Shown here one piece after another: positions 1 through 64,000 of a stretch of DNA of 64,000 nucleotides. Numbering within the stretch: position 1 is the stretch's first letter; the number at the start of each line of letters is the position of its first letter. The stretch comes from Chloroflexota bacterium (GTDB taxonomy: Bacteria; Chloroflexota; JAJPGV01): the NCBI GenBank assembly GCA_021325635.1, contig JAJPGV010000027.1:62001-126000 (forward strand). Reading direction: 5' to 3'. A model generated the notes under the pieces. It saw nothing but the letters and a program-made list of their open reading frames with translations, searched no databases and was not told the DNA's origin. Both the position numbers and the translations under genes were made by a program.

Positions 1-459
1 GGCAAGTGCCACGACCAGCACCCCCATTACGCCGAGCAGCAGGCCGGCCGGCAGCAAGAGCCGGGGACGCGACACGGCGCCAGCCGGCGAATCGAACGGC
101 GATGCGGGCCGAGACGAAACGGTCTGCACTGTCTCTCCGCGCAGGACCTCCGATGGCGACACAGCAGCGGCGGCGGGGAGCGGCCTGGACGCGTAAGGCA
201 GCTCAACGAGCCCGTGCGAGACCGCGATCGCGGCCACCTGAGCCCGGCGGTGCACGTTGAGCTTGGTCAGAATGTGCTTGACGTGCCTGGACACCGTGGC
301 CGGCGTAATGCACAGAGCCTCAGCGATCTCCGGATTGGTGAGGCCCTCGCCCACGAGTCGAGCAACCTCAATCTCGCGGCGAGAAAGCAGCTGCAGCACG
401 CCTGGCGGCAGGCACGATCCTTCCTGGTTAGGCCTGCCCAAGACGGTGCTCAGCGCCAT
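1..459 (-). CDS. LuxR-type HTH regulator with C-terminal transmembrane segment (runs off window edge)
   Basis: Manual translation of the minus strand, not in the ORF track because it is open at the edge: MALSTVLGRPNQEGSCLPPGVLQLLSRREIEVARLVGEGLTNPEIAEALCITPATVSRHVKHILTKLNVHRRAQVAAIAV...RPRLLLPAGLLLGVMGVLVVALA; classic GerE/LuxR HTH. Confidence 0.85.
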   Translation of the reverse strand, partial: MALSTVLGRPNQEGSCLPPGVLQLLSRREIEVARLVGEGLTNPEIAEALCITPATVSRHVKHILTKLNVHRRAQVAAIAVSHGLVELPYASRPLPAAAAVSPSEVLRGETVQTVSSRPASPFDSPAGAVSRPRLLLPAGLLLGVMGVLVVALA

Positions 460-565
460 TTCCCTCCAAGCCCCCACCAACTTCTATCGCAACCTACCAC
501 AATGCCGCCCGTTCGGTCGACATCGTTAGCCGCATCTGGTGGGGCACCGACGTAGGGTGGAAGTC

Positions 566-1951
566 ATGAGATGGCCGTGGCGGCGATCCGCAGCAGGCAG
601 CAACGTCCACGTTCGGGAAGAGGCGGCTTATCCGTCCGGAACCCTGGAGGACTTCTACTGGGGCCGGCCGGTCAGCGGCACCGAAGAGGACTACCTGTGG
701 CGCCGCCTGTCGGACAGCTGGTATCAGAAGGACGTCGTCCCGGCCACGTACCTGGAGCTGCACAACCAGTGCTACGAGGCCTACAACTCCAATCCGCTGG
801 CCAAGCAAGCGATCGAGATCACCACCTCCATGGTCCTGGGCAGCGGGCTCAAGGTTGTGGCCCACAGCCAGCGCGTCCAGAAGATCCTCGACCGCTTCTG
901 GCACGACGCCGACAACCACATGGACCTGCGTGTCTACAGCCTGTGCACCGAGCTAGCGCTGTACGGCGAGCAGTTCGTCCGATTCTTCGTGAACCCCATC
1001 GACGGCGCGGTCAAGATCGGGCAGATCGATCCGTCGACGATCGATGAGATCGAGACGGATCCCAACAACGTCGAGCGGCCGCTGCGGTTCCACCAGCGGC
1101 CCGTCGGTGAACTCACGGGTCGTGACCAGCCGGCAGCGAGCGGCGGGGCGTCCACCGGACCAGCCACCTTCTCGAGCGGCGCCCGATTCCCACAGTCCGG
1201 CACGTCGGACGGCCGCTGGCTCGACGCCGGCGAAGAGGTGGTCCAGTTCGCCATCAACAAGGTCAGCAACGCCAAGCGCGGACAGAGCGACCTGGCCACC
1301 ATGCTCGTCTGGCTGCGGCGGTACAAGGACTGGCTGACCGACCGCGTGCGCCTCAACAAGTACAAGGGCGCATTTCTGTGGGACGTGAAGCTCACCGGCG
1401 CGGACAAGAAAACCATCGACCGCAAACGCAACGAGTACGGCTACCCGCCGCTGCCGGGCAGCGTCATCGTGCACAACGAAGGCGAGGAGTGGGCCGCCAT
1501 CGAGCCCAAAATCGGGGCCGACCAGGTCGAGGCCGATGGCCGGGCCATCAAGATGATGGTGGCCGTCGGCGCCGGGCTGCCGGAGCACTACCTGGCCGAA
1601 GGCGGCAACGTCAACCGCGCGACGGCGGCCGAGATGGGCCTGCCCACACTGAAGCGCTTCGAGCGACGGCAGGACTACTTCGGCTTCATGCTGCGCACCG
1701 TCCTCGACCGCGTGCTGCACGAAGCCGAGCTGGCCGGATTGCTGTCTCCACGAGCGGACCAGCGCTACGACGTCGTCTTTCCGCCCATCGACGTGGACGA
1801 CGGTCGGAACGTAGCCGCCGCCGTGGGACAGCTGGTGCCGGCCCTGCAGGCTGCCAAACAGGAAGGCTGGCTGAGCGACGCCGCCGCCGTGAAGCTGCTG
1901 CACCGCTTCCTGGGAGGGGACGCCTTCGACGCGGCCGAGCAGCAGGGCTGA
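566..1951 (+). CDS. Phage portal protein
   Basis: Portal-like sequence (CYEAYNSNPLAKQAIEITTSMVLGSG...LYGEQFVRFFVNPIDGAVKIGQIDPSTIDEIETDPNN); next to terminase; ATG at 566, upstream GTG at 539 possible. Confidence 0.72.
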   Translation: MRWPWRRSAAGSNVHVREEAAYPSGTLEDFYWGRPVSGTEEDYLWRRLSDSWYQKDVVPATYLELHNQCYEAYNSNPLAKQAIEITTSMVLGSGLKVVAHSQRVQKILDRFWHDADNHMDLRVYSLCTELALYGEQFVRFFVNPIDGAVKIGQIDPSTIDEIETDPNNVERPLRFHQRPVGELTGRDQPAASGGASTGPATFSSGARFPQSGTSDGRWLDAGEEVVQFAINKVSNAKRGQSDLATMLVWLRRYKDWLTDRVRLNKYKGAFLWDVKLTGADKKTIDRKRNEYGYPPLPGSVIVHNEGEEWAAIEPKIGADQVEADGRAIKMMVAVGAGLPEHYLAEGGNVNRATAAEMGLPTLKRFERRQDYFGFMLRTVLDRVLHEAELAGLLSPRADQRYDVVFPPIDVDDGRNVAAAVGQLVPALQAAKQEGWLSDAAAVKLLHRFLGGDAFDAAEQQG

Positions 1952-1952
1952 G

Positions 1953-2336
1953 ATGCCGGGCGAGAGCTACTATCCGCTGACCAGCCCGGAACGGACGAAT
2001 GCTCGGGCCGACCTCACGGCCGAGATCGTGTACGTGCGCGATCTGGTCCGCCAGCTGGCCACCGCTGACTCCAGTGCTGACCCGCCAACGCCGTCCCGCG
2101 GCCTGATCGCGCTGCTCACGCTGCTCGCTCGCATGATTGCGCTGCAGTCCAAGCTCAGCAGCCACGACGAAGAGGACCCCCTGGCCGAGCTGAACGACCT
2201 CGTCCTGCAGCGGCTGCGCGAGGCTCGCCAACGCGCGAGCACCACCACGGCAGGACGCCAAGCTCGGCACGCCCGTGCCGCCAAGAGCCCAGCGAACGCG
2301 AGCCGGGCGGCCAGTCCGCGCGAGCTCGATGGGTGA
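1953..2336 (+). CDS. Hypothetical phage-associated protein (possible small terminase-like)
   Basis: 127-aa ORF packed between portal and terminase; its stop overlaps the terminase ATG (ATGGGTGA). Confidence 0.5.
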   Translation: MPGESYYPLTSPERTNARADLTAEIVYVRDLVRQLATADSSADPPTPSRGLIALLTLLARMIALQSKLSSHDEEDPLAELNDLVLQRLREARQRASTTTAGRQARHARAAKSPANASRAASPRELDG

Positions 2337-3828
2337 AGGCCCAGCCCGACACAATCGACTGAGCGCCCCCGGCTTACGCCGAGCCGCACGCGACGTGGGC
2401 GAATTCTCCGTCGCCCTGGCCGACCGTGCCCTCCGGCCGTATCAGCTCAGCGCGGCGAGGGCCATCGTGGACTCGGTGCTCGGTCGCGAGGGGCGCACGT
2501 TCACGGTGATGATGGGCCGGCAGATGGGCAAGAACGAGCTGTCGGCGCAGATCGAAGCCTACCTCCTGTACGTCTTTCAGCGCGCCGGCGGGACGATGGT
2601 CAAGGCCGCGCCCACCTTCAAGCCGCAATTGGTCACGAGCAAGATGCGGCTGGAGCGGGTGTTGGCGCACCTTCCGCAGCAGGCCCGAAAGCCACTGCAG
2701 TCACGCTTCGGCTACATCATTCAAATGGGCGAGGCCGCCATTCACTTCCTTTCAGCGGAGGAGACGTCCAACGTCGTCGGCGCCACCGCCGACCTGCTGC
2801 TGGAGATCGACGAGGCCCAGGACGTGTCGGAAGACAAGTACCTCAAAGACTTTCGGCCCATGGCCAGCACGGCCAACACCACCACGGTGCTGTATGGCAC
2901 GGCCTGGAGTGACGACACCATGCTGGCCCGCCAGCGCATGGCCAACCTGCGCGACGACCCCGGCGCCCACTTCGAATTCCCCTGGACCGTCCTGGCCGCG
3001 ATCAATCCCGCGTACGGGCAGTTCGTCAGAAGCGAAATCCGCAGGCTGGGTGAGGACCATCCCATCATCAAGACGCAGTACCGGCTGGAGACAGTGGACA
3101 GCGCCGGGCGATTCTTCGGCCCGGAGCAGCTGCAGCTGCTGCAAGGAACACACCCACGCCTGGATTCTCCCGGCACCAGCCTGCAGCCTCTGACGGCTTG
3201 CATCGTGGCCGGCGTGGACGTCGCCGGGGAGGGAGAACGGCTGCCGGACGAGATGGTGCGCTCCTCGCACGTACGCAAGGATTCAACCGTGGTGACCATT
3301 GCCCGCGTCTCGCGGCCGTCCGAGCTCTTGGGCGAGCCACTGGTGGAAATCGTCCAGCACCATTGGTGGACCGGCCGTGACCACTCCACACAGTTCGCGG
3401 CGCTGCTCGAGCTGCTGCGGACACGTTGGGGCTGCTCGCTCGTCTGCGTGGATGCCACCGGCGTTGGCGCCGGCGTAGCCAGCTGGCTGCATCGAGCGAT
3501 GCCCGAGCGAATCGAGGCGGTGCAGTTCACCCGTCCGGCCAAGTCGGCCATGGGCTATGAGCTGCTGGCGGCGGTGAACGCCGGCCGCGTGCGCATGTAC
3601 GCCGACGACGGTTCGAGCGAATGGCGCGAGCTCTGGCAGCAGGCCAGGCTGTGCCGCTATGCCGTGTACCAGAACACGGCCCTGAACTTCTTCGTCGACG
3701 ATAAGGATGGACACGACGACTTCATCGTCAGCCTGGCGTTGTGCGTGCGTGCAGCCGAACAGGCTCAGCCCGAGGCTGCCGGCGGCATCATCCCCGCCCG
3801 CAGGCTGTACGACGACGGGAGGTTTTGA
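2329..3828 (+). CDS. Phage terminase large subunit
   Basis: ATPase motifs VMMGRQMGKNE and LLLEIDEAQDV; nuclease motifs VAGVDVAGEGE, CVDATGVGAGVASWL, DGHDDFIVSLAL. Confidence 0.82.
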   Translation: MGEGPARHNRLSAPGLRRAARDVGEFSVALADRALRPYQLSAARAIVDSVLGREGRTFTVMMGRQMGKNELSAQIEAYLLYVFQRAGGTMVKAAPTFKPQLVTSKMRLERVLAHLPQQARKPLQSRFGYIIQMGEAAIHFLSAEETSNVVGATADLLLEIDEAQDVSEDKYLKDFRPMASTANTTTVLYGTAWSDDTMLARQRMANLRDDPGAHFEFPWTVLAAINPAYGQFVRSEIRRLGEDHPIIKTQYRLETVDSAGRFFGPEQLQLLQGTHPRLDSPGTSLQPLTACIVAGVDVAGEGERLPDEMVRSSHVRKDSTVVTIARVSRPSELLGEPLVEIVQHHWWTGRDHSTQFAALLELLRTRWGCSLVCVDATGVGAGVASWLHRAMPERIEAVQFTRPAKSAMGYELLAAVNAGRVRMYADDGSSEWRELWQQARLCRYAVYQNTALNFFVDDKDGHDDFIVSLALCVRAAEQAQPEAAGGIIPARRLYDDGRF

Positions 3829-3858
3829 GGCAGGGCAGTTTGTGCCGTCAGACATGCC

Positions 3859-3892
3859 AGGAGGCCCGGCGGGACGTCTCGCCGGGCCTCCT
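3859..3892. terminator. Hairpin between convergent genes, likely bidirectional terminator
   Basis: Perfect 13-bp arms AGGAGGCCCGGCG / CGCCGGGCCTCCT, loop GGACGTCT. Confidence 0.65.
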
Positions 3893-3907
3893 GCGCTTGC
3901 GCTCGAT

Positions 3908-4141
3908 TCAGCCTTTTTGACGCGGCTCCAGCGAGAACAGCGGATCACCCTGACCTTCGTGGCCAAAGGGGTACATGGGCACGGGCAACGGCGGCCGGTC
4001 GTCCTCGCTATCAGTGCCTGGGTTGAGCAGCATGGGTCGTTCGTTCAGCAGCGGCTGCGCGCCGCCGATGGTCAGCGGGAAAGCCGTGTTGTCGGCCACC
4101 CCGTTCGAGGGGTGGCTGCCGTCGGGGTTGTGTGCGGACAT
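3908..4141 (-). CDS. Small hypothetical protein of capsid cassette
   Basis: 77-aa ORF downstream of the MCP gene on the same strand. Confidence 0.45.
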   Translation of the reverse strand: MSAHNPDGSHPSNGVADNTAFPLTIGGAQPLLNERPMLLNPGTDSEDDRPPLPVPMYPFGHEGQGDPLFSLEPRQKG

Positions 4142-4174
4142 CGTTTGCTCCTACCTGCGAAGTGCGAGATGTAC

Positions 4175-4288
4175 GAAGTGCCGAGTGCCGAGTGTCGTGT
4201 GCCGAGACGTACGGAGTGCTGAGTGCCGAGTGCCGAGTGCTGAGACGTGCGGAGCTGCGTGTGCCGTGTGCCGTGTGCCGAGTACCAA
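4175..4288. repeat. Heptameric tandem repeat (TGCCGAG) in 38-bp higher-order units
   Basis: Three 38-bp units: 4175-4212, 4213-4250, 4251-4288; the first two are near-identical, each with about four TGCCGAG-type heptads. Confidence 0.85.
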
Positions 4289-4313
4289 GGCCGGGACCGG
4301 GAGATGGCGGGCT

Positions 4314-4357
4314 GGCCCCTGGCCCCCGGCCCCCGGCCCCCGGCCCCCGGCCCCCCC
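4314..4357. repeat. Heptameric tandem repeat (GGCCCCC), G-quadruplex prone on minus strand
   Basis: GGCCCCT + 5x GGCCCCC + CC read directly. Confidence 0.9.
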
Positions 4358-4358
4358 G

Positions 4359-6365
4359 TCAGTCTCCTCCGGAATAGAAGCCGCGGTAGTCGACGACTGC
4401 GCCGCCGTACTCGTGGCGGACCTTGTAGCTGATCGCGTCTTGGGTGAAGTTCAGCCCGAAGAGCGGCTGATCCTGGACCAGCAGCGCGGGGTTGACCTGC
4501 CCGCCGACGAAACCGATCTCGATGGTGTCCACAGTGCGAGGATCGGCCAGCAGGTACCACTCCACAGTGTTCGTCAGCTGCGGCGAGACCACCACCTCGC
4601 AGTAGCCCATCACCGGATTGACGTCGTTCTGGTTCCCACCCGGCAGGCCGCCGGACTTGATGAGCTGCAGAGCGACGAACTCGAGCTCCGGCGGCACTAC
4701 CAGGAACGACGGCTTCAGCCCAATGCGTTTGCCGGCCAGGTTGGTCTGCTCTTTCATGGTCGTGATGCCCAGCGTGAGCCCAGCCGTGGTGAGGGCATCC
4801 ACACGCCGGTTGTGGCCGTGGTTGAACGGCCCGGCAGCGGCGTCGAACAGGTTGTTGCCGTCGTACACGGGCGTGCCGCGACCTCCGGACAGGAAGCCGT
4901 ACACGAATTCGGCCAGGGTGTAGGCAGCCGCGACCGCGAGTTTCTGGGGAATCTGGCGAATGGCCTGCAGATCGTCGTTGACGATCACCTCCCGCGACAC
5001 GGCCACGATGTTGCCGTACTTCTGCGCGCGGTAGGTCGCCCGCATGTCGCTCAGGGAAACCGTGGTGTAGGCGGCGTCCTCGTTCACCACCGGCAGCGAG
5101 CCGAAAGAGGCGAGCCGGATGCGGTCCTGCTGCTTGAAGTCTTTGATCGGCACGATCGAGCAGAACTTCACCCACTCATTGGGCCAGGCTTGGTACTCCT
5201 GCAGCAGCCGTTTGTTCATGGACGTGCCCAGCAGGAAGCTGAACGAATTGGTGGTCGTATCAGCTTCGCGCACCAGCGATCGTTCGAAGTCGGTCGCTCC
5301 GCGGACCTCCGGATCGCCCGTGGCGATGGCGTAGGCCTCGCGAATGCCGCCCAGCCGCGGCACGCCGCCGCGCTCGGACTCGGCCACGTTCACACCAAGC
5401 AGCAGGTCCAGCGCGGTCTGGAAACGGTCGACGTCGGTGCGGCTGGTAATCGACGTCTTCTCCGCTCCCATGCCCGTCACCAGGCCAGCGGCGACGACCG
5501 CGGCCAGGCTGCTCGATTCCTCCTCGATGGCCTCCCGAATGACGTCTTCGCTCGCATCGGTGCCGGCGAAGCGCCGGCGCAGCTTGTCACGGAACGGCTG
5601 CGGCAGCTTGGTCGCGGCCAGCAGCGCTTCCAGCGTGCGCTCGCATTCGGCGATGCGCCGCTCGCGGCGAGCCTCCTCGAGGAATCCGCGAGCTTCCACG
5701 ATGGCGCTCGAGTCAGGAGCTGGCAGGACCGTTTGGTCCTCCTCAGTGATAGTGGTAGCGGGCATGTTGTCCTCCTCTTGCTGGTGCTGAGATGTGGCTG
5801 CTTGTACGCCTGGAAGCGACCCTTCGGACTGCACGATGCGCTCGAACCGCCCGCCGGCCGAGGGACGGGTGACCACGTCGACGGACATGAGCTGGCGAAC
5901 CGCCTGGATCTCCTTGACCGCCACGCTGCCGCGGCGGCCGGGCTTGACGGCGCCCACGAAATCGACCGACAGGCCGATGAAGGGCCGCTCGTCGGCTACG
6001 GCCTCGCCGATCATGGACCACAGCCACTGGGCACTTTCCAGCACCCGCAGGACAGCCTTGATCCGAGCGGGACGGTCGCCCGCGGCCGGCTCGAAGCGCG
6101 GCGAATGGTAGTAGCCCACGATGTCCCGAATGGAGCGCTCGGGGCGGTCCGCCGGTGCAGGGTGATCGGCGAAGGCGCGAGCGCCGTCCAGCAGCGGAGC
6201 AGCCGACTCGAGCAGCCGGTCGGAGTAGAAGTACGCGTTGCGCGAGAGCCCGCCCTGCAGCACCGTGACCTCCACCTCCCGCCGCTCGGGAGAAATGAGC
6301 AGCGCCTCCCGCAGCTCGATCTCGTCGACCACGCCCTGCTCCTCCGCGGCGGCCGTGGCTACCAT
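4359..6365 (-). CDS. Prohead protease-major capsid protein fusion
   Basis: N-terminus with protease-like DHP...RSIRDIVG, FIGLSVDF, MSVDVVTRPSAGG; C-terminus MCP-like (NSFSFLLGTSMNKRLLQEY...KVRHEYGGAVVDYRGFYSGGD). Confidence 0.8.
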   Translation of the reverse strand: MVATAAAEEQGVVDEIELREALLISPERREVEVTVLQGGLSRNAYFYSDRLLESAAPLLDGARAFADHPAPADRPERSIRDIVGYYHSPRFEPAAGDRPARIKAVLRVLESAQWLWSMIGEAVADERPFIGLSVDFVGAVKPGRRGSVAVKEIQAVRQLMSVDVVTRPSAGGRFERIVQSEGSLPGVQAATSQHQQEEDNMPATTITEEDQTVLPAPDSSAIVEARGFLEEARRERRIAECERTLEALLAATKLPQPFRDKLRRRFAGTDASEDVIREAIEEESSSLAAVVAAGLVTGMGAEKTSITSRTDVDRFQTALDLLLGVNVAESERGGVPRLGGIREAYAIATGDPEVRGATDFERSLVREADTTTNSFSFLLGTSMNKRLLQEYQAWPNEWVKFCSIVPIKDFKQQDRIRLASFGSLPVVNEDAAYTTVSLSDMRATYRAQKYGNIVAVSREVIVNDDLQAIRQIPQKLAVAAAYTLAEFVYGFLSGGRGTPVYDGNNLFDAAAGPFNHGHNRRVDALTTAGLTLGITTMKEQTNLAGKRIGLKPSFLVVPPELEFVALQLIKSGGLPGGNQNDVNPVMGYCEVVVSPQLTNTVEWYLLADPRTVDTIEIGFVGGQVNPALLVQDQPLFGLNFTQDAISYKVRHEYGGAVVDYRGFYSGGD

Positions 6366-6649
6366 GAGGCCGCGCCTTCCATCAAGCCGAGATGCCGCTG
6401 CCGAACCGACAGCGGCGCTTCGTAGAGGCGGCGCGGGCTGCGGCTCAGCTCCCGCAGCTCGGCCGCGAGATCCGCCTGGGGCGTGAGCTCTCGATCCTCG
6501 GCCCGTAGGTAGGCCGGCGGGTCATTGGGTGGCGGAGCAAGATACTCCGCCGGGTCGTTCAGCTGTCGCTCTTGCACATCGTTTCCTCCTGCCGCCCACC
6601 TTGCCAGGCAGCGACACCAGACGAGCCACGGCTTGCCGTTACCGGCCAA
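6359..6649 (-). CDS. Hypothetical phage-associated protein
   Basis: 96-aa ORF overlapping the protease-MCP start. Confidence 0.45.
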   Translation of the reverse strand: MAGNGKPWLVWCRCLARWAAGGNDVQERQLNDPAEYLAPPPNDPPAYLRAEDRELTPQADLAAELRELSRSPRRLYEAPLSVRQRHLGLMEGAASW

Positions 6650-6956
6650 TCAGGCTCAGCGCGTGGCTTATGACGGCAGGCAGGATGCCGATCAGCGCGG
6701 CCAGGACGAGCACGGCATTGGACCGAAAGGTGGCCCGGCTCGACCGGCGGTCGTCGCGTTCGGCCTTTTGCCGGCCCTCCTCTTGCTGCTGCCGCAGCGC
6801 TTCGATGCGGGCGAACTGCGCCCGGTCGTCGGCAATGTGGTCCGTCAGGCGATTGAGGGCCAGGTCCATCTTGCCCTCCAACCGCCCCAGGGCCACCAGC
6901 TGGTAGAGGTCGTTGGGCAGGCCGAGGTTGGGAACGTTGGGGCGCTCGTCGATCAT
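6639..6956 (-). CDS. Small protein with coiled-coil-like region and C-terminal TM helix
   Basis: 105 aa; ...RSNAVLVLAALIGILPAVISHALSLIGR at C-terminus. Confidence 0.55.
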   Translation of the reverse strand: MIDERPNVPNLGLPNDLYQLVALGRLEGKMDLALNRLTDHIADDRAQFARIEALRQQQEEGRQKAERDDRRSSRATFRSNAVLVLAALIGILPAVISHALSLIGR

Positions 6957-7142
6957 GAGACCACGCTAGCGGCCAGTCGCACCGGTTGCCCTCGCGCTGC
7001 CCGTGACTCCGGCATGACGCCGGTCACCCGGCCGGGCCGGCGTTGACAGGCACATTCGCAGGAACCGTCCGGTGCATTCGCGCTCTACCGTGGCAGCGGG
7101 GCCGCCCAGAGCGGCTGCCCACACCGGCCTGAGGAGGTCCCG

Positions 7143-7808
7143 ATGTTCTTCGACGAGGGCCAGAACCTGCTGGCGACGCTCGGCGGCAGACGTCTCCTGC
7201 CCATTCCCACACCCGCCGCGCCGGCGCCCGTGCTGGCCGCCGCCACGCTGTCGACGCAAGCGGCATCGAGCGCCGCCGCTTTGGGCCCCGGGCTCGCGGC
7301 CGGAACCTACGGCTACCGCCTGTCGCTGCTGATTGACGACTTCGAGTCCGCGGCGGGGCCGGAATCGACCGTCACCTGGGCCGGGCCTGGACTGGGCGAG
7401 GTGCGCATCACGCTGCCGGTCCTGCCCGCGGGCGCAACCGGCGTCAACATCTACGGCCGGACACAGGGCGCGGAGGTCCTGTTGGTCCGGGCCGCGGTGG
7501 GCCAGCTCGCTCCTTCCACCTTCATCGACCAGGGACAGCCGCTCGCGGGCCAGCAGCCGGTGCCGGCCAATTCGGCCTTCAAGCGCAGCGGCGGACGCAT
7601 TCACCGGCTGCACGTCCCCGGAACGGGCGGCACACCCGGCAACGTGAAGATGATGGACACGGCGGATCCAACCGGAGGCACCGGCATCACCGTGTTCGGA
7701 CCGTCCACCCCGGCGGCGGCCTCCATCACCGACCTTCAGATCCCGTGCCAGGCCGGGATCCTGATCCAATCGCCGGCCGGCATGATCTACGCCGTCACCT
7801 ACAGCTGA
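7143..7808 (+). CDS. Ig/Fn3-like phage structural protein
   Basis: RBS GAGGAGG upstream; beta-sandwich-like YRLSLLIDDFESAAGPES...LPAGATGVNIYGRT. Confidence 0.5.
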   Translation: MFFDEGQNLLATLGGRRLLPIPTPAAPAPVLAAATLSTQAASSAAALGPGLAAGTYGYRLSLLIDDFESAAGPESTVTWAGPGLGEVRITLPVLPAGATGVNIYGRTQGAEVLLVRAAVGQLAPSTFIDQGQPLAGQQPVPANSAFKRSGGRIHRLHVPGTGGTPGNVKMMDTADPTGGTGITVFGPSTPAAASITDLQIPCQAGILIQSPAGMIYAVTYS

Positions 7809-7817
7809 CAGCCGTTT

Positions 7818-8867
7818 ATGGGCGCAATCGTCACCCTGGCGGACATGGAGAACGCGGTCCGGCAGGACCTCAATGACACCGACGCCGCCAGCTACCGCTG
7901 GCCGGCGGCCATCCTCGACCGCTGCATCGCCCGAGCGCTGAAGGAGTACAGCTTTGTCTGGCCTCGGCTGCAGGGCCTGGTCATCCCGGTCACGGCCGGC
8001 GTGCGAACCTACCCACAGCCGGGGCCAACCGCATTGGCGCTTCCGGCCGCGCCGGCGCTCACTGCGCTGCCCGCGGGTGGCTCGCTGCCGGCGGGAACGG
8101 TGTACGTCAGGGTGAGCGCCGGGTCGGGATCGACCGAGACGGCCCCATCCGGCGAGGCCAGCGCCGCGGTGGCCTCCGGCGGCTCGGTGGCCGTCCAAAT
8201 CGGGGCGCTGGCAGGAGCGCAGCACTATCACGTGTACGCGGGCACGTCGCCGGGCGCAGAGATGTGGAATGGCTTCACGCGTCTCACCGGGCCGGGCGCC
8301 TACACCGTGACCGCGCTGGCCCCCATGGTTGCCAATCCCCAGGGCAGCAGCGCGGGGCAGAGCGTGGGCGCGCCGCTCAAGCTGTCCGAGCCGACTGCTT
8401 CGGTGCAGGCGTGGTGGCTCGAAGAGATCGAGTTTCCCGTCGGCTGCTGGCCGCCGAGAAGCGTGCCCTTCGAGGAGCAGGGCGGCCTGTTCGTGCTCGA
8501 CATCAGCCCTTCGCAGATGGCCGATGCGAACACGGCAGTCATGAACGTGATCTACGCCGCGATCCATCAGCTCGACGCATCCGGCTGCACGATTGCCGAT
8601 CAGGACGTCGACGTGGTTGCGCTGGGCGCGTACGGTTACGCCTGCCTGCAGTACGGAACGCCCGCGGCGGACAACTTCCGCGTTCAGGACGGCGAGATGC
8701 GGGACACGCTGGACGACACCATGGTGCCGCGAGCCTGGCTGCAGCTTGGCCGAGACGCGATCGCCCGCTTCCAGGCCAAGCTCGAAGAGATCCGGCAGCG
8801 ACGTGACTACCAATCCGCGGCGATCGTGCAATGGGGAGACGTGCCGCGGCGCTGGGACCGGCTGTAG
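7818..8867 (+). CDS. Phage adaptor/neck-like structural protein with inserted Ig/Fn3-like domain
   Basis: N-terminal ENAVRQDLNDTDAASYRWPAAILDRCIARALKEYSFVWPRLQ typical of phage adaptor proteins; C-terminal part follows the inserted domain. Confidence 0.5.
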   Translation: MGAIVTLADMENAVRQDLNDTDAASYRWPAAILDRCIARALKEYSFVWPRLQGLVIPVTAGVRTYPQPGPTALALPAAPALTALPAGGSLPAGTVYVRVSAGSGSTETAPSGEASAAVASGGSVAVQIGALAGAQHYHVYAGTSPGAEMWNGFTRLTGPGAYTVTALAPMVANPQGSSAGQSVGAPLKLSEPTASVQAWWLEEIEFPVGCWPPRSVPFEEQGGLFVLDISPSQMADANTAVMNVIYAAIHQLDASGCTIADQDVDVVALGAYGYACLQYGTPAADNFRVQDGEMRDTLDDTMVPRAWLQLGRDAIARFQAKLEEIRQRRDYQSAAIVQWGDVPRRWDRL

Positions 8868-8888
8868 CCAGGGGCTGCTGCCGTCTTC

Positions 8889-8910
8889 GGCAAGGTCTCT
8901 TGCCTGTTTT
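8889..8910 (+). terminator. Rho-independent terminator
   Basis: GGCAAG-GTCT-CTTGCC followed by TGTTTT, 21 bp after the stop at 8867. Confidence 0.7.
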
Positions 8911-8986
8911 ACCTATGCGCTGTGCGTGCTTGACGGATGGCGCCCGAGCCTCGATTCGGTACGTTGTTTGCGCACTTGAGACGCAC

Positions 8987-9745
8987 ATGAAGAAGCCTGT
9001 CATCTATCGAACAGCCATCGCCTTAGCCACCCTCTGCCTGCTGGCGACGCCGCCCTTTGCTGCCCAGGCCCAACAAGCCGGAGGCTGCCAGTTCATCCTC
9101 GGCTTCAAGACCCTGCACGACATGGATCCCGGCGACGTGGGCAACTGCATCGACAACCAGGCGTTTGCCGGAAACGGCGACGCTCAGCAGCACACCAGCA
9201 GCGGGTTGATGGCCTGGCGCAAGGCCGACAACTGGACCGCCTTCACCAACGGCTACAGCACCTGGATCAATGGTCCCGGCGGGCTCGTCCACCGCCTGAA
9301 CACACAGCGCTATTCCTGGGAGGCCGACTACGGCGCTCCTAACACCACCAAGATCCTGGACCCCAATGGCCAGAAGCTCACGGTTGCCTTCGAGGCCAAC
9401 CTGGTCCTCAACGGCGCCGTCGAGGCCGACGACGGCAGCGGCCACGTCACGGAGCTGCAGCCCAAAGGACAGTGGGTCAACGTCTACTTCGACGTCCGTA
9501 ACAACCAGACGAAACCTGCCCCGCTCAGCAGCGCCAACATCAGCCTCGGCGACAAGCAGGGCCGCAGCTACGTCAGCCCCTTCGACCTGCGCCAGGTGAC
9601 GGCTATAGGCCAGCAGGAGACCCTGTTCAGCGGGAGCGTCGCCCCGGGCGCGACCGTTATGCTGCGCTTGACGTTCGACGTAGCCAAAGACGCCTCCGGC
9701 GGCGTGCTGCATGTTCCCGGCGGCAACGACGTAGCCGTCCTGTAG
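8987..9745 (+). CDS. Secreted protein with GCQFILGFKTLHD..WRKADNWTAFTNGY-type domain and C-terminal beta domain
   Basis: Signal peptide MKKPVIYRTAIALATLCLLATPPFAAQAQ; the N-terminal motif is familiar from Chloroflexota secreted proteins. Confidence 0.7.
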   Translation: MKKPVIYRTAIALATLCLLATPPFAAQAQQAGGCQFILGFKTLHDMDPGDVGNCIDNQAFAGNGDAQQHTSSGLMAWRKADNWTAFTNGYSTWINGPGGLVHRLNTQRYSWEADYGAPNTTKILDPNGQKLTVAFEANLVLNGAVEADDGSGHVTELQPKGQWVNVYFDVRNNQTKPAPLSSANISLGDKQGRSYVSPFDLRQVTAIGQQETLFSGSVAPGATVMLRLTFDVAKDASGGVLHVPGGNDVAVL

Positions 9746-9868
9746 CCGACCTCCGAGCGCTCTGCCGCTCGGCACAATCAACCACCCTCAACCCCTCCGC
9801 CACCCAATAGTCCCGTCCGCTCGGCCCGGCGCCACCAGGCGCCACGCCGCCCGCTAGGATGCCATACA

Positions 9869-9965
9869 GGACCCTCGGTTGTCTGCCGATAACCAAGAGA
9901 GGGGTCCCAAGGGATCCTCGGAGCGCCTGCGCTCTGGGAGCGCTGGCGGGAAAGGAACGCCGGGC
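9869..9965 (+). promoter_or_regulatory. Candidate structured 5' leader RNA of the IPT gene
   Basis: GGACCCTC-GGTT...AACC-(aaga)-GAGGGGTCC stem, alternative GAGGGGTCCCAAGGGATCCTC hairpin, GAGCGCCTGCGCTC hairpin, and RBS inside a GGCG...CGCC loop. Confidence 0.4.
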
Positions 9966-11381
9966 ATGAGATTGAACCCCAAACGTCTCGCGATCGCGGC
10001 CGCATGTCTGCTGCTTGGATCGGTCCCCGCGGGATCGGCTGCGCAGGGCGTAGCCTCGCCCGCCGTCGAAGCGACTGCCGGAGCCGCCGCGCCGCTGGCG
10101 CTAGTTGGGACGGCGGGCACGAAGGTGACCATCAGCGGCGCTAACTTCGGTACCGGCGGGGCGGTGCGTTTCGGCACCAGCACGATCATCGCGCTCACCT
10201 CCAAGTGCAGCGGCAGCCAGACCGGCTGCATCGTGTCATCGTCCACCTCCTCCATCTCCGTCAAAGCGCCCGCCGGCAGCGGAATGGCGGCGGTGAACGT
10301 CTGCCCGGACACCACCTGCTCCACGGTCGCATCCAACTACGCGCCCCGTCAAACCTTCGACTACAACCCGGCCATCACCGGGCTGAGCACGCACGTCTTC
10401 AGCAAGGCCGGCATGACGCTGACCATCAGTGGCGGGCATTTCGGCACGGCCACGCCGACGATCAACTTCAAGAACGGCTCGACGGTCGTCAGCACGGTCA
10501 ACTCGAAGTGCGCGTCGACCACCACCACCGGCTGCGTCAAGAGCGTGGCCGACAGCTCCATTGTGGTTGCGCCGCCTACCCTCAGCTCCTGCCTGTGCAC
10601 CGTTGAAGTGCAGATTGGCTCGACCGTTGCGGACGACCTGACGAACGCCGCCCTCGGCACGAGCTTCGACTACAACCCGGCCACGACCGGGGTGACCCCG
10701 AATGGCGGCCAGCCGGGCGCGACCATAACCATCAAGGGCACCAACCTGGGCACGTCGACGCCGACGATTCGCTTCGCCAACATCGGCACCAGCAGCGGAA
10801 ACCTCGACGTGAGCGCCAAGTGCTCCAGTGTGGTGAAGACGAACTGCATCGCCGCGGCCACGGCGACGGCCATCTCCGTCAAGGCTCCGACGCCGATCAG
10901 CACGAGCGCTACCCACGCCGTCATCACGGTGTGCCCCGGCGGCAACTGCGCCGCCCCGGCCGACGATCTGACCAGCCTGGCAACAACGCCGCAGGCATCG
11001 AGCTTCGACTACGGCCCGCTCATGACGAGCCTATCCGCGTCCTTTGCGAAGCCGGGCGGCTCGATGACTGTCAAGGGTGTGAATTTTGGCAAGCTGGCCG
11101 GCGTGGAGCTCAACCCCGTTTCGCCGGGAAGTCCAACGTTCCTGTTGCCCTGCACCACCGGCCAAACGAGCGGCTGCGTGGCCGTCAGCGACACGACGAT
11201 TACGGTGAAGCCGCCGTCCAGCCTTTCCGGCCAATTTAATCTTTCCGTCGGAACGGCCCAGCTTTCGGCCACTAGCAGCCTCAGCGCCAGCGTAATCGCC
11301 GCTACTACTCTCAGCGGCGTGGGCACCACCCTGCCGATCGAGTTCACGAGCGGGCCTGTGGTGACCGGCATCTCCTCGTAG
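9966..11381 (+). CDS. Secreted IPT/TIG tandem-repeat protein
   Basis: Signal peptide; four repeats with GTKVTISGANFGT / GMTLTISGGHFGT / GATITIKGTNLGT / GSMTVKGVNFGK and recurring SFDYNPA(I/T)TG. Confidence 0.8.
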   Translation: MRLNPKRLAIAAACLLLGSVPAGSAAQGVASPAVEATAGAAAPLALVGTAGTKVTISGANFGTGGAVRFGTSTIIALTSKCSGSQTGCIVSSSTSSISVKAPAGSGMAAVNVCPDTTCSTVASNYAPRQTFDYNPAITGLSTHVFSKAGMTLTISGGHFGTATPTINFKNGSTVVSTVNSKCASTTTTGCVKSVADSSIVVAPPTLSSCLCTVEVQIGSTVADDLTNAALGTSFDYNPATTGVTPNGGQPGATITIKGTNLGTSTPTIRFANIGTSSGNLDVSAKCSSVVKTNCIAAATATAISVKAPTPISTSATHAVITVCPGGNCAAPADDLTSLATTPQASSFDYGPLMTSLSASFAKPGGSMTVKGVNFGKLAGVELNPVSPGSPTFLLPCTTGQTSGCVAVSDTTITVKPPSSLSGQFNLSVGTAQLSATSSLSASVIAATTLSGVGTTLPIEFTSGPVVTGISS

Positions 11382-11392
11382 CTCTTACGGCA

Positions 11393-11419
11393 CGTGCAGC
11401 CGGCGGGGCCGGCTGCACG
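11393..11419 (+). terminator. Hairpin terminator
   Basis: Perfect 12-bp arms CGTGCAGCCGGC / GCCGGCTGCACG, loop GGG, directly after stop; no clear U-tract. Confidence 0.6.
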
Positions 11420-11569
11420 CGCCATCCGCTGCCACACTAGAGGCGTGGCGCAAGGATCCGAGGCAGCCGCGGCTGGATGTGACCGAGTGAGGGCTCATTG
11501 CCAAGGCCTGGTCCGGAGGAGCGAAAGCCACACCGCCGGCGGCCTTCCCAATACACTGCTGGAACGACC

Positions 11570-14131
11570 ATGAAGCCGGAGCCTGCGCTTCTGCAGGGCC
11601 ATGCCCCCGACGTGGGCGAGGAGCTCATCCGCGAGCACCTGCAGCGGCTGGATGAGAGCTACTTCGCGGCCTTTCCGCCGGACGTGATAGGGCTGCACCT
11701 GCAGGGGCTGGCTCGGCTCAGTCCGGCACACCCCATCGAGATCATTTTCCAGGCAGCCGCCGGCGCACAAACGAGCTGCACGGTACTCAGCTTCGACCAC
11801 CCCTCGGCGTTCTCCCTTATCTGCGGAGCCCTGGCCAGTGTCGGCTTCAGCATCGAATCAGGAGACGTCTTCACCTACGCGGCGGCGCAGCACGTGCCTG
11901 CCTCGGGCCGGCCTCGGCGGGACGCCATGGGCCGGCCTGTCCTCGACCCATTACGCCGCCGGCGCATCGTGGATCGTTTCGTCGGCCAGCCGCCGGCCGG
12001 GATGGACCAAGGCTGGATGGAGACGCTCCGCGCTCGCCTGGAAGAGATCGCCGGCTTGCTGGAGCAGGGCGACGCTCACCTCGGAGCGGCGCGGCGACGA
12101 ATCAATGATTGGGTGGCCACGTGGCTGAGCGAGCACGCCGGCGTTGGCAGCCATGCCCTGGCTCCGGTGCAGGTGCAGGTCGAGCGGCTGCCGGGGGCCA
12201 CTCGGATGCGCGTGACCACCCACGACACGCCGGCGTTCCTGTACGCCTTCAGCACAGGCCTGTCGCTGCGCGGCGTATCCATCGAGCGCGTACGCATTGC
12301 CACCATCGAGGGCACCCTGCACGATGAGATCGACATCCTTGGCCCGGACGGGCAGGCGGTCAGTGATCCGCTGCTGCTGGACCTGCTGCGCGTGTCGGCG
12401 GTGCTGACCAAGCAGTTCACCTACTTCCTGGATCGCGCGCCCGATCCATCGTCCGCGCTGGAGCGGTTCAACTTGCTGGTGCGTGACGTGTTCGAGCGGC
12501 GCGGCGAGCAATGGCTGGTGGCCATCTCCAATCCCGACGCGCTGCAGGGATTGGCGCGCGTGCTCGGCGCCAGCGACTTCCTATGGGAAGACTTTGTGAG
12601 AGTGCAGTACGAGTCGCTGCTGCCCTTTTTCAAGCCCCAGCCAGGACAGCCCACCATTGGCGAGTGGCTCGACACCGCGCCGCAGCGGCTGGCCCAAGCG
12701 GTGGCCTCGGCACAGGGCTACGAGGAACGCCGGCGAGCGCTGAACGAAGCCAAGGACCAGGAAGCCTTTATGGCCGACCTCGAGCACGTCCTGTCGGGAG
12801 GGGTTGAAGGACGGCGTCTGAGCCTGCGGCTGACGAGCCTGGCGGAACGCGTGGTCCGCCATGCCTCGGCAGCCGTGTACGACCACCTGGTCGAGCGCCA
12901 CGGACAGCCTGAAAACAGCGCCTACGCCATTTTCGGGCTGGGCAAGCTGGGCGGCGCGTCTATCGGTTATGCCTCCGACATAGAGCTGCTGGTGGTGTAC
13001 GCCGGGCGGGGGCGAAGCGCCGGGCCGGAACCCATCGACAACGGCTCGTTCTTCGCCGAGCTCGCCCAGGGGCTGACGCGCTTCATTCAGGCCAAGGAGG
13101 ACGGCCTGCTGCAGATCGACATGAAACTGCGGCCCTTTGGTATCGATGGACCCCTGGCCACCACCATGGACGGCTTCCGGGACTACTACGGCCCGGGGGG
13201 GCCGGCCCACAGCCTGGAGCGGCTGGCGCTCACCCGATTGCGTGCCATTGCCGGCGACCCGGAGCTGGGGCGTGAAATCGAGCAGCTGCGCGACGACGTC
13301 CTGTACTTCGTGCCGTCGATCAACCTGGACGAGCTGCGCACCACCCGCACGCTGCAGCTGGAGCAGAAGTCGAGGATGGGCAGCTTCAACGCCAAGTACA
13401 GCCCCGGCGGCCTGGTCGACGTGGAATACGCCACGGAAATCCTGCAGGTGCTGCACGGCAAGCACGAGCCCAGCCTGCGCACGCCGTACACCGAACAGGC
13501 AATCGAGGCCTTGAGCCGCGTCGACGTGCTGAACGAAGCCGAGGCCCAGCAGCTGGCCGGCGCCTACGACTTCCTCAGCCGGGTCATCAACGGACTGCGC
13601 ATGCTGCGCGGATGGGCGGGCGATCTCTTCATCCCGGACGCGGGATCGGAGGAGCTGGAATACCTCGCCCGGCGCATCGGCTACCAGGATCGCATCGATT
13701 TCAGCGCCGGCCGGCAGCTGCAGGTCGAGCTGCAGGTCCGCACGGCCACGGTGCGCGCCTTCGTCGAGCGCCGTTTCGGACGCGCCGGGCTGCCGGGTCG
13801 GGCGGCGATCAACGCCGCCGACCTGATTCTTTCGGACAGCCTCCCAGTCGAAGCGCGCCACAGCCTGCTATCCCAGGCGGGTTTCCGGAACCCGGAGCGC
13901 GCGTTGACCAACCTGCGCCGCATGGCCACCGCGGAAAACGCTCGGATTGTCCTGGCCGAGGTCGTCACCCTGGCCCTGCCTATGCTGGCTCGGACTGCGA
14001 ACCCGGATGGAACCCTGGAAGCCTGGCGGCAGCGCGTCGACCTCGTGGACGATCCCGAAGCGCATTTTCGCCGGCTGCTGGAGGACGTTCGCAATCTGGA
14101 AACCGAGCTGAAGGAAGGGGAACGAAAATGA
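11570..14131 (+). CDS. glnE: GlnE-like adenylyltransferase (single NTase domain, N-terminal ACT-like regions)
   Basis: FGLGKLGGASIGYASDIELLVVY, QIDMKLRPFGIDGPLATTMDGFRDYY; N-terminal SFDHPSAFSLICGALASVGFSIESGDVF and THDTPAFLYAFSTGLSLRGVSIERVRI resemble ACT domains. Confidence 0.72.
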   Translation: MKPEPALLQGHAPDVGEELIREHLQRLDESYFAAFPPDVIGLHLQGLARLSPAHPIEIIFQAAAGAQTSCTVLSFDHPSAFSLICGALASVGFSIESGDVFTYAAAQHVPASGRPRRDAMGRPVLDPLRRRRIVDRFVGQPPAGMDQGWMETLRARLEEIAGLLEQGDAHLGAARRRINDWVATWLSEHAGVGSHALAPVQVQVERLPGATRMRVTTHDTPAFLYAFSTGLSLRGVSIERVRIATIEGTLHDEIDILGPDGQAVSDPLLLDLLRVSAVLTKQFTYFLDRAPDPSSALERFNLLVRDVFERRGEQWLVAISNPDALQGLARVLGASDFLWEDFVRVQYESLLPFFKPQPGQPTIGEWLDTAPQRLAQAVASAQGYEERRRALNEAKDQEAFMADLEHVLSGGVEGRRLSLRLTSLAERVVRHASAAVYDHLVERHGQPENSAYAIFGLGKLGGASIGYASDIELLVVYAGRGRSAGPEPIDNGSFFAELAQGLTRFIQAKEDGLLQIDMKLRPFGIDGPLATTMDGFRDYYGPGGPAHSLERLALTRLRAIAGDPELGREIEQLRDDVLYFVPSINLDELRTTRTLQLEQKSRMGSFNAKYSPGGLVDVEYATEILQVLHGKHEPSLRTPYTEQAIEALSRVDVLNEAEAQQLAGAYDFLSRVINGLRMLRGWAGDLFIPDAGSEELEYLARRIGYQDRIDFSAGRQLQVELQVRTATVRAFVERRFGRAGLPGRAAINAADLILSDSLPVEARHSLLSQAGFRNPERALTNLRRMATAENARIVLAEVVTLALPMLARTANPDGTLEAWRQRVDLVDDPEAHFRRLLEDVRNLETELKEGERK

Positions 14132-14490
14132 ACCCTCAGGACGTGCTCGCCCAGGCGAGAGACGCGGTCACCGTGAAGCGCGTATTCGGCGATCCGTACG
14201 AGGCTGGCGGCGTGACCTTCATCCCTGTGGCCCGTGTTCGCGGCGGCGGGGGCGGCGGACAGGGGCAGAACACCCGCGACGGCGAGGGAGCTTCCAATTC
14301 CGGTTGGGGCGGAGGCTTCGGCTTCGCCGCCGATCCCGTCGGCGCCTACGTGCTCAAGAACGGCGAGGTGCAGTGGAAGCCCGCCGTCAACGTGAACAAG
14401 ATCGTGCTCGGCGGCCAGATCGTCGCCCTCGTCGCCCTGTTGACCGTCCGCTACGCGATGAAAGTCTGGGCGCGAGGCGTAAGGCGTTAG
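14128..14490 (+). CDS. gerW: GerW/YtfJ-family protein
   Basis: VFGDPYEAGGVTFIPVARVRGGGGGGQG...GGGFGFAADPVGAYVLKNGEVQWKPAV; ATGA overlap with glnE. Confidence 0.8.
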   Translation: MNPQDVLAQARDAVTVKRVFGDPYEAGGVTFIPVARVRGGGGGGQGQNTRDGEGASNSGWGGGFGFAADPVGAYVLKNGEVQWKPAVNVNKIVLGGQIVALVALLTVRYAMKVWARGVRR

Positions 14491-14535
14491 CGGTCAGGCG
14501 ACTGGCGCCTTGCGACTCCCGCCTGGCGCCTAACG
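14485..14535. terminator. Imperfect hairpin between convergent gerW and cysH
   Basis: CGTTAGCGGTCAGGCG / CGCCTGGCGCCTAACG, 13/16 paired; overlaps both stop codons; degenerate 7-bp periodicity. Confidence 0.5.
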
Positions 14536-15261
14536 TTTTACGGGAAGGTGGAGGCCGCACTCCACCTTGGCGGTGCCGGACCAGCGGCCGGCCCTGAGAT
14601 CCTCGCCGGGCATGACCGGCCGCGTGCAGGGCATGCAGCCGATGGACGGATAGCCGTCGTCGTGCAGCTTATTCACCGGCACGTCGTGCTCGCGGATGTA
14701 GGACCACACGTCATCTTCGGTCCAGTCCGCCAGCGGGCTGACCTTCCACAGCTCGAAGGTCTCATCCCAGCCCACGTGGGGCACCGTGGCGCGGGTACTC
14801 GACTGATCGCGGCGGATGCCGCTGATCCAGGCGCGCTTACCCCGCAGCGCCCGTTCGGTCGGCGCCACCTTGCGCAGGTAGCAGCAGCGGTCTGGGTCAC
14901 GAAGCCACAGCTCATCGCCATGGCGCTCAGCCTGCTCGACCAGGCTCAGCGACGACCGATAGGCCACCGGCTGGATGCCGTAACGCCGCTCGGCCTCGTC
15001 CCGCAGCGCATATGTCTCGAGGAACAGCAGGCCGGTGTCCAGGTAAAAGACCTCCACCTGCAGCTTCAGCTTGGCCACCATATCCAGCAGGACCATGCCG
15101 GACGCGCCGCCAAAGCTGCAGGACAGCGACAGGTCCGGCGAAAAGCGATCAGCTGCCCAGCGCAGCACATCCTCAGGGCTCGCCTGGGCAAACCGCTGGT
15201 TGAGCTCCGCCAGCTCCTCCTCGGTGGGCCGAAGCTCGACTTCGGCGGCCGGGCCGGCCAT
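14530..15261 (-). CDS. cysH: Phosphoadenylyl/adenylyl-sulfate reductase
   Basis: SCSFGGASGMVLLDMV, RCCYLRKVAP, GCMPCTRPVMPGEDLRAGRW (APS-reductase-type Cys motifs). Confidence 0.9.
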   Translation of the reverse strand: MAGPAAEVELRPTEEELAELNQRFAQASPEDVLRWAADRFSPDLSLSCSFGGASGMVLLDMVAKLKLQVEVFYLDTGLLFLETYALRDEAERRYGIQPVAYRSSLSLVEQAERHGDELWLRDPDRCCYLRKVAPTERALRGKRAWISGIRRDQSSTRATVPHVGWDETFELWKVSPLADWTEDDVWSYIREHDVPVNKLHDDGYPSIGCMPCTRPVMPGEDLRAGRWSGTAKVECGLHLPVKR

Positions 15262-16583
15262 TACCAGTCCTCTCCCGGAGGCAGGATCATGCCGGCAGCC
15301 ACGGTGCTGTTCGTTCCTTCGTCAGCCAGGATGAAGCTGCCCGTTACGCGATTGCGCCGGTACTCGTCCCACAGCAGGGGCTGCGTGGTTCGCAGCCGCA
15401 GCCGGCCAACGTCGTTCAGCTTCAGATTCAAGCCGCGCACGTCGGTGTCCCGCTGCAGGGTGTTGGTATCCAGCCGGTAGTCGATGCCGGTCACCAGCGC
15501 GCGGGCCTTGCGGGTCGTGTGGCGGATGGTGTAACGGCCGTTCGGATTCAGCGGAGTCTCGCTGAACCAGCAGACCATCGCCTCCACGTCCTGGCTCGAC
15601 GACGGCGGGCTGAAAGGGTCGCACAGCATGTCCCCGCGCGAGACGTCCAGGTCGTCCTCCAGCAGCAGGCTCACGCTGAGCGGCGCAGCGGCGCTGTCCA
15701 GGCTTCCGTCGTAGGTATCAATCGCCCGAATGCGCGTAGTCTTGCCCAGCGGCAGCACCAGCACCTCGTCGCCCGGCTGCACCCTGCCGCTGCCAATCTG
15801 TCCCGCGTAAGCTCGATAGTCGTGGTGCTCGTTGGACATCGGCCGGACCACCCACTGCACCGGAAAGCGGAAGCCGGCCTCGCCGGCGTTCGAGCCGGCG
15901 GGCACCGCCTCCAGATAGGGCAGCAGCGCCGGGCCGTCGTACCACTCCATGTTGGCTGAGGGCTCGATCACGTTGTCGCCATACAGCGCGGACACCGGAA
16001 TGAAGGCGACGTTGGCCGTGCCCAGCCCGGTCGCGAACGACGAGAACTCATCCCGAACCTGCTCGAACGCTTCCCGCGCATAGCCCACCAGGTCCATCTT
16101 GTTCACGCACACCAGCAGCTGACGAACGCCCAGCAGCGAGGCCAGCAGCGCGTGCCGGCGCGACTGTTCGACCACGCCGTTGCGAGCGTCGACCAGGATG
16201 AGCGCCAGGTCCGAGGTCGAAGCCCCGGTGACCATGTTGCGGGTGTACTGAACGTGGCCCGGCGTGTCGGCGATGATGAACTTCCGCCTGGGCGTGGCGA
16301 AGTAGCGATAGGCCACGTCGATGGTGATGCCCTGCTCGCGCTCGGCCCGCAGGCCATCGGTGAGCAGCGCCAGGTTCAGCTGGTCCGCGCCCTGGCGCAG
16401 GCTTGCCCGCTCGATGGCTTCCAGCTGATCCTCGAAAATCGACTTGGTCTCATACAGCAGGCGCCCGATGAGGGTGCTCTTGCCGTCATCCACCGACCCC
16501 GCGGTGGACAGGCGCAGCAGGTCGATCGTGGATAGCGCGGCGGCGGGGCCGGCAAGTCGGGAATCGAGAGCGGCAATGGCCAA
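15261..16583 (-). CDS. cysN: Sulfate adenylyltransferase large subunit (GTPase)
   Basis: STAGSVDDGKSTLIGRLLYE; EREQGITIDVAYRYF; DTPGHVQYTRNM. Confidence 0.95.
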   Translation of the reverse strand: MAIAALDSRLAGPAAALSTIDLLRLSTAGSVDDGKSTLIGRLLYETKSIFEDQLEAIERASLRQGADQLNLALLTDGLRAEREQGITIDVAYRYFATPRRKFIIADTPGHVQYTRNMVTGASTSDLALILVDARNGVVEQSRRHALLASLLGVRQLLVCVNKMDLVGYAREAFEQVRDEFSSFATGLGTANVAFIPVSALYGDNVIEPSANMEWYDGPALLPYLEAVPAGSNAGEAGFRFPVQWVVRPMSNEHHDYRAYAGQIGSGRVQPGDEVLVLPLGKTTRIRAIDTYDGSLDSAAAPLSVSLLLEDDLDVSRGDMLCDPFSPPSSSQDVEAMVCWFSETPLNPNGRYTIRHTTRKARALVTGIDYRLDTNTLQRDTDVRGLNLKLNDVGRLRLRTTQPLLWDEYRRNRVTGSFILADEGTNSTVAAGMILPPGEDW

Positions 16584-16585
16584 GG

Positions 16586-17491
16586 CTAGAAGTAGCCCTC
16601 GCGCTTACGGTCTTCCATGGCGGTCTCCGAGAATTTGTCATCGATGCGCGTGGCCCCCCGCTCGCCGACGCGAAACGCGGCCACCTCGGCGATGACCTCC
16701 GCCAGCGTGCTGGCCGAGGAGCTGACGGCGGCCGTGCAGGTCATGTCCCCCACCGTGCGGTAGCGCACCTGGTGCTCGAACGCGCGCTCGTCGGGGCGCA
16801 GCGGCAGGTGGTCCGACACCGACATCAACATGCCGGAGCGCTCGAACACCAGGCGACGGTGGGCAAAGTAAATGGACGGCAGCTCCAGGTCTTCCTCTTC
16901 GACGTAGCGCCACACGTCCAGCTCGGTCCAGTTGGATAGCGGAAACACCCGCACGTGCTCGCCGGAGCGGATGCCGCCGTTGTACAGGTTCCACACTTCC
17001 GGCCGCTGGTTCTTGGGATCCCACTGGCCGAACTCGTCCCTAAAGGAGAAGATGCGCTCCTTGGCGCGAGCTTTCTCTTCGTCGCGCCTGGCACCGCCGA
17101 TGGCCGCGTCGAAGTTGAGCTCCCGAATGGCATCCAGCAGCGTGACTGTCTGCAGGCGATTGCGCGAGCTCGCCACGCCCGGCTCTTCGAACGCTCGGCC
17201 CTGGTCGATGGAGTCCTGCACGTAGCGCACGATGAGCCGCTCGCCCAGCTCAGCCACACGCCGATCGCGGAACTCGATGGCTTCCGGAAAGTTGTGCCCG
17301 GTGTCGATGTGCATGATGGGGAAGGGAAAACGCGCCGGCCGGAAGGCTTTCTCGGCCAAGCGGAGCAGGACCGCGGAATCCTTGCCGCCGGAGAACAGCA
17401 GGACCGGCCGCTCGAATTGAGCGGCGGTTTCTCGCATGATGAAGATGGATTCGGCCTCCAGCGCCTGGAGGTTCGTGATGGTGGAGATCAA
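16586..17491 (-). CDS. cysD: Sulfate adenylyltransferase small subunit
   Basis: PVLLFSGGKDSAVLLRLAEKAF...FPIMHIDTGHNFPE; C-terminal MEDRKREGYF. Confidence 0.95.
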   Translation of the reverse strand: MISTITNLQALEAESIFIMRETAAQFERPVLLFSGGKDSAVLLRLAEKAFRPARFPFPIMHIDTGHNFPEAIEFRDRRVAELGERLIVRYVQDSIDQGRAFEEPGVASSRNRLQTVTLLDAIRELNFDAAIGGARRDEEKARAKERIFSFRDEFGQWDPKNQRPEVWNLYNGGIRSGEHVRVFPLSNWTELDVWRYVEEEDLELPSIYFAHRRLVFERSGMLMSVSDHLPLRPDERAFEHQVRYRTVGDMTCTAAVSSSASTLAEVIAEVAAFRVGERGATRIDDKFSETAMEDRKREGYF

Positions 17492-17514
17492 ACCGCGTTC
17501 CGCATTGGCAATTG

Positions 17515-17540
17515 TTGACTATGTTAGTCGACATAGTCAA
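17515..17540. promoter_or_regulatory. Perfect inverted repeat upstream of cysD (candidate operator)
   Basis: TTGACTATGT-TAGTCG-ACATAGTCAA, 24 bp before the cysD start. Confidence 0.65.
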
Positions 17541-17653
17541 TTTAGACCACCGCGACGCCTGTTGTCAACCGCCGTGGAGGATCAAGATGGGGCCGCGGCG
17601 CTCAGCTCACGTTCCGCTGGCCGATTGATTGATCTCTGACGGCGTTACAAGTA

Positions 17654-17669
17654 CTATCTCGATATATCG
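17654..17669. promoter_or_regulatory. Candidate PadR operator
   Basis: CTATCTCGATATATCG contains TATC-TC-GATA and CGATATATCG palindromes just upstream of the padR start. Confidence 0.45.
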
Positions 17670-17686
17670 TCTATTGGAGAAACGCC

Positions 17687-18262
17687 ATGAACGAATGGAG
17701 CCACTTCGGACGCGCCGCCCGCCAGGCTTGGAGGGACGCTTGGGAGAGCAGATCGTCCGACCGCATCAGAGGCATGTTCGGCCGCGGCGACCTCAAGTAC
17801 CTCATCCTCGATACGCTGAAGGACCAGCCCCGCCACGGCTATGACGTCATCCGCGAGCTGGAGCAGCGCTCGGCGGGTCTCTACACCCCCAGCGCCGGCG
17901 CCGTCTATCCGATGCTGCAGCTGCTCGAGGACATGGGCGCGGTAACGTCGGAGCAGCGCGACGGACGCAAGATCTACACCATGACGGACGAGGGCCGGCG
18001 AATGCTGCAGGAGCGCCGCGACGTGGTGGACGACATCGCCGCTCGGGTTCGAGACTGGATGCGCCGTGAGGGCGGCTCCGAGCTGCAGCAGGCCATGCGC
18101 GAGATGGGCGAGCTGATGGCGCTGCTGGGCAAGGAAAGCGGGTGCCTGGTGAGCAGCCCGGAGAAGCTGCGCGCCGTGCGAGAGGTCATCGCCAGGGCGC
18201 GGGAAGAGCTGCAGGCCGTCCTTCGCGACAGCACCGCGCCGGCGGACCATCGCAGCGTGTAA
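17687..18262 (+). CDS. PadR family transcriptional regulator
   Basis: LKYLILDTLKDQPRHGYDVIRELEQRSAGLYTPSAGAVYPMLQLLEDMGAV. Confidence 0.9.
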   Translation: MNEWSHFGRAARQAWRDAWESRSSDRIRGMFGRGDLKYLILDTLKDQPRHGYDVIRELEQRSAGLYTPSAGAVYPMLQLLEDMGAVTSEQRDGRKIYTMTDEGRRMLQERRDVVDDIAARVRDWMRREGGSELQQAMREMGELMALLGKESGCLVSSPEKLRAVREVIARAREELQAVLRDSTAPADHRSV

Positions 18263-18339
18263 CGCGCCACCGACTGATCCCCAGGAAAGCCCGGCTCCAG
18301 CGATGGGAGCCACGAAAGAGACATCGGAGGGGATTCGTC

Positions 18340-19092
18340 TTGTCCACACTGACCAGGTTCGTCCGATTCGGCGCACTCGGAGCATTGCTCGCGCTGGCTG
18401 GCTGCGGCGGCAGCGCCGCGCCCGCGTCTTCGGCGCCGGCGTCAGCCGCTGCGCCGTCCAAGCCCGCGGCATCAGCGTCCGCGCCGGCGGCATCGAAACC
18501 GGCCGCGTCGGCCGAGGCGTCGGCAAAGCCTGTTGCCTCGGCATCGGCGGCGGCCGGTTCGGCCGCGGCTAAACCGGCCGCCGCACTGCCGTCCGGCTGT
18601 CCCTCGCCATCGGCAGCCCCCGCGTCCCCGGCCGGCTTGGCGGCTGCCTCGGCCGCCGCCAAGCCGGCAGCGTCCACCGCCGCCAGCGCAGCCGCGTCAG
18701 CTGCCGCTAAACCCTCGTTCGCTCCGCTGCCGGGCATCCTGGGGCCAGCCGCGCCTGGACCATACACCGCGACAGGCGCCGCGACCGTTACGCCCGGCCA
18801 GCCCTTGAAGGTTCAGACCATCGGCGTCAGCTTCCAGACCAATACCATCACGGTCAAGGCAGGCGACAAGGTAGAGCTTGACTTCACCAACTGCGCCACC
18901 TTCGCCCACAACTTCACCGCTCCGGGGCTCAACACGCCCGTGGTCGACATTCCGGGGGCGGCGCCGAACGTGCCGGTGACGTTCACCGCGCCAACGACGC
19001 CGGGACGCTACATGTTCTGGTGCAGCATTGCGCCGGCGGGCAGCCCGTCACACGCCGAGCGAGGCATGACCGGCGAGATCATCGTCCAGTAG
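18340..19092 (+). CDS. Lipoprotein with Ala/Pro/Ser/Lys-rich linker and C-terminal cupredoxin domain
   Basis: Lipobox LALAGCG; linker of SAAAKPAAS repeats; FAHNF...MFWCSIAPAGSPSHAERGM type-1 Cu ligand pattern; TTG start inferred. Confidence 0.75.
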   Translation: MSTLTRFVRFGALGALLALAGCGGSAAPASSAPASAAAPSKPAASASAPAASKPAASAEASAKPVASASAAAGSAAAKPAAALPSGCPSPSAAPASPAGLAAASAAAKPAASTAASAAASAAAKPSFAPLPGILGPAAPGPYTATGAATVTPGQPLKVQTIGVSFQTNTITVKAGDKVELDFTNCATFAHNFTAPGLNTPVVDIPGAAPNVPVTFTAPTTPGRYMFWCSIAPAGSPSHAERGMTGEIIVQ

Positions 19093-19105
19093 CCGGACCG
19101 TTCGG

Positions 19106-20092
19106 TCAGCGCTGTCCGTAGCCTTCGGGATGGCCCCGGTGCCAGGACAGCGCCGTCCGGACCATCGACTCCAGATCGTGCTGCGGCGACCAGCCGAGCT
19201 CGGCCTGGATGCGCTCGTTGGAAGCGAATTTCTCGGCCGGCTCGCCTTCGCGCGGCTGGCCCTGACTCGTAGCGAAGCGGACGCCGGTCACCTGCTGCAC
19301 GGTTTCGACCACCTGCTTAGTGGAATAGCCGCGGCCTAATCCGACGTTGTAGGCGGCGCTGCTGTGCCCCGCATTCAAGGCGTCGAGCGCCAGGACGTGG
19401 GCCGCCGCCAGGTCCAGCACGTGAATGTAGTCCCTGATCGTCGTCCCGTCGGGCGTCGGCACCGGCGAGCAGGTGAACTGGAACGGCTTGCGGCCGAGCG
19501 CGCCCAGGATGGCGTTGGGAATCAGGTGGCTTTCCGGTCGGTGATCCTCACCCAGGGTTCCATCCTCGGCTGCCCCGGCGGCGTTGAAGTAACGTAGGGC
19601 GATCGAGCGCAGCCCGTACGCCGAGTAGCGGTTCAGCACCTGTTCGACCATCCATTTGCTCTCACCGTAGGGATTGGTCGGCAGCTTGGGATGGTCCTCC
19701 GGAACAGGCAGGGCCTGCGCCTCGCCATACACCTCCGACGTCGACGAGAACACCAGCATCCGCACACCGGCCGCCAGCATGGCGTTCAGCAGGTTGATGG
19801 AACCGCCAACGTTGTTGGTGAAGTACTTACGCGGATCCGTTACCGATTCGCCCACCACGGCGTAGCCGGCGAAGTGCAGAACCGCCTCGAAATGGCCGTC
19901 CGCCAGCGTTCGCTCGATCAGCGCTCCATCCGTCAGCTCGCCCTCGACGAGGGGAACGGAGATTGCCTCCCGATGTCCCAGTCGCAAGTTGTCGAACACC
20001 ACCACCTCGTGCCCGCGTCGGACCAGCTCGCGCACCGTGTGCGAGCCGATGTAGCCAGTTCCGCCCGTTACCAGCAGCCGCATGACCGGCAA
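19106..20092 (-). CDS. galE: UDP-glucose 4-epimerase
   Basis: RLLVTGGTGYIGSHTVRELVRRGHEV; NPYGESK; YFNAAGA. Confidence 0.93.
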   Translation of the reverse strand: MPVMRLLVTGGTGYIGSHTVRELVRRGHEVVVFDNLRLGHREAISVPLVEGELTDGALIERTLADGHFEAVLHFAGYAVVGESVTDPRKYFTNNVGGSINLLNAMLAAGVRMLVFSSTSEVYGEAQALPVPEDHPKLPTNPYGESKWMVEQVLNRYSAYGLRSIALRYFNAAGAAEDGTLGEDHRPESHLIPNAILGALGRKPFQFTCSPVPTPDGTTIRDYIHVLDLAAAHVLALDALNAGHSSAAYNVGLGRGYSTKQVVETVQQVTGVRFATSQGQPREGEPAEKFASNERIQAELGWSPQHDLESMVRTALSWHRGHPEGYGQR

Positions 20093-20171
20093 AGTCTAGA
20101 ACCCGGCCGCATCCCCCGCTTGGGTACCTGGCGACATGCGGCGTCAGGGCGTACGTTACAGTGGCCTGGCA

Positions 20172-21092
20172 ATGCGCGGAGCCCGCGGCGTGGTGGCTGT
20201 TCTGATACTGCTGATCGGCCTGCTCGTCCTGCCCGCTGTTGCCGGGGCAGACACGGCCAGCACAGCCGACGGACTCCCGCCGGCGGCGGGCGCCGCGACG
20301 CTGAATGTGGCCGTGCCCGCCTTCGACCACATCGTCGTGGTGCTGATGGAGAATCACGGCTTTGGCCGCGTGATCGGCAATCCCGACGCTTCTTATGTCA
20401 ACCAGTTGGCGGCCAGCTACACGCTGCTCGACCACTACTACGCCGTGGCCCACCCGAGCCTGCCGAACTACCTGGCGCTGATTGGCGGCGACACCTACGG
20501 GATCACCACCGACTGCGAACGCTGCTTCGTGGACGCCCCAAACCTGGCCGACTCACTGGCCACCGCCGGCCTGAGCGGCAAGGCCTACATGGAAGACATG
20601 CCCGCGCCCTGCTTCGTGGGGAGCAGAGGACGCTACGCCCAGAAGCACGACCCGTTCGTCTATTTCAACGACGTTCGCAACGACCCGGGCCGCTGCGCCA
20701 GCATCGTGCCCTTCAGCCAGTTCACTACCGACGTGGCCGGCGGCCAGCTGCCGGCGTTCGCTTGGGTGTCGCCCAACCTGTGCAACGACATGCACGATTG
20801 CTCCGTGGCAGCTGGCGACGCCTGGCTGCGGCGCAACCTGGACCCGCTGCTGTCGTCACCGGCGTTCACTCAGCAGCACTCGCTGCTGGCCCTGACCTGG
20901 GATGAGGACGAAGGTCTGGACAACCGTGTGCCGCTGATCCTGGCGGGATGGTCGGTCAAGCGCGGCAGCGTCGAGCACGCCAGCGCCAGCCACTATTCGC
21001 TGCTGCGGACGATAGAGGCGGCCTGGAATCTGCCGCCTCTGACCACCAATGACGGGTCAGCGCTGCCCGTTTCCGCTTTCGAGCCCAGCTGA
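20172..21092 (+). CDS. Secreted phosphoesterase (AcpA/phospholipase C-like)
   Basis: Signal peptide; FDHIVVVLMENHGFGRVIG; HPSLPNYLALIGGDTYG; LTWDEDEG. Confidence 0.85.
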   Translation: MRGARGVVAVLILLIGLLVLPAVAGADTASTADGLPPAAGAATLNVAVPAFDHIVVVLMENHGFGRVIGNPDASYVNQLAASYTLLDHYYAVAHPSLPNYLALIGGDTYGITTDCERCFVDAPNLADSLATAGLSGKAYMEDMPAPCFVGSRGRYAQKHDPFVYFNDVRNDPGRCASIVPFSQFTTDVAGGQLPAFAWVSPNLCNDMHDCSVAAGDAWLRRNLDPLLSSPAFTQQHSLLALTWDEDEGLDNRVPLILAGWSVKRGSVEHASASHYSLLRTIEAAWNLPPLTTNDGSALPVSAFEPS

Positions 21093-21200
21093 AGCGGCCC
21101 CGCTCTTCCTCCTTACCGCGCCCCCCAAGCCCTGGCATCGGAAATGCGTTTGAAGCAGGCAAAGCCTGCGGGGAGCAGGCAAGAAAGGAGGAGGACAACC

Positions 21201-21368
21201 ATGGCTGCATTGGTAGCGCTAATCCTTATTCTCGCTATCTTCGGAGGCCTGGGCTTCGCCGTGCACGTATTGTGGTACGTGCTCATCGCGGCGGTGATCC
21301 TGTGGCTCATCGGCTTCTTCGTGGGCGGCGTGGAAGGCGCCGGCCGCCGCACCTGGTACGGCTGGTAA
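21201..21368 (+). CDS. Small hydrophobic membrane protein
   Basis: RBS AAGGAGGAGG; MAALVALILILAIFGGLGFAVHVLWYVLIAAVILWLIGFFVGGVEGAGRRTWYGW. Confidence 0.8.
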   Translation: MAALVALILILAIFGGLGFAVHVLWYVLIAAVILWLIGFFVGGVEGAGRRTWYGW

Positions 21369-21383
21369 AGGCCAACAGCTGCG

Positions 21384-21422
21384 AAAAGCCCTGGGGCGTG
21401 CGCCCCAGGGCTTTTCGTTTTT
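21384..21422 (+). terminator. Rho-independent terminator
   Basis: AAAAGCCCTGGGGCG-TG-CGCCCCAGGGCTTTT then CGTTTTT. Confidence 0.92.
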
Positions 21423-21440
21423 CGTATCGCTCCGCGTCGC

Positions 21441-22380
21441 CTAATCGGTCCGGCCGCCGGGCATGCAGCTGCCGTTGGGCGGCGGCGGGCCGCTGGGGCC
21501 AACGTCGGACGACGGCACGAAGGCCACACCTCCTGTGGAGGGCACGCGGACCTGCAGCCGCGGTCCCGCCTGGGGCACCAGGACCAGGAAGTACTGCCAG
21601 CTGTCCACCGGACCGAACTGGACGGCCCTGTCGTCCTGCCCCGACCATACGGCCGACGGCTTGAAGGTTTCTACCCAGAAGGGCAGGAAACCGCTGCTCG
21701 GGTGGTCAACGTCGAGGTTGCACCGGCGGAAGGACGAGGCTGGGATCGATGGCAGCATTGCCTGAAGCCACACGATCTCCATCACTGGGTACGCCGTTCC
21801 CGGGCACGTCGGCGAAGGCCACCGGCAGCGACTGCGCATACCAGTCGAAGCTGCTGCTCTGCATGACCATGAAGTGGGTGTGGGGCCCGCCGCTCCAGCC
21901 GGTGTTGCCGCTGTAGGCCAGCAGCTGGCCGGCCTGCACCTGCTGCCCAAGCTGAACTCTGACCCCGTTGTGCATCAGGTGCATGTACATGGCGGACGTG
22001 CCGTCGCCGTGATCGACCACCACGTAGTTGGCCTTGTCGCCCCAGGCCGGACCCTGCCCGGCTTCGCTGAAATCCTGCCGCAGCCACTTCACCGTTCCTC
22101 CACGCGAAGCGGTGACCGGCGTTCCGATTGGCATGCAGAAGTCCCAGGCGTAAAGGCCATGCCCGACGTGCGTGCCCTCCCCATTCCCCTGGCACATGCG
22201 GAAGCTCATGCCGGCAGGGAACGGCAGCTTGTAGATGCGAGGGCCGCGGGGCACATCCGGCAGCGCGGGGGCGGCGGGACCGCCGAGGACGTTGAACGAA
22301 GCGGCGGGCGCCGGACTGGACAGCGTGACGAGGAGCGAGAGAGCGAGCGGCAGAGCCGCGACGGCAGAGCGTAAGCGCAT
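21441..22380 (-). pseudogene. M23 peptidase plus SH3-like WSGxDxxAVxFG domain, separated by apparent frameshift
   Basis: 224-aa ORF 21706..22380 carries M23 (HGLYAWDFCMPIGTPV..., SGNTGWSGGPHTHFMVM); the downstream frame encodes WVETFKPSAVWSGQDDRAVQFGPVDSWQYFLVLVPQAGPRLQVRVPSTGGVAFVPSSDVGPSGPPP. Confidence 0.55.
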
Positions 22381-22453
22381 AGTCGAGGGCTCCGAACGCC
22401 GGCCGTCGGGCGGACGAGTACATACCTAGCCCGATCGGTTCAGTGGCGTCTGG

Positions 22454-22469
22454 TAGAACATATGTTCTA
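22454..22469. promoter_or_regulatory. LexA/SOS-type box
   Basis: TAGAACATATGTTCTA, perfect 16-bp palindrome containing GAACATATGTTC (GAAC-N4-GTTC). Confidence 0.6.
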
Positions 22470-22518
22470 TTATGGAGCGGTCAGGCGAAACGGCGACTCG
22501 CTCAGTGGAGGTGTTGTG

Positions 22519-23136
22519 GTGGTGTGGATGTCCGGCTGCGAAACGGTGGGCGAGCGCCGTTTCCCCTGCCTCGATGGGCACCGGTACGAAGGCTGCGTGG
22601 GGCTGGAGCTGTGCAGCGCCGAACGCTGTTGGAACGGCCGCAGGCTGCGGTCGTCAGGCCTCGTTCGGGCCGACGCCTTCGACAAGCCGCCGCGCGTGCA
22701 AGGCTATGTGGGCAGCGGCTGCGGCAACTGCCGCCACGCCGTCGATTTGCAGGTGGATGGCGAGCTGCGATCGGCCGGAGGCCGGCGCATCGGCCGCTGG
22801 ACGATCTGCGACCTCGACCTGTGGGAAGGGCCTGCCTCGCTCTATAACCTGATCAACCACCGCGCCCCGATGAAGGTGCCCGGCCCCTGCCCGAGCTTCG
22901 TGGACACACCGTCCGAGCTGATGCGCCCCGAAATCGTCCGCCATCGCCAGGTGGACCGCGAGCGCTCCCAGGCCCGGCGCCTACGCCGGCGCCGGACGCC
23001 CAGCCCGGAACAGCCGCGTGGCGGCTCGCTCCAAGACACCCAGGATCGACTGCGACTGCGGCAGCGTATCGATCGCGACGAAGAGACGCAACGTGACACG
23101 CGCTCATCCGCCGCCGGCGCCGACCGGGCGGCCTGA
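22519..23136 (+). CDS. Cys-rich hypothetical protein downstream of LexA-type box
   Basis: RBS GGAGG at 22507-22511; nine Cys in the first ~135 residues; basic C-terminus; start codon ambiguous (GTG 22519/22522 or ATG 22528). Confidence 0.6.
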   Translation: MVWMSGCETVGERRFPCLDGHRYEGCVGLELCSAERCWNGRRLRSSGLVRADAFDKPPRVQGYVGSGCGNCRHAVDLQVDGELRSAGGRRIGRWTICDLDLWEGPASLYNLINHRAPMKVPGPCPSFVDTPSELMRPEIVRHRQVDRERSQARRLRRRRTPSPEQPRGGSLQDTQDRLRLRQRIDRDEETQRDTRSSAAGADRAA

Positions 23137-23168
23137 GCGAGCGTTCTCCAAGCGGTAGAGTCTCACCC

Positions 23169-23519
23169 ATGGCCGATTTGCCGGAAGATCCCCGCCGCTT
23201 CGTCGAGGACTGGCTCGATGCGTTCAATCGCCGCGACTGGGATGCCTACGCTGCCTTCTTCGCCGAGGACGTGACCTACCTGACGCCCGGTCGTGCCGAG
23301 CCACTGCTTTCCCGGGAAGCGCACCTGGAGCAGGACCGCGCAAATGCGGGCTCGGCCAGGCTGGAGGCCAGCCTGGTCATTGCCGCGGACAACGGCCGGC
23401 TGCTGGCGGTCGAAGGCACGTTCCGGGACGGCGCCCGCACGTCTCGCTGGGTCACCATCCTAGAACGGCGCGACGGCCTCATCGCCGCCGAGCGCCTCTA
23501 CTTCGACCGGGCCGGTTAG
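23169..23519 (+). CDS. SnoaL/NTF2-like protein
   Basis: VEDWLDAFNRRDWDAYAAFFAEDVTYLTPG. Confidence 0.8.
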   Translation: MADLPEDPRRFVEDWLDAFNRRDWDAYAAFFAEDVTYLTPGRAEPLLSREAHLEQDRANAGSARLEASLVIAADNGRLLAVEGTFRDGARTSRWVTILERRDGLIAAERLYFDRAG

Positions 23520-23604
23520 CGCTGCGCGAGTGCTCATCGCCCCCATCCGGCGATCTATTTGGAGATAGCGCCGGCTAGAGGGTAGAATCTCACCTAAGTG
23601 TGAA

Positions 23605-24057
23605 ATGTCTATAGATTCAATCTCACAGCAGCCGCCCGAGACCGGCAAGCCGGAATCGATTCGCTTCGGCCGCTTCGGAGAGTCCTTCATTCTGCTCATC
23701 CTGGCGCACGGGCGATCCTACGGCTATGAGATCCGCAGCCGTCTGCGGGAGGACTTCGGCTACCAGCGAGCCGCAGCCGACCCGGGGGCGCTGTACCGGC
23801 TCCTGCGTGAGATGGAAGCCAACGGCTACATCCGCTCCCAATGGGATACATCTGAGAGCGGCCCGGCGCGCCGTTACTACGAGCTCACCGCGGCCGGCAA
23901 GGACCAGCTGCGGCTGGGCGCCGAGCGGCTGCGCCGCCAGGCACGCCGCATCGAGCAGTTCTTCGAGAGCTACGGCGGGCTGGACCTGTCGGCCGAACCC
24001 GCCCCAACGTCTCGGCTCGCGGCCAGCCCAACGGCCCGCGCCAGGGCCGGCAGGTAG
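23605..24057 (+). CDS. PadR family transcriptional regulator
   Basis: FGESFILLILAHGRSYGYEIRSRLREDFGYQRAAADPGALYRLLREMEANGYIRS. Confidence 0.88.
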   Translation: MSIDSISQQPPETGKPESIRFGRFGESFILLILAHGRSYGYEIRSRLREDFGYQRAAADPGALYRLLREMEANGYIRSQWDTSESGPARRYYELTAAGKDQLRLGAERLRRQARRIEQFFESYGGLDLSAEPAPTSRLAASPTARARAGR

Positions 24058-24060
24058 CCT

Positions 24061-25875
24061 GTGCGCGCGCTGCTGCGGCTTCGCCGCTACTACGGCTACT
24101 ACTGGATAGGAGCGGTCGGCGCTTACGTCTGCGTTTTGGCCAGCTCCGTGACCACCCTCATCGTGCCGCGGTTGATCGGCGCCGCGGTGGACGGAGGCAT
24201 CGTCAAGCGCGACGTCCAGGCCCTGGTGTACTACGCCGTGCTCATCCTCATCGTCAGCGCGCTGCGCGGACTGGCCGCCTTTGGACAGGGCTATCTGGGG
24301 GAATCGTCAGCCCAGGGCGTCAGCTTCCAGCTGCGCAAGGCGCTGTACGCGCACCTACAGAACCTGTCCTTCAGCTTCCATGACCAGGCGCAAACGGGCG
24401 AGCTCATGGCCCGGGCCACGGCCGACGTTGAGGCTCTGCGCAACTTCACCGGCCGCGGCGTGCAGCAGATCGTCAATCTGGCCATTCTGCTGATCGGCGT
24501 AACCGTCGCGTTGCTGCGCGTCAACTGGATCCTGGCCCTGCTGTCGCTGGGTCTCGTGCCGGCGCTGACCTGGCGAACGTGGCTCTTCAGCAAACGCATC
24601 CGGCCGATGTACCGCGCCCTCCAGGGCCAGATTGCGGCTGTCGCCACCCTCATCCAGGAAAACATCTCCGGCGTTCGGGTGGTGAAGGCCTTTGGGCGCG
24701 AGCGCGAGGAGATCGAGCGCTTCGAAGCCGCCAACGACCGGCTGCATCACGACTATCTCAGCGCCGCCAAAGAGCAGGCCATCAACGCGCCCTTCCTGGA
24801 CATGCTGTCGAACTCCAGCACCGTGGTCATGCTGTGGGTCGGCGGCGTCCTGGTCATGACCAACCACATCACCATCGGCGAGCTGGTGGCCTTCTACACC
24901 TACATCCTGCAGCTGGTTCAGCCCATACGTCGAGGCGGATGGCTGATGGCCATGCAATCGCGAGCCCAGGCGGCCTGCGAGCGCGTCCTGGAGATCCTGG
25001 ACACGCCCATCAGCGTGGCCAACAAGGAGGGCGCGCTCCAGCTGCCACAGGTAGCGGGCCACGTCGAATTCCGCAACGTCTCGTGCGCCTACCATCCCGG
25101 CCGCCCGGTGATCGAGGGAGTGACCTTCAGCGTCGAGCCGGGGCAGATGATCGCCCTCGTCGGAGCTACCGGGTCGGGCAAGACCACCGTGGCCAACCTG
25201 ATTCCGCGCTTCTACGACGTGAGCGAGGGCGCGGTGCTGGTCGATGGCTATGACGTGCGCGACGTAACCCTCCATTCGCTTCGCCGCCAGGTCGGCATCG
25301 TGATGCAGGAGACGATGCTGTTCTCGGGCACGATTCGCGAGAACATCGCCTTCGGCCGGCCCGATGCCAGCGAGGACGAGATTCGCGCCGCGGCCCGCTC
25401 CGCACGGGCCGACGAGTTCATCGAGCGCCTGCCGCAAGGCTACGACACCGTCGTCGGCGAGCGCGGGGTTTCCCTGTCGGGCGGCCAGAAGCAGCGCGTG
25501 GCCATCGCCCGCGCGCTGATCCTCAACCCGCGCCTGCTCATCCTGGACGAGTTCACCTCGAGCGTCGACGTGGCAACGGAGCGCATCATCCGCGCCGCGC
25601 TGAACCGGCTCATGCGCAACCGCACCACCTTCGTCATCGCCCACCGGCTGTCGACGGTGCGCGCCGCCGACATGATCCTGGTGCTCGAACGCGGGCGGCT
25701 GGTCGCCGCCGGACGCCACGAGGAGCTGCTGCTCTCCAGTCCGACCTACCGCGAGATCAACGCCAGCCAGCTGGCCGAAAGCCCGGCCGCTCTGGCCCCC
25801 GCGGCGCTGGGGACCGACGATGGCCACGCCGAGGTACCCGATGAGCCCGAGCTGGCCGACGAGGTGCTGGCATGA
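24061..25875 (+). CDS. ABC exporter half-transporter (TMD-NBD)
   Basis: VGATGSGKTTVANLIPRFYD, LSGGQKQRVAIARALILNPRLLILDEFTS, IAHRLST. Confidence 0.95.
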   Translation: MRALLRLRRYYGYYWIGAVGAYVCVLASSVTTLIVPRLIGAAVDGGIVKRDVQALVYYAVLILIVSALRGLAAFGQGYLGESSAQGVSFQLRKALYAHLQNLSFSFHDQAQTGELMARATADVEALRNFTGRGVQQIVNLAILLIGVTVALLRVNWILALLSLGLVPALTWRTWLFSKRIRPMYRALQGQIAAVATLIQENISGVRVVKAFGREREEIERFEAANDRLHHDYLSAAKEQAINAPFLDMLSNSSTVVMLWVGGVLVMTNHITIGELVAFYTYILQLVQPIRRGGWLMAMQSRAQAACERVLEILDTPISVANKEGALQLPQVAGHVEFRNVSCAYHPGRPVIEGVTFSVEPGQMIALVGATGSGKTTVANLIPRFYDVSEGAVLVDGYDVRDVTLHSLRRQVGIVMQETMLFSGTIRENIAFGRPDASEDEIRAAARSARADEFIERLPQGYDTVVGERGVSLSGGQKQRVAIARALILNPRLLILDEFTSSVDVATERIIRAALNRLMRNRTTFVIAHRLSTVRAADMILVLERGRLVAAGRHEELLLSSPTYREINASQLAESPAALAPAALGTDDGHAEVPDEPELADEVLA

Positions 25876-27704
25876 TGGATCTGCCGGGAGGCTGGCGCAG
25901 CGGGCCTGGCCTGCGCGACGTCGAGGACATTCGCGGCGCGGCCTACAATCCGAAGATTGCCCGACGGGCGCTCAGCTATGTGGCGCCCTACAAGAAGCTG
26001 GCCATCCTGGCGCTGCTGCTCACCTTTCTCGGCGCCGGCCTGAACATGCTCGGACCGTACCTGGTCAAGATCGCCATCGATTCATACATCACCAAGGGCG
26101 ACTTCCAGGGATTAACGGTCATCGTCGCCGCCACGCTGGTCGTCTACGTGGCCTACTTCTGGGCCACCTCCCGCCAGACGCTGATCATCTCGGACGTCGG
26201 CCAGAAGATCCTGCGAACGATGCGCTCACAGATGTTCGAGCACCTCCAGCGGATGCCGCTGCGCTACTATGACGAGCATGCCACCGGGGCCATCGTGTCC
26301 CGACTGATCAACGACGTCTCAGTGATGAACGACCTCCTGACCAACGGCCTGCTGGTGCTGTTCGGGGACGCCTTCACCCTGGTCGGCACCATCGTCATCA
26401 TGCTGGTGATGAGCCCGCGGCTGGCGCTCACCACCTTCGCCGTGCTGCCGGTCATGGTGGTTGCCATCCTCATCTTCACCCATCGCGCCAAGACGGCCTT
26501 TCGCATTACCCGCGAGAAGATCGGGGCCGTCGCGGCCGGGTTCCAGGAAACCATCGACGGGATGAAGGTCGTGCAGGCCTTCGTGCGCGAGCAGACCAGC
26601 CAGAGCGAGTTCAACCAGATCAACGAAGAGAACCGCGTAGCCAACATCCACTCCAACACCCTTTCCTCCGGCCTCATGCCTGTGGTCGAATTCGACAACG
26701 CCCTGGCCACGATTGCCGTCATCGCCTACGGCGGCACGCTGGTGCTCAGCGGCCAGGTCACGGTCGGCATCCTGGTGGCCTTCCTGGCGTACATCACCCG
26801 CTTCTTCGGGCCCATCCGGACGCTGTCGCAGTTCTACAACCAGCTGCAATCCGCCACGGCCGGCGCCGAGAAGGTGTTCGACCTGCTGGACCAGCCGGTC
26901 ACCCTGGTCGAAGCCGAGAATCCCCTCTCGCTGGCCTCGGTTCGCGGCGACGTCGAGTTCCGAGACGTCTCCTTTTCGTACGGACGCGAGCCGGTGTTGC
27001 GGGACGTCAGCTTCCATGCCGCCCCCGGCCAGATGGTGGCCATGGTCGGACACACCGGCGCCGGTAAGACCACCGTGGCCAGCCTGCTGTCGCGCTTCTA
27101 CGATCCGGTCGAAGGGGCCGTGCTGCTGGACGGCCACGACCTGCGCGAGCTGTCGTTCGAGACGCTCCGCGGGAACATCGCCCTGGTCCTGCAGGACAAT
27201 TTCCTGTTTGCCGGCAGCATTCGGGAGAACATTCGCTACGGTAAGCCCACCGCGACCGACGAGGAGGTCGAGAAGGCCGCGAGGGCGGCTAACGCTGAGG
27301 AGTTCATCCTCCGTCAGCCGCTCGGCTACGACACTCCGGTGATGGAGCGCGCCGCCAATCTGTCCCTGGGGCAGCGGCAGCTGATCGCCATCGCTCGCGC
27401 CGCCCTGGCCGATCCGCGAGTCCTGATCCTGGATGAAGCGACCTCGAACATCGACTCGCGCACCGAGCTGCTGGTGCAAAAGGCGCTGCAGAAGCTCCTG
27501 GCAGGCCGCACAAGCCTGGTTATCGCCCACCGGCTGTCGACCATTCGCTCGGCCGACCTGGTGCTGGTTCTGGACAAGGGCCAGATCGTCGAGCGCGGCC
27601 GGCACGAAGAGCTGCTGAGCCGGGGAGGCTTTTACTACCAGCTGCACCAGCAGCAGTTCGCCGAGCCGGCGGCGCTGCCGGAAGCGGAGCCGATCAGCGC
27701 ATAG
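25872..27704 (+). CDS. ABC exporter half-transporter (TMD-NBD), partner
   Basis: VGHTGAGKTTVASLLSRFYD, variant signature NLSLGQRQLIAIARA, ILDEATSNIDSRTE; 4-bp overlap with the previous gene. Confidence 0.95.
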   Translation: MMDLPGGWRSGPGLRDVEDIRGAAYNPKIARRALSYVAPYKKLAILALLLTFLGAGLNMLGPYLVKIAIDSYITKGDFQGLTVIVAATLVVYVAYFWATSRQTLIISDVGQKILRTMRSQMFEHLQRMPLRYYDEHATGAIVSRLINDVSVMNDLLTNGLLVLFGDAFTLVGTIVIMLVMSPRLALTTFAVLPVMVVAILIFTHRAKTAFRITREKIGAVAAGFQETIDGMKVVQAFVREQTSQSEFNQINEENRVANIHSNTLSSGLMPVVEFDNALATIAVIAYGGTLVLSGQVTVGILVAFLAYITRFFGPIRTLSQFYNQLQSATAGAEKVFDLLDQPVTLVEAENPLSLASVRGDVEFRDVSFSYGREPVLRDVSFHAAPGQMVAMVGHTGAGKTTVASLLSRFYDPVEGAVLLDGHDLRELSFETLRGNIALVLQDNFLFAGSIRENIRYGKPTATDEEVEKAARAANAEEFILRQPLGYDTPVMERAANLSLGQRQLIAIARAALADPRVLILDEATSNIDSRTELLVQKALQKLLAGRTSLVIAHRLSTIRSADLVLVLDKGQIVERGRHEELLSRGGFYYQLHQQQFAEPAALPEAEPISA

Positions 27705-30039
27705 CCAGCGTCACGATCGTGACGCCATCGCCACCCTCCGCGGCTGAGGCTGGCTCAAATCCGCTGACGTACGGCTGCTGCGCCAGGTAGTCGCGCACCA
27801 GCCGGCGGACGATGCCACTGCCATGCCCATGAATGATCTTCAGGAAGCCGACCCCGGCGCTGAAGGCTTCGTTCAGCTCCCGGTCCAGCAGCGGCTCGAC
27901 TTCATCGGCCCGCACGCCACGCAGGTCCAGCGGCGTGCCCAGCGAATGCACCGGGCCGGAGATCGAGGCAGGCTGAAAGGTCGCGCCCTCCTCGCGCCGT
28001 CGGGGCCTCTGCGCCCGCACCAGGCCCGAGGCGGGCGTGCGCACCCTGAATGGCCCGGCTTGGACCTCCACCTCGCCCTTGGCGTTGGCTGTGGACAGCA
28101 CTTGAGCGGGTCCCGAGAAGCCCGGAACGTGCACGAAATCACCCACCTTCACCGGCTGGGCAGTGGCAGTCGCCGGGCGCGCCGGACGCCGCTGCTCCAG
28201 CTTCGCCGCGGACTGCGCCACCTCCTCCCGCAGCTGCCGCAGCTCGGCCGGAGCCTGGCGCGCGCGTGCCAGCCGCTGGGCCACACGGGCTACCTCCCGG
28301 CGCACGTCGGCCAGCTCCGCTTCGGCCTGGGCCAGCGCCGTCTCGCGCGCCTCTTCGCGCAGCCGCTCAGCCTCGACCAGCGCCTCCTCGGCCTCCAACC
28401 GCAGGCGGCGCAGCTGCTGCTGCTCGCGGCTGGCCCGGTTGCGCTCGCGCGCCGCCAGCCGCTCCTTGCGCTGGATGTCGTCGAGCAGGCTCTCGGCGCG
28501 CAGGTGTTCGGTCGATAAGCCGCCGCGGGCGCGCTCGATGATCTCTTCGGGCAGCCCCAGCCGCGAGGCAATGGCGAAGGCATTGCTGCGGCCTGGGGTG
28601 CCGATGCGCAGCCGGTACGTCGGCGACAGCGTGCGCAGGTCGAACTCGACCGAAGCGTTCTCCACGGCCTCACGCTGCTGGGCGAACGTCTTAAGCGCGG
28701 AATAGTGGGTCGTGGCTACGGTAGAAACGCCGCGCGCCAGCAGGTAATCCAGGACCGCTTCCGCCAGGGCCGACCCTTCGTCCGGGTCCGTTCCGGCGCC
28801 TAGCTCGTCCAGCAGCAGCAGCGCCTTGGATCCCGCCTGCCGCAGCATGGCGACGATAGTTTTCAGGTGCCCTGAAAAGGTGCTCAGGCTCTGCTCGATG
28901 CTCTGCTCGTCTCCGATGTCGGCCAGCACCTGCTCGAATACGCACACCTTTGACCCCGACGCCGCGGGGATGCGCAGTCCGCACTGCGCCATCAACGTCA
29001 GCAAGCCCACCGTCTTGAGGGCCACGGTCTTGCCGCCGGTATTCGGCCCGGTGATCACCAGCACCCGGTACCCTTCGCCCAGCCGTATGGTTTGCGGCAC
29101 GGCGCTTTCACCCAGCAGCGGGTGCCGCGCCTCGATCAAATCGACCACGCCCTGGGCGTTGAGCTCGGGCTCCGTTGCTTGCAGGCGGTCGGCCAGCCGC
29201 GCCTTGGCGAACGTGGCGTCGAGCGCCGCCAGCGCCTGCACCAGCTCGTCCAGCTCCTTCGCCTCGAGTGCGACCCGGCCCGACAGCACCCGCAGGATGC
29301 GCTCCACTTCGCGCTGCTCCTCCAGCTGGCTCTGCCGCCAATCGTTGGTCATATCCACCGTGACCAGCGGCTCCAGGAAGAGCGTGGCTCCGCTCTCCGA
29401 CTGGTCGTGGATGACACCCCGTATGTGGTGGCGGTAGCCCGCCTTGACGGCCAGAACGTAGCGCCCATTGCGCTCAGTAACGATCGGCTCCTGGATGGCC
29501 TCGGCATTGTTCGGATCGTTGATGATGCCTTCGAGCCGGCGCATGATGCGGTCTCGCCCGCTTCGCACCTCGACGCGCAGCCGCGCCAGCGCCGGCGAGG
29601 CGCTGTCGACCACTTCGGCCCGATCGTTGATCGTCTCGGCGATCTCCTGGCGCAGGGCGGGCAGCGCATGCAGGCGGCCCGCAAACGTGGCCAGCTGCGG
29701 ATAGACCAGCTGCCCGCGATGCAGCAGCTCGTGCAGCGCCCTGCCGGCCTCGATGGTGCCCAGGACCTCCAGCAGCTCCGCCGGCTGCAGGATTGCGCCG
29801 AGGCCGGCCCGGCTCACGATCGGCCGGACGTCTTTGGCGGCGCCGATCGACACGCTGGGCCGGCTCGCCAGCAGTCGTGACGCCTCGGCTGTGGCCGCCT
29901 GCAGCGCCTGGACCCTGGCCAGCGACGTCTCCGGCTGCAGGCTCAGCAGCAGCTCGCGGCTCGCCGAAAACGACGCCAACCCCGCAAGCTGGTCCAGGAT
30001 CTTATCCAGCTCCAGGGTCTTGAGATGCTTGGGGTCCAC
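27694..30039 (-). CDS. mutS2: Endonuclease MutS2
   Basis: ITGPNTGGKTVALKTVGLL...LLLDELGAGTDPDEGSALAEAVL; C-terminal Smr domain LDLRGVRADE...IIHGHGSGIVR. Confidence 0.95.
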   Translation of the reverse strand: MDPKHLKTLELDKILDQLAGLASFSASRELLLSLQPETSLARVQALQAATAEASRLLASRPSVSIGAAKDVRPIVSRAGLGAILQPAELLEVLGTIEAGRALHELLHRGQLVYPQLATFAGRLHALPALRQEIAETINDRAEVVDSASPALARLRVEVRSGRDRIMRRLEGIINDPNNAEAIQEPIVTERNGRYVLAVKAGYRHHIRGVIHDQSESGATLFLEPLVTVDMTNDWRQSQLEEQREVERILRVLSGRVALEAKELDELVQALAALDATFAKARLADRLQATEPELNAQGVVDLIEARHPLLGESAVPQTIRLGEGYRVLVITGPNTGGKTVALKTVGLLTLMAQCGLRIPAASGSKVCVFEQVLADIGDEQSIEQSLSTFSGHLKTIVAMLRQAGSKALLLLDELGAGTDPDEGSALAEAVLDYLLARGVSTVATTHYSALKTFAQQREAVENASVEFDLRTLSPTYRLRIGTPGRSNAFAIASRLGLPEEIIERARGGLSTEHLRAESLLDDIQRKERLAARERNRASREQQQLRRLRLEAEEALVEAERLREEARETALAQAEAELADVRREVARVAQRLARARQAPAELRQLREEVAQSAAKLEQRRPARPATATAQPVKVGDFVHVPGFSGPAQVLSTANAKGEVEVQAGPFRVRTPASGLVRAQRPRRREEGATFQPASISGPVHSLGTPLDLRGVRADEVEPLLDRELNEAFSAGVGFLKIIHGHGSGIVRRLVRDYLAQQPYVSGFEPASAAEGGDGVTIVTLAMR

Positions 30040-30084
30040 CAGTGCAGCCGCCGGACGGCTATCCGTTTCCGGCCACGCTCCTAC

Positions 30085-32523
30085 CTAGCGCTGCACCGCG
30101 CCGAGCCGCTCGCGCAGCGCCGCCATGATGGCGTCCCGAACGTCGTTCGCTTCTTCGTCGGTCAGCGTGCGTTCATCCGATTGCAGGGTGAACGAGTATG
30201 ACAGGCTGCGCCGGCCGTCCGGCAGCTGGAAGACGTCGGCCAGCGCGACCTCGGTCAGCAGCTCGCCGCCGCTCGACGCGATCGCCTGCTGCACCTGCTC
30301 GGCGGCCACCTCCGGCCCAACAGCCACTGTCAGCTGACGGGACACCGCCGGGAAGCGTCGAATGCCCTGATAACGGCGCTGCCGGGCAGCTCGGTCGGCC
30401 AGCGCCTGGAGGTCGAGCTCGGCGACCAGCACGGGATCGGGCGGGAGGTCCAGACGCTCTCGAATCAGCGGATGGAGCTCGCCGACGTAGCCCAGCAGGT
30501 CGTCGCCGGCGCGCACCGCCGCGACCCGTCCGGGGTGCAGCGACGGGTGCTCCGCCACGGAGAACGAGGCCTCGACGTCCGCCTCACCGAGAATCGCCTC
30601 GACCGCGCCGCGCATGTCGGAGAAGTCCGCGTTGCGGCCATCCGGCAGCCATGAGGGCGGCAGCCAGGGGCCGGCCGCGAGCAGCGCCAGGATCTTCCGC
30701 TCGTCGGGCAGATCCCCCAGGCGCTGCCAGTAGGCGCGCCCGATCTCGAAGAACTTGAGGCCGCCGCCGGCGTGGCGCCGGTTGGAGGCGTACACGTGCA
30801 GGATGCTGGGCAGCAACGACGTTCGCAGGAACGCTTGCTCCTCGCTCATGGCGTTGGCCAGGCGCAGCGGCTCGATGAACAGCGCCGTGAGGAGGCTGGG
30901 CGGCTCGAACAGCTCTTCCTGGTCGACGATGAGCTCGCGGTTAGCCGCCTCCGACACCAGCGAATAGGTGATGGCCTCGCTGAAACCCGCTCCGCGCAGC
31001 AGCTGCCGCAGCCGGTCCTCCAGGGCCATGCGGGCCGTCCACTCCAGCGGCTGGGCGGGAACGAGCGGGATGTCACCGCTGGGCATCGTCACCGGGAGGT
31101 CGTCGTAGCCGGTGATGCGCGCCACCTCCTCGACCAGATCGGCCTCCTGCTTCAGGTCCAGCCGCCAGGAGGGCACCGTCACGGCCAGGCGCCGGCGGCC
31201 GTCACCATCGGCCGGCTGGCTCACCTCGCAGCCGAGGCTCCCCAGGACGCGGCTGACGTGCTCATCGGAATACTGCTTGCCCAGCAGGCGCCCGGTCTCG
31301 GCCACGTCGAAGTCGATGACTAGGGGCGTGTGATCGATGTAGTCGACGTCCAGGGCCCCCGGCGCGGCCACGCCGCCCGCCAGCTCGCCGAACCAGTAGC
31401 AGGCATGGTCGGCCGCCGTTCGCGTAATGGCGGGATCCACGCCGCGCTCGAAGCGCCGCACCGCTTCGCTGTGCATGCCCAGCCTGCGAGCGGTCCGGCG
31501 CATGGTCACGGCGTCGAAGTTGGCCGACTCCAGCAGCACGTTGTGGGTTGTGTCCTTCACCTCGGACTCGGCTCCGCCCATGATGCCGCCCAGGCCGATG
31601 CTGCCTTCGGCGTCGGCAATGACCACCATGTCCGCCGTCAGGATGCGCTCCACCCCGTCCAGCGTGGTCAAGCGCTCCCCTTCGGCTGCCCGGCGGACGA
31701 TGATCCGCTGCCCGCGCAGGTAGTCGTAGTCGTAGGCGTGCAGCGGCTTGCCCCACTCCAGCATGATGAAGTTGGTCACGTCCACCACGTTGTTGATGGA
31801 GCGCACGTCGGCCGCGTGCAGCAGGCTCTGCAGCCACCAGGGCGACTGTCCAATCGTCACGTCGCGCACCAGCCGAGCCACGAAGCGAGGACACAGCTCG
31901 GGCGCCTCGATGCGCACCTGGAAGCCCTGGGCAATTGGCTCGCCCCGCTCGGTTACCGTCGCCGGCGGAATGCGAACAGATCGGCCCGTCAGCGCGGCCA
32001 CTTCGCGAGCGATGCCGATGACTGCCAGGCAGTCGCCGCGCCCCGGCTTGATGGCGAGCTCCAGGACGTCGTCGCCCAGCACGCCCGCCAGCGACCGGCC
32101 CGGAGTCTCCGACGGATCCAGCACCAGGATGCCGCTGTGATCCGGTGACAGGCCAAGCTCATCTGCGGCGCACAACATGCCCTCGGACACCACACCTCGG
32201 ATGGGCCGCGCCTCCAGCGCCTGGCCCTGAATGACCGCGCCGATCGGGGCGAAGGGCACCTTCTGGCCAACGGCGATGTTCGGAGCGCCGCACACCACGC
32301 GCAGGGTGTGGGCGCCGAGGTTGACGGTCGCCAGCTGCAGCCGGTCGGCGTTCGGATGCCGTTCGATCTCCAGGATCTCGGCCACCTGCAGGCGCTCCCA
32401 CTCTGAGCCGATGCGCTCGATGCGATCGACCTCGGTGCCGGCCGCCGTAAGCAGCTTGGCCAGCGCCTCAGCGTCGCGGTCGAGCTCGACGTAGCGCGCG
32501 AGCCACTTCAGCGGCACCTTCAT
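30085..32523 (-). CDS. pheT: Phenylalanyl-tRNA synthetase beta subunit
   Basis: MKVPLKWLARYVEL; EMAP-like tRNA-binding region; B3/B5 and FDX-ACB regions. Confidence 0.96.
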   Translation of the reverse strand: MKVPLKWLARYVELDRDAEALAKLLTAAGTEVDRIERIGSEWERLQVAEILEIERHPNADRLQLATVNLGAHTLRVVCGAPNIAVGQKVPFAPIGAVIQGQALEARPIRGVVSEGMLCAADELGLSPDHSGILVLDPSETPGRSLAGVLGDDVLELAIKPGRGDCLAVIGIAREVAALTGRSVRIPPATVTERGEPIAQGFQVRIEAPELCPRFVARLVRDVTIGQSPWWLQSLLHAADVRSINNVVDVTNFIMLEWGKPLHAYDYDYLRGQRIIVRRAAEGERLTTLDGVERILTADMVVIADAEGSIGLGGIMGGAESEVKDTTHNVLLESANFDAVTMRRTARRLGMHSEAVRRFERGVDPAITRTAADHACYWFGELAGGVAAPGALDVDYIDHTPLVIDFDVAETGRLLGKQYSDEHVSRVLGSLGCEVSQPADGDGRRRLAVTVPSWRLDLKQEADLVEEVARITGYDDLPVTMPSGDIPLVPAQPLEWTARMALEDRLRQLLRGAGFSEAITYSLVSEAANRELIVDQEELFEPPSLLTALFIEPLRLANAMSEEQAFLRTSLLPSILHVYASNRRHAGGGLKFFEIGRAYWQRLGDLPDERKILALLAAGPWLPPSWLPDGRNADFSDMRGAVEAILGEADVEASFSVAEHPSLHPGRVAAVRAGDDLLGYVGELHPLIRERLDLPPDPVLVAELDLQALADRAARQRRYQGIRRFPAVSRQLTVAVGPEVAAEQVQQAIASSGGELLTEVALADVFQLPDGRRSLSYSFTLQSDERTLTDEEANDVRDAIMAALRERLGAVQR

Positions 32524-32581
32524 GCGCGGACCGCCGAATAGATTAGGCCGGCGAAAACACCGCCGGGATAGGCGGGCGGCG

Positions 32582-33607
32582 TCATCCGACCTGCCTCAGG
32601 AAGCGCAAGTCGTTGCCCTGGAACAGGCGGATGTCGTCGATCCCGTGCTTGAGCATCGCTATGCGCTCCACGCCCAGGCCGAAAGCCCAGCCGGTGTACC
32701 TGTCGGGATCGATGTTGACGCCTCGCAGGACGTCGGGGTGGACCATACCGCAGCCGAGGATCTCCAGCCAGCCGCTGTAGCTGCACACCCGGCAGCCGGC
32801 GCCCTGGCACACGCCGCAGTCGATCGACATCTGCGCGCCCGGCTCCACGAAGGGGAAGCCCTGGTCGCAGCCGAAGCGCGTCTTGCGTTCCTGCCCGAAC
32901 ACGCCCCGCGCCATGTAGCTGAGCATGCCCATCATGTCGCTCATGGTGGTGCGATCGTCCACCATCAGGCCCTCCATCTGGAAGAACACCGCTTCATGGC
33001 TGGCGTCGGTGGCCTCATTGCGATACACCCGCCCCGGCACGAGGACCCGGATTGGCGGCTGGCCCACGTGCAGGAGGGAGCGCACCTGCACCGGCGAGGT
33101 ATGGGTCCGCAGCAGCATCTTGTCCGTGAGCCAGAACGTATCGGTCTCGTCGCGGGCCGGGTGATCCGCTGGAATGCCCAGCATTGTGAAGTTGTAGTGC
33201 TCCCATTCCACCTCCGGCCCCTCGATGATCTGGAAGCCCATCGAGCGAAAGAGGTCGGAGATCTGCTGGATGACCTGAGTGATGGGATGCGCATGGCCGC
33301 GCGGCAGGGGACGGCCGGGCAGGGTCACGTCGACGCGCTCGCGCTCCAGCTGCGCGGTCAGGGCCGCGCGGCTCATCGCATCTTTGCGAGCCTCGTAGGC
33401 CTGCTCCAGCTGGCGCTTGGCCTCGTTGAGGAGCTGGCCGGTCTCCCGGCGCTTGTCCGCAGCAACCTGCCCCAGCGCGCCGAAGGCCTGCATCAGCTCG
33501 CTCTTGCGCCCGAGGTAGGCTACCCGCCAATCCTCCAGCGCCGCGAGGTCCTCGACGTGCGCCAGCGCCTGCAGTCCGAGCGAAGGGTCGTATAGCTGAT
33601 CCGTCAT
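32582..33607 (-). CDS. pheS: Phenylalanyl-tRNA synthetase alpha subunit
   Basis: DTFWL, LLRTHTSPVQVR, GMVHPDVLRGVNIDPDRYTGWAFGLGVERIAMLKHGIDDIRLF. Confidence 0.96.
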   Translation of the reverse strand: MTDQLYDPSLGLQALAHVEDLAALEDWRVAYLGRKSELMQAFGALGQVAADKRRETGQLLNEAKRQLEQAYEARKDAMSRAALTAQLERERVDVTLPGRPLPRGHAHPITQVIQQISDLFRSMGFQIIEGPEVEWEHYNFTMLGIPADHPARDETDTFWLTDKMLLRTHTSPVQVRSLLHVGQPPIRVLVPGRVYRNEATDASHEAVFFQMEGLMVDDRTTMSDMMGMLSYMARGVFGQERKTRFGCDQGFPFVEPGAQMSIDCGVCQGAGCRVCSYSGWLEILGCGMVHPDVLRGVNIDPDRYTGWAFGLGVERIAMLKHGIDDIRLFQGNDLRFLRQVG

Positions 33608-33662
33608 CGTCAACCTGTCTATTGTCCGGCCTCGCGGCTCACTGCGTGTATGTAGCACATGA

Positions 33663-34436
33663 TCACTGCGCCTCGACGGCGCGGCGAGCGGCGAACAGCA
33701 GGATCGCCGCCGAGGCCGCGGCGTTGAGCGATTCCGTGCCCGGCGCCATGGGGATGGTCACCCGATCTGCAGCCGGCAGGTCGGTCGCCGGGCCGCGCGC
33801 TTCGCTGCCGATGACCAGCGCCGCGGCGCGCGTCCAGTCCACCGACCAGTACGGATCGCCCTCTCGGGCATCAGCCACCAGCAGGCGCCGCTGGCCGATC
33901 GCCAGCGGCATCTCGCGCCAGGGCACGTCGAGCAGCAGGTTCAGGTGGAAGTGCGCGCCCATCCCCGCCCGCACGGCCTTCGGGCTCCAGAGGTCGGTAG
34001 TTGCCTGCGTGGCCACCACCGTGCCGACCCCCGCCGCTCTGGCTGTGCGCAGCATGCTGCCCGCGTTGCCGGGATCGGCGATCCCATCGAGGACCAGCGC
34101 CAGACCCTCCTCCGCGACGGGCCGCGCTGCCGGCAGCGCGGCAGCCGCGACCACACCCTGCGAGAACACAGTGTCGGTCAACGACTTGAGCAAAGGCTCG
34201 GCGATCTCTTCAGCCTCGGCGCTGTGCTCCAGCCGCCGCCGCAGCGCACGGCCTTGGGCCGTGGACGCCAGCCGTTCAGGCGCGTACAGAATGGGGCTCA
34301 CCGGCAGGCCGGACGAGAGCGCTTCCTCCAGCAGCCGCACGCCCTCCACCAGGCACAGACCGTGGACGCGGCGCTGCTTGCGCTGCGACAGCGAGCGCAG
34401 GAGCTTGATTTTGGGGTTGTGGGCGCTGGTAATCAG
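33663..34436 (-). CDS. SpoU/TrmH-family rRNA methyltransferase (likely CTG-initiated)
   Basis: VLDGIADPGNAGSMLRTARAAGV, ALVIGSEARGP, TIPMAPGTESLNAAASAAILLF; the N-terminus (M)ITSAHNPKIKLLRSLSQRKQRRVHGLCLVEGVR is in frame upstream of the listed ORF. Confidence 0.85.
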   Translation of the reverse strand: MITSAHNPKIKLLRSLSQRKQRRVHGLCLVEGVRLLEEALSSGLPVSPILYAPERLASTAQGRALRRRLEHSAEAEEIAEPLLKSLTDTVFSQGVVAAAALPAARPVAEEGLALVLDGIADPGNAGSMLRTARAAGVGTVVATQATTDLWSPKAVRAGMGAHFHLNLLLDVPWREMPLAIGQRRLLVADAREGDPYWSVDWTRAAALVIGSEARGPATDLPAADRVTIPMAPGTESLNAAASAAILLFAARRAVEAQ

Positions 34437-34466
34437 AGGTCAGGATCCCGAACGGAGACTTCCTGA

Positions 34467-34820
34467 CTACTCGCTGGCGGCCGTCTCCCGAATCAGCTGC
34501 GCGAAGGCCTCGGGGTCCCGCACCGCCAGGTCCGCCAGGATCTTGCGATCCACGGCGATGTTGGCCTGCTTGAACTTGTTCATCAGCACGCTGTAGGACA
34601 GCCCGTTGAGGCGCGCAGCGGCGTTGATGCGCACGATCCACAGCCGCCGGAAATCCCGCTTGCGGGTCCGGCGATCGCGGTAGGCGTAGTGCAGCGACTT
34701 CATCAGGGACTCGTGAGCGGGCCTGAACAGCCGGCTCTTGGCGCCCTTGTGACCTTTGACGGCGTCGAGTACCTTCTTGTGCTTCTTGTGAGCGGGAACG
34801 CCCCTCTTCACGCGTGGCAT
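34467..34820 (-). CDS. rplT: 50S ribosomal protein L20
   Basis: [39 protein letters not shown]. Confidence 0.97.
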
Positions 34821-34832
34821 CTGGGCGGCCTC

Positions 34833-35036
34833 CTACTTCTTCTTCAGCCCGGGCAGCAGCTTCCTGGCCAGGGCGGCATCGGCGCCGGTCAGCAGCAGAT
34901 CCTGCTTCATCATGCGCTGCGTCGCTTTGGACTTATGGAGGCGGTGGTTCGTCCCAACCTTGGCCCGCATGACCTTGCCGGTGCCGGTGATCTTGAACCG
35001 CTTCGCCGTACCCTTGTGGGTCTTGACTTTAGGCAA
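34833..35036 (-). CDS. rpmI: 50S ribosomal protein L35
   Basis: MPKVKTHKGTAKRFKITGTGKVMRAKVGTNHRLHKSKATQRM. Confidence 0.97.
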   Translation of the reverse strand: MPKVKTHKGTAKRFKITGTGKVMRAKVGTNHRLHKSKATQRMMKQDLLLTGADAALARKLLPGLKKK

Positions 35037-35115
35037 CAGAGTATTTCCTACGACAAACTCGTCTGGGGAACAGCTAGACAGTATAGCAGCGAGTCTTTCG
35101 GGCTCGCCCTGAAGG

Positions 35116-35229
35116 CTAGCCCGACGACTTCTTGCTTGCCTGCTTCTCCTGCTTGGCCTTGCGTTTCTCTTTCAGGCTGCTGGCGGCCTTCTTCTTGGCC
35201 TCCCCCTTGAAGCGATCCTGATTCGCCAC
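35116..35229 (-). CDS. Lys-rich 37-aa small protein
   Basis: GTG start with GGGAGGG RBS: (M)ANQDRFKGEAKKKAASSLKEKRKAKQEKQASKKSSG*; below the ORF-track size cutoff. Confidence 0.65.
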   Translation of the reverse strand: MANQDRFKGEAKKKAASSLKEKRKAKQEKQASKKSSG

Positions 35230-35349
35230 GGCTCCCTCCCAGCGATTCGTACTACCTCAATGCTAAAGAGATCGCCGCGCCCTCGCAAACTTGCATCGGC
35301 CCCGTCCGCCGCCGAATGTCAGCCCCCGCTGATACGATTGCCCGCGCAC

Positions 35350-36921
35350 ATGGACAGGCACCGGCCCACCATCATGGGCAGCAACGGCGCCATCGCCAGC
35401 GGACATCCGCTCGCCTCGGCCGCCGGGCTGCGCGTCATGCAGGAAGGAGGCAACGCCTTCGACGCCGCCATCGCCGCCGCGGCGGTCCTGGCCGTATGCA
35501 AAGTGGCCATGACCGGCATTGGCGGACACAACCTGGCCGTGCTCTGGAACGCCCGAACCGAAGAGCTGTGGGCCATGGATGCCAACGGCCCGGCGCCGGC
35601 AGCGGCAACCCTCGACCGTTACGCCGGGGGGATTCCCCGGCATGGGCCGCCGGCGGTGTCCGTACCGGGCACCGTGGCCGGCTGGGAGTCCGTGCTGTCC
35701 CGCTTCGGCACACGCCGGCTCGGCGACCTGCTGCAGCCCGCGATCGGCTATGCCAGGCAGGGCTTTCCCGTCAACCATCTTCTGTCGGCTGACATCGCAC
35801 AGATGCAGGACCAGCTGCGCCGCTGGCCAACCACGGCCGCTGCCCTGCTGCCCGGAGACCGCGTACCGGCAGCTACGGATCTGCTGCGGCAGCCGCAGCT
35901 CGCGGGCTCGCTGGCGCTTATCGCCCAGCGGGGAGCGAGCGTCTTCTACGAAGGTGAGCTGGCGCAGCGAATCGGCGAGGCCGTTACCGCCGCCGGTGGG
36001 CTCATCCAGGCCCGGGACCTGAACGGCTTTCAGCCACGCTGGAGCGCGCCGCTGCACACCACCTACCGCGGCCTCGACTGGTACGGCCAGCCACCGCCGT
36101 CGCAGGGCTTCATCATCGGCCAGGAGCTCAACGTCTTCGAGGGCTTCGACCCCCACTCGATGAGCGAGGTCGAGCGGATCCACGCCATGGTGGAAGCCAA
36201 GAAGCTGGCCTTTGCCGACCGAGCGCGCTACCTGTGCGATCCCGACTTCCATCCAGTCCCGCTCGAGCAGCTGCTGGCCAAGGATCACGCCGAGCGGCAG
36301 CGCCGGCGCATCGGCAGCAGCGCCGCCGGTAACGTGCTGGCCCCGGACCTGCTCCCTACGGGCGGTGAGACGACCTACCTATGCGCCATGGACGCCCAGG
36401 GCAACGCCGTCTCCTTCATCCAGAGCCTGTTCCAGCCCTTCGGCTCATACTTCATGGCCGGCGACACAGGCATCCTGCTGAACAACCGCATGACCGGCTT
36501 CTCGGTCGAGCCGGGCCACCCGAACGTGGTCGAGCCGCGAAAGCGGCCGGCCATGACCCTCAACACCTGCATGCTGTTCCGCGACGGGCGCCCCTGGACC
36601 GTCTACGGCACGCCGGGCGCCGACGCCCAGGTCCAGACCAACTTCCAGCACACCGTCGCCTTTGTGGACCTGGAACTCGACGTCCAAGCCGCTATCGAAC
36701 GACCGCGCTGGCGGCACCTGCCCGACGGCAGCCTGCTGCTGGAAGGCCGGTTCGCGCCCGACGTCGTCGAAGGCCTGCGCGCCAAGGGCCATCGCGTGAC
36801 AGTGGGCGAGCCGTGGGAATCCGAAACGGGCGGCGCCCAGGCCATCATGATTGACCAGCGCACCTCGGTCCTCCAAGCCGGCGCCGACCCGCGCCGCGAA
36901 GGCTACGCCCTGGCGTTCTAG
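35350..36921 (+). CDS. ggt: Gamma-glutamyltransferase
   Basis: SNGAIASGHPLASAAGLRVMQEGGNAFDAAIAAAAVL...GGETTYLCAMDAQGNAVSFIQS. Confidence 0.92.
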   Translation: MDRHRPTIMGSNGAIASGHPLASAAGLRVMQEGGNAFDAAIAAAAVLAVCKVAMTGIGGHNLAVLWNARTEELWAMDANGPAPAAATLDRYAGGIPRHGPPAVSVPGTVAGWESVLSRFGTRRLGDLLQPAIGYARQGFPVNHLLSADIAQMQDQLRRWPTTAAALLPGDRVPAATDLLRQPQLAGSLALIAQRGASVFYEGELAQRIGEAVTAAGGLIQARDLNGFQPRWSAPLHTTYRGLDWYGQPPPSQGFIIGQELNVFEGFDPHSMSEVERIHAMVEAKKLAFADRARYLCDPDFHPVPLEQLLAKDHAERQRRRIGSSAAGNVLAPDLLPTGGETTYLCAMDAQGNAVSFIQSLFQPFGSYFMAGDTGILLNNRMTGFSVEPGHPNVVEPRKRPAMTLNTCMLFRDGRPWTVYGTPGADAQVQTNFQHTVAFVDLELDVQAAIERPRWRHLPDGSLLLEGRFAPDVVEGLRAKGHRVTVGEPWESETGGAQAIMIDQRTSVLQAGADPRREGYALAF

Positions 36922-36926
36922 GAGCC

Positions 36927-37535
36927 TCAGCCTTGGTCCAGCTTGCCCCAGCGCTCGTAGGCCGCCTGGTAATGGTCGGGTGAATTGAGATTGGCTCGCA
37001 CGATCTCGTCCTCCACCTCCACGTAGTGGATGTCCGCGGCGTGGCGTTCCATCACCTCGCGGAGGCCGAAGCGCTCCTCGCTGATAGCCAGCAGGTCGGG
37101 GAAGAGGGAGCGGTCGAACAGCGTCGGGTGGCCGCGCCGGTGGTGGATCGACGGCAGCACGATCCCGGCTTTCGCGGCGTCATGGGCGCGTATCAGAGCG
37201 GTTAGCACGTCTGCCCGGCAGGGCTGATCGACAGCTACGATCAAGGCCGCCTCCGCGTCGTTCGGCACGGCGGCCACGCCGGCCACGATCGACGTGGACT
37301 TGCCCTCACGGTAGCGTCGGTTCAGCACGATCCGCGCGCCGCCGCCCTCGGCGATGCGGCGGAGATCGTCGGCCCGATGTCCCAGCACGGCCACAATCGG
37401 ATCCAGCCCGGCGCTCCGCAGCTCGGTCAGCTGCGAAGCCATCAGCGTCGTCCCGCGCCAGGGCAGCAGCGCCTTGAGTTGACCCATGCGGGTCGACTCG
37501 CCGGCGGCGATCAACACCCCGGCGCAAGCGCTCAC
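36927..37535 (-). CDS. MobA/MocA-like nucleotidyltransferase
   Basis: AGVLIAAGESTRMGQLKALLPWRGTTLM; AVDQPC; RGHPTLFDRSL; NLNSPDHY. Confidence 0.88.
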   Translation of the reverse strand: MSACAGVLIAAGESTRMGQLKALLPWRGTTLMASQLTELRSAGLDPIVAVLGHRADDLRRIAEGGGARIVLNRRYREGKSTSIVAGVAAVPNDAEAALIVAVDQPCRADVLTALIRAHDAAKAGIVLPSIHHRRGHPTLFDRSLFPDLLAISEERFGLREVMERHAADIHYVEVEDEIVRANLNSPDHYQAAYERWGKLDQG

Positions 37536-37816
37536 GCCGGCTCGGACCCGGCCCCAGCCGCCTGCGTACGCTCCACCAGCTCGGCAAAGGCCGTCATGGG
37601 AAAGACGCTGAGCACGTCCGCCTCGGCCAAACGGTAAGCCCGGCTGCGATGGATGCCGTTCACGACCACCGCCACCGGCAGGTCCTCGGGCACCTTGAGG
37701 TAGTCCAGCACGTCGTTGACGGCCATGCCGGCCGGCACACGCAGCTCGAAGGTGGGCTTGCGACCGGGCGTCAGGTACTTGCGCACCTCGCCGTAAACGT
37801 TCACGGTCACCTCCAT
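37532..37816 (-). CDS. ThiS/MoaD-like beta-grasp protein lacking terminal GG
   Basis: MEVTVNVYGEVRKYLTPGRKPTFELRVPAGMAVNDVLDYLKVPEDLPVAVVVNGIHRSRAYRLAEADVLSVFPMTAFAELVERTQAAGAGSEPA. Confidence 0.75.
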   Translation of the reverse strand: MEVTVNVYGEVRKYLTPGRKPTFELRVPAGMAVNDVLDYLKVPEDLPVAVVVNGIHRSRAYRLAEADVLSVFPMTAFAELVERTQAAGAGSEPA

Positions 37817-37836
37817 GGGAGCAGCCCGAAGAGGCG

Positions 37837-40533
37837 TCAGGCCTCGCGCATCATGTCGCGCAGGACGGCCGGCAGGATACCTCCGTTCTGGTAGTACTTG
37901 ATCTCCACCGGCGTGTCGATGCGCACCCGCACCTGGAAGCGCTTCTCGGTACCGTCCTCGGAGCGCGCCCGCACCTCGAGCTGCTGCCGCGGCTTCAGCC
38001 CGGCGGCGATGCCCTCGATACTGTAGACCTCCCGGCCGGTAAGGCCCAGGCTTGCGGCGCTGTCGCCGGGGTTGAACTGCAGGGGCAAGACGCCCATGCC
38101 CACCAGGTTGCTGCGGTGAATGCGCTCGAAGCTCTCGACGATCACCGCCCTGACTCCGAGCAGCATGGTGCCTTTGGCCGCCCAGTCGCGCGAACTGCCG
38201 CTGCCGTACTCCTTGCCGGCGATCACGATCAGCGGCGTGCCGTCGGCAATGTAGCGGGCCGAGGCGTCGAAGATGCGTTGCACCTCGCCGTCGGGCTGAT
38301 GGATGGTCCAATCCCCTTCCCGATCGGGCGTGAGCTTGTTGCGCAGACGAACGTTGCCGAACGTTCCGCGAATCATCACCTCGTGGTTGCCTCGGCGCGC
38401 GCCAAAGTTGTTGAAGTCGCGCGGCTCGACCCCATGCTCGATCAGGAACTTGCCCGCCGGGCTGTCCTTGGGGATGGATCCGGCCGGTGAGATGTGGTCG
38501 GTGGTCACCGAATCACCCAGGAAGACCAGCACCCGAGCACCGTTGATGTCGCCCGGTGCGACCGGCTCCGGCCCCAGACCTTCGAAATACGGCGGGATCT
38601 GGATGTACGTCGAGGCGGCGTCGCCCTGCCACAGCTTGCCCTCGGGGATGCTCATCGAGCGCCAGTGCTCGTCGCCGTCGAACACGTGGCCGTACTCGTC
38701 GCGGAACATCTCGGCCGTCACCGCCCGATGCAGTGCGTCGCGCACCTCCTCGTTGCTGGGCCAGATGTCGCGCAGGTACACCGGCTGCCCGTCACGATCT
38801 TTGCCGATGGGCTCATGCTGCAGGTCCACGTCCACCGTGCCGGACAGGGCGTAGGCCACGACCAGCGGCGGCGACGCGAGGTAGGACGCGCGCACGTTGG
38901 GATGGATGCGCCCTTCGAAGTTGCGGTTCCCGCTCAGCACAGCCGCAACTACCAGATCCTTGCTCTGAATGGCGTTCACCACCGCGTCGGCCAGCGGCCC
39001 GCTGTTGCCGATACAGGTCGTGCAGCCGAAGCCGACGAGGTTGAAGCCGAGCTTCTCCAGGTACGGCAGCAGCTCGGCGCGCTTCAGGTAGTCGATGACC
39101 ACCTTCGAGCCAGGGGCCAGGCTGGTCTTGACCGTTGGCTGAACCTGCAAGCCGCGCTCGACGGCGTGCTTGGCCAGCAGGCCGGCGCCCAGCATGACCG
39201 ACGGATTCGAGGTGTTGGTGCAGCTAGTGATGGCGGCGATGGCCACCGAGCCGTTCTTGAGCTCGGCCGCGCCGGCCTCGAGCTGCACCGGCACGGCTTT
39301 GCTGCCATTGCTGAAGCGATCCGGGAAGGCGGTGCGAATGTTCTTTCCAACGCCGGCCAGCGCCACGCGGTCCTGCGGCCGGCTGGGGCCGGCCAGGCTG
39401 GGCTCCACACTGCCCAGGTCCAGCTCCACCGTCTCGCTGAAGCGCGGCTCCGGGGCGCCATCCGTGCGGAACAGGCCCTGCTCCTTGGTATAGCGCTCCA
39501 CCAGGTCGACCTGCTCTTCCGAGCGCCCGCTCAGACGCAGGTAGCGCAGCGTCTCGGCGTCCACCGGGAACAGCGCCGCCGTGGCTCCGTACTCCGGGCA
39601 CATGTTGGAGATAGTGGCTCGATCGGCCAGGCTCAGCTGGCTCACGCCCGGCCCGAAGAACTCCACGAACTGGCCCACCACGCCCTTCTTGCGCAGCGTC
39701 TGGGTGACCGTCAGGACAAGGTCCGTGGCGGTGGCGCCCTCGGGCAGCGAGCCGCTGAAGCGCAGGCCAATCACATCCGGGGTCACCAGCTCGAGCGGCT
39801 GGTCGAGCAGCACCGCCTCGGCTTCGATGCCGCCCACGCCCCAGCCCAGCACGCCCAGGCCGTTGATCATGGTGGTATGCGAATCCGTGCCCACCAGCGT
39901 GTCCGGGAAGGCCAGGCGCTCGCCTTCGACCAGCCTGGTCAGGACCACCGGCGCAAGGTATTCCAGGTTCACCTGGTGCACGATGCCGGTACCGGGCGGC
40001 ACCACCCTGAAGTTGTCGAACGCCTGCTGCGCCCAGCGGAGGAGCTGGAAGCGCTCGCCGTTGCGCTCGAACTCCCTCTGCACGTTGAAGGCGAAGGCCA
40101 CGTCCGAGCCGTAGCGATCCACCTGCACGGAATGATCGATGACCAGGTCTGTGGGCGCCAGCGGGTTGATCCGGCCGGGGTCGCCACCCCATTTGGCCAC
40201 GGCCTCGCGCATGGCCGCCAGGTCCACTACCGCCGGAACGCCGGTGAGGTCCTGCATGAGCACCCGTCCCGGCAGGAAGGCCAGCACGCGCTCCTCCTTC
40301 TGCGCCGGATTCCAGCGCGCCAGCGCCACTACCTCGCCTTCCACAACGATGTACTCGTCCAGGCGGCGCAGCAGGTTCTCCAGCAGCACCTTGATGGTGA
40401 ACGGCAAGCGGTCTAGCTCAGCCCCCGTTTCTTTGGCGAGCTGCGGCAGGCGGTAATAGACCACCTCCCCGGATCGAGTCGAGAGACGAGCGCGCGATCC
40501 GAATCTGTCGATCGGCGGGTGCTCAGCGGGCAT
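37837..40533 (-). CDS. acnA: Aconitate hydratase
   Basis: VGTDSHTTMINGLGVLGWGVGGIEAEAV; ITSCTNTSNPSVM; GNRNFEGRIHPNV; AGKEYGSGSSRDWAAKG. Confidence 0.96.
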   Translation of the reverse strand: MPAEHPPIDRFGSRARLSTRSGEVVYYRLPQLAKETGAELDRLPFTIKVLLENLLRRLDEYIVVEGEVVALARWNPAQKEERVLAFLPGRVLMQDLTGVPAVVDLAAMREAVAKWGGDPGRINPLAPTDLVIDHSVQVDRYGSDVAFAFNVQREFERNGERFQLLRWAQQAFDNFRVVPPGTGIVHQVNLEYLAPVVLTRLVEGERLAFPDTLVGTDSHTTMINGLGVLGWGVGGIEAEAVLLDQPLELVTPDVIGLRFSGSLPEGATATDLVLTVTQTLRKKGVVGQFVEFFGPGVSQLSLADRATISNMCPEYGATAALFPVDAETLRYLRLSGRSEEQVDLVERYTKEQGLFRTDGAPEPRFSETVELDLGSVEPSLAGPSRPQDRVALAGVGKNIRTAFPDRFSNGSKAVPVQLEAGAAELKNGSVAIAAITSCTNTSNPSVMLGAGLLAKHAVERGLQVQPTVKTSLAPGSKVVIDYLKRAELLPYLEKLGFNLVGFGCTTCIGNSGPLADAVVNAIQSKDLVVAAVLSGNRNFEGRIHPNVRASYLASPPLVVAYALSGTVDVDLQHEPIGKDRDGQPVYLRDIWPSNEEVRDALHRAVTAEMFRDEYGHVFDGDEHWRSMSIPEGKLWQGDAASTYIQIPPYFEGLGPEPVAPGDINGARVLVFLGDSVTTDHISPAGSIPKDSPAGKFLIEHGVEPRDFNNFGARRGNHEVMIRGTFGNVRLRNKLTPDREGDWTIHQPDGEVQRIFDASARYIADGTPLIVIAGKEYGSGSSRDWAAKGTMLLGVRAVIVESFERIHRSNLVGMGVLPLQFNPGDSAASLGLTGREVYSIEGIAAGLKPRQQLEVRARSEDGTEKRFQVRVRIDTPVEIKYYQNGGILPAVLRDMMREA

Positions 40534-40703
40534 CGTTGTCCTCCGGCCGCTGGCCGCGGTCCTTACCGGAACGGCGGCCAATCTGGAAAATCAGCTGGGC
40601 TCTATCCGGGCGTGCGCCTCGCGGAGCACGCGGTTAGGGCACTTGCATGATATCGCCTCGGGCTAGCTTCTCGGCCAGGTCGGGCCCCGTACAATGCGAA
40701 TCC

Positions 40704-41429
40704 ATGGCACAAGAGATGGACACCAACGAAGAGATCTGGAAGTCCGAGGAGCGGATCAAGCGCTGGGCCAGCGAAGCCGGCGTGCGCGAAAAGAAGCGCG
40801 CGGCGCAGCTGGAGCTCATCGCGGCGCTGCTGCCCTTCGATCAGCAGGAGGCTTTCACCTTGGTCGACTTCGGGGCCGGGACGGGCATGGCCGCCCGGGC
40901 GATACTGGATTTCTACCCGAACGCCTCGGCGGTGCTGGTCGACTTCTCGCCCGCCATGATGGGTGAAGGCGCCAAGGCCATGGCTCCCTACGAAGGGCGC
41001 TACCGCTACGTCGAGTTCGACATGCGCACCTCCAGCTGGCCTGAAGGCATTCCGGCGCCCATCGACGCTGCCGTCACCTCGCAGTGCGTTCATCATCTGC
41101 CCGACGATCGCAAGCAGGGGTTGTTCCGGGAGATTTTCGAGCGGCTGAAGCCGGGCGGCTGGTACGTCAACTTCGATCCGGTCACCGCCTCAGACCCTGC
41201 CGTGGAGCACGTGTGGCAGCGCGTCAACGACCGCTTCGATCCGCAGGCCGCCTATCGCCGGCTCAATCCCAGCCCGCACGAACGGACCCAGCGCGAGAAT
41301 CACGTGCGCTACATGGTCGACATCGAGCGGCAGCTGGCCTTCTTCCGCGCCGCAGGCTACGAGGCCGTGGACGTCTACTGGAAGCAGCTCGACTACGTTA
41401 TCTACGGCGGGCGTAAGCCCCAGGCATAG
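40704..41429 (+). CDS. SAM-dependent methyltransferase (class I)
   Basis: FTLVDFGAGTGMAARAILDFYPNASAVLVDFSPAMM. Confidence 0.88.
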   Translation: MAQEMDTNEEIWKSEERIKRWASEAGVREKKRAAQLELIAALLPFDQQEAFTLVDFGAGTGMAARAILDFYPNASAVLVDFSPAMMGEGAKAMAPYEGRYRYVEFDMRTSSWPEGIPAPIDAAVTSQCVHHLPDDRKQGLFREIFERLKPGGWYVNFDPVTASDPAVEHVWQRVNDRFDPQAAYRRLNPSPHERTQRENHVRYMVDIERQLAFFRAAGYEAVDVYWKQLDYVIYGGRKPQA

Positions 41430-41477
41430 CTACCTATCTGGCTGCCGGGCCGCGTTGGCGGTTAAGATCAGCGCATT

Positions 41478-42146
41478 ATGGCTGAAACATTGACGCTGGA
41501 AGCCGCCCCCCGGAGCGCAACCGGCAAAGCAAACAAGGCCCTGCGCCGTTCCGGCAGGGTGCCGCTTCACGTCTACGGGCATGGCATCCCGTCGCTGGCT
41601 CTCGAGGCGGACGAGAAGGCCGTCAGGCACAGTCTGCACCAGGCGGGCGCCACGGGCATCATCAAGCTATCCGCCGGCGGCAGGGCGCACAACGTGATGG
41701 TCCGCAAAGTCCAGCGGCATCCCGTGACAGGCAGCCTCATCCACGTGGACCTCTACCAGGTGCGTATGGACGAGAAGACGCGGGTGCGCGTGCCGTTGAC
41801 CTTCGTGGGCGAAGCGCCGGGCGTGAAGATCCACGACGGCATCCTGCTGCACCAGATCGAAGCCGTGCAGGTCGAAGCGCTGCCCGGCGACATCCCGCAC
41901 AGCATCGAGGTGGACATCTCGATCCTCGCCGAGCTCGACCAGGCGCTGCACGTCCGCGACCTCGTGACTCCGGCCGCGGTGCGCATCATCGACGAGGCTG
42001 AGGAGATCGTGGTCAAGGTCCAGCCACCCAGGAAGACCGAAGAGGTAGCAGCCGTCGAGGTCGCCGAAGCAGCCGTGCCCGCGGCCGCGGAAGCTCCAGC
42101 TGCCGAAACTCCCGCCGAGCCTATGGAGGAAGCTCCCGCCGAATAG
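41478..42146 (+). CDS. rplY: 50S ribosomal protein L25 (Ctc form)
   Basis: ETLTLEAAPRSATGKANKALRRSGRVPLHVYGHG...VHVDLYQVRMDEKTRVRVPLTFVGEAPGVK-type Ctc architecture. Confidence 0.93.
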   Translation: MAETLTLEAAPRSATGKANKALRRSGRVPLHVYGHGIPSLALEADEKAVRHSLHQAGATGIIKLSAGGRAHNVMVRKVQRHPVTGSLIHVDLYQVRMDEKTRVRVPLTFVGEAPGVKIHDGILLHQIEAVQVEALPGDIPHSIEVDISILAELDQALHVRDLVTPAAVRIIDEAEEIVVKVQPPRKTEEVAAVEVAEAAVPAAAEAPAAETPAEPMEEAPAE

Positions 42147-42294
42147 CGCGTTTCCCGGGGCCTCGACAGGCACCTCTGCGGGGCCGCAGCCCGCTGCACG
42201 ATAGCCGGCTGCGGCCGACACATCATCTCGCTCATGCAGTGCGCGGCCTCGCGCACCGCCATTCCGGCTCGCCTTTCGCTGGGCAGTCGGACGC

Positions 42295-43077
42295 TCAATC
42301 CGGCAGCCGAAACAAGGCGCGGGCGTTGGCCGCGGCCTGGGCCGCGAACGCCTCCGGGTCCTCCTTCCTGATGCGCGCCACCTCCTCCGCTACCAGGCGC
42401 ACCAGTGCGGGCTCGTTGCGCTTGCCTCTGAATGGGTGCGGCGTGAGGAAGGGGCAGTCGGTCTCGACCACCAGGCGGTCCGCCGGCGCTCGCGCGGCCA
42501 CGTCGCGCAGCGCCTCCGCGTTGCGGTAGGTCACCGGCCCGGCAATGGACAGGTAGAAGCCGAGGTCGAGGCAGCGCCGAGCGAATTCCCAGTCGCCGGA
42601 GAAGCAGTGCATCACGCCACTGCGGGCGCCGTGCCGCTCGAGCAGCTCCGCCACGGACTCGTGCGCCTCGCGGTCGTGGACGACGAGCGGCAGGTCCAGC
42701 TCCGCGGCGAGCTCGATCTGGGCGGCGAAAGCCAGCCGCTGCTGCTCCGGCGTGCTGAGATTGCGGTAGAAGTCGAGGCCGCATTCCCCCACCGCGACGA
42801 TCCGGCCGGCCGCCGCCAGCGCGCGGACGCCGTCGAGGAAGGCGGGCGAGAAATCCTTGGCGTCGTGCGGATGGAGGCCTGCCGTGGCGTACAGCCGCGG
42901 CCTCCCCGGCCCATTGACTCGATCCCCGGTCAGCCGTTGGGCGCGCTGGTTCGAGGACGCGTCGTAGCCGACGCAGATGAGCGTATCGACGCCGGACTCC
43001 AGGGCGCGCCGCAGCACCTCGTCGCGGTCCCGGTCGTACTCGCGCAGCTGCACGTGGCAGTGCGTATCAGTCAGCAC
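42295..43077 (-). CDS. tatD: TatD family hydrolase
   Basis: MLTDTHCHVQLREYDRDRDEVL; VGECGLDFYRNLS; ETDCPFLTPHPFRGKRNEPA. Confidence 0.95.
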   Translation of the reverse strand: MLTDTHCHVQLREYDRDRDEVLRRALESGVDTLICVGYDASSNQRAQRLTGDRVNGPGRPRLYATAGLHPHDAKDFSPAFLDGVRALAAAGRIVAVGECGLDFYRNLSTPEQQRLAFAAQIELAAELDLPLVVHDREAHESVAELLERHGARSGVMHCFSGDWEFARRCLDLGFYLSIAGPVTYRNAEALRDVAARAPADRLVVETDCPFLTPHPFRGKRNEPALVRLVAEEVARIRKEDPEAFAAQAAANARALFRLPD

Positions 43078-43104
43078 GGCCCAGCCCGTTCAGGTTCCCC
43101 CGGC

Positions 43105-44637
43105 TTAGACCGGCGCCGTTTCGATGCGCGGGAACAGCGGCTCCACGGCGCCAATGGTGCTGCCGGCGGGCAGGCTGCCCCAGCGGCTCCAGTCCGCCTC
43201 GGTCCGCAGCTCGAAGCCCAGCTGCGAGGCGATGCGGGCGGCAGTGGCCGGCATGAACGGCAGCACCAGGTAGGCGATGAGGCGCACCGCCTCGGCGGTG
43301 GTGCCCAGCACGGTCTCCAGCCTCGGACGGTTGGCGGGGTCACGCGCCAGGAGCCACGGCGAGGCTCGCTCCAGGTACTGGTTGGCCCGCCCCACGAAGG
43401 CCCAGATGGCCACCAGGGCGTTGCTGAAGTCCAGCGCCTCCATCAGCGGATCGATCGCCGCCACCGTGGCCTCGGCGGCAGCCAGGAGATCGCGGTCCAG
43501 CTCTTCGAGGTCGCCCGCCGCCGGCACCGCTCCGCCGAAGTAGCGCTTGATCATGTTCGCCGTACGGTTCACCAGGTTGCCCAGGTCGTTGGCCAGGTCG
43601 GCGTTGTAGCGGTTCTGAAACGCCTCCATCGAGAAGTCGCCGTCGCGATCGAAGGGCACCTCGCGCAGCAGCGTGTAGCGCACGGCGTCAGCGCCGAACT
43701 GATCCGCCAGATCCAGCGGATCGACCAGCACGCCCGCGCTCTTGCTCATCTTCTCACCCTTCAGGTTGATGAAGCCGTGGGCGAAAACGCGCTTGGGCAG
43801 CTCCTCCCCGGCGGCCATCAGCATGGCCGGCCAGTAGATGGCGTGAAAGCGGGTGATGTCCTTGCCGATGACGTGCACGTCGCACGGCCAGAACGTCTCC
43901 CAGCGCTCTCGGTTGTCGGCAAAGCCCACCCCGGAGACATAGTCCAGCAGGGCATCGAACCACACGTAGATCACCTGCGACGGATCGAACGGCACGGGGA
44001 TGCCCCACTTGACCGTCGACCTGGACACCGAGAAGTCGTCCAGTCCGCCCTTGATGACGTTGATCATCTCGTTGCGCCGGCTTTCCGGCTGGATGAATTC
44101 CGGGTGCCGCTCGTAATGCTCCAGCAGCCGGTCCTGGAACTGCGACAGCTTGAAGAAGTAGTTGGGCTCGTCCAGCTCATCGATGGGCCGCTTGTGCTCA
44201 GGACACACGTTGCCCGGCAGCAGCTCTTCCTGCTTGTAGAAACGGTTGCACGAAGGACAGTACCAACCGTGATAGACGCCTGAGTAGATGTAGCCGTTGT
44301 CGTAGCACTTCTGCAGGAAGTGCTGCGCGGTCTTGACGTTGGCCTCGCTGCTGGTACGCGCATAGATGGAGTAACCGATGCTCAGCCGGTCGAACGCGTC
44401 CTGGAACACGCGCGCCATCTCGTCGCAGAAGTCCTGCGGATCCCGTCCCAGCGACTCCGCCTTGGTCAGGATGTTGATCGAGTGCTCGTCGCTGCCGACC
44501 ACGAACCAGGTCTGGTAGCCGGTCAGCTGCTTGTAGCGAACCAGCGCGTCGGCACCGATTTTCTCGTAGGCGTGACCCAGGTGAGGAGCGCCGTTGATGT
44601 AATCGATAGCGGCGGTGAGGTAGAAGTGCTTTGTCAC
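43105..44637 (-). CDS. metG: Methionyl-tRNA synthetase
   Basis: FYLTAAIDYINGAPHLGHAYEKIGADALVRY; FINLKGEKMSKSAGV. Confidence 0.97.
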   Translation of the reverse strand: MTKHFYLTAAIDYINGAPHLGHAYEKIGADALVRYKQLTGYQTWFVVGSDEHSINILTKAESLGRDPQDFCDEMARVFQDAFDRLSIGYSIYARTSSEANVKTAQHFLQKCYDNGYIYSGVYHGWYCPSCNRFYKQEELLPGNVCPEHKRPIDELDEPNYFFKLSQFQDRLLEHYERHPEFIQPESRRNEMINVIKGGLDDFSVSRSTVKWGIPVPFDPSQVIYVWFDALLDYVSGVGFADNRERWETFWPCDVHVIGKDITRFHAIYWPAMLMAAGEELPKRVFAHGFINLKGEKMSKSAGVLVDPLDLADQFGADAVRYTLLREVPFDRDGDFSMEAFQNRYNADLANDLGNLVNRTANMIKRYFGGAVPAAGDLEELDRDLLAAAEATVAAIDPLMEALDFSNALVAIWAFVGRANQYLERASPWLLARDPANRPRLETVLGTTAEAVRLIAYLVLPFMPATAARIASQLGFELRTEADWSRWGSLPAGSTIGAVEPLFPRIETAPV

Positions 44638-44664
44638 GGAGTTACGTCGATCATAGAGGCTCTC

Positions 44665-45471
44665 CTAGAGCTTCAGCGCCAGACGATAAACCTGGCGGTG
44701 GGGCAGACTGAGCTCAGCTGAGACGAGATCGACGGCGTCCTTGTGGCTCATGCCCCCGGCCAGAAGCTGGCGCAGGCGCTCCTCCGCCGACGACAGCTCG
44801 GCCGGCAGAGGAGGAGGCGCTCCCTCTATTACCAGGGTGAATTCGCCCCGTTCGGGGACGGTTTCGGCGGCCGCGCTCAGGCGGGTCCGGATGATCTGCT
44901 CGTGCAGCTTGGTGAGCTCGCGGCAGACAGCCACCCGGCGGTCGCCAAAGGCCTCGAACAGCTCGGCCAGGGTCTGGCGGACGCGATGCGGAGCTTCGAA
45001 CAGCACCAGCGTGGCCCGCGCTTGGGCTAGCTCCGCCAGGCGCTCGCGGCGATCCCTGCCCGAGGGAGGCAGAAAGCCGGCAAACAGGAAGGGCTCGGCA
45101 TCGAGACCGGACACCGTAAGCGCATGGGTGATGGCCGACGCCCCCGGGACCGCCACGACCTCGATGTCGCTCTCGATGGCTGCGCGAATCAGCTCCTGCC
45201 CCGGATCGGACAGCACGGGCGTGCCGGCGTCCGACACCAGCGCCACGTCGCCGGCCTCGAGCGCCCGCAGCAGATTGGCGGTTTGAAAGGCCTTATTGTG
45301 CTCGTGATACGGCACCAGCCGGGTGTGGACGTCGTAGCGGCTCAGCAGCTTGCGCGTCACCCGCGTGTCCTCGGCGGCGATGAGGCTGACCTCCTTCAAC
45401 ACCCGCAGCGCCCGCAGCGACACGTCCTCCAGATTGCCGATCGGAGTCGACACCACGAACAGACGCCCCAC
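44665..45471 (-). CDS. rsmI: 16S rRNA (cytidine-2'-O)-methyltransferase
   Basis: GRLFVVSTPIGNLEDVSLRALRVLKEVSLIAAEDTRVTRKLL; GTG start inferred. Confidence 0.95.
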   Translation of the reverse strand: MGRLFVVSTPIGNLEDVSLRALRVLKEVSLIAAEDTRVTRKLLSRYDVHTRLVPYHEHNKAFQTANLLRALEAGDVALVSDAGTPVLSDPGQELIRAAIESDIEVVAVPGASAITHALTVSGLDAEPFLFAGFLPPSGRDRRERLAELAQARATLVLFEAPHRVRQTLAELFEAFGDRRVAVCRELTKLHEQIIRTRLSAAAETVPERGEFTLVIEGAPPPLPAELSSAEERLRQLLAGGMSHKDAVDLVSAELSLPHRQVYRLALKL

Positions 45472-45512
45472 GCCAGCCCCCTCAGCAGACGTTGAGCCGC
45501 GAGCGAGCCACC

Positions 45513-46571
45513 CTAGGCTCCGATGAGCTGTCGCTCGTCGGTTCGCTCGCGCTTCAATCGGCGAAGAGCCCGCATGTACGCCGGCAGGCCTCTCGTCCAC
45601 AGCAGGTGCAGGCCGGGACGAAGCACGCGGTCGTGCGCCCCGGCCCAGCGCACGAAGTTGGCGCCGAACCCCTGCTTGAACAGGTACACGCCCCACAGCG
45701 GCTGGTCCTCGGCTAGCGTGTCCGGTGCGCCCCACATGTCGTACTCAGTGCAGCCCTGTGCGCGGGCCCATTGGATCACCCGCCACTGCAGCAGGTGATT
45801 GGGCATCACGTTGCGGTGCTCGTTGCCGGAGGCTCCGAACATGTACCAGGCGCGTTTGCCAAGCGCGAAGGGCATGATCCCGGCCAGTGTCTGGCCTTCG
45901 TAGCGCGCCAGCCAGAAGGAGGCCATGCCCGCCTCCAGGAACAGCTGCCACTCCAGGCGGCAGTAGTCGTAGGGCCGAATGATGAAGAAATCACGCTCGC
46001 CGGTCGCCCTGTAGACCTGGTAGAAGTCGGCGAAGTCATCCGGACCGGCCGGGACGACCTCCACGCCGCGCTTCTCCGCCAGGCGGATGTTGTAGCGCCA
46101 CTTGGGCTTCATGCGGTTGAGGACGTCGTCCTCCGATCCGCTGATGTCCAGCATCATGGTGTTGGGCCGCTGGATCTGCTCGTTCGAGCGGACGAAGCCC
46201 TGCTTGCCCAGGACCGCCAGCGCAGCTTCGTCCTCCGCCGAGATGTCCGGGTCGATCTTGACGTAGATGGCGCCCAGCCTGCGGGCCCGGTCCACCACGG
46301 CCGACAGGACGTGGGCGGCCAGGCCGGCACGCCCGTAGTCCAGCACCGGCCCCTTGGGCACATAGCACATCGAAACCGGTCCGACCTTTCGTACCAGCAT
46401 CGACGCCGCGGCCACTGTCTCGGCACCTTCCGAGAACAACAGCCGGACCGGCCGCCAGCCATAGGCCGACTTGAACTCACCCCATTCCCACGTCTGGAGG
46501 ACGTGTCCATTGCCCGCCCCGGCCACAAAGTCGTTCCAAGCAGCCCTGTCGGCCGCCGTCGCCAGCCGCAT
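45513..46571 (-). CDS. FemAB/FemX-type aminoacyltransferase
   Basis: GNGHVLQTWEWGEFKSAYGW; YDMWGAPD; VYLFKQGFGANFVRW. Confidence 0.88.
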   Translation of the reverse strand: MRLATAADRAAWNDFVAGAGNGHVLQTWEWGEFKSAYGWRPVRLLFSEGAETVAAASMLVRKVGPVSMCYVPKGPVLDYGRAGLAAHVLSAVVDRARRLGAIYVKIDPDISAEDEAALAVLGKQGFVRSNEQIQRPNTMMLDISGSEDDVLNRMKPKWRYNIRLAEKRGVEVVPAGPDDFADFYQVYRATGERDFFIIRPYDYCRLEWQLFLEAGMASFWLARYEGQTLAGIMPFALGKRAWYMFGASGNEHRNVMPNHLLQWRVIQWARAQGCTEYDMWGAPDTLAEDQPLWGVYLFKQGFGANFVRWAGAHDRVLRPGLHLLWTRGLPAYMRALRRLKRERTDERQLIGA

Positions 46572-46578
46572 CCCGAAG

Positions 46579-47508
46579 TCAGTCAGCTCGGCCGTCCTTC
46601 AGTGCCTTCGAGTAGCACAGGTCGGTGTGGTCGAGCGTGAAGCCCAGCGCGTAGTACATCGCCAGCGCGCCGCTGTTGAGCGCGTCGACGTAGGCCGTGG
46701 CCTGGGTCATGCCGCGACGGCGCATGTGCTCCAGACCAAGGATCGTCAGCGCCCGCCCGAAATGCCGCCGGCGCTCGCTCGGGTGCACACCGATGACGTA
46801 GATCTCACCGACTCGGGAGGCATGGTCGAGCTTGAGCCAGTTGAAGCCAACCAGGCGCCCCTGCTTGGCGGCGACCAGGAAATCGCGCCCATCGAACCAC
46901 GGCTGCTTGAGCCGCAGGGCCAGGTCTTCTTCGTCCCAGCTGCCCTGCTCGGGATGATGCTCGAAGACCAGGTTGTTCAACTCCAGCCACTCGGCCTCGT
47001 CGCGGCCGGGGACGAAGCTGCGCAGCTCGACGTCCTCCGGCAAGAAGGCCTCCGGAAGCGTTTCGGGCAGGGGCATGCGAATCTCCAGCAGCGTGCGGCT
47101 CGGTTGAAGGCCGAACTTGGCCGCCAGCTCGCGGGTCCCCGACAGCTGGCGGTAGGCCCACACGTCCAGCCGATCGACCTCGCGCCGCCGGCCCTCGTTG
47201 ATGATCGCTTCCAGCATCCGGCTGGCCGTGCCACGCCTCCGGGCGTCGGGATGGACCACCATCTCGGCCGACAGCCGGCTGCCGCCCTTGACCGGGAAGC
47301 GCTCGACGTTGGCATAGCCCACCAGCCGGTTTCCCTCGGTCGCCAGGATGGCCTGCACGCCGGTGGCGCTGCCAGAAGTTACCCGCAGGAACTTGTGTTC
47401 CCCGATTGCGGCTGCCCCGTCATGCTGCCGCGCTACGTCGATCAGCGTACGCACCTGGGGTACCTCTTCGGCTGACAGCTGCGGCGCCAGACGGACGGAC
47501 ACGCTCAC
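46579..47508 (-). CDS. Tandem GNAT acetyltransferase, MshD (mycothiol synthase)-like
   Basis: NNLVFEHHPEQGSWDEEDLALRLKQPWFDGRDFLVA...GFNWLKLD...GEIYVIGVHPSERRRHFGRALTILGLEHMRRRGMTQATAYVDALNSGALAMYYALGF; MshD-like architecture. Confidence 0.75.
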   Translation of the reverse strand: MSVSVRLAPQLSAEEVPQVRTLIDVARQHDGAAAIGEHKFLRVTSGSATGVQAILATEGNRLVGYANVERFPVKGGSRLSAEMVVHPDARRRGTASRMLEAIINEGRRREVDRLDVWAYRQLSGTRELAAKFGLQPSRTLLEIRMPLPETLPEAFLPEDVELRSFVPGRDEAEWLELNNLVFEHHPEQGSWDEEDLALRLKQPWFDGRDFLVAAKQGRLVGFNWLKLDHASRVGEIYVIGVHPSERRRHFGRALTILGLEHMRRRGMTQATAYVDALNSGALAMYYALGFTLDHTDLCYSKALKDGRAD

Positions 47509-47610
47509 GCGGCCTGGTGGCTCATGGCTCGAGATCGCATCCAGCCTTCGATTGTAGAGACTGACCCGGCTGGGCCAAGCCCGCGGAGCGCGCCTACAAT
47601 CCCAAAGGAC

Positions 47611-48987
47611 ATGCAGGCGCTGCCGCTCAGGCATACGGTGGCCGTCGCCGTGGGGCGGGCCGCCGGACTGGCCTCGCGCCGTCTGCGCCTTGGCGGTGGA
47701 ACGACCATACCGGGAGCGGTTGCTCGCCGCATCGATGCGCGGGTCACGCGGCATCTGGCGGCTCGGCTGGCGGGGGGATGCGTGCTCGTCAGCGGCACTA
47801 ACGGCAAGACCACCACCAGCCGGCTGCTGGCCGCGATGCTGCGCGGCGCTGGGTACAGGGTCGTGCACAACCGGGCCGGCGCGAACCTCATGGCCGGCGT
47901 CACCACCGCTCTGCTGTCCCAGCATGGGGACTCGGGCCTGTTCGAGGTCGACGAGGCAGTGCTGCCCGCCGCCATCCGGGAGCTGAAACCGCGGCTGGTG
48001 CTCTGCCTGAACCTCTTTCGAGATCAGTTGGACCGTTACGGTGAGCTCAACACGCTGGCCTCACGCTGGCAGCAGGCGTTGGCTACCCTGCCGGCCAGCG
48101 CCACAGCGGTGCTGAACGCGGACGATCCGCTGGTAGCCTCGATTGGAGCGTCGCTGGCGTGCCGAACGGTGTTCTTCGGGCTGGAGACCGTGGATCACCG
48201 TCAGACGGACATGCAGCACGCGGCTGACTCGCTCTATTGTCCGCGCTGCTCCGGCCAGCTCGACTTCGAGGCCGTGTATCTCGGCCACCTGGGCCACTAC
48301 TGCTGTCCCATTTGCGGCTGGAGGCGACCCGACCCCAGCTTTGCGCTGACCGGCATCAGGCTGGACCCGGCCGGGCCCACACAGCTGCGCCTGCGGGCGG
48401 AAAGCCACGAGCTGGCTATCGAGGCCAACCTGCCCGGCCTGTATAACGCCTATAACGTCCTAGCCGCCGCGGCTGCCGCTCTGACCCTGGGGGCAGCCGG
48501 CGAGCAGGTCTCGGCGGCGGTGGGCGGCTTCACCGCCGCCTTCGGGCGAACCGAGACCATGCGCCTCGACGGGCGGCAGCTGCGGCTGATGCTGGCCAAA
48601 AACCCGGTTGGCTGCAATGAGGTCATCCGCACGCTGCTGCTGGACCCGGATCCCCTCAACCTTTACCTGGTGCTGAACGACCGCGTCGCCGACGGCGAGG
48701 ACGTGTCCTGGATCTGGGACGTGGACTTCGAGCTGCTGGCCGGCCGCTGCCGCACGGTGATCCTCGGCGGCACTCGTGCGGAGGACCTGGCCGTGCGCCT
48801 GAAGTACGCCGGCTTCCCCACGAGCGAGCTGCCGCTGGAAGGCAACCAGGAGGCCGCTATCCGTGCGCTCCTGGCCCGCACACCTGATGGCGGACGGGCA
48901 TACGCTGTCCCCACCTACACCGCCATGCTCGACCTGCGCCGGACGCTCACGGACATGGGCGCCGCCGGCCAGTTCTGGGAAGATTGA
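47611..48987 (+). CDS. murT: Lipid II isoglutaminyl synthase subunit MurT
   Basis: VSGTNGKTTTSRLLAAMLRGAGYRVVHNRAGANLMAGV; Cys4 zinc ribbon YCPRCSGQLDF...YCCPICG; C-terminal DUF1727-like region. Confidence 0.92.
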   Translation: MQALPLRHTVAVAVGRAAGLASRRLRLGGGTTIPGAVARRIDARVTRHLAARLAGGCVLVSGTNGKTTTSRLLAAMLRGAGYRVVHNRAGANLMAGVTTALLSQHGDSGLFEVDEAVLPAAIRELKPRLVLCLNLFRDQLDRYGELNTLASRWQQALATLPASATAVLNADDPLVASIGASLACRTVFFGLETVDHRQTDMQHAADSLYCPRCSGQLDFEAVYLGHLGHYCCPICGWRRPDPSFALTGIRLDPAGPTQLRLRAESHELAIEANLPGLYNAYNVLAAAAAALTLGAAGEQVSAAVGGFTAAFGRTETMRLDGRQLRLMLAKNPVGCNEVIRTLLLDPDPLNLYLVLNDRVADGEDVSWIWDVDFELLAGRCRTVILGGTRAEDLAVRLKYAGFPTSELPLEGNQEAAIRALLARTPDGGRAYAVPTYTAMLDLRRTLTDMGAAGQFWED

Positions 48988-49006
48988 TGTGGCCACAATC
49001 CGCCCC

Positions 49007-49753
49007 ATGAACCTGGTCCTGGCCTGGCTGTACCCCGACAGCATGAGCATCTACGGTGACCGCGGCAACGTCATCGCGCTGACCCGGCGGGCGGAGTGGC
49101 GCGGCATCGCGCTGGAGGTCTGGCGCCTGCCCAAGGGCGCGCGCCTGGACCAGCTGCCGGACCTGGTCATGTTCGGCGGCGGGCAAGATCGCGAGCAGCG
49201 CCTGATCGAGCGCGACTTCCTGGAGCTGAAGGGGGAGACGCTGGTGAGGGCGGTGGAGGAGGACGTGCCGGTGCTGGCCGTGTGCGGCGGCTTCCAGCAG
49301 CTCGGCCACGGCTATCGAGACGCGGACGGTTCGAGCATCCAGGGCCTGGGCATCCTGGACGCCAGCACGGTCGCTCCGTCCGACAAGGCTCGGCGCTGCA
49401 TTGGCAACATCGTGGTGGAAGCGCACCTCCCCGACGGCGACGCAACGAGCGGGGGCGTGCTGGTGGGCTTCGAAAACCACGGCGGAAGGACGCGCTTGGG
49501 CAAATGCGAGCCCCTTGGCCGCGTGCTGAAGGGCTTCGGTAACAACGGCGAGGATGGGCAGGAAGGCGCCCGCTATCGCTACTGTTTCGGCACCTACATG
49601 CACGGTTCGCTGCTGCCCAAGAACCCGTGGTTCACGGATTACCTGCTGCTGCAAGCCCTGCGGCGCAAGTACGGCCCAGAGATCACGCTGGAACCGCTGG
49701 ACGACGCGCTCGAGCTCCGCGCCCAGTCGGCGGCCATCGCCCGCGCCCGATGA
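49007..49753 (+). CDS. gatD: Lipid II isoglutaminyl synthase glutaminase subunit GatD
   Basis: YPDSMSIYGDRGNVIALTRRAEWRGI; VLAVCGGFQQLGHGY; GTYMHGSLLPKNPW. Confidence 0.92.
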   Translation: MNLVLAWLYPDSMSIYGDRGNVIALTRRAEWRGIALEVWRLPKGARLDQLPDLVMFGGGQDREQRLIERDFLELKGETLVRAVEEDVPVLAVCGGFQQLGHGYRDADGSSIQGLGILDASTVAPSDKARRCIGNIVVEAHLPDGDATSGGVLVGFENHGGRTRLGKCEPLGRVLKGFGNNGEDGQEGARYRYCFGTYMHGSLLPKNPWFTDYLLLQALRRKYGPEITLEPLDDALELRAQSAAIARAR

Positions 49754-49781
49754 CGGAGCAACGATCCAGCCTTCTGAGCTG

Positions 49782-50741
49782 ATGGCCATCTACTACGCAG
49801 GCATCGATCTGGGCGGCACCCGCATGCGAGCGGCCCTGGCAGATAGCGAAGGCAAGATGGTTCGCCGCTCGGATGCGTTGACCGAACGCGGCCTCGGATC
49901 CGAGCGCATCGTCGAGCGGATGATCGAAGTCGTGGGCGAAGCCATGGGCGGCGAACGCGCCGGCGTGGCCTGCCTGGGCGTAGGCGCGCCCGGGCCGCTC
50001 GACGCCCGGACCGGCGTGCTGTTCCACCCGGTGAACCTCACCACGGACGACGTGCCGCTCAAGGAGCTGCTCGAGGATCGCCTCGGCCTGCCGGTCCGCG
50101 TCCACAACGACGCCAATGCCGCCGCCCTGGGGGAATGGCTGTTCGGCGGGCACGGGCAGACACAGCATCTGATCTACGTGACGGTCAGCACGGGCGTCGG
50201 CGCTGGGATCATCTCCCACGGACGGTTGATCGACGGCTTCAACACCACCGCCGGCGAGATCGGCCACACCGTGGTGGACCCCAACGGCCCGCCCTGCGGC
50301 TGCGGCAATCGGGGCTGCGTGGAGGCCATCTGCTCCGGCAGCAGCATCGCCCGAGCGGCTACGGCCGCACTCGGCACTGTGACGGCCGGCCGCATGATGA
50401 CGCTGGCCGGCGGAAAGCTGGACGGCGTTACCGCGGAAGTCGTGGCGCAGGCGGCGCGAGAAGGCGACGAGCTCGCCAGCCGGATCTTCTTCCACGCCGC
50501 CGACACGCTCGGGATCGCCGTGGTCAATCTCATCCACCTCTTCAGCCCGGAGATCGTGATCATTGGCGGAGGCGTGGCCGAGGCCGGCGATCTGCTGTTC
50601 GGGCCCGTCCGCGAGCGCGTGCTCCGAACCGCCATGTCGCTTCCTGCCTTGGGGGTGCGCATCCGCCCTCCCGGCCTCGGCCAGGACGCCGGCCTCGTCG
50701 GCGCCATCGCCCTGGCCATGGGCGCCGGCATCGATCGCTAG
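49782..50741 (+). CDS. ROK-family sugar kinase (glucokinase-like)
   Basis: YYAGIDLGGTRMRAALAD; GEIGHTVVDPNGPPCGCGNRGCVEAICSG. Confidence 0.92.
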   Translation: MAIYYAGIDLGGTRMRAALADSEGKMVRRSDALTERGLGSERIVERMIEVVGEAMGGERAGVACLGVGAPGPLDARTGVLFHPVNLTTDDVPLKELLEDRLGLPVRVHNDANAAALGEWLFGGHGQTQHLIYVTVSTGVGAGIISHGRLIDGFNTTAGEIGHTVVDPNGPPCGCGNRGCVEAICSGSSIARAATAALGTVTAGRMMTLAGGKLDGVTAEVVAQAAREGDELASRIFFHAADTLGIAVVNLIHLFSPEIVIIGGGVAEAGDLLFGPVRERVLRTAMSLPALGVRIRPPGLGQDAGLVGAIALAMGAGIDR

Positions 50742-51940
50742 CTTGGGGGCCGGCGCACGAGGCGGGTGAAGATGCGCCGGGCGAAGTCGTCGGTCATGCC
50801 CGAGACGTAATCGCACACGATCCGCTCGCGGCTGGCAGCCGCCTCCTGGAGCTGTTCCCGCACGTCCCTGGGGAAGAGCGCATCTGAAGGCGATGAGACG
50901 AGCCGCTGGAAGAGCTGACCGACGATGCGGTTCGCCGCGGGCTGCACCGAGGCCACGCGGCGGTGGTTGAACACCAGCTCGCCGGCCAGCGCCTTGAGCA
51001 CCTCGCTCTTGAGACGCACGCCGGGATCCACCTCCAGCGCCCAGCCGTAGCGCGGCCCCCGGCCCGCGTCGGCCACCTGCCTGGCCGAGGCCGCGTGCAC
51101 CATCTCGTAAATGACCTTCGACGACCACATCTTGCGGACCGCCTTGCGCTCCCGCTCGCCGGACGCCAGCACGACCGGCCGCAGCTCGGCCATGACCGCT
51201 TCGATGCATCGAGCGTCTGCCCGCGGTACGGCCCGCGCGATCGCTTCCGCCAGCCCATCGCCGGCCAGGCGTCGACGCTGAATCAGGCCCGCCCACATCC
51301 CATCCTCGACATCGTGCACCGAATAGGCCACGTCGTCCGCCCAGTCCATGATCTGACACTCGAACGACGTCCGCTCCTCCCTCCGCCCGGCGCAGAGCCA
51401 CTCGACCAGGCCGAGGTCGTCGTCGTAGAAGAACTTGGCCCGTCCGGAGGATCGCGCCTCCGCGTAGCTGCGCTTGTACTTGAGCAGCGCGTCGAGCGTG
51501 GCCCGGGTGAGGTTTAGCCCAGGGTACGCATCCGATTTCACCTCCAGGGTCGCCAGCACCCGCAGGTTCTGGGCGTTGCCCTCGAACCCGCCAAAGCCTT
51601 CCATGCACTCGTTCAGCACGCGTTCGCCGGCGTGACCAAAGGGCGGATGGCCGATGTCGTGGGCCAGGCTGGCGGCCTCGCACAGGGTCGGGTCGGCGCC
51701 GACGCGCAGCGCGATGCCTTTGGCGATTTGCGACACCTCGATGGAGTGCGTCAGGCGAGTGCGGAAGAAGTCACCCTCGGCCGGCGCGAACACCTGCGTC
51801 TTGCGCTGCAGCCGGCGGAAAGCGGCCGAGTGCAGGATTCGAGCGCGATCGATCTCCCACGGGCTGCGCTCGTCCCCTGGCTTGCCCGCTTCCGGGGTCC
51901 ACCGCTCGCAATCTGCCGGGCTGTAGCCAACGGACGGCAT
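50738..51940 (-). CDS. dgt: dGTP triphosphohydrolase-like protein
   Basis: ILHSAAFRRLQRKTQVFAPAEGDFFRTRLTHSIEVSQIAKGIA; SLAHDIGHPPFGHAGERVLNE. Confidence 0.92.
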   Translation of the reverse strand: MPSVGYSPADCERWTPEAGKPGDERSPWEIDRARILHSAAFRRLQRKTQVFAPAEGDFFRTRLTHSIEVSQIAKGIALRVGADPTLCEAASLAHDIGHPPFGHAGERVLNECMEGFGGFEGNAQNLRVLATLEVKSDAYPGLNLTRATLDALLKYKRSYAEARSSGRAKFFYDDDLGLVEWLCAGRREERTSFECQIMDWADDVAYSVHDVEDGMWAGLIQRRRLAGDGLAEAIARAVPRADARCIEAVMAELRPVVLASGERERKAVRKMWSSKVIYEMVHAASARQVADAGRGPRYGWALEVDPGVRLKSEVLKALAGELVFNHRRVASVQPAANRIVGQLFQRLVSSPSDALFPRDVREQLQEAAASRERIVCDYVSGMTDDFARRIFTRLVRRPPS

Positions 51941-51955
51941 CGCCGCGTTAGCGTA

Positions 51956-51982
51956 GCAGGAGGTCGCCTCGCGACCTCCTGC
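51956..51982. promoter_or_regulatory. Perfect inverted repeat in divergent dgt/hydrolase intergenic region
   Basis: GCAGGAGGTCGC-CTC-GCGACCTCCTGC, 12-bp arms. Confidence 0.6.
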
Positions 51983-52014
51983 CTTACAATCGCCGTATCG
52001 TCACTCCGGCCGGT

Positions 52015-52635
52015 TTGCTGCAGCGCGTCGAGATTCCCATCTCCCACGGCAGGCTCGAAGGGCTCCTACAGACGGGTGAGCCCGACGCCAAGCTCGCCGC
52101 CATCGTGTGCCATCCGCATCCGCAGTTCGGTGGCACGATGCACACCAAGACCGTTTTCCACGCTGCCAAGGCGTTCGGCTCCCTGGGCTGGCCGGTGCTG
52201 CGCTTCAACTTCCGCGGCGTGGGCGCCAGCAGCGGCGCTTACGATGACGGCATCGGCGAGCAGGACGACGTGCGCGCCGCGCTCGACTTCATGGGACGCG
52301 ATGGCATCGTGCTGGCCGGCTTTTCGTTCGGATCCGTGGTTGGGCTCACGGTCGGGGCAGCGGACCCGCGCGTGCCGGCGCTGTGCGCTGTCGGCCTGCC
52401 GGTGTCAACGACGCCGCTGTCGCTGGAAGCGATCCGCCAGTCGACGAAGCCCAAACTGTTCGTGCAGGGCGAGCTGGACGAATACGGCCCGCCGGCCGGC
52501 ATGAGGCGCTGGTTCGCCGGCGTCGCGGAGCCGAAGACCCTCGAGATCGTCGAGGGCGCGGACCACTTCTTCAACCAACACGCCGAGCCGCTCAAGGCGG
52601 CCATCATCAACTATTTCGGAGCGCTCAGTGTCTAA
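52015..52635 (+). CDS. Alpha/beta hydrolase (dienelactone-hydrolase-like)
   Basis: VCHPHPQFGGTMHTKTVFHAAKAFGSLGWPVLRFNFRGVGASSG; GFSFGS; TTG start inferred. Confidence 0.85.
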   Translation: MLQRVEIPISHGRLEGLLQTGEPDAKLAAIVCHPHPQFGGTMHTKTVFHAAKAFGSLGWPVLRFNFRGVGASSGAYDDGIGEQDDVRAALDFMGRDGIVLAGFSFGSVVGLTVGAADPRVPALCAVGLPVSTTPLSLEAIRQSTKPKLFVQGELDEYGPPAGMRRWFAGVAEPKTLEIVEGADHFFNQHAEPLKAAIINYFGALSV

Positions 52636-53623
52636 CAACCTTCCCCTGACCGTGGCCTGCCACGGATACGACCGCGTCCAGGCGTTGAGAGACGGAACAA
52701 TCCGGGCTGAGGGTATCGATCTGCGCATGATCGACCTGCCGGTCGAGGAGATCTTCTGGCGACAGCTGCACCATTTCGAGTTCGACGTCTCCGAGGTCTC
52801 CCTCTCGTCCTACGTCATGGGCCGCTCGCGCGACCAGCTGCCGCTCATCGCCATCCCCGTCTTCCCCTCGCGCTACTTCCGGCACAACTGCATCTTCGTG
52901 AACCCGGCCAAGGGCATCAAGCGGCCCGAGGACCTGAAGGGCAAGCGCATGGCCGTGCCGGAATACCAGATGACGGCCGCGGTGTGGGCACGCGGTCTGC
53001 TGCAGGACGATTACGGCGTGCACCCGCGGGACGTCGAGTGGTTCACCGGCGGCGTGTCCGATCCCGGCCGCGAGGAGAAGCTGGCGCTGGAGCTGCCGCC
53101 GGACGTGCACGTGACCCCGATCCCGACCCATCGCACGCTCAACGAGATGCTCGAGTCAGGCGAGCTGGACGCCTACATGGGCGCGCGCATCCCGCCCGTG
53201 GCCAACAGAGGGGACGGCACGCTCGTCCGCCTGTTCCCCGACTTCGAGACGGTCGAGGCCGAATACTACCGGCGAACGCACATCTTCCCGATCATGCACG
53301 TGCTGGCCATCCGTCAGGACGTGTACGAGGCCAACCCGTGGATCGCCATGAACCTGTACAAAGCCTTCCTGGCGGCCAAGAACCACTGCCTGCGCGAGAT
53401 GGATCACACCTCGGCCCTGCAATACGCCCTACCCTGGATGTGGCCGGGGCTGGAGCGAGCCAAGGCGCTGATCGGCCCCGACTTCTGGCCCTACGGCGTC
53501 GACCAGAGCCGTCCGACGCTGGAGAAGTTCGTCGAGTACTCCTACGAACAGGGCCTGTCCCGCCGCCGCATGACCGTTGAAGAGCTCTTCGCCCCCAACA
53601 CCCTCGACGAATTCAAGATCTAG
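52628..53623 (+). CDS. 4,5-dihydroxyphthalate decarboxylase-like / periplasmic-binding-fold protein
   Basis: VACHGYDRVQALRDGTIRAEGIDLRMIDLPVEEIFWRQLHHFEFDVSEVSLSSYVM; 8-bp overlap with the hydrolase. Confidence 0.75.
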   Translation: MSNNLPLTVACHGYDRVQALRDGTIRAEGIDLRMIDLPVEEIFWRQLHHFEFDVSEVSLSSYVMGRSRDQLPLIAIPVFPSRYFRHNCIFVNPAKGIKRPEDLKGKRMAVPEYQMTAAVWARGLLQDDYGVHPRDVEWFTGGVSDPGREEKLALELPPDVHVTPIPTHRTLNEMLESGELDAYMGARIPPVANRGDGTLVRLFPDFETVEAEYYRRTHIFPIMHVLAIRQDVYEANPWIAMNLYKAFLAAKNHCLREMDHTSALQYALPWMWPGLERAKALIGPDFWPYGVDQSRPTLEKFVEYSYEQGLSRRRMTVEELFAPNTLDEFKI

Positions 53624-53640
53624 GGGTCAGGGGATAGGGC

Positions 53641-54621
53641 TCAGCGAAACTCCTTGAGGTGCGCGGTGGCGGCCGCGGTGCGCAGCTTGCGCAGGGCTTC
53701 GTTCTCGATCTGGCGCACGCGCTCGCGGGTTAGGCCCAGCTGCTCGCCGATCTTCTCCAGCGGGTACACCTGTCCGTCGCCCAGGCCGAAGCGCAGCTGC
53801 AGGACCAGCCGCTCGCGGTTGCTGAGCGTTTCCTGCAGAGCGTGGTTGGCCTCCTCCTTCAGCGTGCGCTCGAAGGCGCGCTCCTCAGGGGCGATCGCGT
53901 TCTCATCCGGCAGCAGGTCGCCCAGCACGTCCGTCTCGTCCTCGCCCACGGGCGTTTCCAGGGACACTGGGGCCGCGGCGCTGCGCAGCATCTCGTCAAG
54001 CTCGACCACGGTCACGCCCAACTCCTGGGCCACCTCTTCCTCGGTCGGATCGCGGCCCAGGGTCTGTGTCAGCCGCTCTGTCGCGTCGCGCACCTTGGTA
54101 ATCGCCTGGCCCATCAAGATGGGCAGGCGGATCGTTCGGCTGCGCTCCGCCAAGGCGCGGGTGATCGCCTGGCGGATCCACCACGTGGCATAGGTCGAGA
54201 AGCGGTAGCCGCGGCGCCAGTCGAACTTCTGCACCGCCCGCATCAAGCCGATGTTGCCTTCCTGGATCAGGTCCAGCAGCGAGAAGCCGCGACCTTGATA
54301 CTTCTTGGCGATATTGACCACCAGGCGCAGGTTGGCGAGGATGAAATGCTGCATGGCATCCATATCGCCGTCTTCAATGCGCTTGGCCAGGTCTACTTCC
54401 TGGGCGGCGGTGAGCAGCGGCACAGGCCGGATCTCACGCAGGTAGGTCGCCAGGGCGTCGTCCGCTCCCGGCTCTTCCTCAACCTCTTCGAGCTCGGCCT
54501 TCACCCGCGCATCGCGGAAGTCGATGTCCTCCACGATCCGCTCACCGTACGGCCCCTCAGCCTTCAAAGGGTCCTGCACGGCCATGTTTCGGTCCAAGTT
54601 GTTTTGTTTATCACTCATCAA
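53641..54621 (-). CDS. rpoD: Primary-type sigma-70 factor (RpoD/SigA-like, no region 1.1)
   Basis: [85 protein letters not shown]. Confidence 0.93.
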
Positions 54622-54758
54622 TAGATACGAACGAAGGCCCGCAAACGATGTGCCATCTCCCCCTATTCATCATCTTCCAAAAGCTCGCGAGAGGCAATAG
54701 GCCTTCTGGCTGATAGCAGGGGACCTGAATGGCCCAAACGCAGGCTCCATGCCCGCGC

Positions 54759-55847
54759 TTAGCCCCAGACGCTGCGCGCCGTCCGAACGACCAGTTCCAG
54801 CTTGCGGCGCTGGTCGTCCCAGTCGATCGGGTTGCCCGTCGCGATGGGAGCAAAGCCGCACCCTGGGCTCAGCGCCAGCCGATCGAGCGGCACCTGCCGG
54901 GCCGCTTCCTCAATCCGCCGCCGCAGCAGGCCCGCGGACTCGAGCTCGGCGCGTCCGGCATCGATCAGCCCCAGGACGACGGTCTTATCCGCTGGGACGA
55001 AGCGCAGCGGCTCGAATGCGCATCGTTCCGTGTCGCACCGCAGCAGAAAGCGATCGACGTCCAGTGCCCCAAACAGCGTTTCGGCTACCCGGTGCGCGCC
55101 AGCCTGAGCCAGCAAGCCGCCGCCGGCTTCACCACATACGTGCAGCCCGAGCGTGAGACCGGGGCGCCTCATGCCTGCCAGGCAGCTGTTGTCGGCTTCG
55201 ACAGCCAGCTGCAGCCAGCGGTCCGCAGCGACACCTTCGGCCTGCATCTGCCGTAGCTCCGGGCCGGCGCAGCGGGCGTACCGCGGAGCGTCGAGCTGAA
55301 GGTAGGGCACGCCCAGCGCTGCCAGCGCCGAAAGCTCGTCCCGCACGATGCCCGCCAGATCGCGCAGCATGTCCTGCACGGCTGGATAGGCCGGGCCGCT
55401 GATCTCCGGCCGGAAGCAGGGCATGAACGTCGAGGGCGCGGGCAGCGTGACCTTGAAGGCGGCGCCGGCGTGGCGCTGCAGGAACTTGGCCTGCTCCAGG
55501 GCGAGCGGGCGGCGCCGCCGCAGCTTGCCGCACACGACGTACTCCTCGCTTGGCTCTGAGCTTCCGGCGCGTCCCGCCCATGGCGGCGAGACAGCGCGCC
55601 GCTCGAAACCTTCGATCCCTTCGGCCACGTCCGTCAGCCACCCCCCGCGGCGGAGCTCGCCATCCGTCAGGATGTCGATGCCCGTCTGGCGCTGAACCGC
55701 CAGGATCTCGAGGATGGCCCGATCCTCCTCGTAACGCAGGTCCGAGGGACCTATCTTGCCCTCGGCGAAGTCCGCCCGCGCCTTCAACAGGTCGGGAGGC
55801 CGGAGCAGGCTGCCAACCTGATCCGCCCGATAGGTGGCGCGGCTCAC
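54759..55847 (-). CDS. Core-MetE-like (C-terminal-domain-only) methionine synthase paralogue B
   Basis: VGSLLRPPDL...DILTDGELRRGGW; LGLHVCGEAGG; LSPGCGFAP. Confidence 0.8.
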   Translation of the reverse strand: MSRATYRADQVGSLLRPPDLLKARADFAEGKIGPSDLRYEEDRAILEILAVQRQTGIDILTDGELRRGGWLTDVAEGIEGFERRAVSPPWAGRAGSSEPSEEYVVCGKLRRRRPLALEQAKFLQRHAGAAFKVTLPAPSTFMPCFRPEISGPAYPAVQDMLRDLAGIVRDELSALAALGVPYLQLDAPRYARCAGPELRQMQAEGVAADRWLQLAVEADNSCLAGMRRPGLTLGLHVCGEAGGGLLAQAGAHRVAETLFGALDVDRFLLRCDTERCAFEPLRFVPADKTVVLGLIDAGRAELESAGLLRRRIEEAARQVPLDRLALSPGCGFAPIATGNPIDWDDQRRKLELVVRTARSVWG

Positions 55848-55848
55848 G

Positions 55849-56919
55849 CTAGACGGCGCCGGCCGAAGGAGGCCGGCCGGTGATCTCGGTCCGAACCATT
55901 TCCGCTCCCGCCACCATCGCCCGGAGCTTGCGGAATGCCGCCTCCTGCGGCACGTGGCGCAGCCCGCAATCGGGATTCACGTACACACGTTCGGCCGGGA
56001 GGTAGTCGAGGACCTGGCGGATGCGCTGCGCCACCAGCTCCGGGGACTCCACCTCGGCGCTCTTCACGTCGATGACGCCCACGCCCAGCTCGAACGGGAA
56101 GTCGTACTCGCGCAGCAGGTCGAGGTCGTCGGGCCCTTTGCGGGCGAACTCCAAGGTGAGCTGGTGCACGTGAGCATCCAAAATCGCCGGAAAGAGGTAG
56201 CGATAGCTGCCCTCGAAGTTGGGCTTGCCGTAGCGGTTGCCGTAGCAGATGTGCAGCCCTCGATGCGCCTCCACGCCGTCGAACAGGACGTTGATCGCCT
56301 GCACTCCCCAGCCAATGTCCTCGGGAAAGCCCGACAGGTACGGCTCGTCGGCCTGAACGTAGTCGGCGCCGGCAGCCACCAGCGTCTTGAGCTCGGCGTT
56401 CATGATCCGGGCGACGTCCATGGCCAGCTCACAGTCGCTGCCGTAGAACTCGTTGCGGACACGCCGCATCAGGGAAAACGGCCCGGTGACCGAATACTTG
56501 ACACGCTTGGCAGTGTGCGTCCGTACGAAGCGGAACTCGTCGGTGAGCCGCAGCGTGCCCATCGGCAGGCGGTGCCGGACCACGCTGTCGTAGTAGTCGT
56601 AGAAGTACGGCTTGGCGCGCTGGTCGATCTCCACTCCCGGCATACGCGAGGTGAAGTAATCGATCATATTGTCGCGCCGGAGCTCACCGTCGGAGACGAT
56701 GTCGATGCCCGCCAGTTCCTGGTCTTTCAGCGCCGCCTTGACCACCACGTCGTGGATCTGGTCCAGGTACTCGCCCGACATGCGGCGCTGGAAATAGTCC
56801 GTCTTAGCCCGCTCCAGCCATTCGGGAATAGAGTAGGAGCCCACAACGGTCGTCGGCAGCAGCGGCAGAGCCGGCGCGACCTTCCCGGCCTCGGATTGAT
56901 CGCTGATTGCTACGTGCAC
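55849..56919 (-). CDS. Core-MetE-like methionine synthase paralogue A
   Basis: TTVVGSYSIPEWL...GIDIVSDGELRRDNM; GLHICYGNRYG; VNPDCGLRH. Confidence 0.85.
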   Translation of the reverse strand: MHVAISDQSEAGKVAPALPLLPTTVVGSYSIPEWLERAKTDYFQRRMSGEYLDQIHDVVVKAALKDQELAGIDIVSDGELRRDNMIDYFTSRMPGVEIDQRAKPYFYDYYDSVVRHRLPMGTLRLTDEFRFVRTHTAKRVKYSVTGPFSLMRRVRNEFYGSDCELAMDVARIMNAELKTLVAAGADYVQADEPYLSGFPEDIGWGVQAINVLFDGVEAHRGLHICYGNRYGKPNFEGSYRYLFPAILDAHVHQLTLEFARKGPDDLDLLREYDFPFELGVGVIDVKSAEVESPELVAQRIRQVLDYLPAERVYVNPDCGLRHVPQEAAFRKLRAMVAGAEMVRTEITGRPPSAGAV

Positions 56920-56975
56920 CTGGCCGAGTATGACGGGAGCTGAGCGCTGTTCGGCGGTCGGCTCGAGCGGCGCCC

Positions 56976-58211
56976 TTACTTCAGGCCGGCCGCGGTGGCC
57001 AGCGCGTGGGCCTTGTCGGTCTCTTCCCAGGGCAGCTCCACGTCGGTGCGGCCGAAGTGGCCGTAGGCGGCGGTGGGCTGGTAGATAGGCCGGCGCAAGC
57101 GCAGGTCGCGGATGATCGCCGCCGGACGAAAATCGAAGTGCTCCAGCACCAGCTCGGTGATGCGCTCCTTGGCAACGTGCTCGGTGCCAAACGTCTCACA
57201 GAAGACCGAGAGGGGGCGGGCAACGCCGATGGCGTAGGCGATCTGCATCTCGAAGCGGTCGGCCAGGCCGGCGGCGACCACGTTCTTGGCTACGTAGCGG
57301 GCCATGTACGACGCCGAGCGATCGACCTTTGTCGGATCCTTCCCCGAGAAGGCGCCGCCGCCGTGCCGGGCCATGCCACCGTAGGTATCCACGATGATCT
57401 TTCGTCCCGTCAGCCCCGAATCGCCCTGGGGACCGCCGGTTACGAACCTGCCGGTGGGGTTGACGTAGTACTTCGTGCGGGCATCGGGGCCGACGCCGGA
57501 GCCGGCCTGCACCTTGGTCAGCACCGGCGTGATGACCAGCTCCTTCACGTCGTGGAAGATCTGGTCGTGGCTCGGCTGCGGGTCGTGCTGCGTCGAGATC
57601 ACGAGCGTATCCAGGCGGATCGGCTTGCCGTGCGAGTACTCGACCGTCACCTGGCTCTTGCCGTCCGGCCGCAGGTAGGGCAGCTGCTTCTGCTTGCGGA
57701 CGCGGGCCAGCTGGCGCACCAGCTCGTGAGCCACGGCAATGGTCATCGGCATGAGCTCCGGCGTCTCGTTGCAGGCGAAGCCAATCATCATGCCCTGGTC
57801 GCCGGCACCAATGGCATCGATCTCGTCCTCGGACATCTCGCCGGTCTTCGCCTCGAGCGCTCGATCCACGCCCATGGCGATGTCAGGCGACTGCTTGTCC
57901 AGCGCAACGCTCACGCCGCACGTATGCGCGTCGAAGCCATAGTCGGAATGGTCGTAGCCGATGTTGGCGATGGTGGAGCGCACGATGCCGGGAATGTCGG
58001 CGTAGCCGCTGGTCGTGATCTCGCCCATCACCAGCACCAGTCCGGTGGTGCAGGCCGTCTCGCAGGCCACGCGCGACATCGGATCCTGCGCCAGCAGCGC
58101 GTCGAGCACGCCGTCGGAGATCTGATCGCAGATCTTGTCGGGGTGGCCCTCGGTCACGCTCTCGCTGGTGAAAAAGCTCTGCTTGGCTTCGGTAAACGTC
58201 GTTCCGCTCAT
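56976..58211 (-). CDS. metK: S-adenosylmethionine synthetase
   Basis: [57 protein letters not shown]. Confidence 0.97.
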
Positions 58212-58288
58212 GTGTTCATGCCGAGTAGCGAGGGCCGAGCGAAGTGCCGGAACAGCCCGGGCAATGCGCTCATCGTCTCGCGACCGCG

Positions 58289-59566
<1,278 letters not shown>

Positions 59567-59625
59567 TTAGGCTCCTCGTAAGCGCGGAATCAGCGCGCGG
59601 CGGTTCCAATCGAGCTTGGCGGGCA

Positions 59626-60579
59626 TTAATTGCCCGCCAATGAGCTTACCTGCAATGCCTCGAATATCGGCTCGCCGTCGGCATCGGTAAAGTGCCGGAA
59701 GTGATCGGCGCGCTGTTCGATCTCGTCCATGGTCAGGGTCCGCAGCCGGTCAACCGAGTAGTCCTCGATAGTGAAGCTGGCCACGGTGCTGCCGTGGACG
59801 ACAGCTCGTTTCATCGCCGACAAAGAATACTCTCCGGCTCGATCCAGGTAGCCTAAAAAGCCCGCCGCGAAGGTGTCGCCCGCCCCGGTTGGGTCCTTGA
59901 CGACTTCCAACGGATAGGCTGGCGAGAAGAAGTAGGTGCGGTCGGCGAACAGCGCGGCGCCGTACTCGCCCTTCTTCGCCAGCACCACCTTGGGGCCGAG
60001 CGCCAGGATCGTCCGAGCAGCCGTTACGAGCGAGAACGTCTCGGCGTACTGCAGCGCCTCGCCTTCGTTCATCAGCACCACGTCGACCTTGCTGATGACC
60101 TCGGTCAGCTTCGGCTTATTGCTCGATATCCAGAAGTTCATGCTGTCCAGGACCTTGAGCTTCGGCCGGCGCACCTGCTCCAGCACCTTCAGTTGGAGCA
60201 CCGGGTCGATGTTGGCCAGGAACAGACACTCGGCATCACGATAGTCTTCGGGCAGCACCGGGTCGAACTCCGCGAACAGGCCGAGCTGAGTGTCCAGCGT
60301 CTGGGCATTGTTCAGGTTGTCGTACTCGTAGCGCCCCGCCCAGTGGAACGTCTGCCCGTGACGCCGCTGCAGGCCCGTTAGGTCGACGCCGCGGCCCCGC
60401 AGGAACTCGACGTGCTCCTCGGGGAAGTCGTCGCCAACGACAGCCACCAGCTTGACGTTGGTGTACAGACTGGCCGCGGTGGAGAAGTAGGTGGCCGCCC
60501 CACCCAACGCGTTCTCCACCCGGCCAAAGGGCGTCTCGACCGTGTCGAGCGCCACCGATCCAACGACCAGGATGCTCAT
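59626..60579 (-). CDS. PfkB-family carbohydrate/nucleoside kinase (possible adenosine kinase)
   Basis: GGAATYFSTAASLYTNVKLVAVVGDDFP; DPTGAGDTFAAGFLGYL. Confidence 0.9.
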   Translation of the reverse strand: MSILVVGSVALDTVETPFGRVENALGGAATYFSTAASLYTNVKLVAVVGDDFPEEHVEFLRGRGVDLTGLQRRHGQTFHWAGRYEYDNLNNAQTLDTQLGLFAEFDPVLPEDYRDAECLFLANIDPVLQLKVLEQVRRPKLKVLDSMNFWISSNKPKLTEVISKVDVVLMNEGEALQYAETFSLVTAARTILALGPKVVLAKKGEYGAALFADRTYFFSPAYPLEVVKDPTGAGDTFAAGFLGYLDRAGEYSLSAMKRAVVHGSTVASFTIEDYSVDRLRTLTMDEIEQRADHFRHFTDADGEPIFEALQVSSLAGN

Positions 60580-60631
60580 ATGGCTGCCTCCGCACCGCGC
60601 ATCTGGAATTGGGAGCCGGAATGCTGTTTGT

Positions 60632-61492
60632 TCACTGACCCTGCGCCTTATGCTGTCTTATCGTCGCTTCCACGACGTTGCGTACCAGGACCGCGGCGGT
60701 CACCGGACCAGTGCCGCCGGGCACCGGTGTGATGGCGCCGGCCACCGCGGCCACGGCATCGAAGTCTACGTCGCCACGCATGCCGTGCGGCGTCATGCTC
60801 ACACCGAAGTCGATGACCACCGCGCCGGGCTGCACCATGCCGGCCGAGACCAACCCCGGCTGGCCGGCGGCGCTGACCAGGACGTCCGCCTGGCGGGTCA
60901 TCGACGCCAGGTCACGCGTCTGGCGATGACAAATCGTCACCGTGGCGCCGGCCTGGGTCAGCAGCGTCGCCATCGGCCAGCCGACCACGGCGCTGCGGCC
61001 GATCACCACGGCTCGCTTGCCCTCGACCGAGATCCCATAGTGCCGCAGGATCTCCATGCCGCCCAGCGGCGTGGCCGGGATCGACTTTGGCTTGCCCAGA
61101 GCCAGGCGGCCGACGTTCGTGCTGGAAATCCCCTCGATGTCCTTATCCGGCGGCAGCGCGTCCTGCGCGGCGATGAGGCTAAGACTGTGCGGCAGGGGCG
61201 TCGGCAGCAGGATGCCCTGCACTTCGGGATCATGGGCCAGCCGCTGTATGGCCGCGATCAGGTCATCTGTCGTGGCGCCTTGCGTCAGCTGCACCCGGCG
61301 ACTATCGATGCCTACATGGGCAAAGGCGCGCTCCACCGACCCGATGTACACGTGCGCCGCCGAGTCTTCGGCGGCCAGGATGATGGCCACGTGAGGCGGG
61401 TTGGCGCCCGCGCCGCACAACTCCTGGATCTGGTCCTTGACGGACGCCCTGATGGCCGCGGCAACGGCGTCGCCCTTCAACAAGGTGGTCAA
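60632..61492 (-). CDS. folD: Methylenetetrahydrofolate dehydrogenase/cyclohydrolase
   Basis: GILLPTPLPHSL; KAVVIGRSAVVGWPMATLL-type motif (RAVVIGRSAVVGWPMATLLTQ); TPVPGGTGPVTAAVL. Confidence 0.96.
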   Translation of the reverse strand: MTTLLKGDAVAAAIRASVKDQIQELCGAGANPPHVAIILAAEDSAAHVYIGSVERAFAHVGIDSRRVQLTQGATTDDLIAAIQRLAHDPEVQGILLPTPLPHSLSLIAAQDALPPDKDIEGISSTNVGRLALGKPKSIPATPLGGMEILRHYGISVEGKRAVVIGRSAVVGWPMATLLTQAGATVTICHRQTRDLASMTRQADVLVSAAGQPGLVSAGMVQPGAVVIDFGVSMTPHGMRGDVDFDAVAAVAGAITPVPGGTGPVTAAVLVRNVVEATIRQHKAQGQ

Positions 61493-61566
61493 CCTTATAA
61501 CTATCCGCTATCCGCGACGATTAGCGCCTCATAATCTTTTCCTCGCTCTTCCATTACACTCCACTT

Positions 61567-62454
61567 ATGAATCTCGCCCGGCTGGAGATTTTCTGCGAGG
61601 TGGTCGACCGCGGTGGCTTCACCGCCGCTGCCGAACAGCTTTCGCTCACCCAGTCGGCCGTCAGCCAGTACGTCAAAGCCCTCGAGGACCAGGTGGGCAA
61701 CGAGCTCCTGGTGCGTGAAGGCCGGCGCGTCTACCCCACCGAGGCCGGAACGGTCATCTACCAGGCCTCGCGGGAGATCTCGCGCATCTGGGAGGAGGCT
61801 CGGGTAACCCTGCAGGAGCTGCAAGGCGCCGAAGCGGGCGCCAGCCGCGTTGGCGCATCGACACCGGCCGACTACTTCCTGGCGCCGATGATTGCCCGCT
61901 TCCAGCGCGATCACCCCAAAGCCCGCGTCGTGCTCAGCGTGGACCGGCCGGAGCGCGTTATCGATCACGTGGCCCGTGGCGAGCTGGACTTCGGCTTCGT
62001 GGCGGCGACTACCCTGCCGCCGGAGCTGCTGGCGCAGCCCGTGCGCCAGGAGGAGCTCGTCGTCGTAGCGGCCCCCGACCATCCGCTGGCAGCCCGCCTC
62101 AGCGTCGAACGGATCGAGCTGCTGCGCCAGCCATTCATCTGCGCGCCAACCGGCGCCCAGCAGCGGGCCATCGTCGATGCGCAGCTGCAGGCGTTGGGCA
62201 TGGACGGCAGGCTGGTCGGCCTGGAGCTCGACAGCCCCGAGGCGGCCAAGCTGGCCGTGCTCAACGGCGCCGGGATTGCCATCCTCTTTCGGTGCTGTGT
62301 GGAGCGCGAGCTGGCCAGTGGCGCCCTCAAGCAGGTGCACGTCGGGGGGCTGTCGATGCACCACAGCATCCAGCTCATCAACCGTCCCAAGCGCCGCTTC
62401 TCCCCGCTCATGCGCCAGCTGCTGGACTACCTCATGCTCCAGGCCGCGGCGTGA
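61567..62454 (+). CDS. LysR family transcriptional regulator
   Basis: MNLARLEIFCEVVDRGGFTAAAEQLSLTQSAVSQYVKALEDQVGNELLVREGRRVYPTEAG. Confidence 0.95.
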   Translation: MNLARLEIFCEVVDRGGFTAAAEQLSLTQSAVSQYVKALEDQVGNELLVREGRRVYPTEAGTVIYQASREISRIWEEARVTLQELQGAEAGASRVGASTPADYFLAPMIARFQRDHPKARVVLSVDRPERVIDHVARGELDFGFVAATTLPPELLAQPVRQEELVVVAAPDHPLAARLSVERIELLRQPFICAPTGAQQRAIVDAQLQALGMDGRLVGLELDSPEAAKLAVLNGAGIAILFRCCVERELASGALKQVHVGGLSMHHSIQLINRPKRRFSPLMRQLLDYLMLQAAA

Positions 62455-62458
62455 CGTC

Positions 62459-63871
62459 GTGAAACGCCCACCCACCCGAGCGCAAGCGGCGCTGTTCGAG
62501 GAGGCCAGCCTGGCCCGTTCGGAGGCCGGGCTTACCGGCCAGCCCCTGGCCGCCCGGCTGAGGCCCAGGTCACTCGAAGAGTTCGTCGGACAGGAGCACG
62601 TCATCGGCCCGGGTCGCGTGCTGCGGCTGGCCATCGAGCGCGATCAGCTCAGCTCGATCATCTTCTGGGGCCCACCCGGGTCCGGCAAGACCACCCTGGC
62701 CGAGATCATCGCCCGCCTGACCAAGTCCAACTTCGCTGCGCTCAGCGCCGTGTCGGCCGGCGTAGCCGACCTGCGCAAGGTCATCGACCAGGCTGCCGAG
62801 CTGAGGCGGGGCGGCGTGCGCACGGTGCTGTTCATCGACGAGATTCACCGCTTCAGCAAATCGCAGCAGGATGCGGTGCTGCAGGCAGTCGAAAGCGGGA
62901 TCATCACCCTGGTCGGAGCCACCACCGAGAACCCCAGCTTCGAGGTCAACTCGGCGCTGCTCTCCCGCTGCCGCGTGTTCACGCTGCGGCCGCTTACCGA
63001 CGAGCAGGTAGACACGATTGTCGAGCGCGGGCTGCGGGAGCTGGGCGCAGGCATCGAGCCAGCAGCGCGCTCGTTCCTGGTGCGCATGGCCCATGGAGAC
63101 GCGCGGGTGGCGCTGAACGCCCTCGAGCTGGCCTGGGCGGCAGTCAGCTCAGGCGGCGCGGCCGAGGGTTCCGGGGGCATTGCCCTGAGCGTGGTCGAAG
63201 ACGCTATGCAGCATCGCGCCCTGCAGTACGACCGCCAGGGCGACCAGCACTACGACGTCATCTCGGCCTTCATCAAGAGCGTTCGAGGGTCCGACCCCGA
63301 TGCCGCCGTCTACTGGCTGGCGCGCATGCTGGAAGCCGGCGAGGACCCACTGTTCGTGGTGCGGCGCATGGTGATCCTGGCGGCCGAAGACGTCGGCCTG
63401 GCCGATCCGCAGGCGCTCAGCGTAGCCGTAGCCGCGCAGCAAGCCGTGCATTTCATCGGCATGCCCGAAGGCTTTCTGCCGCTGGCCGAGTGCGCGCTGT
63501 ACCTGGCCCTCGCGCCCAAGAGCAATTCCGCCCTACGTGCCTACCAGGCAGCCGCGCAAGACGTGGCCGTCACTGGCAGCCAGCCGGTCCCTCTGCATCT
63601 GCGCAACGCCGTCACCGGACTGATGGCCCGAGAAGGTTACGGCCACGGCTACATGTACGCTCACGAATACAATCCCTCGCTGCGGCGGGAGTCTGCCGAC
63701 TTGCCGCCGGCGCAGCAGCTGCAGCACTACCTCCCTGCCGACCTGGCCGGCCACCACTACTACGCGCCCGGCGATCAGGGCTTCGAAACCAAGCTCAAGC
63801 GCTGGATCGAAGAGCGCCGCTCCCACGAATCCTCTCCTCGACCCACCGACGAGCCCTCCTCGGAAAGCTAA
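62459..63871 (+). CDS. rarA: Replication-associated recombination protein A (AAA+ ATPase)
   Basis: GTG start; LAARLRPRSLEEFVGQEHVIGPGRVLRLAIERDQLSSIIFWGPPGSGKTTLAEIIA; FIDEIHRFSKSQQDAVLQAVESGIITLVGATTENPSFEVN. Confidence 0.94.
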   Translation: MKRPPTRAQAALFEEASLARSEAGLTGQPLAARLRPRSLEEFVGQEHVIGPGRVLRLAIERDQLSSIIFWGPPGSGKTTLAEIIARLTKSNFAALSAVSAGVADLRKVIDQAAELRRGGVRTVLFIDEIHRFSKSQQDAVLQAVESGIITLVGATTENPSFEVNSALLSRCRVFTLRPLTDEQVDTIVERGLRELGAGIEPAARSFLVRMAHGDARVALNALELAWAAVSSGGAAEGSGGIALSVVEDAMQHRALQYDRQGDQHYDVISAFIKSVRGSDPDAAVYWLARMLEAGEDPLFVVRRMVILAAEDVGLADPQALSVAVAAQQAVHFIGMPEGFLPLAECALYLALAPKSNSALRAYQAAAQDVAVTGSQPVPLHLRNAVTGLMAREGYGHGYMYAHEYNPSLRRESADLPPAQQLQHYLPADLAGHHYYAPGDQGFETKLKRWIEERRSHESSPRPTDEPSSES

Positions 63872-63897
63872 TTTAGCTCCTTAGCGCACCCATCAGC

Positions 63898-63962
63898 CTG
63901 TCATGCCGAGCGTCGAGCGAAGCATCCCCTCTTAGCTCGCCTGAAAACGGATGCTCCGCGAG
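63898..63962. repeat. Possible interspersed intergenic repeat (TCATGCCGAG..CGAGCGAAGCATCC..GGATGCT)
   Basis: Inverted AGCATCC/GGATGCT; partial similarity to the 58216-58240 ahcY-metK spacer (TCATGCCGAG..CGAGCGAAG). Confidence 0.35.
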
Positions 63963-64000
63963 CAGCGGAGAACACCGCGACCCTATTCGCCGCTGGCTTC

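Follow-up and report, generated by a model that had tools for sequence, protein, structure and literature searches.

How does an intact set of phage head and packaging genes come to lie among the ordinary genes of a Chloroflexota bacterium, and does it still serve a purpose there? The cassette that raises this question spans positions 539-8867 of the window analyzed here, a stretch of 64,000 nucleotides that corresponds to positions 62001-126000 of contig C20 within a 4.64-Mb genome of 63 contigs (G000). The initial annotation, made from the sequence alone, had considered a rearranged or decayed prophage, a satellite, and a domesticated locus resembling those of gene transfer agents (GTAs). 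Our analyses favor the last of these. We consider it probable that the cassette encodes the head and packaging part of a GTA-like element of Chloroflexota, one that is short-tailed, derives from a caudovirus, has been domesticated and passed on vertically, and has its genes dispersed.

Where families exist, the products of the cassette were identified with PHROGs and Pfam HMMs, plus an adaptor HMM built in this analysis, as a portal, a small TerS-like protein, a large terminase (TerL), a fused prohead protease and major capsid protein (MCP), and a neck adaptor. The portal gene (539-1951, plus strand) encodes 470 aa from its first start codon (a start near 557 or 569 is likelier), and its product matched phrog_10963 (1.1e-43) and is 52-65% identical to the portals of several other Chloroflexota families. 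Between portal and TerL, a 127-aa gene (1953-2336, plus strand) directly precedes TerL as family c12 does in relatives; its HMM match to c12 was weak (E 9e-4; six sequences), and it is tentatively proposed as a putative small terminase subunit (TerS). The TerL gene (2275-3828, plus strand; likelier start 2329) matched phrog_5909 (5.7e-9) and Pfam Terminase_6C above its cut-off. Because Pfam TerL_ATPase had no match in the source genome, TerL was traced by a purpose-built alignment; the Walker A motif RQMGKN, the Walker B motif DEAQD and the nuclease acidic residues D315, D393, D481 and D482 (alignment numbering) are conserved across relatives. An 18-nt inverted repeat (3858-3893), which is a probable terminator, lies between the convergent TerL and 77-aa/MCP transcripts.

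The genes that follow are on the minus strand. A 77-aa ORF (3908-4141) downstream of MCP is a gene call of uncertain status, with no HMM match and no relative found. It is separated from MCP by a simple-repeat spacer (4165-4355) of 38-nt and 7-nt tandem units (AGTGCCG; GGCCCCC). The fused prohead protease and HK97-type MCP (4359-6365, 668 aa) matched phrog_29592 (1.4e-89), phrog_4523 or 'major head and protease protein' (6.4e-69), PF25209 (1.1e-47) and phrog_133. Its residues H68, S133 and D163, which we take from knowledge of the family to be the prohead-protease signature, are invariant in a 14-sequence alignment. Just upstream of MCP, a 96-aa gene (6359-6649) occupies the same position as c11/c19 in relatives, a position that possibly points to a role in scaffolding or assembly; its assignment to c11 was rejected on a non-significant HMM score and the gene was kept as position-only. 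The adjacent 105-aa gene (6639-6956) encodes a coiled coil and a C-terminal membrane helix, as judged by eye, and had no specific family match, its HMM score against c9 also being non-significant. This membrane-type protein is possibly holin-like and is a weak lysis candidate.

Two further genes return to the plus strand. The first encodes a 221-aa Ig/Fn3-like protein (7143-7808), a possible capsid decoration with weak matches to phrog_8040 and phrog_19622. The second encodes an SU10-type neck adaptor with an inserted Ig-like domain (7818-8867), which scored just below the curated cut-off of PF24175 (4.3e-5) and matched the purpose-built adaptor HMM at 2.3e-61; its homologues in relatives are 30-45% identical. 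The HMM searches therefore reproduced the strand arrangement first described from the sequence, namely portal and TerL on the plus strand, the fused protease-MCP and two small genes on the minus strand, and the adaptor and the Ig/Fn3-like gene on the plus strand, the match for the last being weak. The inversion of the capsid block, which had been taken to suggest rearrangement, is real but not special to this genome, since Thermogemmatispora and Tengunoibacter likewise have portal and MCP pointing in opposite directions.

The left boundary is formed, as initially annotated, by a gene for a LuxR-type regulator, accompanied by ordinary genes. To the right lies a gene for a secreted protein with DUF4352 (8987-9745), which was rejected as a cassette member because a paralogue lies to the left of the cassette, in host DNA (L001:12657-13724). 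The two secreted paralogues have a common N-terminal domain, are 62% identical over 117 aa and flank the cassette on both sides, each within about 5 kb. Host-type genes stand on either side of 539-8867, and neither replication genes nor a full tail were found within it. No long att-like flanking direct repeats were detected within window positions 1-10000, and a search for tyrosine integrases found none on C20 or on C25, the contig that carries the second locus described below, all 11 matches of the genome being on other contigs. Recognized lysis genes were absent from both loci. The earlier statements on integrase, replication and lysis genes accordingly hold, and the locus has neither a tyrosine integrase with long att repeats nor the replication genes with a full tail that would mark a cryptic or an intact prophage.

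The initial annotation had also described the cassette as devoid of tail genes, which is true of the head locus but not of the genome. Profiles of the genes that adjoin the cassettes of relatives identified a second intact cassette of four neck and tail-tip genes (C25:77417-81325; L161:12417-16325) with ordinary host genes on both sides. They are collinear in the order hub, spike-like c2, c3 and c10, and comprise a baseplate hub (c5; C25:79337-81325, E 2e-134), c2 (E 8e-21), c3 (E 1.1e-22) and c10 (C25:77420-77824, E 9e-39); no further cassette genes were recognized across the 35 kb examined near this block. The hub family corresponds to phrog_1887 (tail) and, weakly, to baseplate hub domains with a BNR beta-propeller-like region. 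AlphaFold models of c10 and c3 (mean pLDDT 79 and 83) were compared by Foldseek. The c10 model resembles baseplate tube-initiator or distal-tail proteins (best E 1.7e-5) and the c3 model resembles, more weakly, stoppers from the necks of lambda, Chi and T1 (best E about 4e-3, probability 1.0). The designation of c2 as spike-like follows from its sequence pattern and position only. No tail tube, sheath or tape-measure gene was recognized at the C20 or C25 locus.

Portal, MCP, TerL, hub and c10 are each present in one copy in the source genome. The tetranucleotide compositions of C20 and C25 correlate at r 0.991, compared with 0.84-0.96 for four other genomes. The assembly of 63 contigs is possibly a MAG (3.95% contamination), and C20 and C25 are therefore without physical linkage. 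Because of the gene set on C25, the matching composition, the lack of tyrosine integrases on either contig, the folds of c10 and c3 and the hub matches, the most plausible reading is that the head set and the tail-tip set complement each other as the two halves of a single short-tailed particle. These results also bear on the idea of a phage satellite, or of a mobile island that forms capsids, which would borrow the genes that it lacks from a helper phage. A compact cassette with no tail genes at the head locus is what such an island would look like, but no integrase, replication, primase or helper-hijack gene was recognizable, the missing tail genes are present in the host genome, and the vertical inheritance and lone single-gene loci reported below also speak against it. 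We consider a satellite very improbable.

The relatives of the source genome in our comparison set belong to the same phylum at closest, and synteny and selection were consequently measured among relatives. The portal profile matched 64 of 400 sampled Chloroflexota genomes, mostly with one copy per genome, and the other 336 had no match. Searches with MCP and portal in 60 relatives agree with this mostly single-copy pattern, and full-length matches of TerL and of the hub occurred once per genome in the set searched, next to a few additional ones that were partial or weak. All 42 GTDB loci with a portal relative carry Chloroflexota-type labels except two from MAGs titled 'Proteobacteria', whose contigs match G003 and G015, both placed in Chloroflexota.

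The arrangement of the genes varies widely within the phylum. In Dictyobacter aurantiacus (L183), the whole set is collinear over about 14.5 kb in the order portal-c3-MCP-c8-c7-c2-c13-hub-c57-c37-adaptor-c15-c10-TerL. On the single contig of T. carboxidivorans (G068), the portal lies at 1.04/1.08 Mb, TerL at 1.49 Mb and the hub at 3.26 Mb, and on one contig of a Ktedonobacter strain the portal, hub and TerL are found at 0.33, 0.64 and 1.18 Mb, respectively. Dispersed genes are nevertheless kept in place. A lone TerL occurs in the same host neighborhood in three Thermogemmatispora species (L164, L170, L172), a lone hub occupies a neighborhood common to two species (L163, L171), and three Ktedonobacter genomes have separate conserved neighborhoods for TerL (L174-L176) and for hub-adaptor-c10 (L178, L179, L181).

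Selection was measured within these genera. When Thermogemmatispora species were compared with one another, and likewise Ktedonobacter species, the dN/dS of most particle genes was about 0.01-0.3, with higher values for c15 and c19 in single comparisons (0.67 and 0.37), and in the same species pairs their dS was similar to that of flanking host genes. The gene trees follow the host. Mantel correlations with RpoB distances, which are raised by the deep structure of the phylum, reached r 0.857 for portal (29 genomes), 0.910 for TerL (21), 0.880 for hub (15) and 0.914 for MCP (14), values attained in 0 of 2000 permutations. Splits in common with the RpoB tree, also raised by this deep structure, numbered 15/25 for portal, 12/17 for TerL, 8/11 for hub and 7/10 for MCP, while label shuffles gave at most 2-4 (portal maximum 3 in 500 shuffles; TerL maximum 2). 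That unlinked particle genes agree with one another and with the host fits co-diversification.

Decay is also evident in some Ktedonobacteria, where portals are split, TerL has a stop in G322 and the hub has stops or splits in G316, G140 and G296; the system is therefore being lost in places. The same structural module also occurs in temperate phages. Four IMG/VR contigs (L102, L107-L109) have the order portal-c3-c11-MCP-c7-c2-c13, followed by the hub in L102 and L107. Integrase genes adjoin the portal in these contigs, and L108 also has a DNA polymerase exonuclease-type gene. They are probably temperate Ktedonobacteria-type phages of the same lineage. Their structural order is similar to that of the chromosomal cassettes examined, which have neither an integrase nor such a polymerase gene. 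Given such integrase-bearing relatives, some loci could be independent captures. The closest sequenced phage, Microcystis phage Mae-JY22 (PP438414), is distant (portal 32% identical; protease-MCP 29% over 95% of the query), and this complete 41-kb phage has, unlike the cassette, an annotated tape-measure-like protein and a Gam homologue.

Could the cassette then be a degenerating prophage remnant, that is, head genes left by chance after the loss and rearrangement of a temperate phage and with no present function? The two separated fragments, the lack of an integrase and of identified lysis genes, the clear decay in some Ktedonobacteria and the existence of temperate phages with the same module would all be expected of a remnant. 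On the other hand, all ORFs of the cassette are intact as initially reported, the catalytic residues of TerL and of the protease are conserved, dN/dS is low in relatives at host-like dS, the genes are kept in place across species and their trees follow the host. The absence of a recognizable integrase, together with the intact ORFs and catalytic residues, also counts against the decayed prophage that had been suggested at first. We regard a remnant as unlikely. The GTA-like reading is preferred because it accounts for the complementary second locus, the mostly single-copy retention in the phylum, the conserved neighborhoods, the purifying selection in relatives and the host-following trees, and an independent domestication in Chloroflexota is part of this best explanation.

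Most known GTAs come from Alphaproteobacteria, with a few other groups also represented. In the literature searched, chiefly open-access, we found no description of a GTA in Chloroflexota, Chloroflexi or Ktedonobacteria. The alphaproteobacterial RcGTA and CcGTA (Rhodogtaviriformidae) have phage-derived head, neck, tail and TerL genes with a long vertical inheritance, and the GTA genes of R. capsulatus are at five loci (PMC9662315, PMC10883770). By gene content and description, the Chloroflexota element is similar in its phage-derived particle and TerL genes, its several loci and its vertical inheritance. It differs in its phylum, in the fusion of protease and MCP, in having no recognized tube or tape-measure gene, in a dispersal that in Chloroflexota goes as far as single genes separated by megabases, and in being known here from genes alone. 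FpGTA of Faecalibacterium is a compact, podovirus-like GTA-like operon of 10.5 kb in a Bacillota host, with the support of packaged reads (PMC12946183). It is comparable, by description, as a compact GTA-like system outside Alphaproteobacteria and differs in host phylum and in the packaged-read data behind it.

Set against the ICTV viriform definition of GTA (PMC9662315), three of six features were found. Particle proteins derive from caudoviricetes (portal, TerL, protease-MCP, adaptor and hub by PHROGs/Pfam; stopper and tube-initiator by fold). The genes are endogenized, often at several loci (two loci on two contigs with no tyrosine integrase, and megabase dispersal in single-contig relatives). 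Inheritance is mostly vertical (Mantel r 0.86-0.91 for four genes, as raised by deep phylum structure, with shared splits and conserved neighborhoods). Since the other three, random packaging of host DNA, head size and DNA delivery, need experiment, we file the element as GTA-like and not as a proven GTA.

In the mechanism that we propose, the head and tail-tip loci would be co-expressed. The protease would mature a head of HK97 fold, into which TerL, possibly assisted by the 127-aa TerS-like protein, would package host DNA by headful. The adaptor and the stopper would connect this head with a stub tail made up of c10, hub and spike, and lysis of the cell would set the particles free to bring DNA to kin. 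With genes dispersed over megabases in relatives, full self-packaging appears implausible. A PBSX-like defective particle, in which a head and short tail package host DNA and kill competitors instead of transferring genes, would have the same gene content, and the BNR beta-propeller-like region of the hub may bind surfaces. However, PBSX is a single collinear locus and nothing in the locus studied here speaks for killing, which makes this alternative quite improbable.

Among Ktedonobacteria, portals are split in G068, G261, G084, G172, G316 and G333 (L126-L136), and halves that share a contig have the same strand and are separated by 20 to 225 kb. The gene of a large serine recombinase abuts the break, at about portal residues 356-362, in three of these genomes (G261, G084 and G172); the three recombinases form one family (phrog_95) and are 69-71% identical to each other's query. 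The portal is therefore the integration site of mobile elements in those Ktedonobacteria, an arrangement that recalls the interrupted genes of sigK-skin and the comK prophages. A bolder reading, possible but held with some doubt, is that of an independent GTA lineage which would predate the divergence of several Chloroflexota classes and whose genes, dispersed to lone chromosomal genes, would still be functional. Its minimal particle would have the neck directly on a hub/spike tip, and the Ktedonobacteria portal would be the attachment site of serine-recombinase elements predicted to switch particles off while integrated and on again if excised.

If the GTA-like reading is true, GTAs would be extended to a soil and hot-spring phylum by a widespread candidate that co-diversifies with its hosts, and the question of what maintains GTAs could be put to a second deep system. 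The candidate is present in Ktedonobacteria that can be cultured, among them Dictyobacter and Thermogemmatispora. It would also suggest a way of finding further GTAs, by looking not for clusters but for head and tail genes that are single-copy, complement one another and lie on different contigs. Our results further suggest a check of whether some IMG/VR contigs of the same type are chromosome rather than virus.

Simple LexA-box-like palindromes were found neither in window positions 1-9000 nor upstream of the LexA-adjacent clusters of relatives. In these relatives, which form one genus-level group (f21/g28), the particle cluster faces a LexA gene (Peptidase_S24 and LexA DNA-binding domains) and a sigma-70-like gene, which lie divergently beside the cluster at L083:4280-5942 and have syntenic, clustered homologues in L084 and L027. 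Such neighbors make an SOS or sigma control of the particle cluster possible. In L028, a protein that clusters with the sigma-70-like one also precedes a particle cluster.
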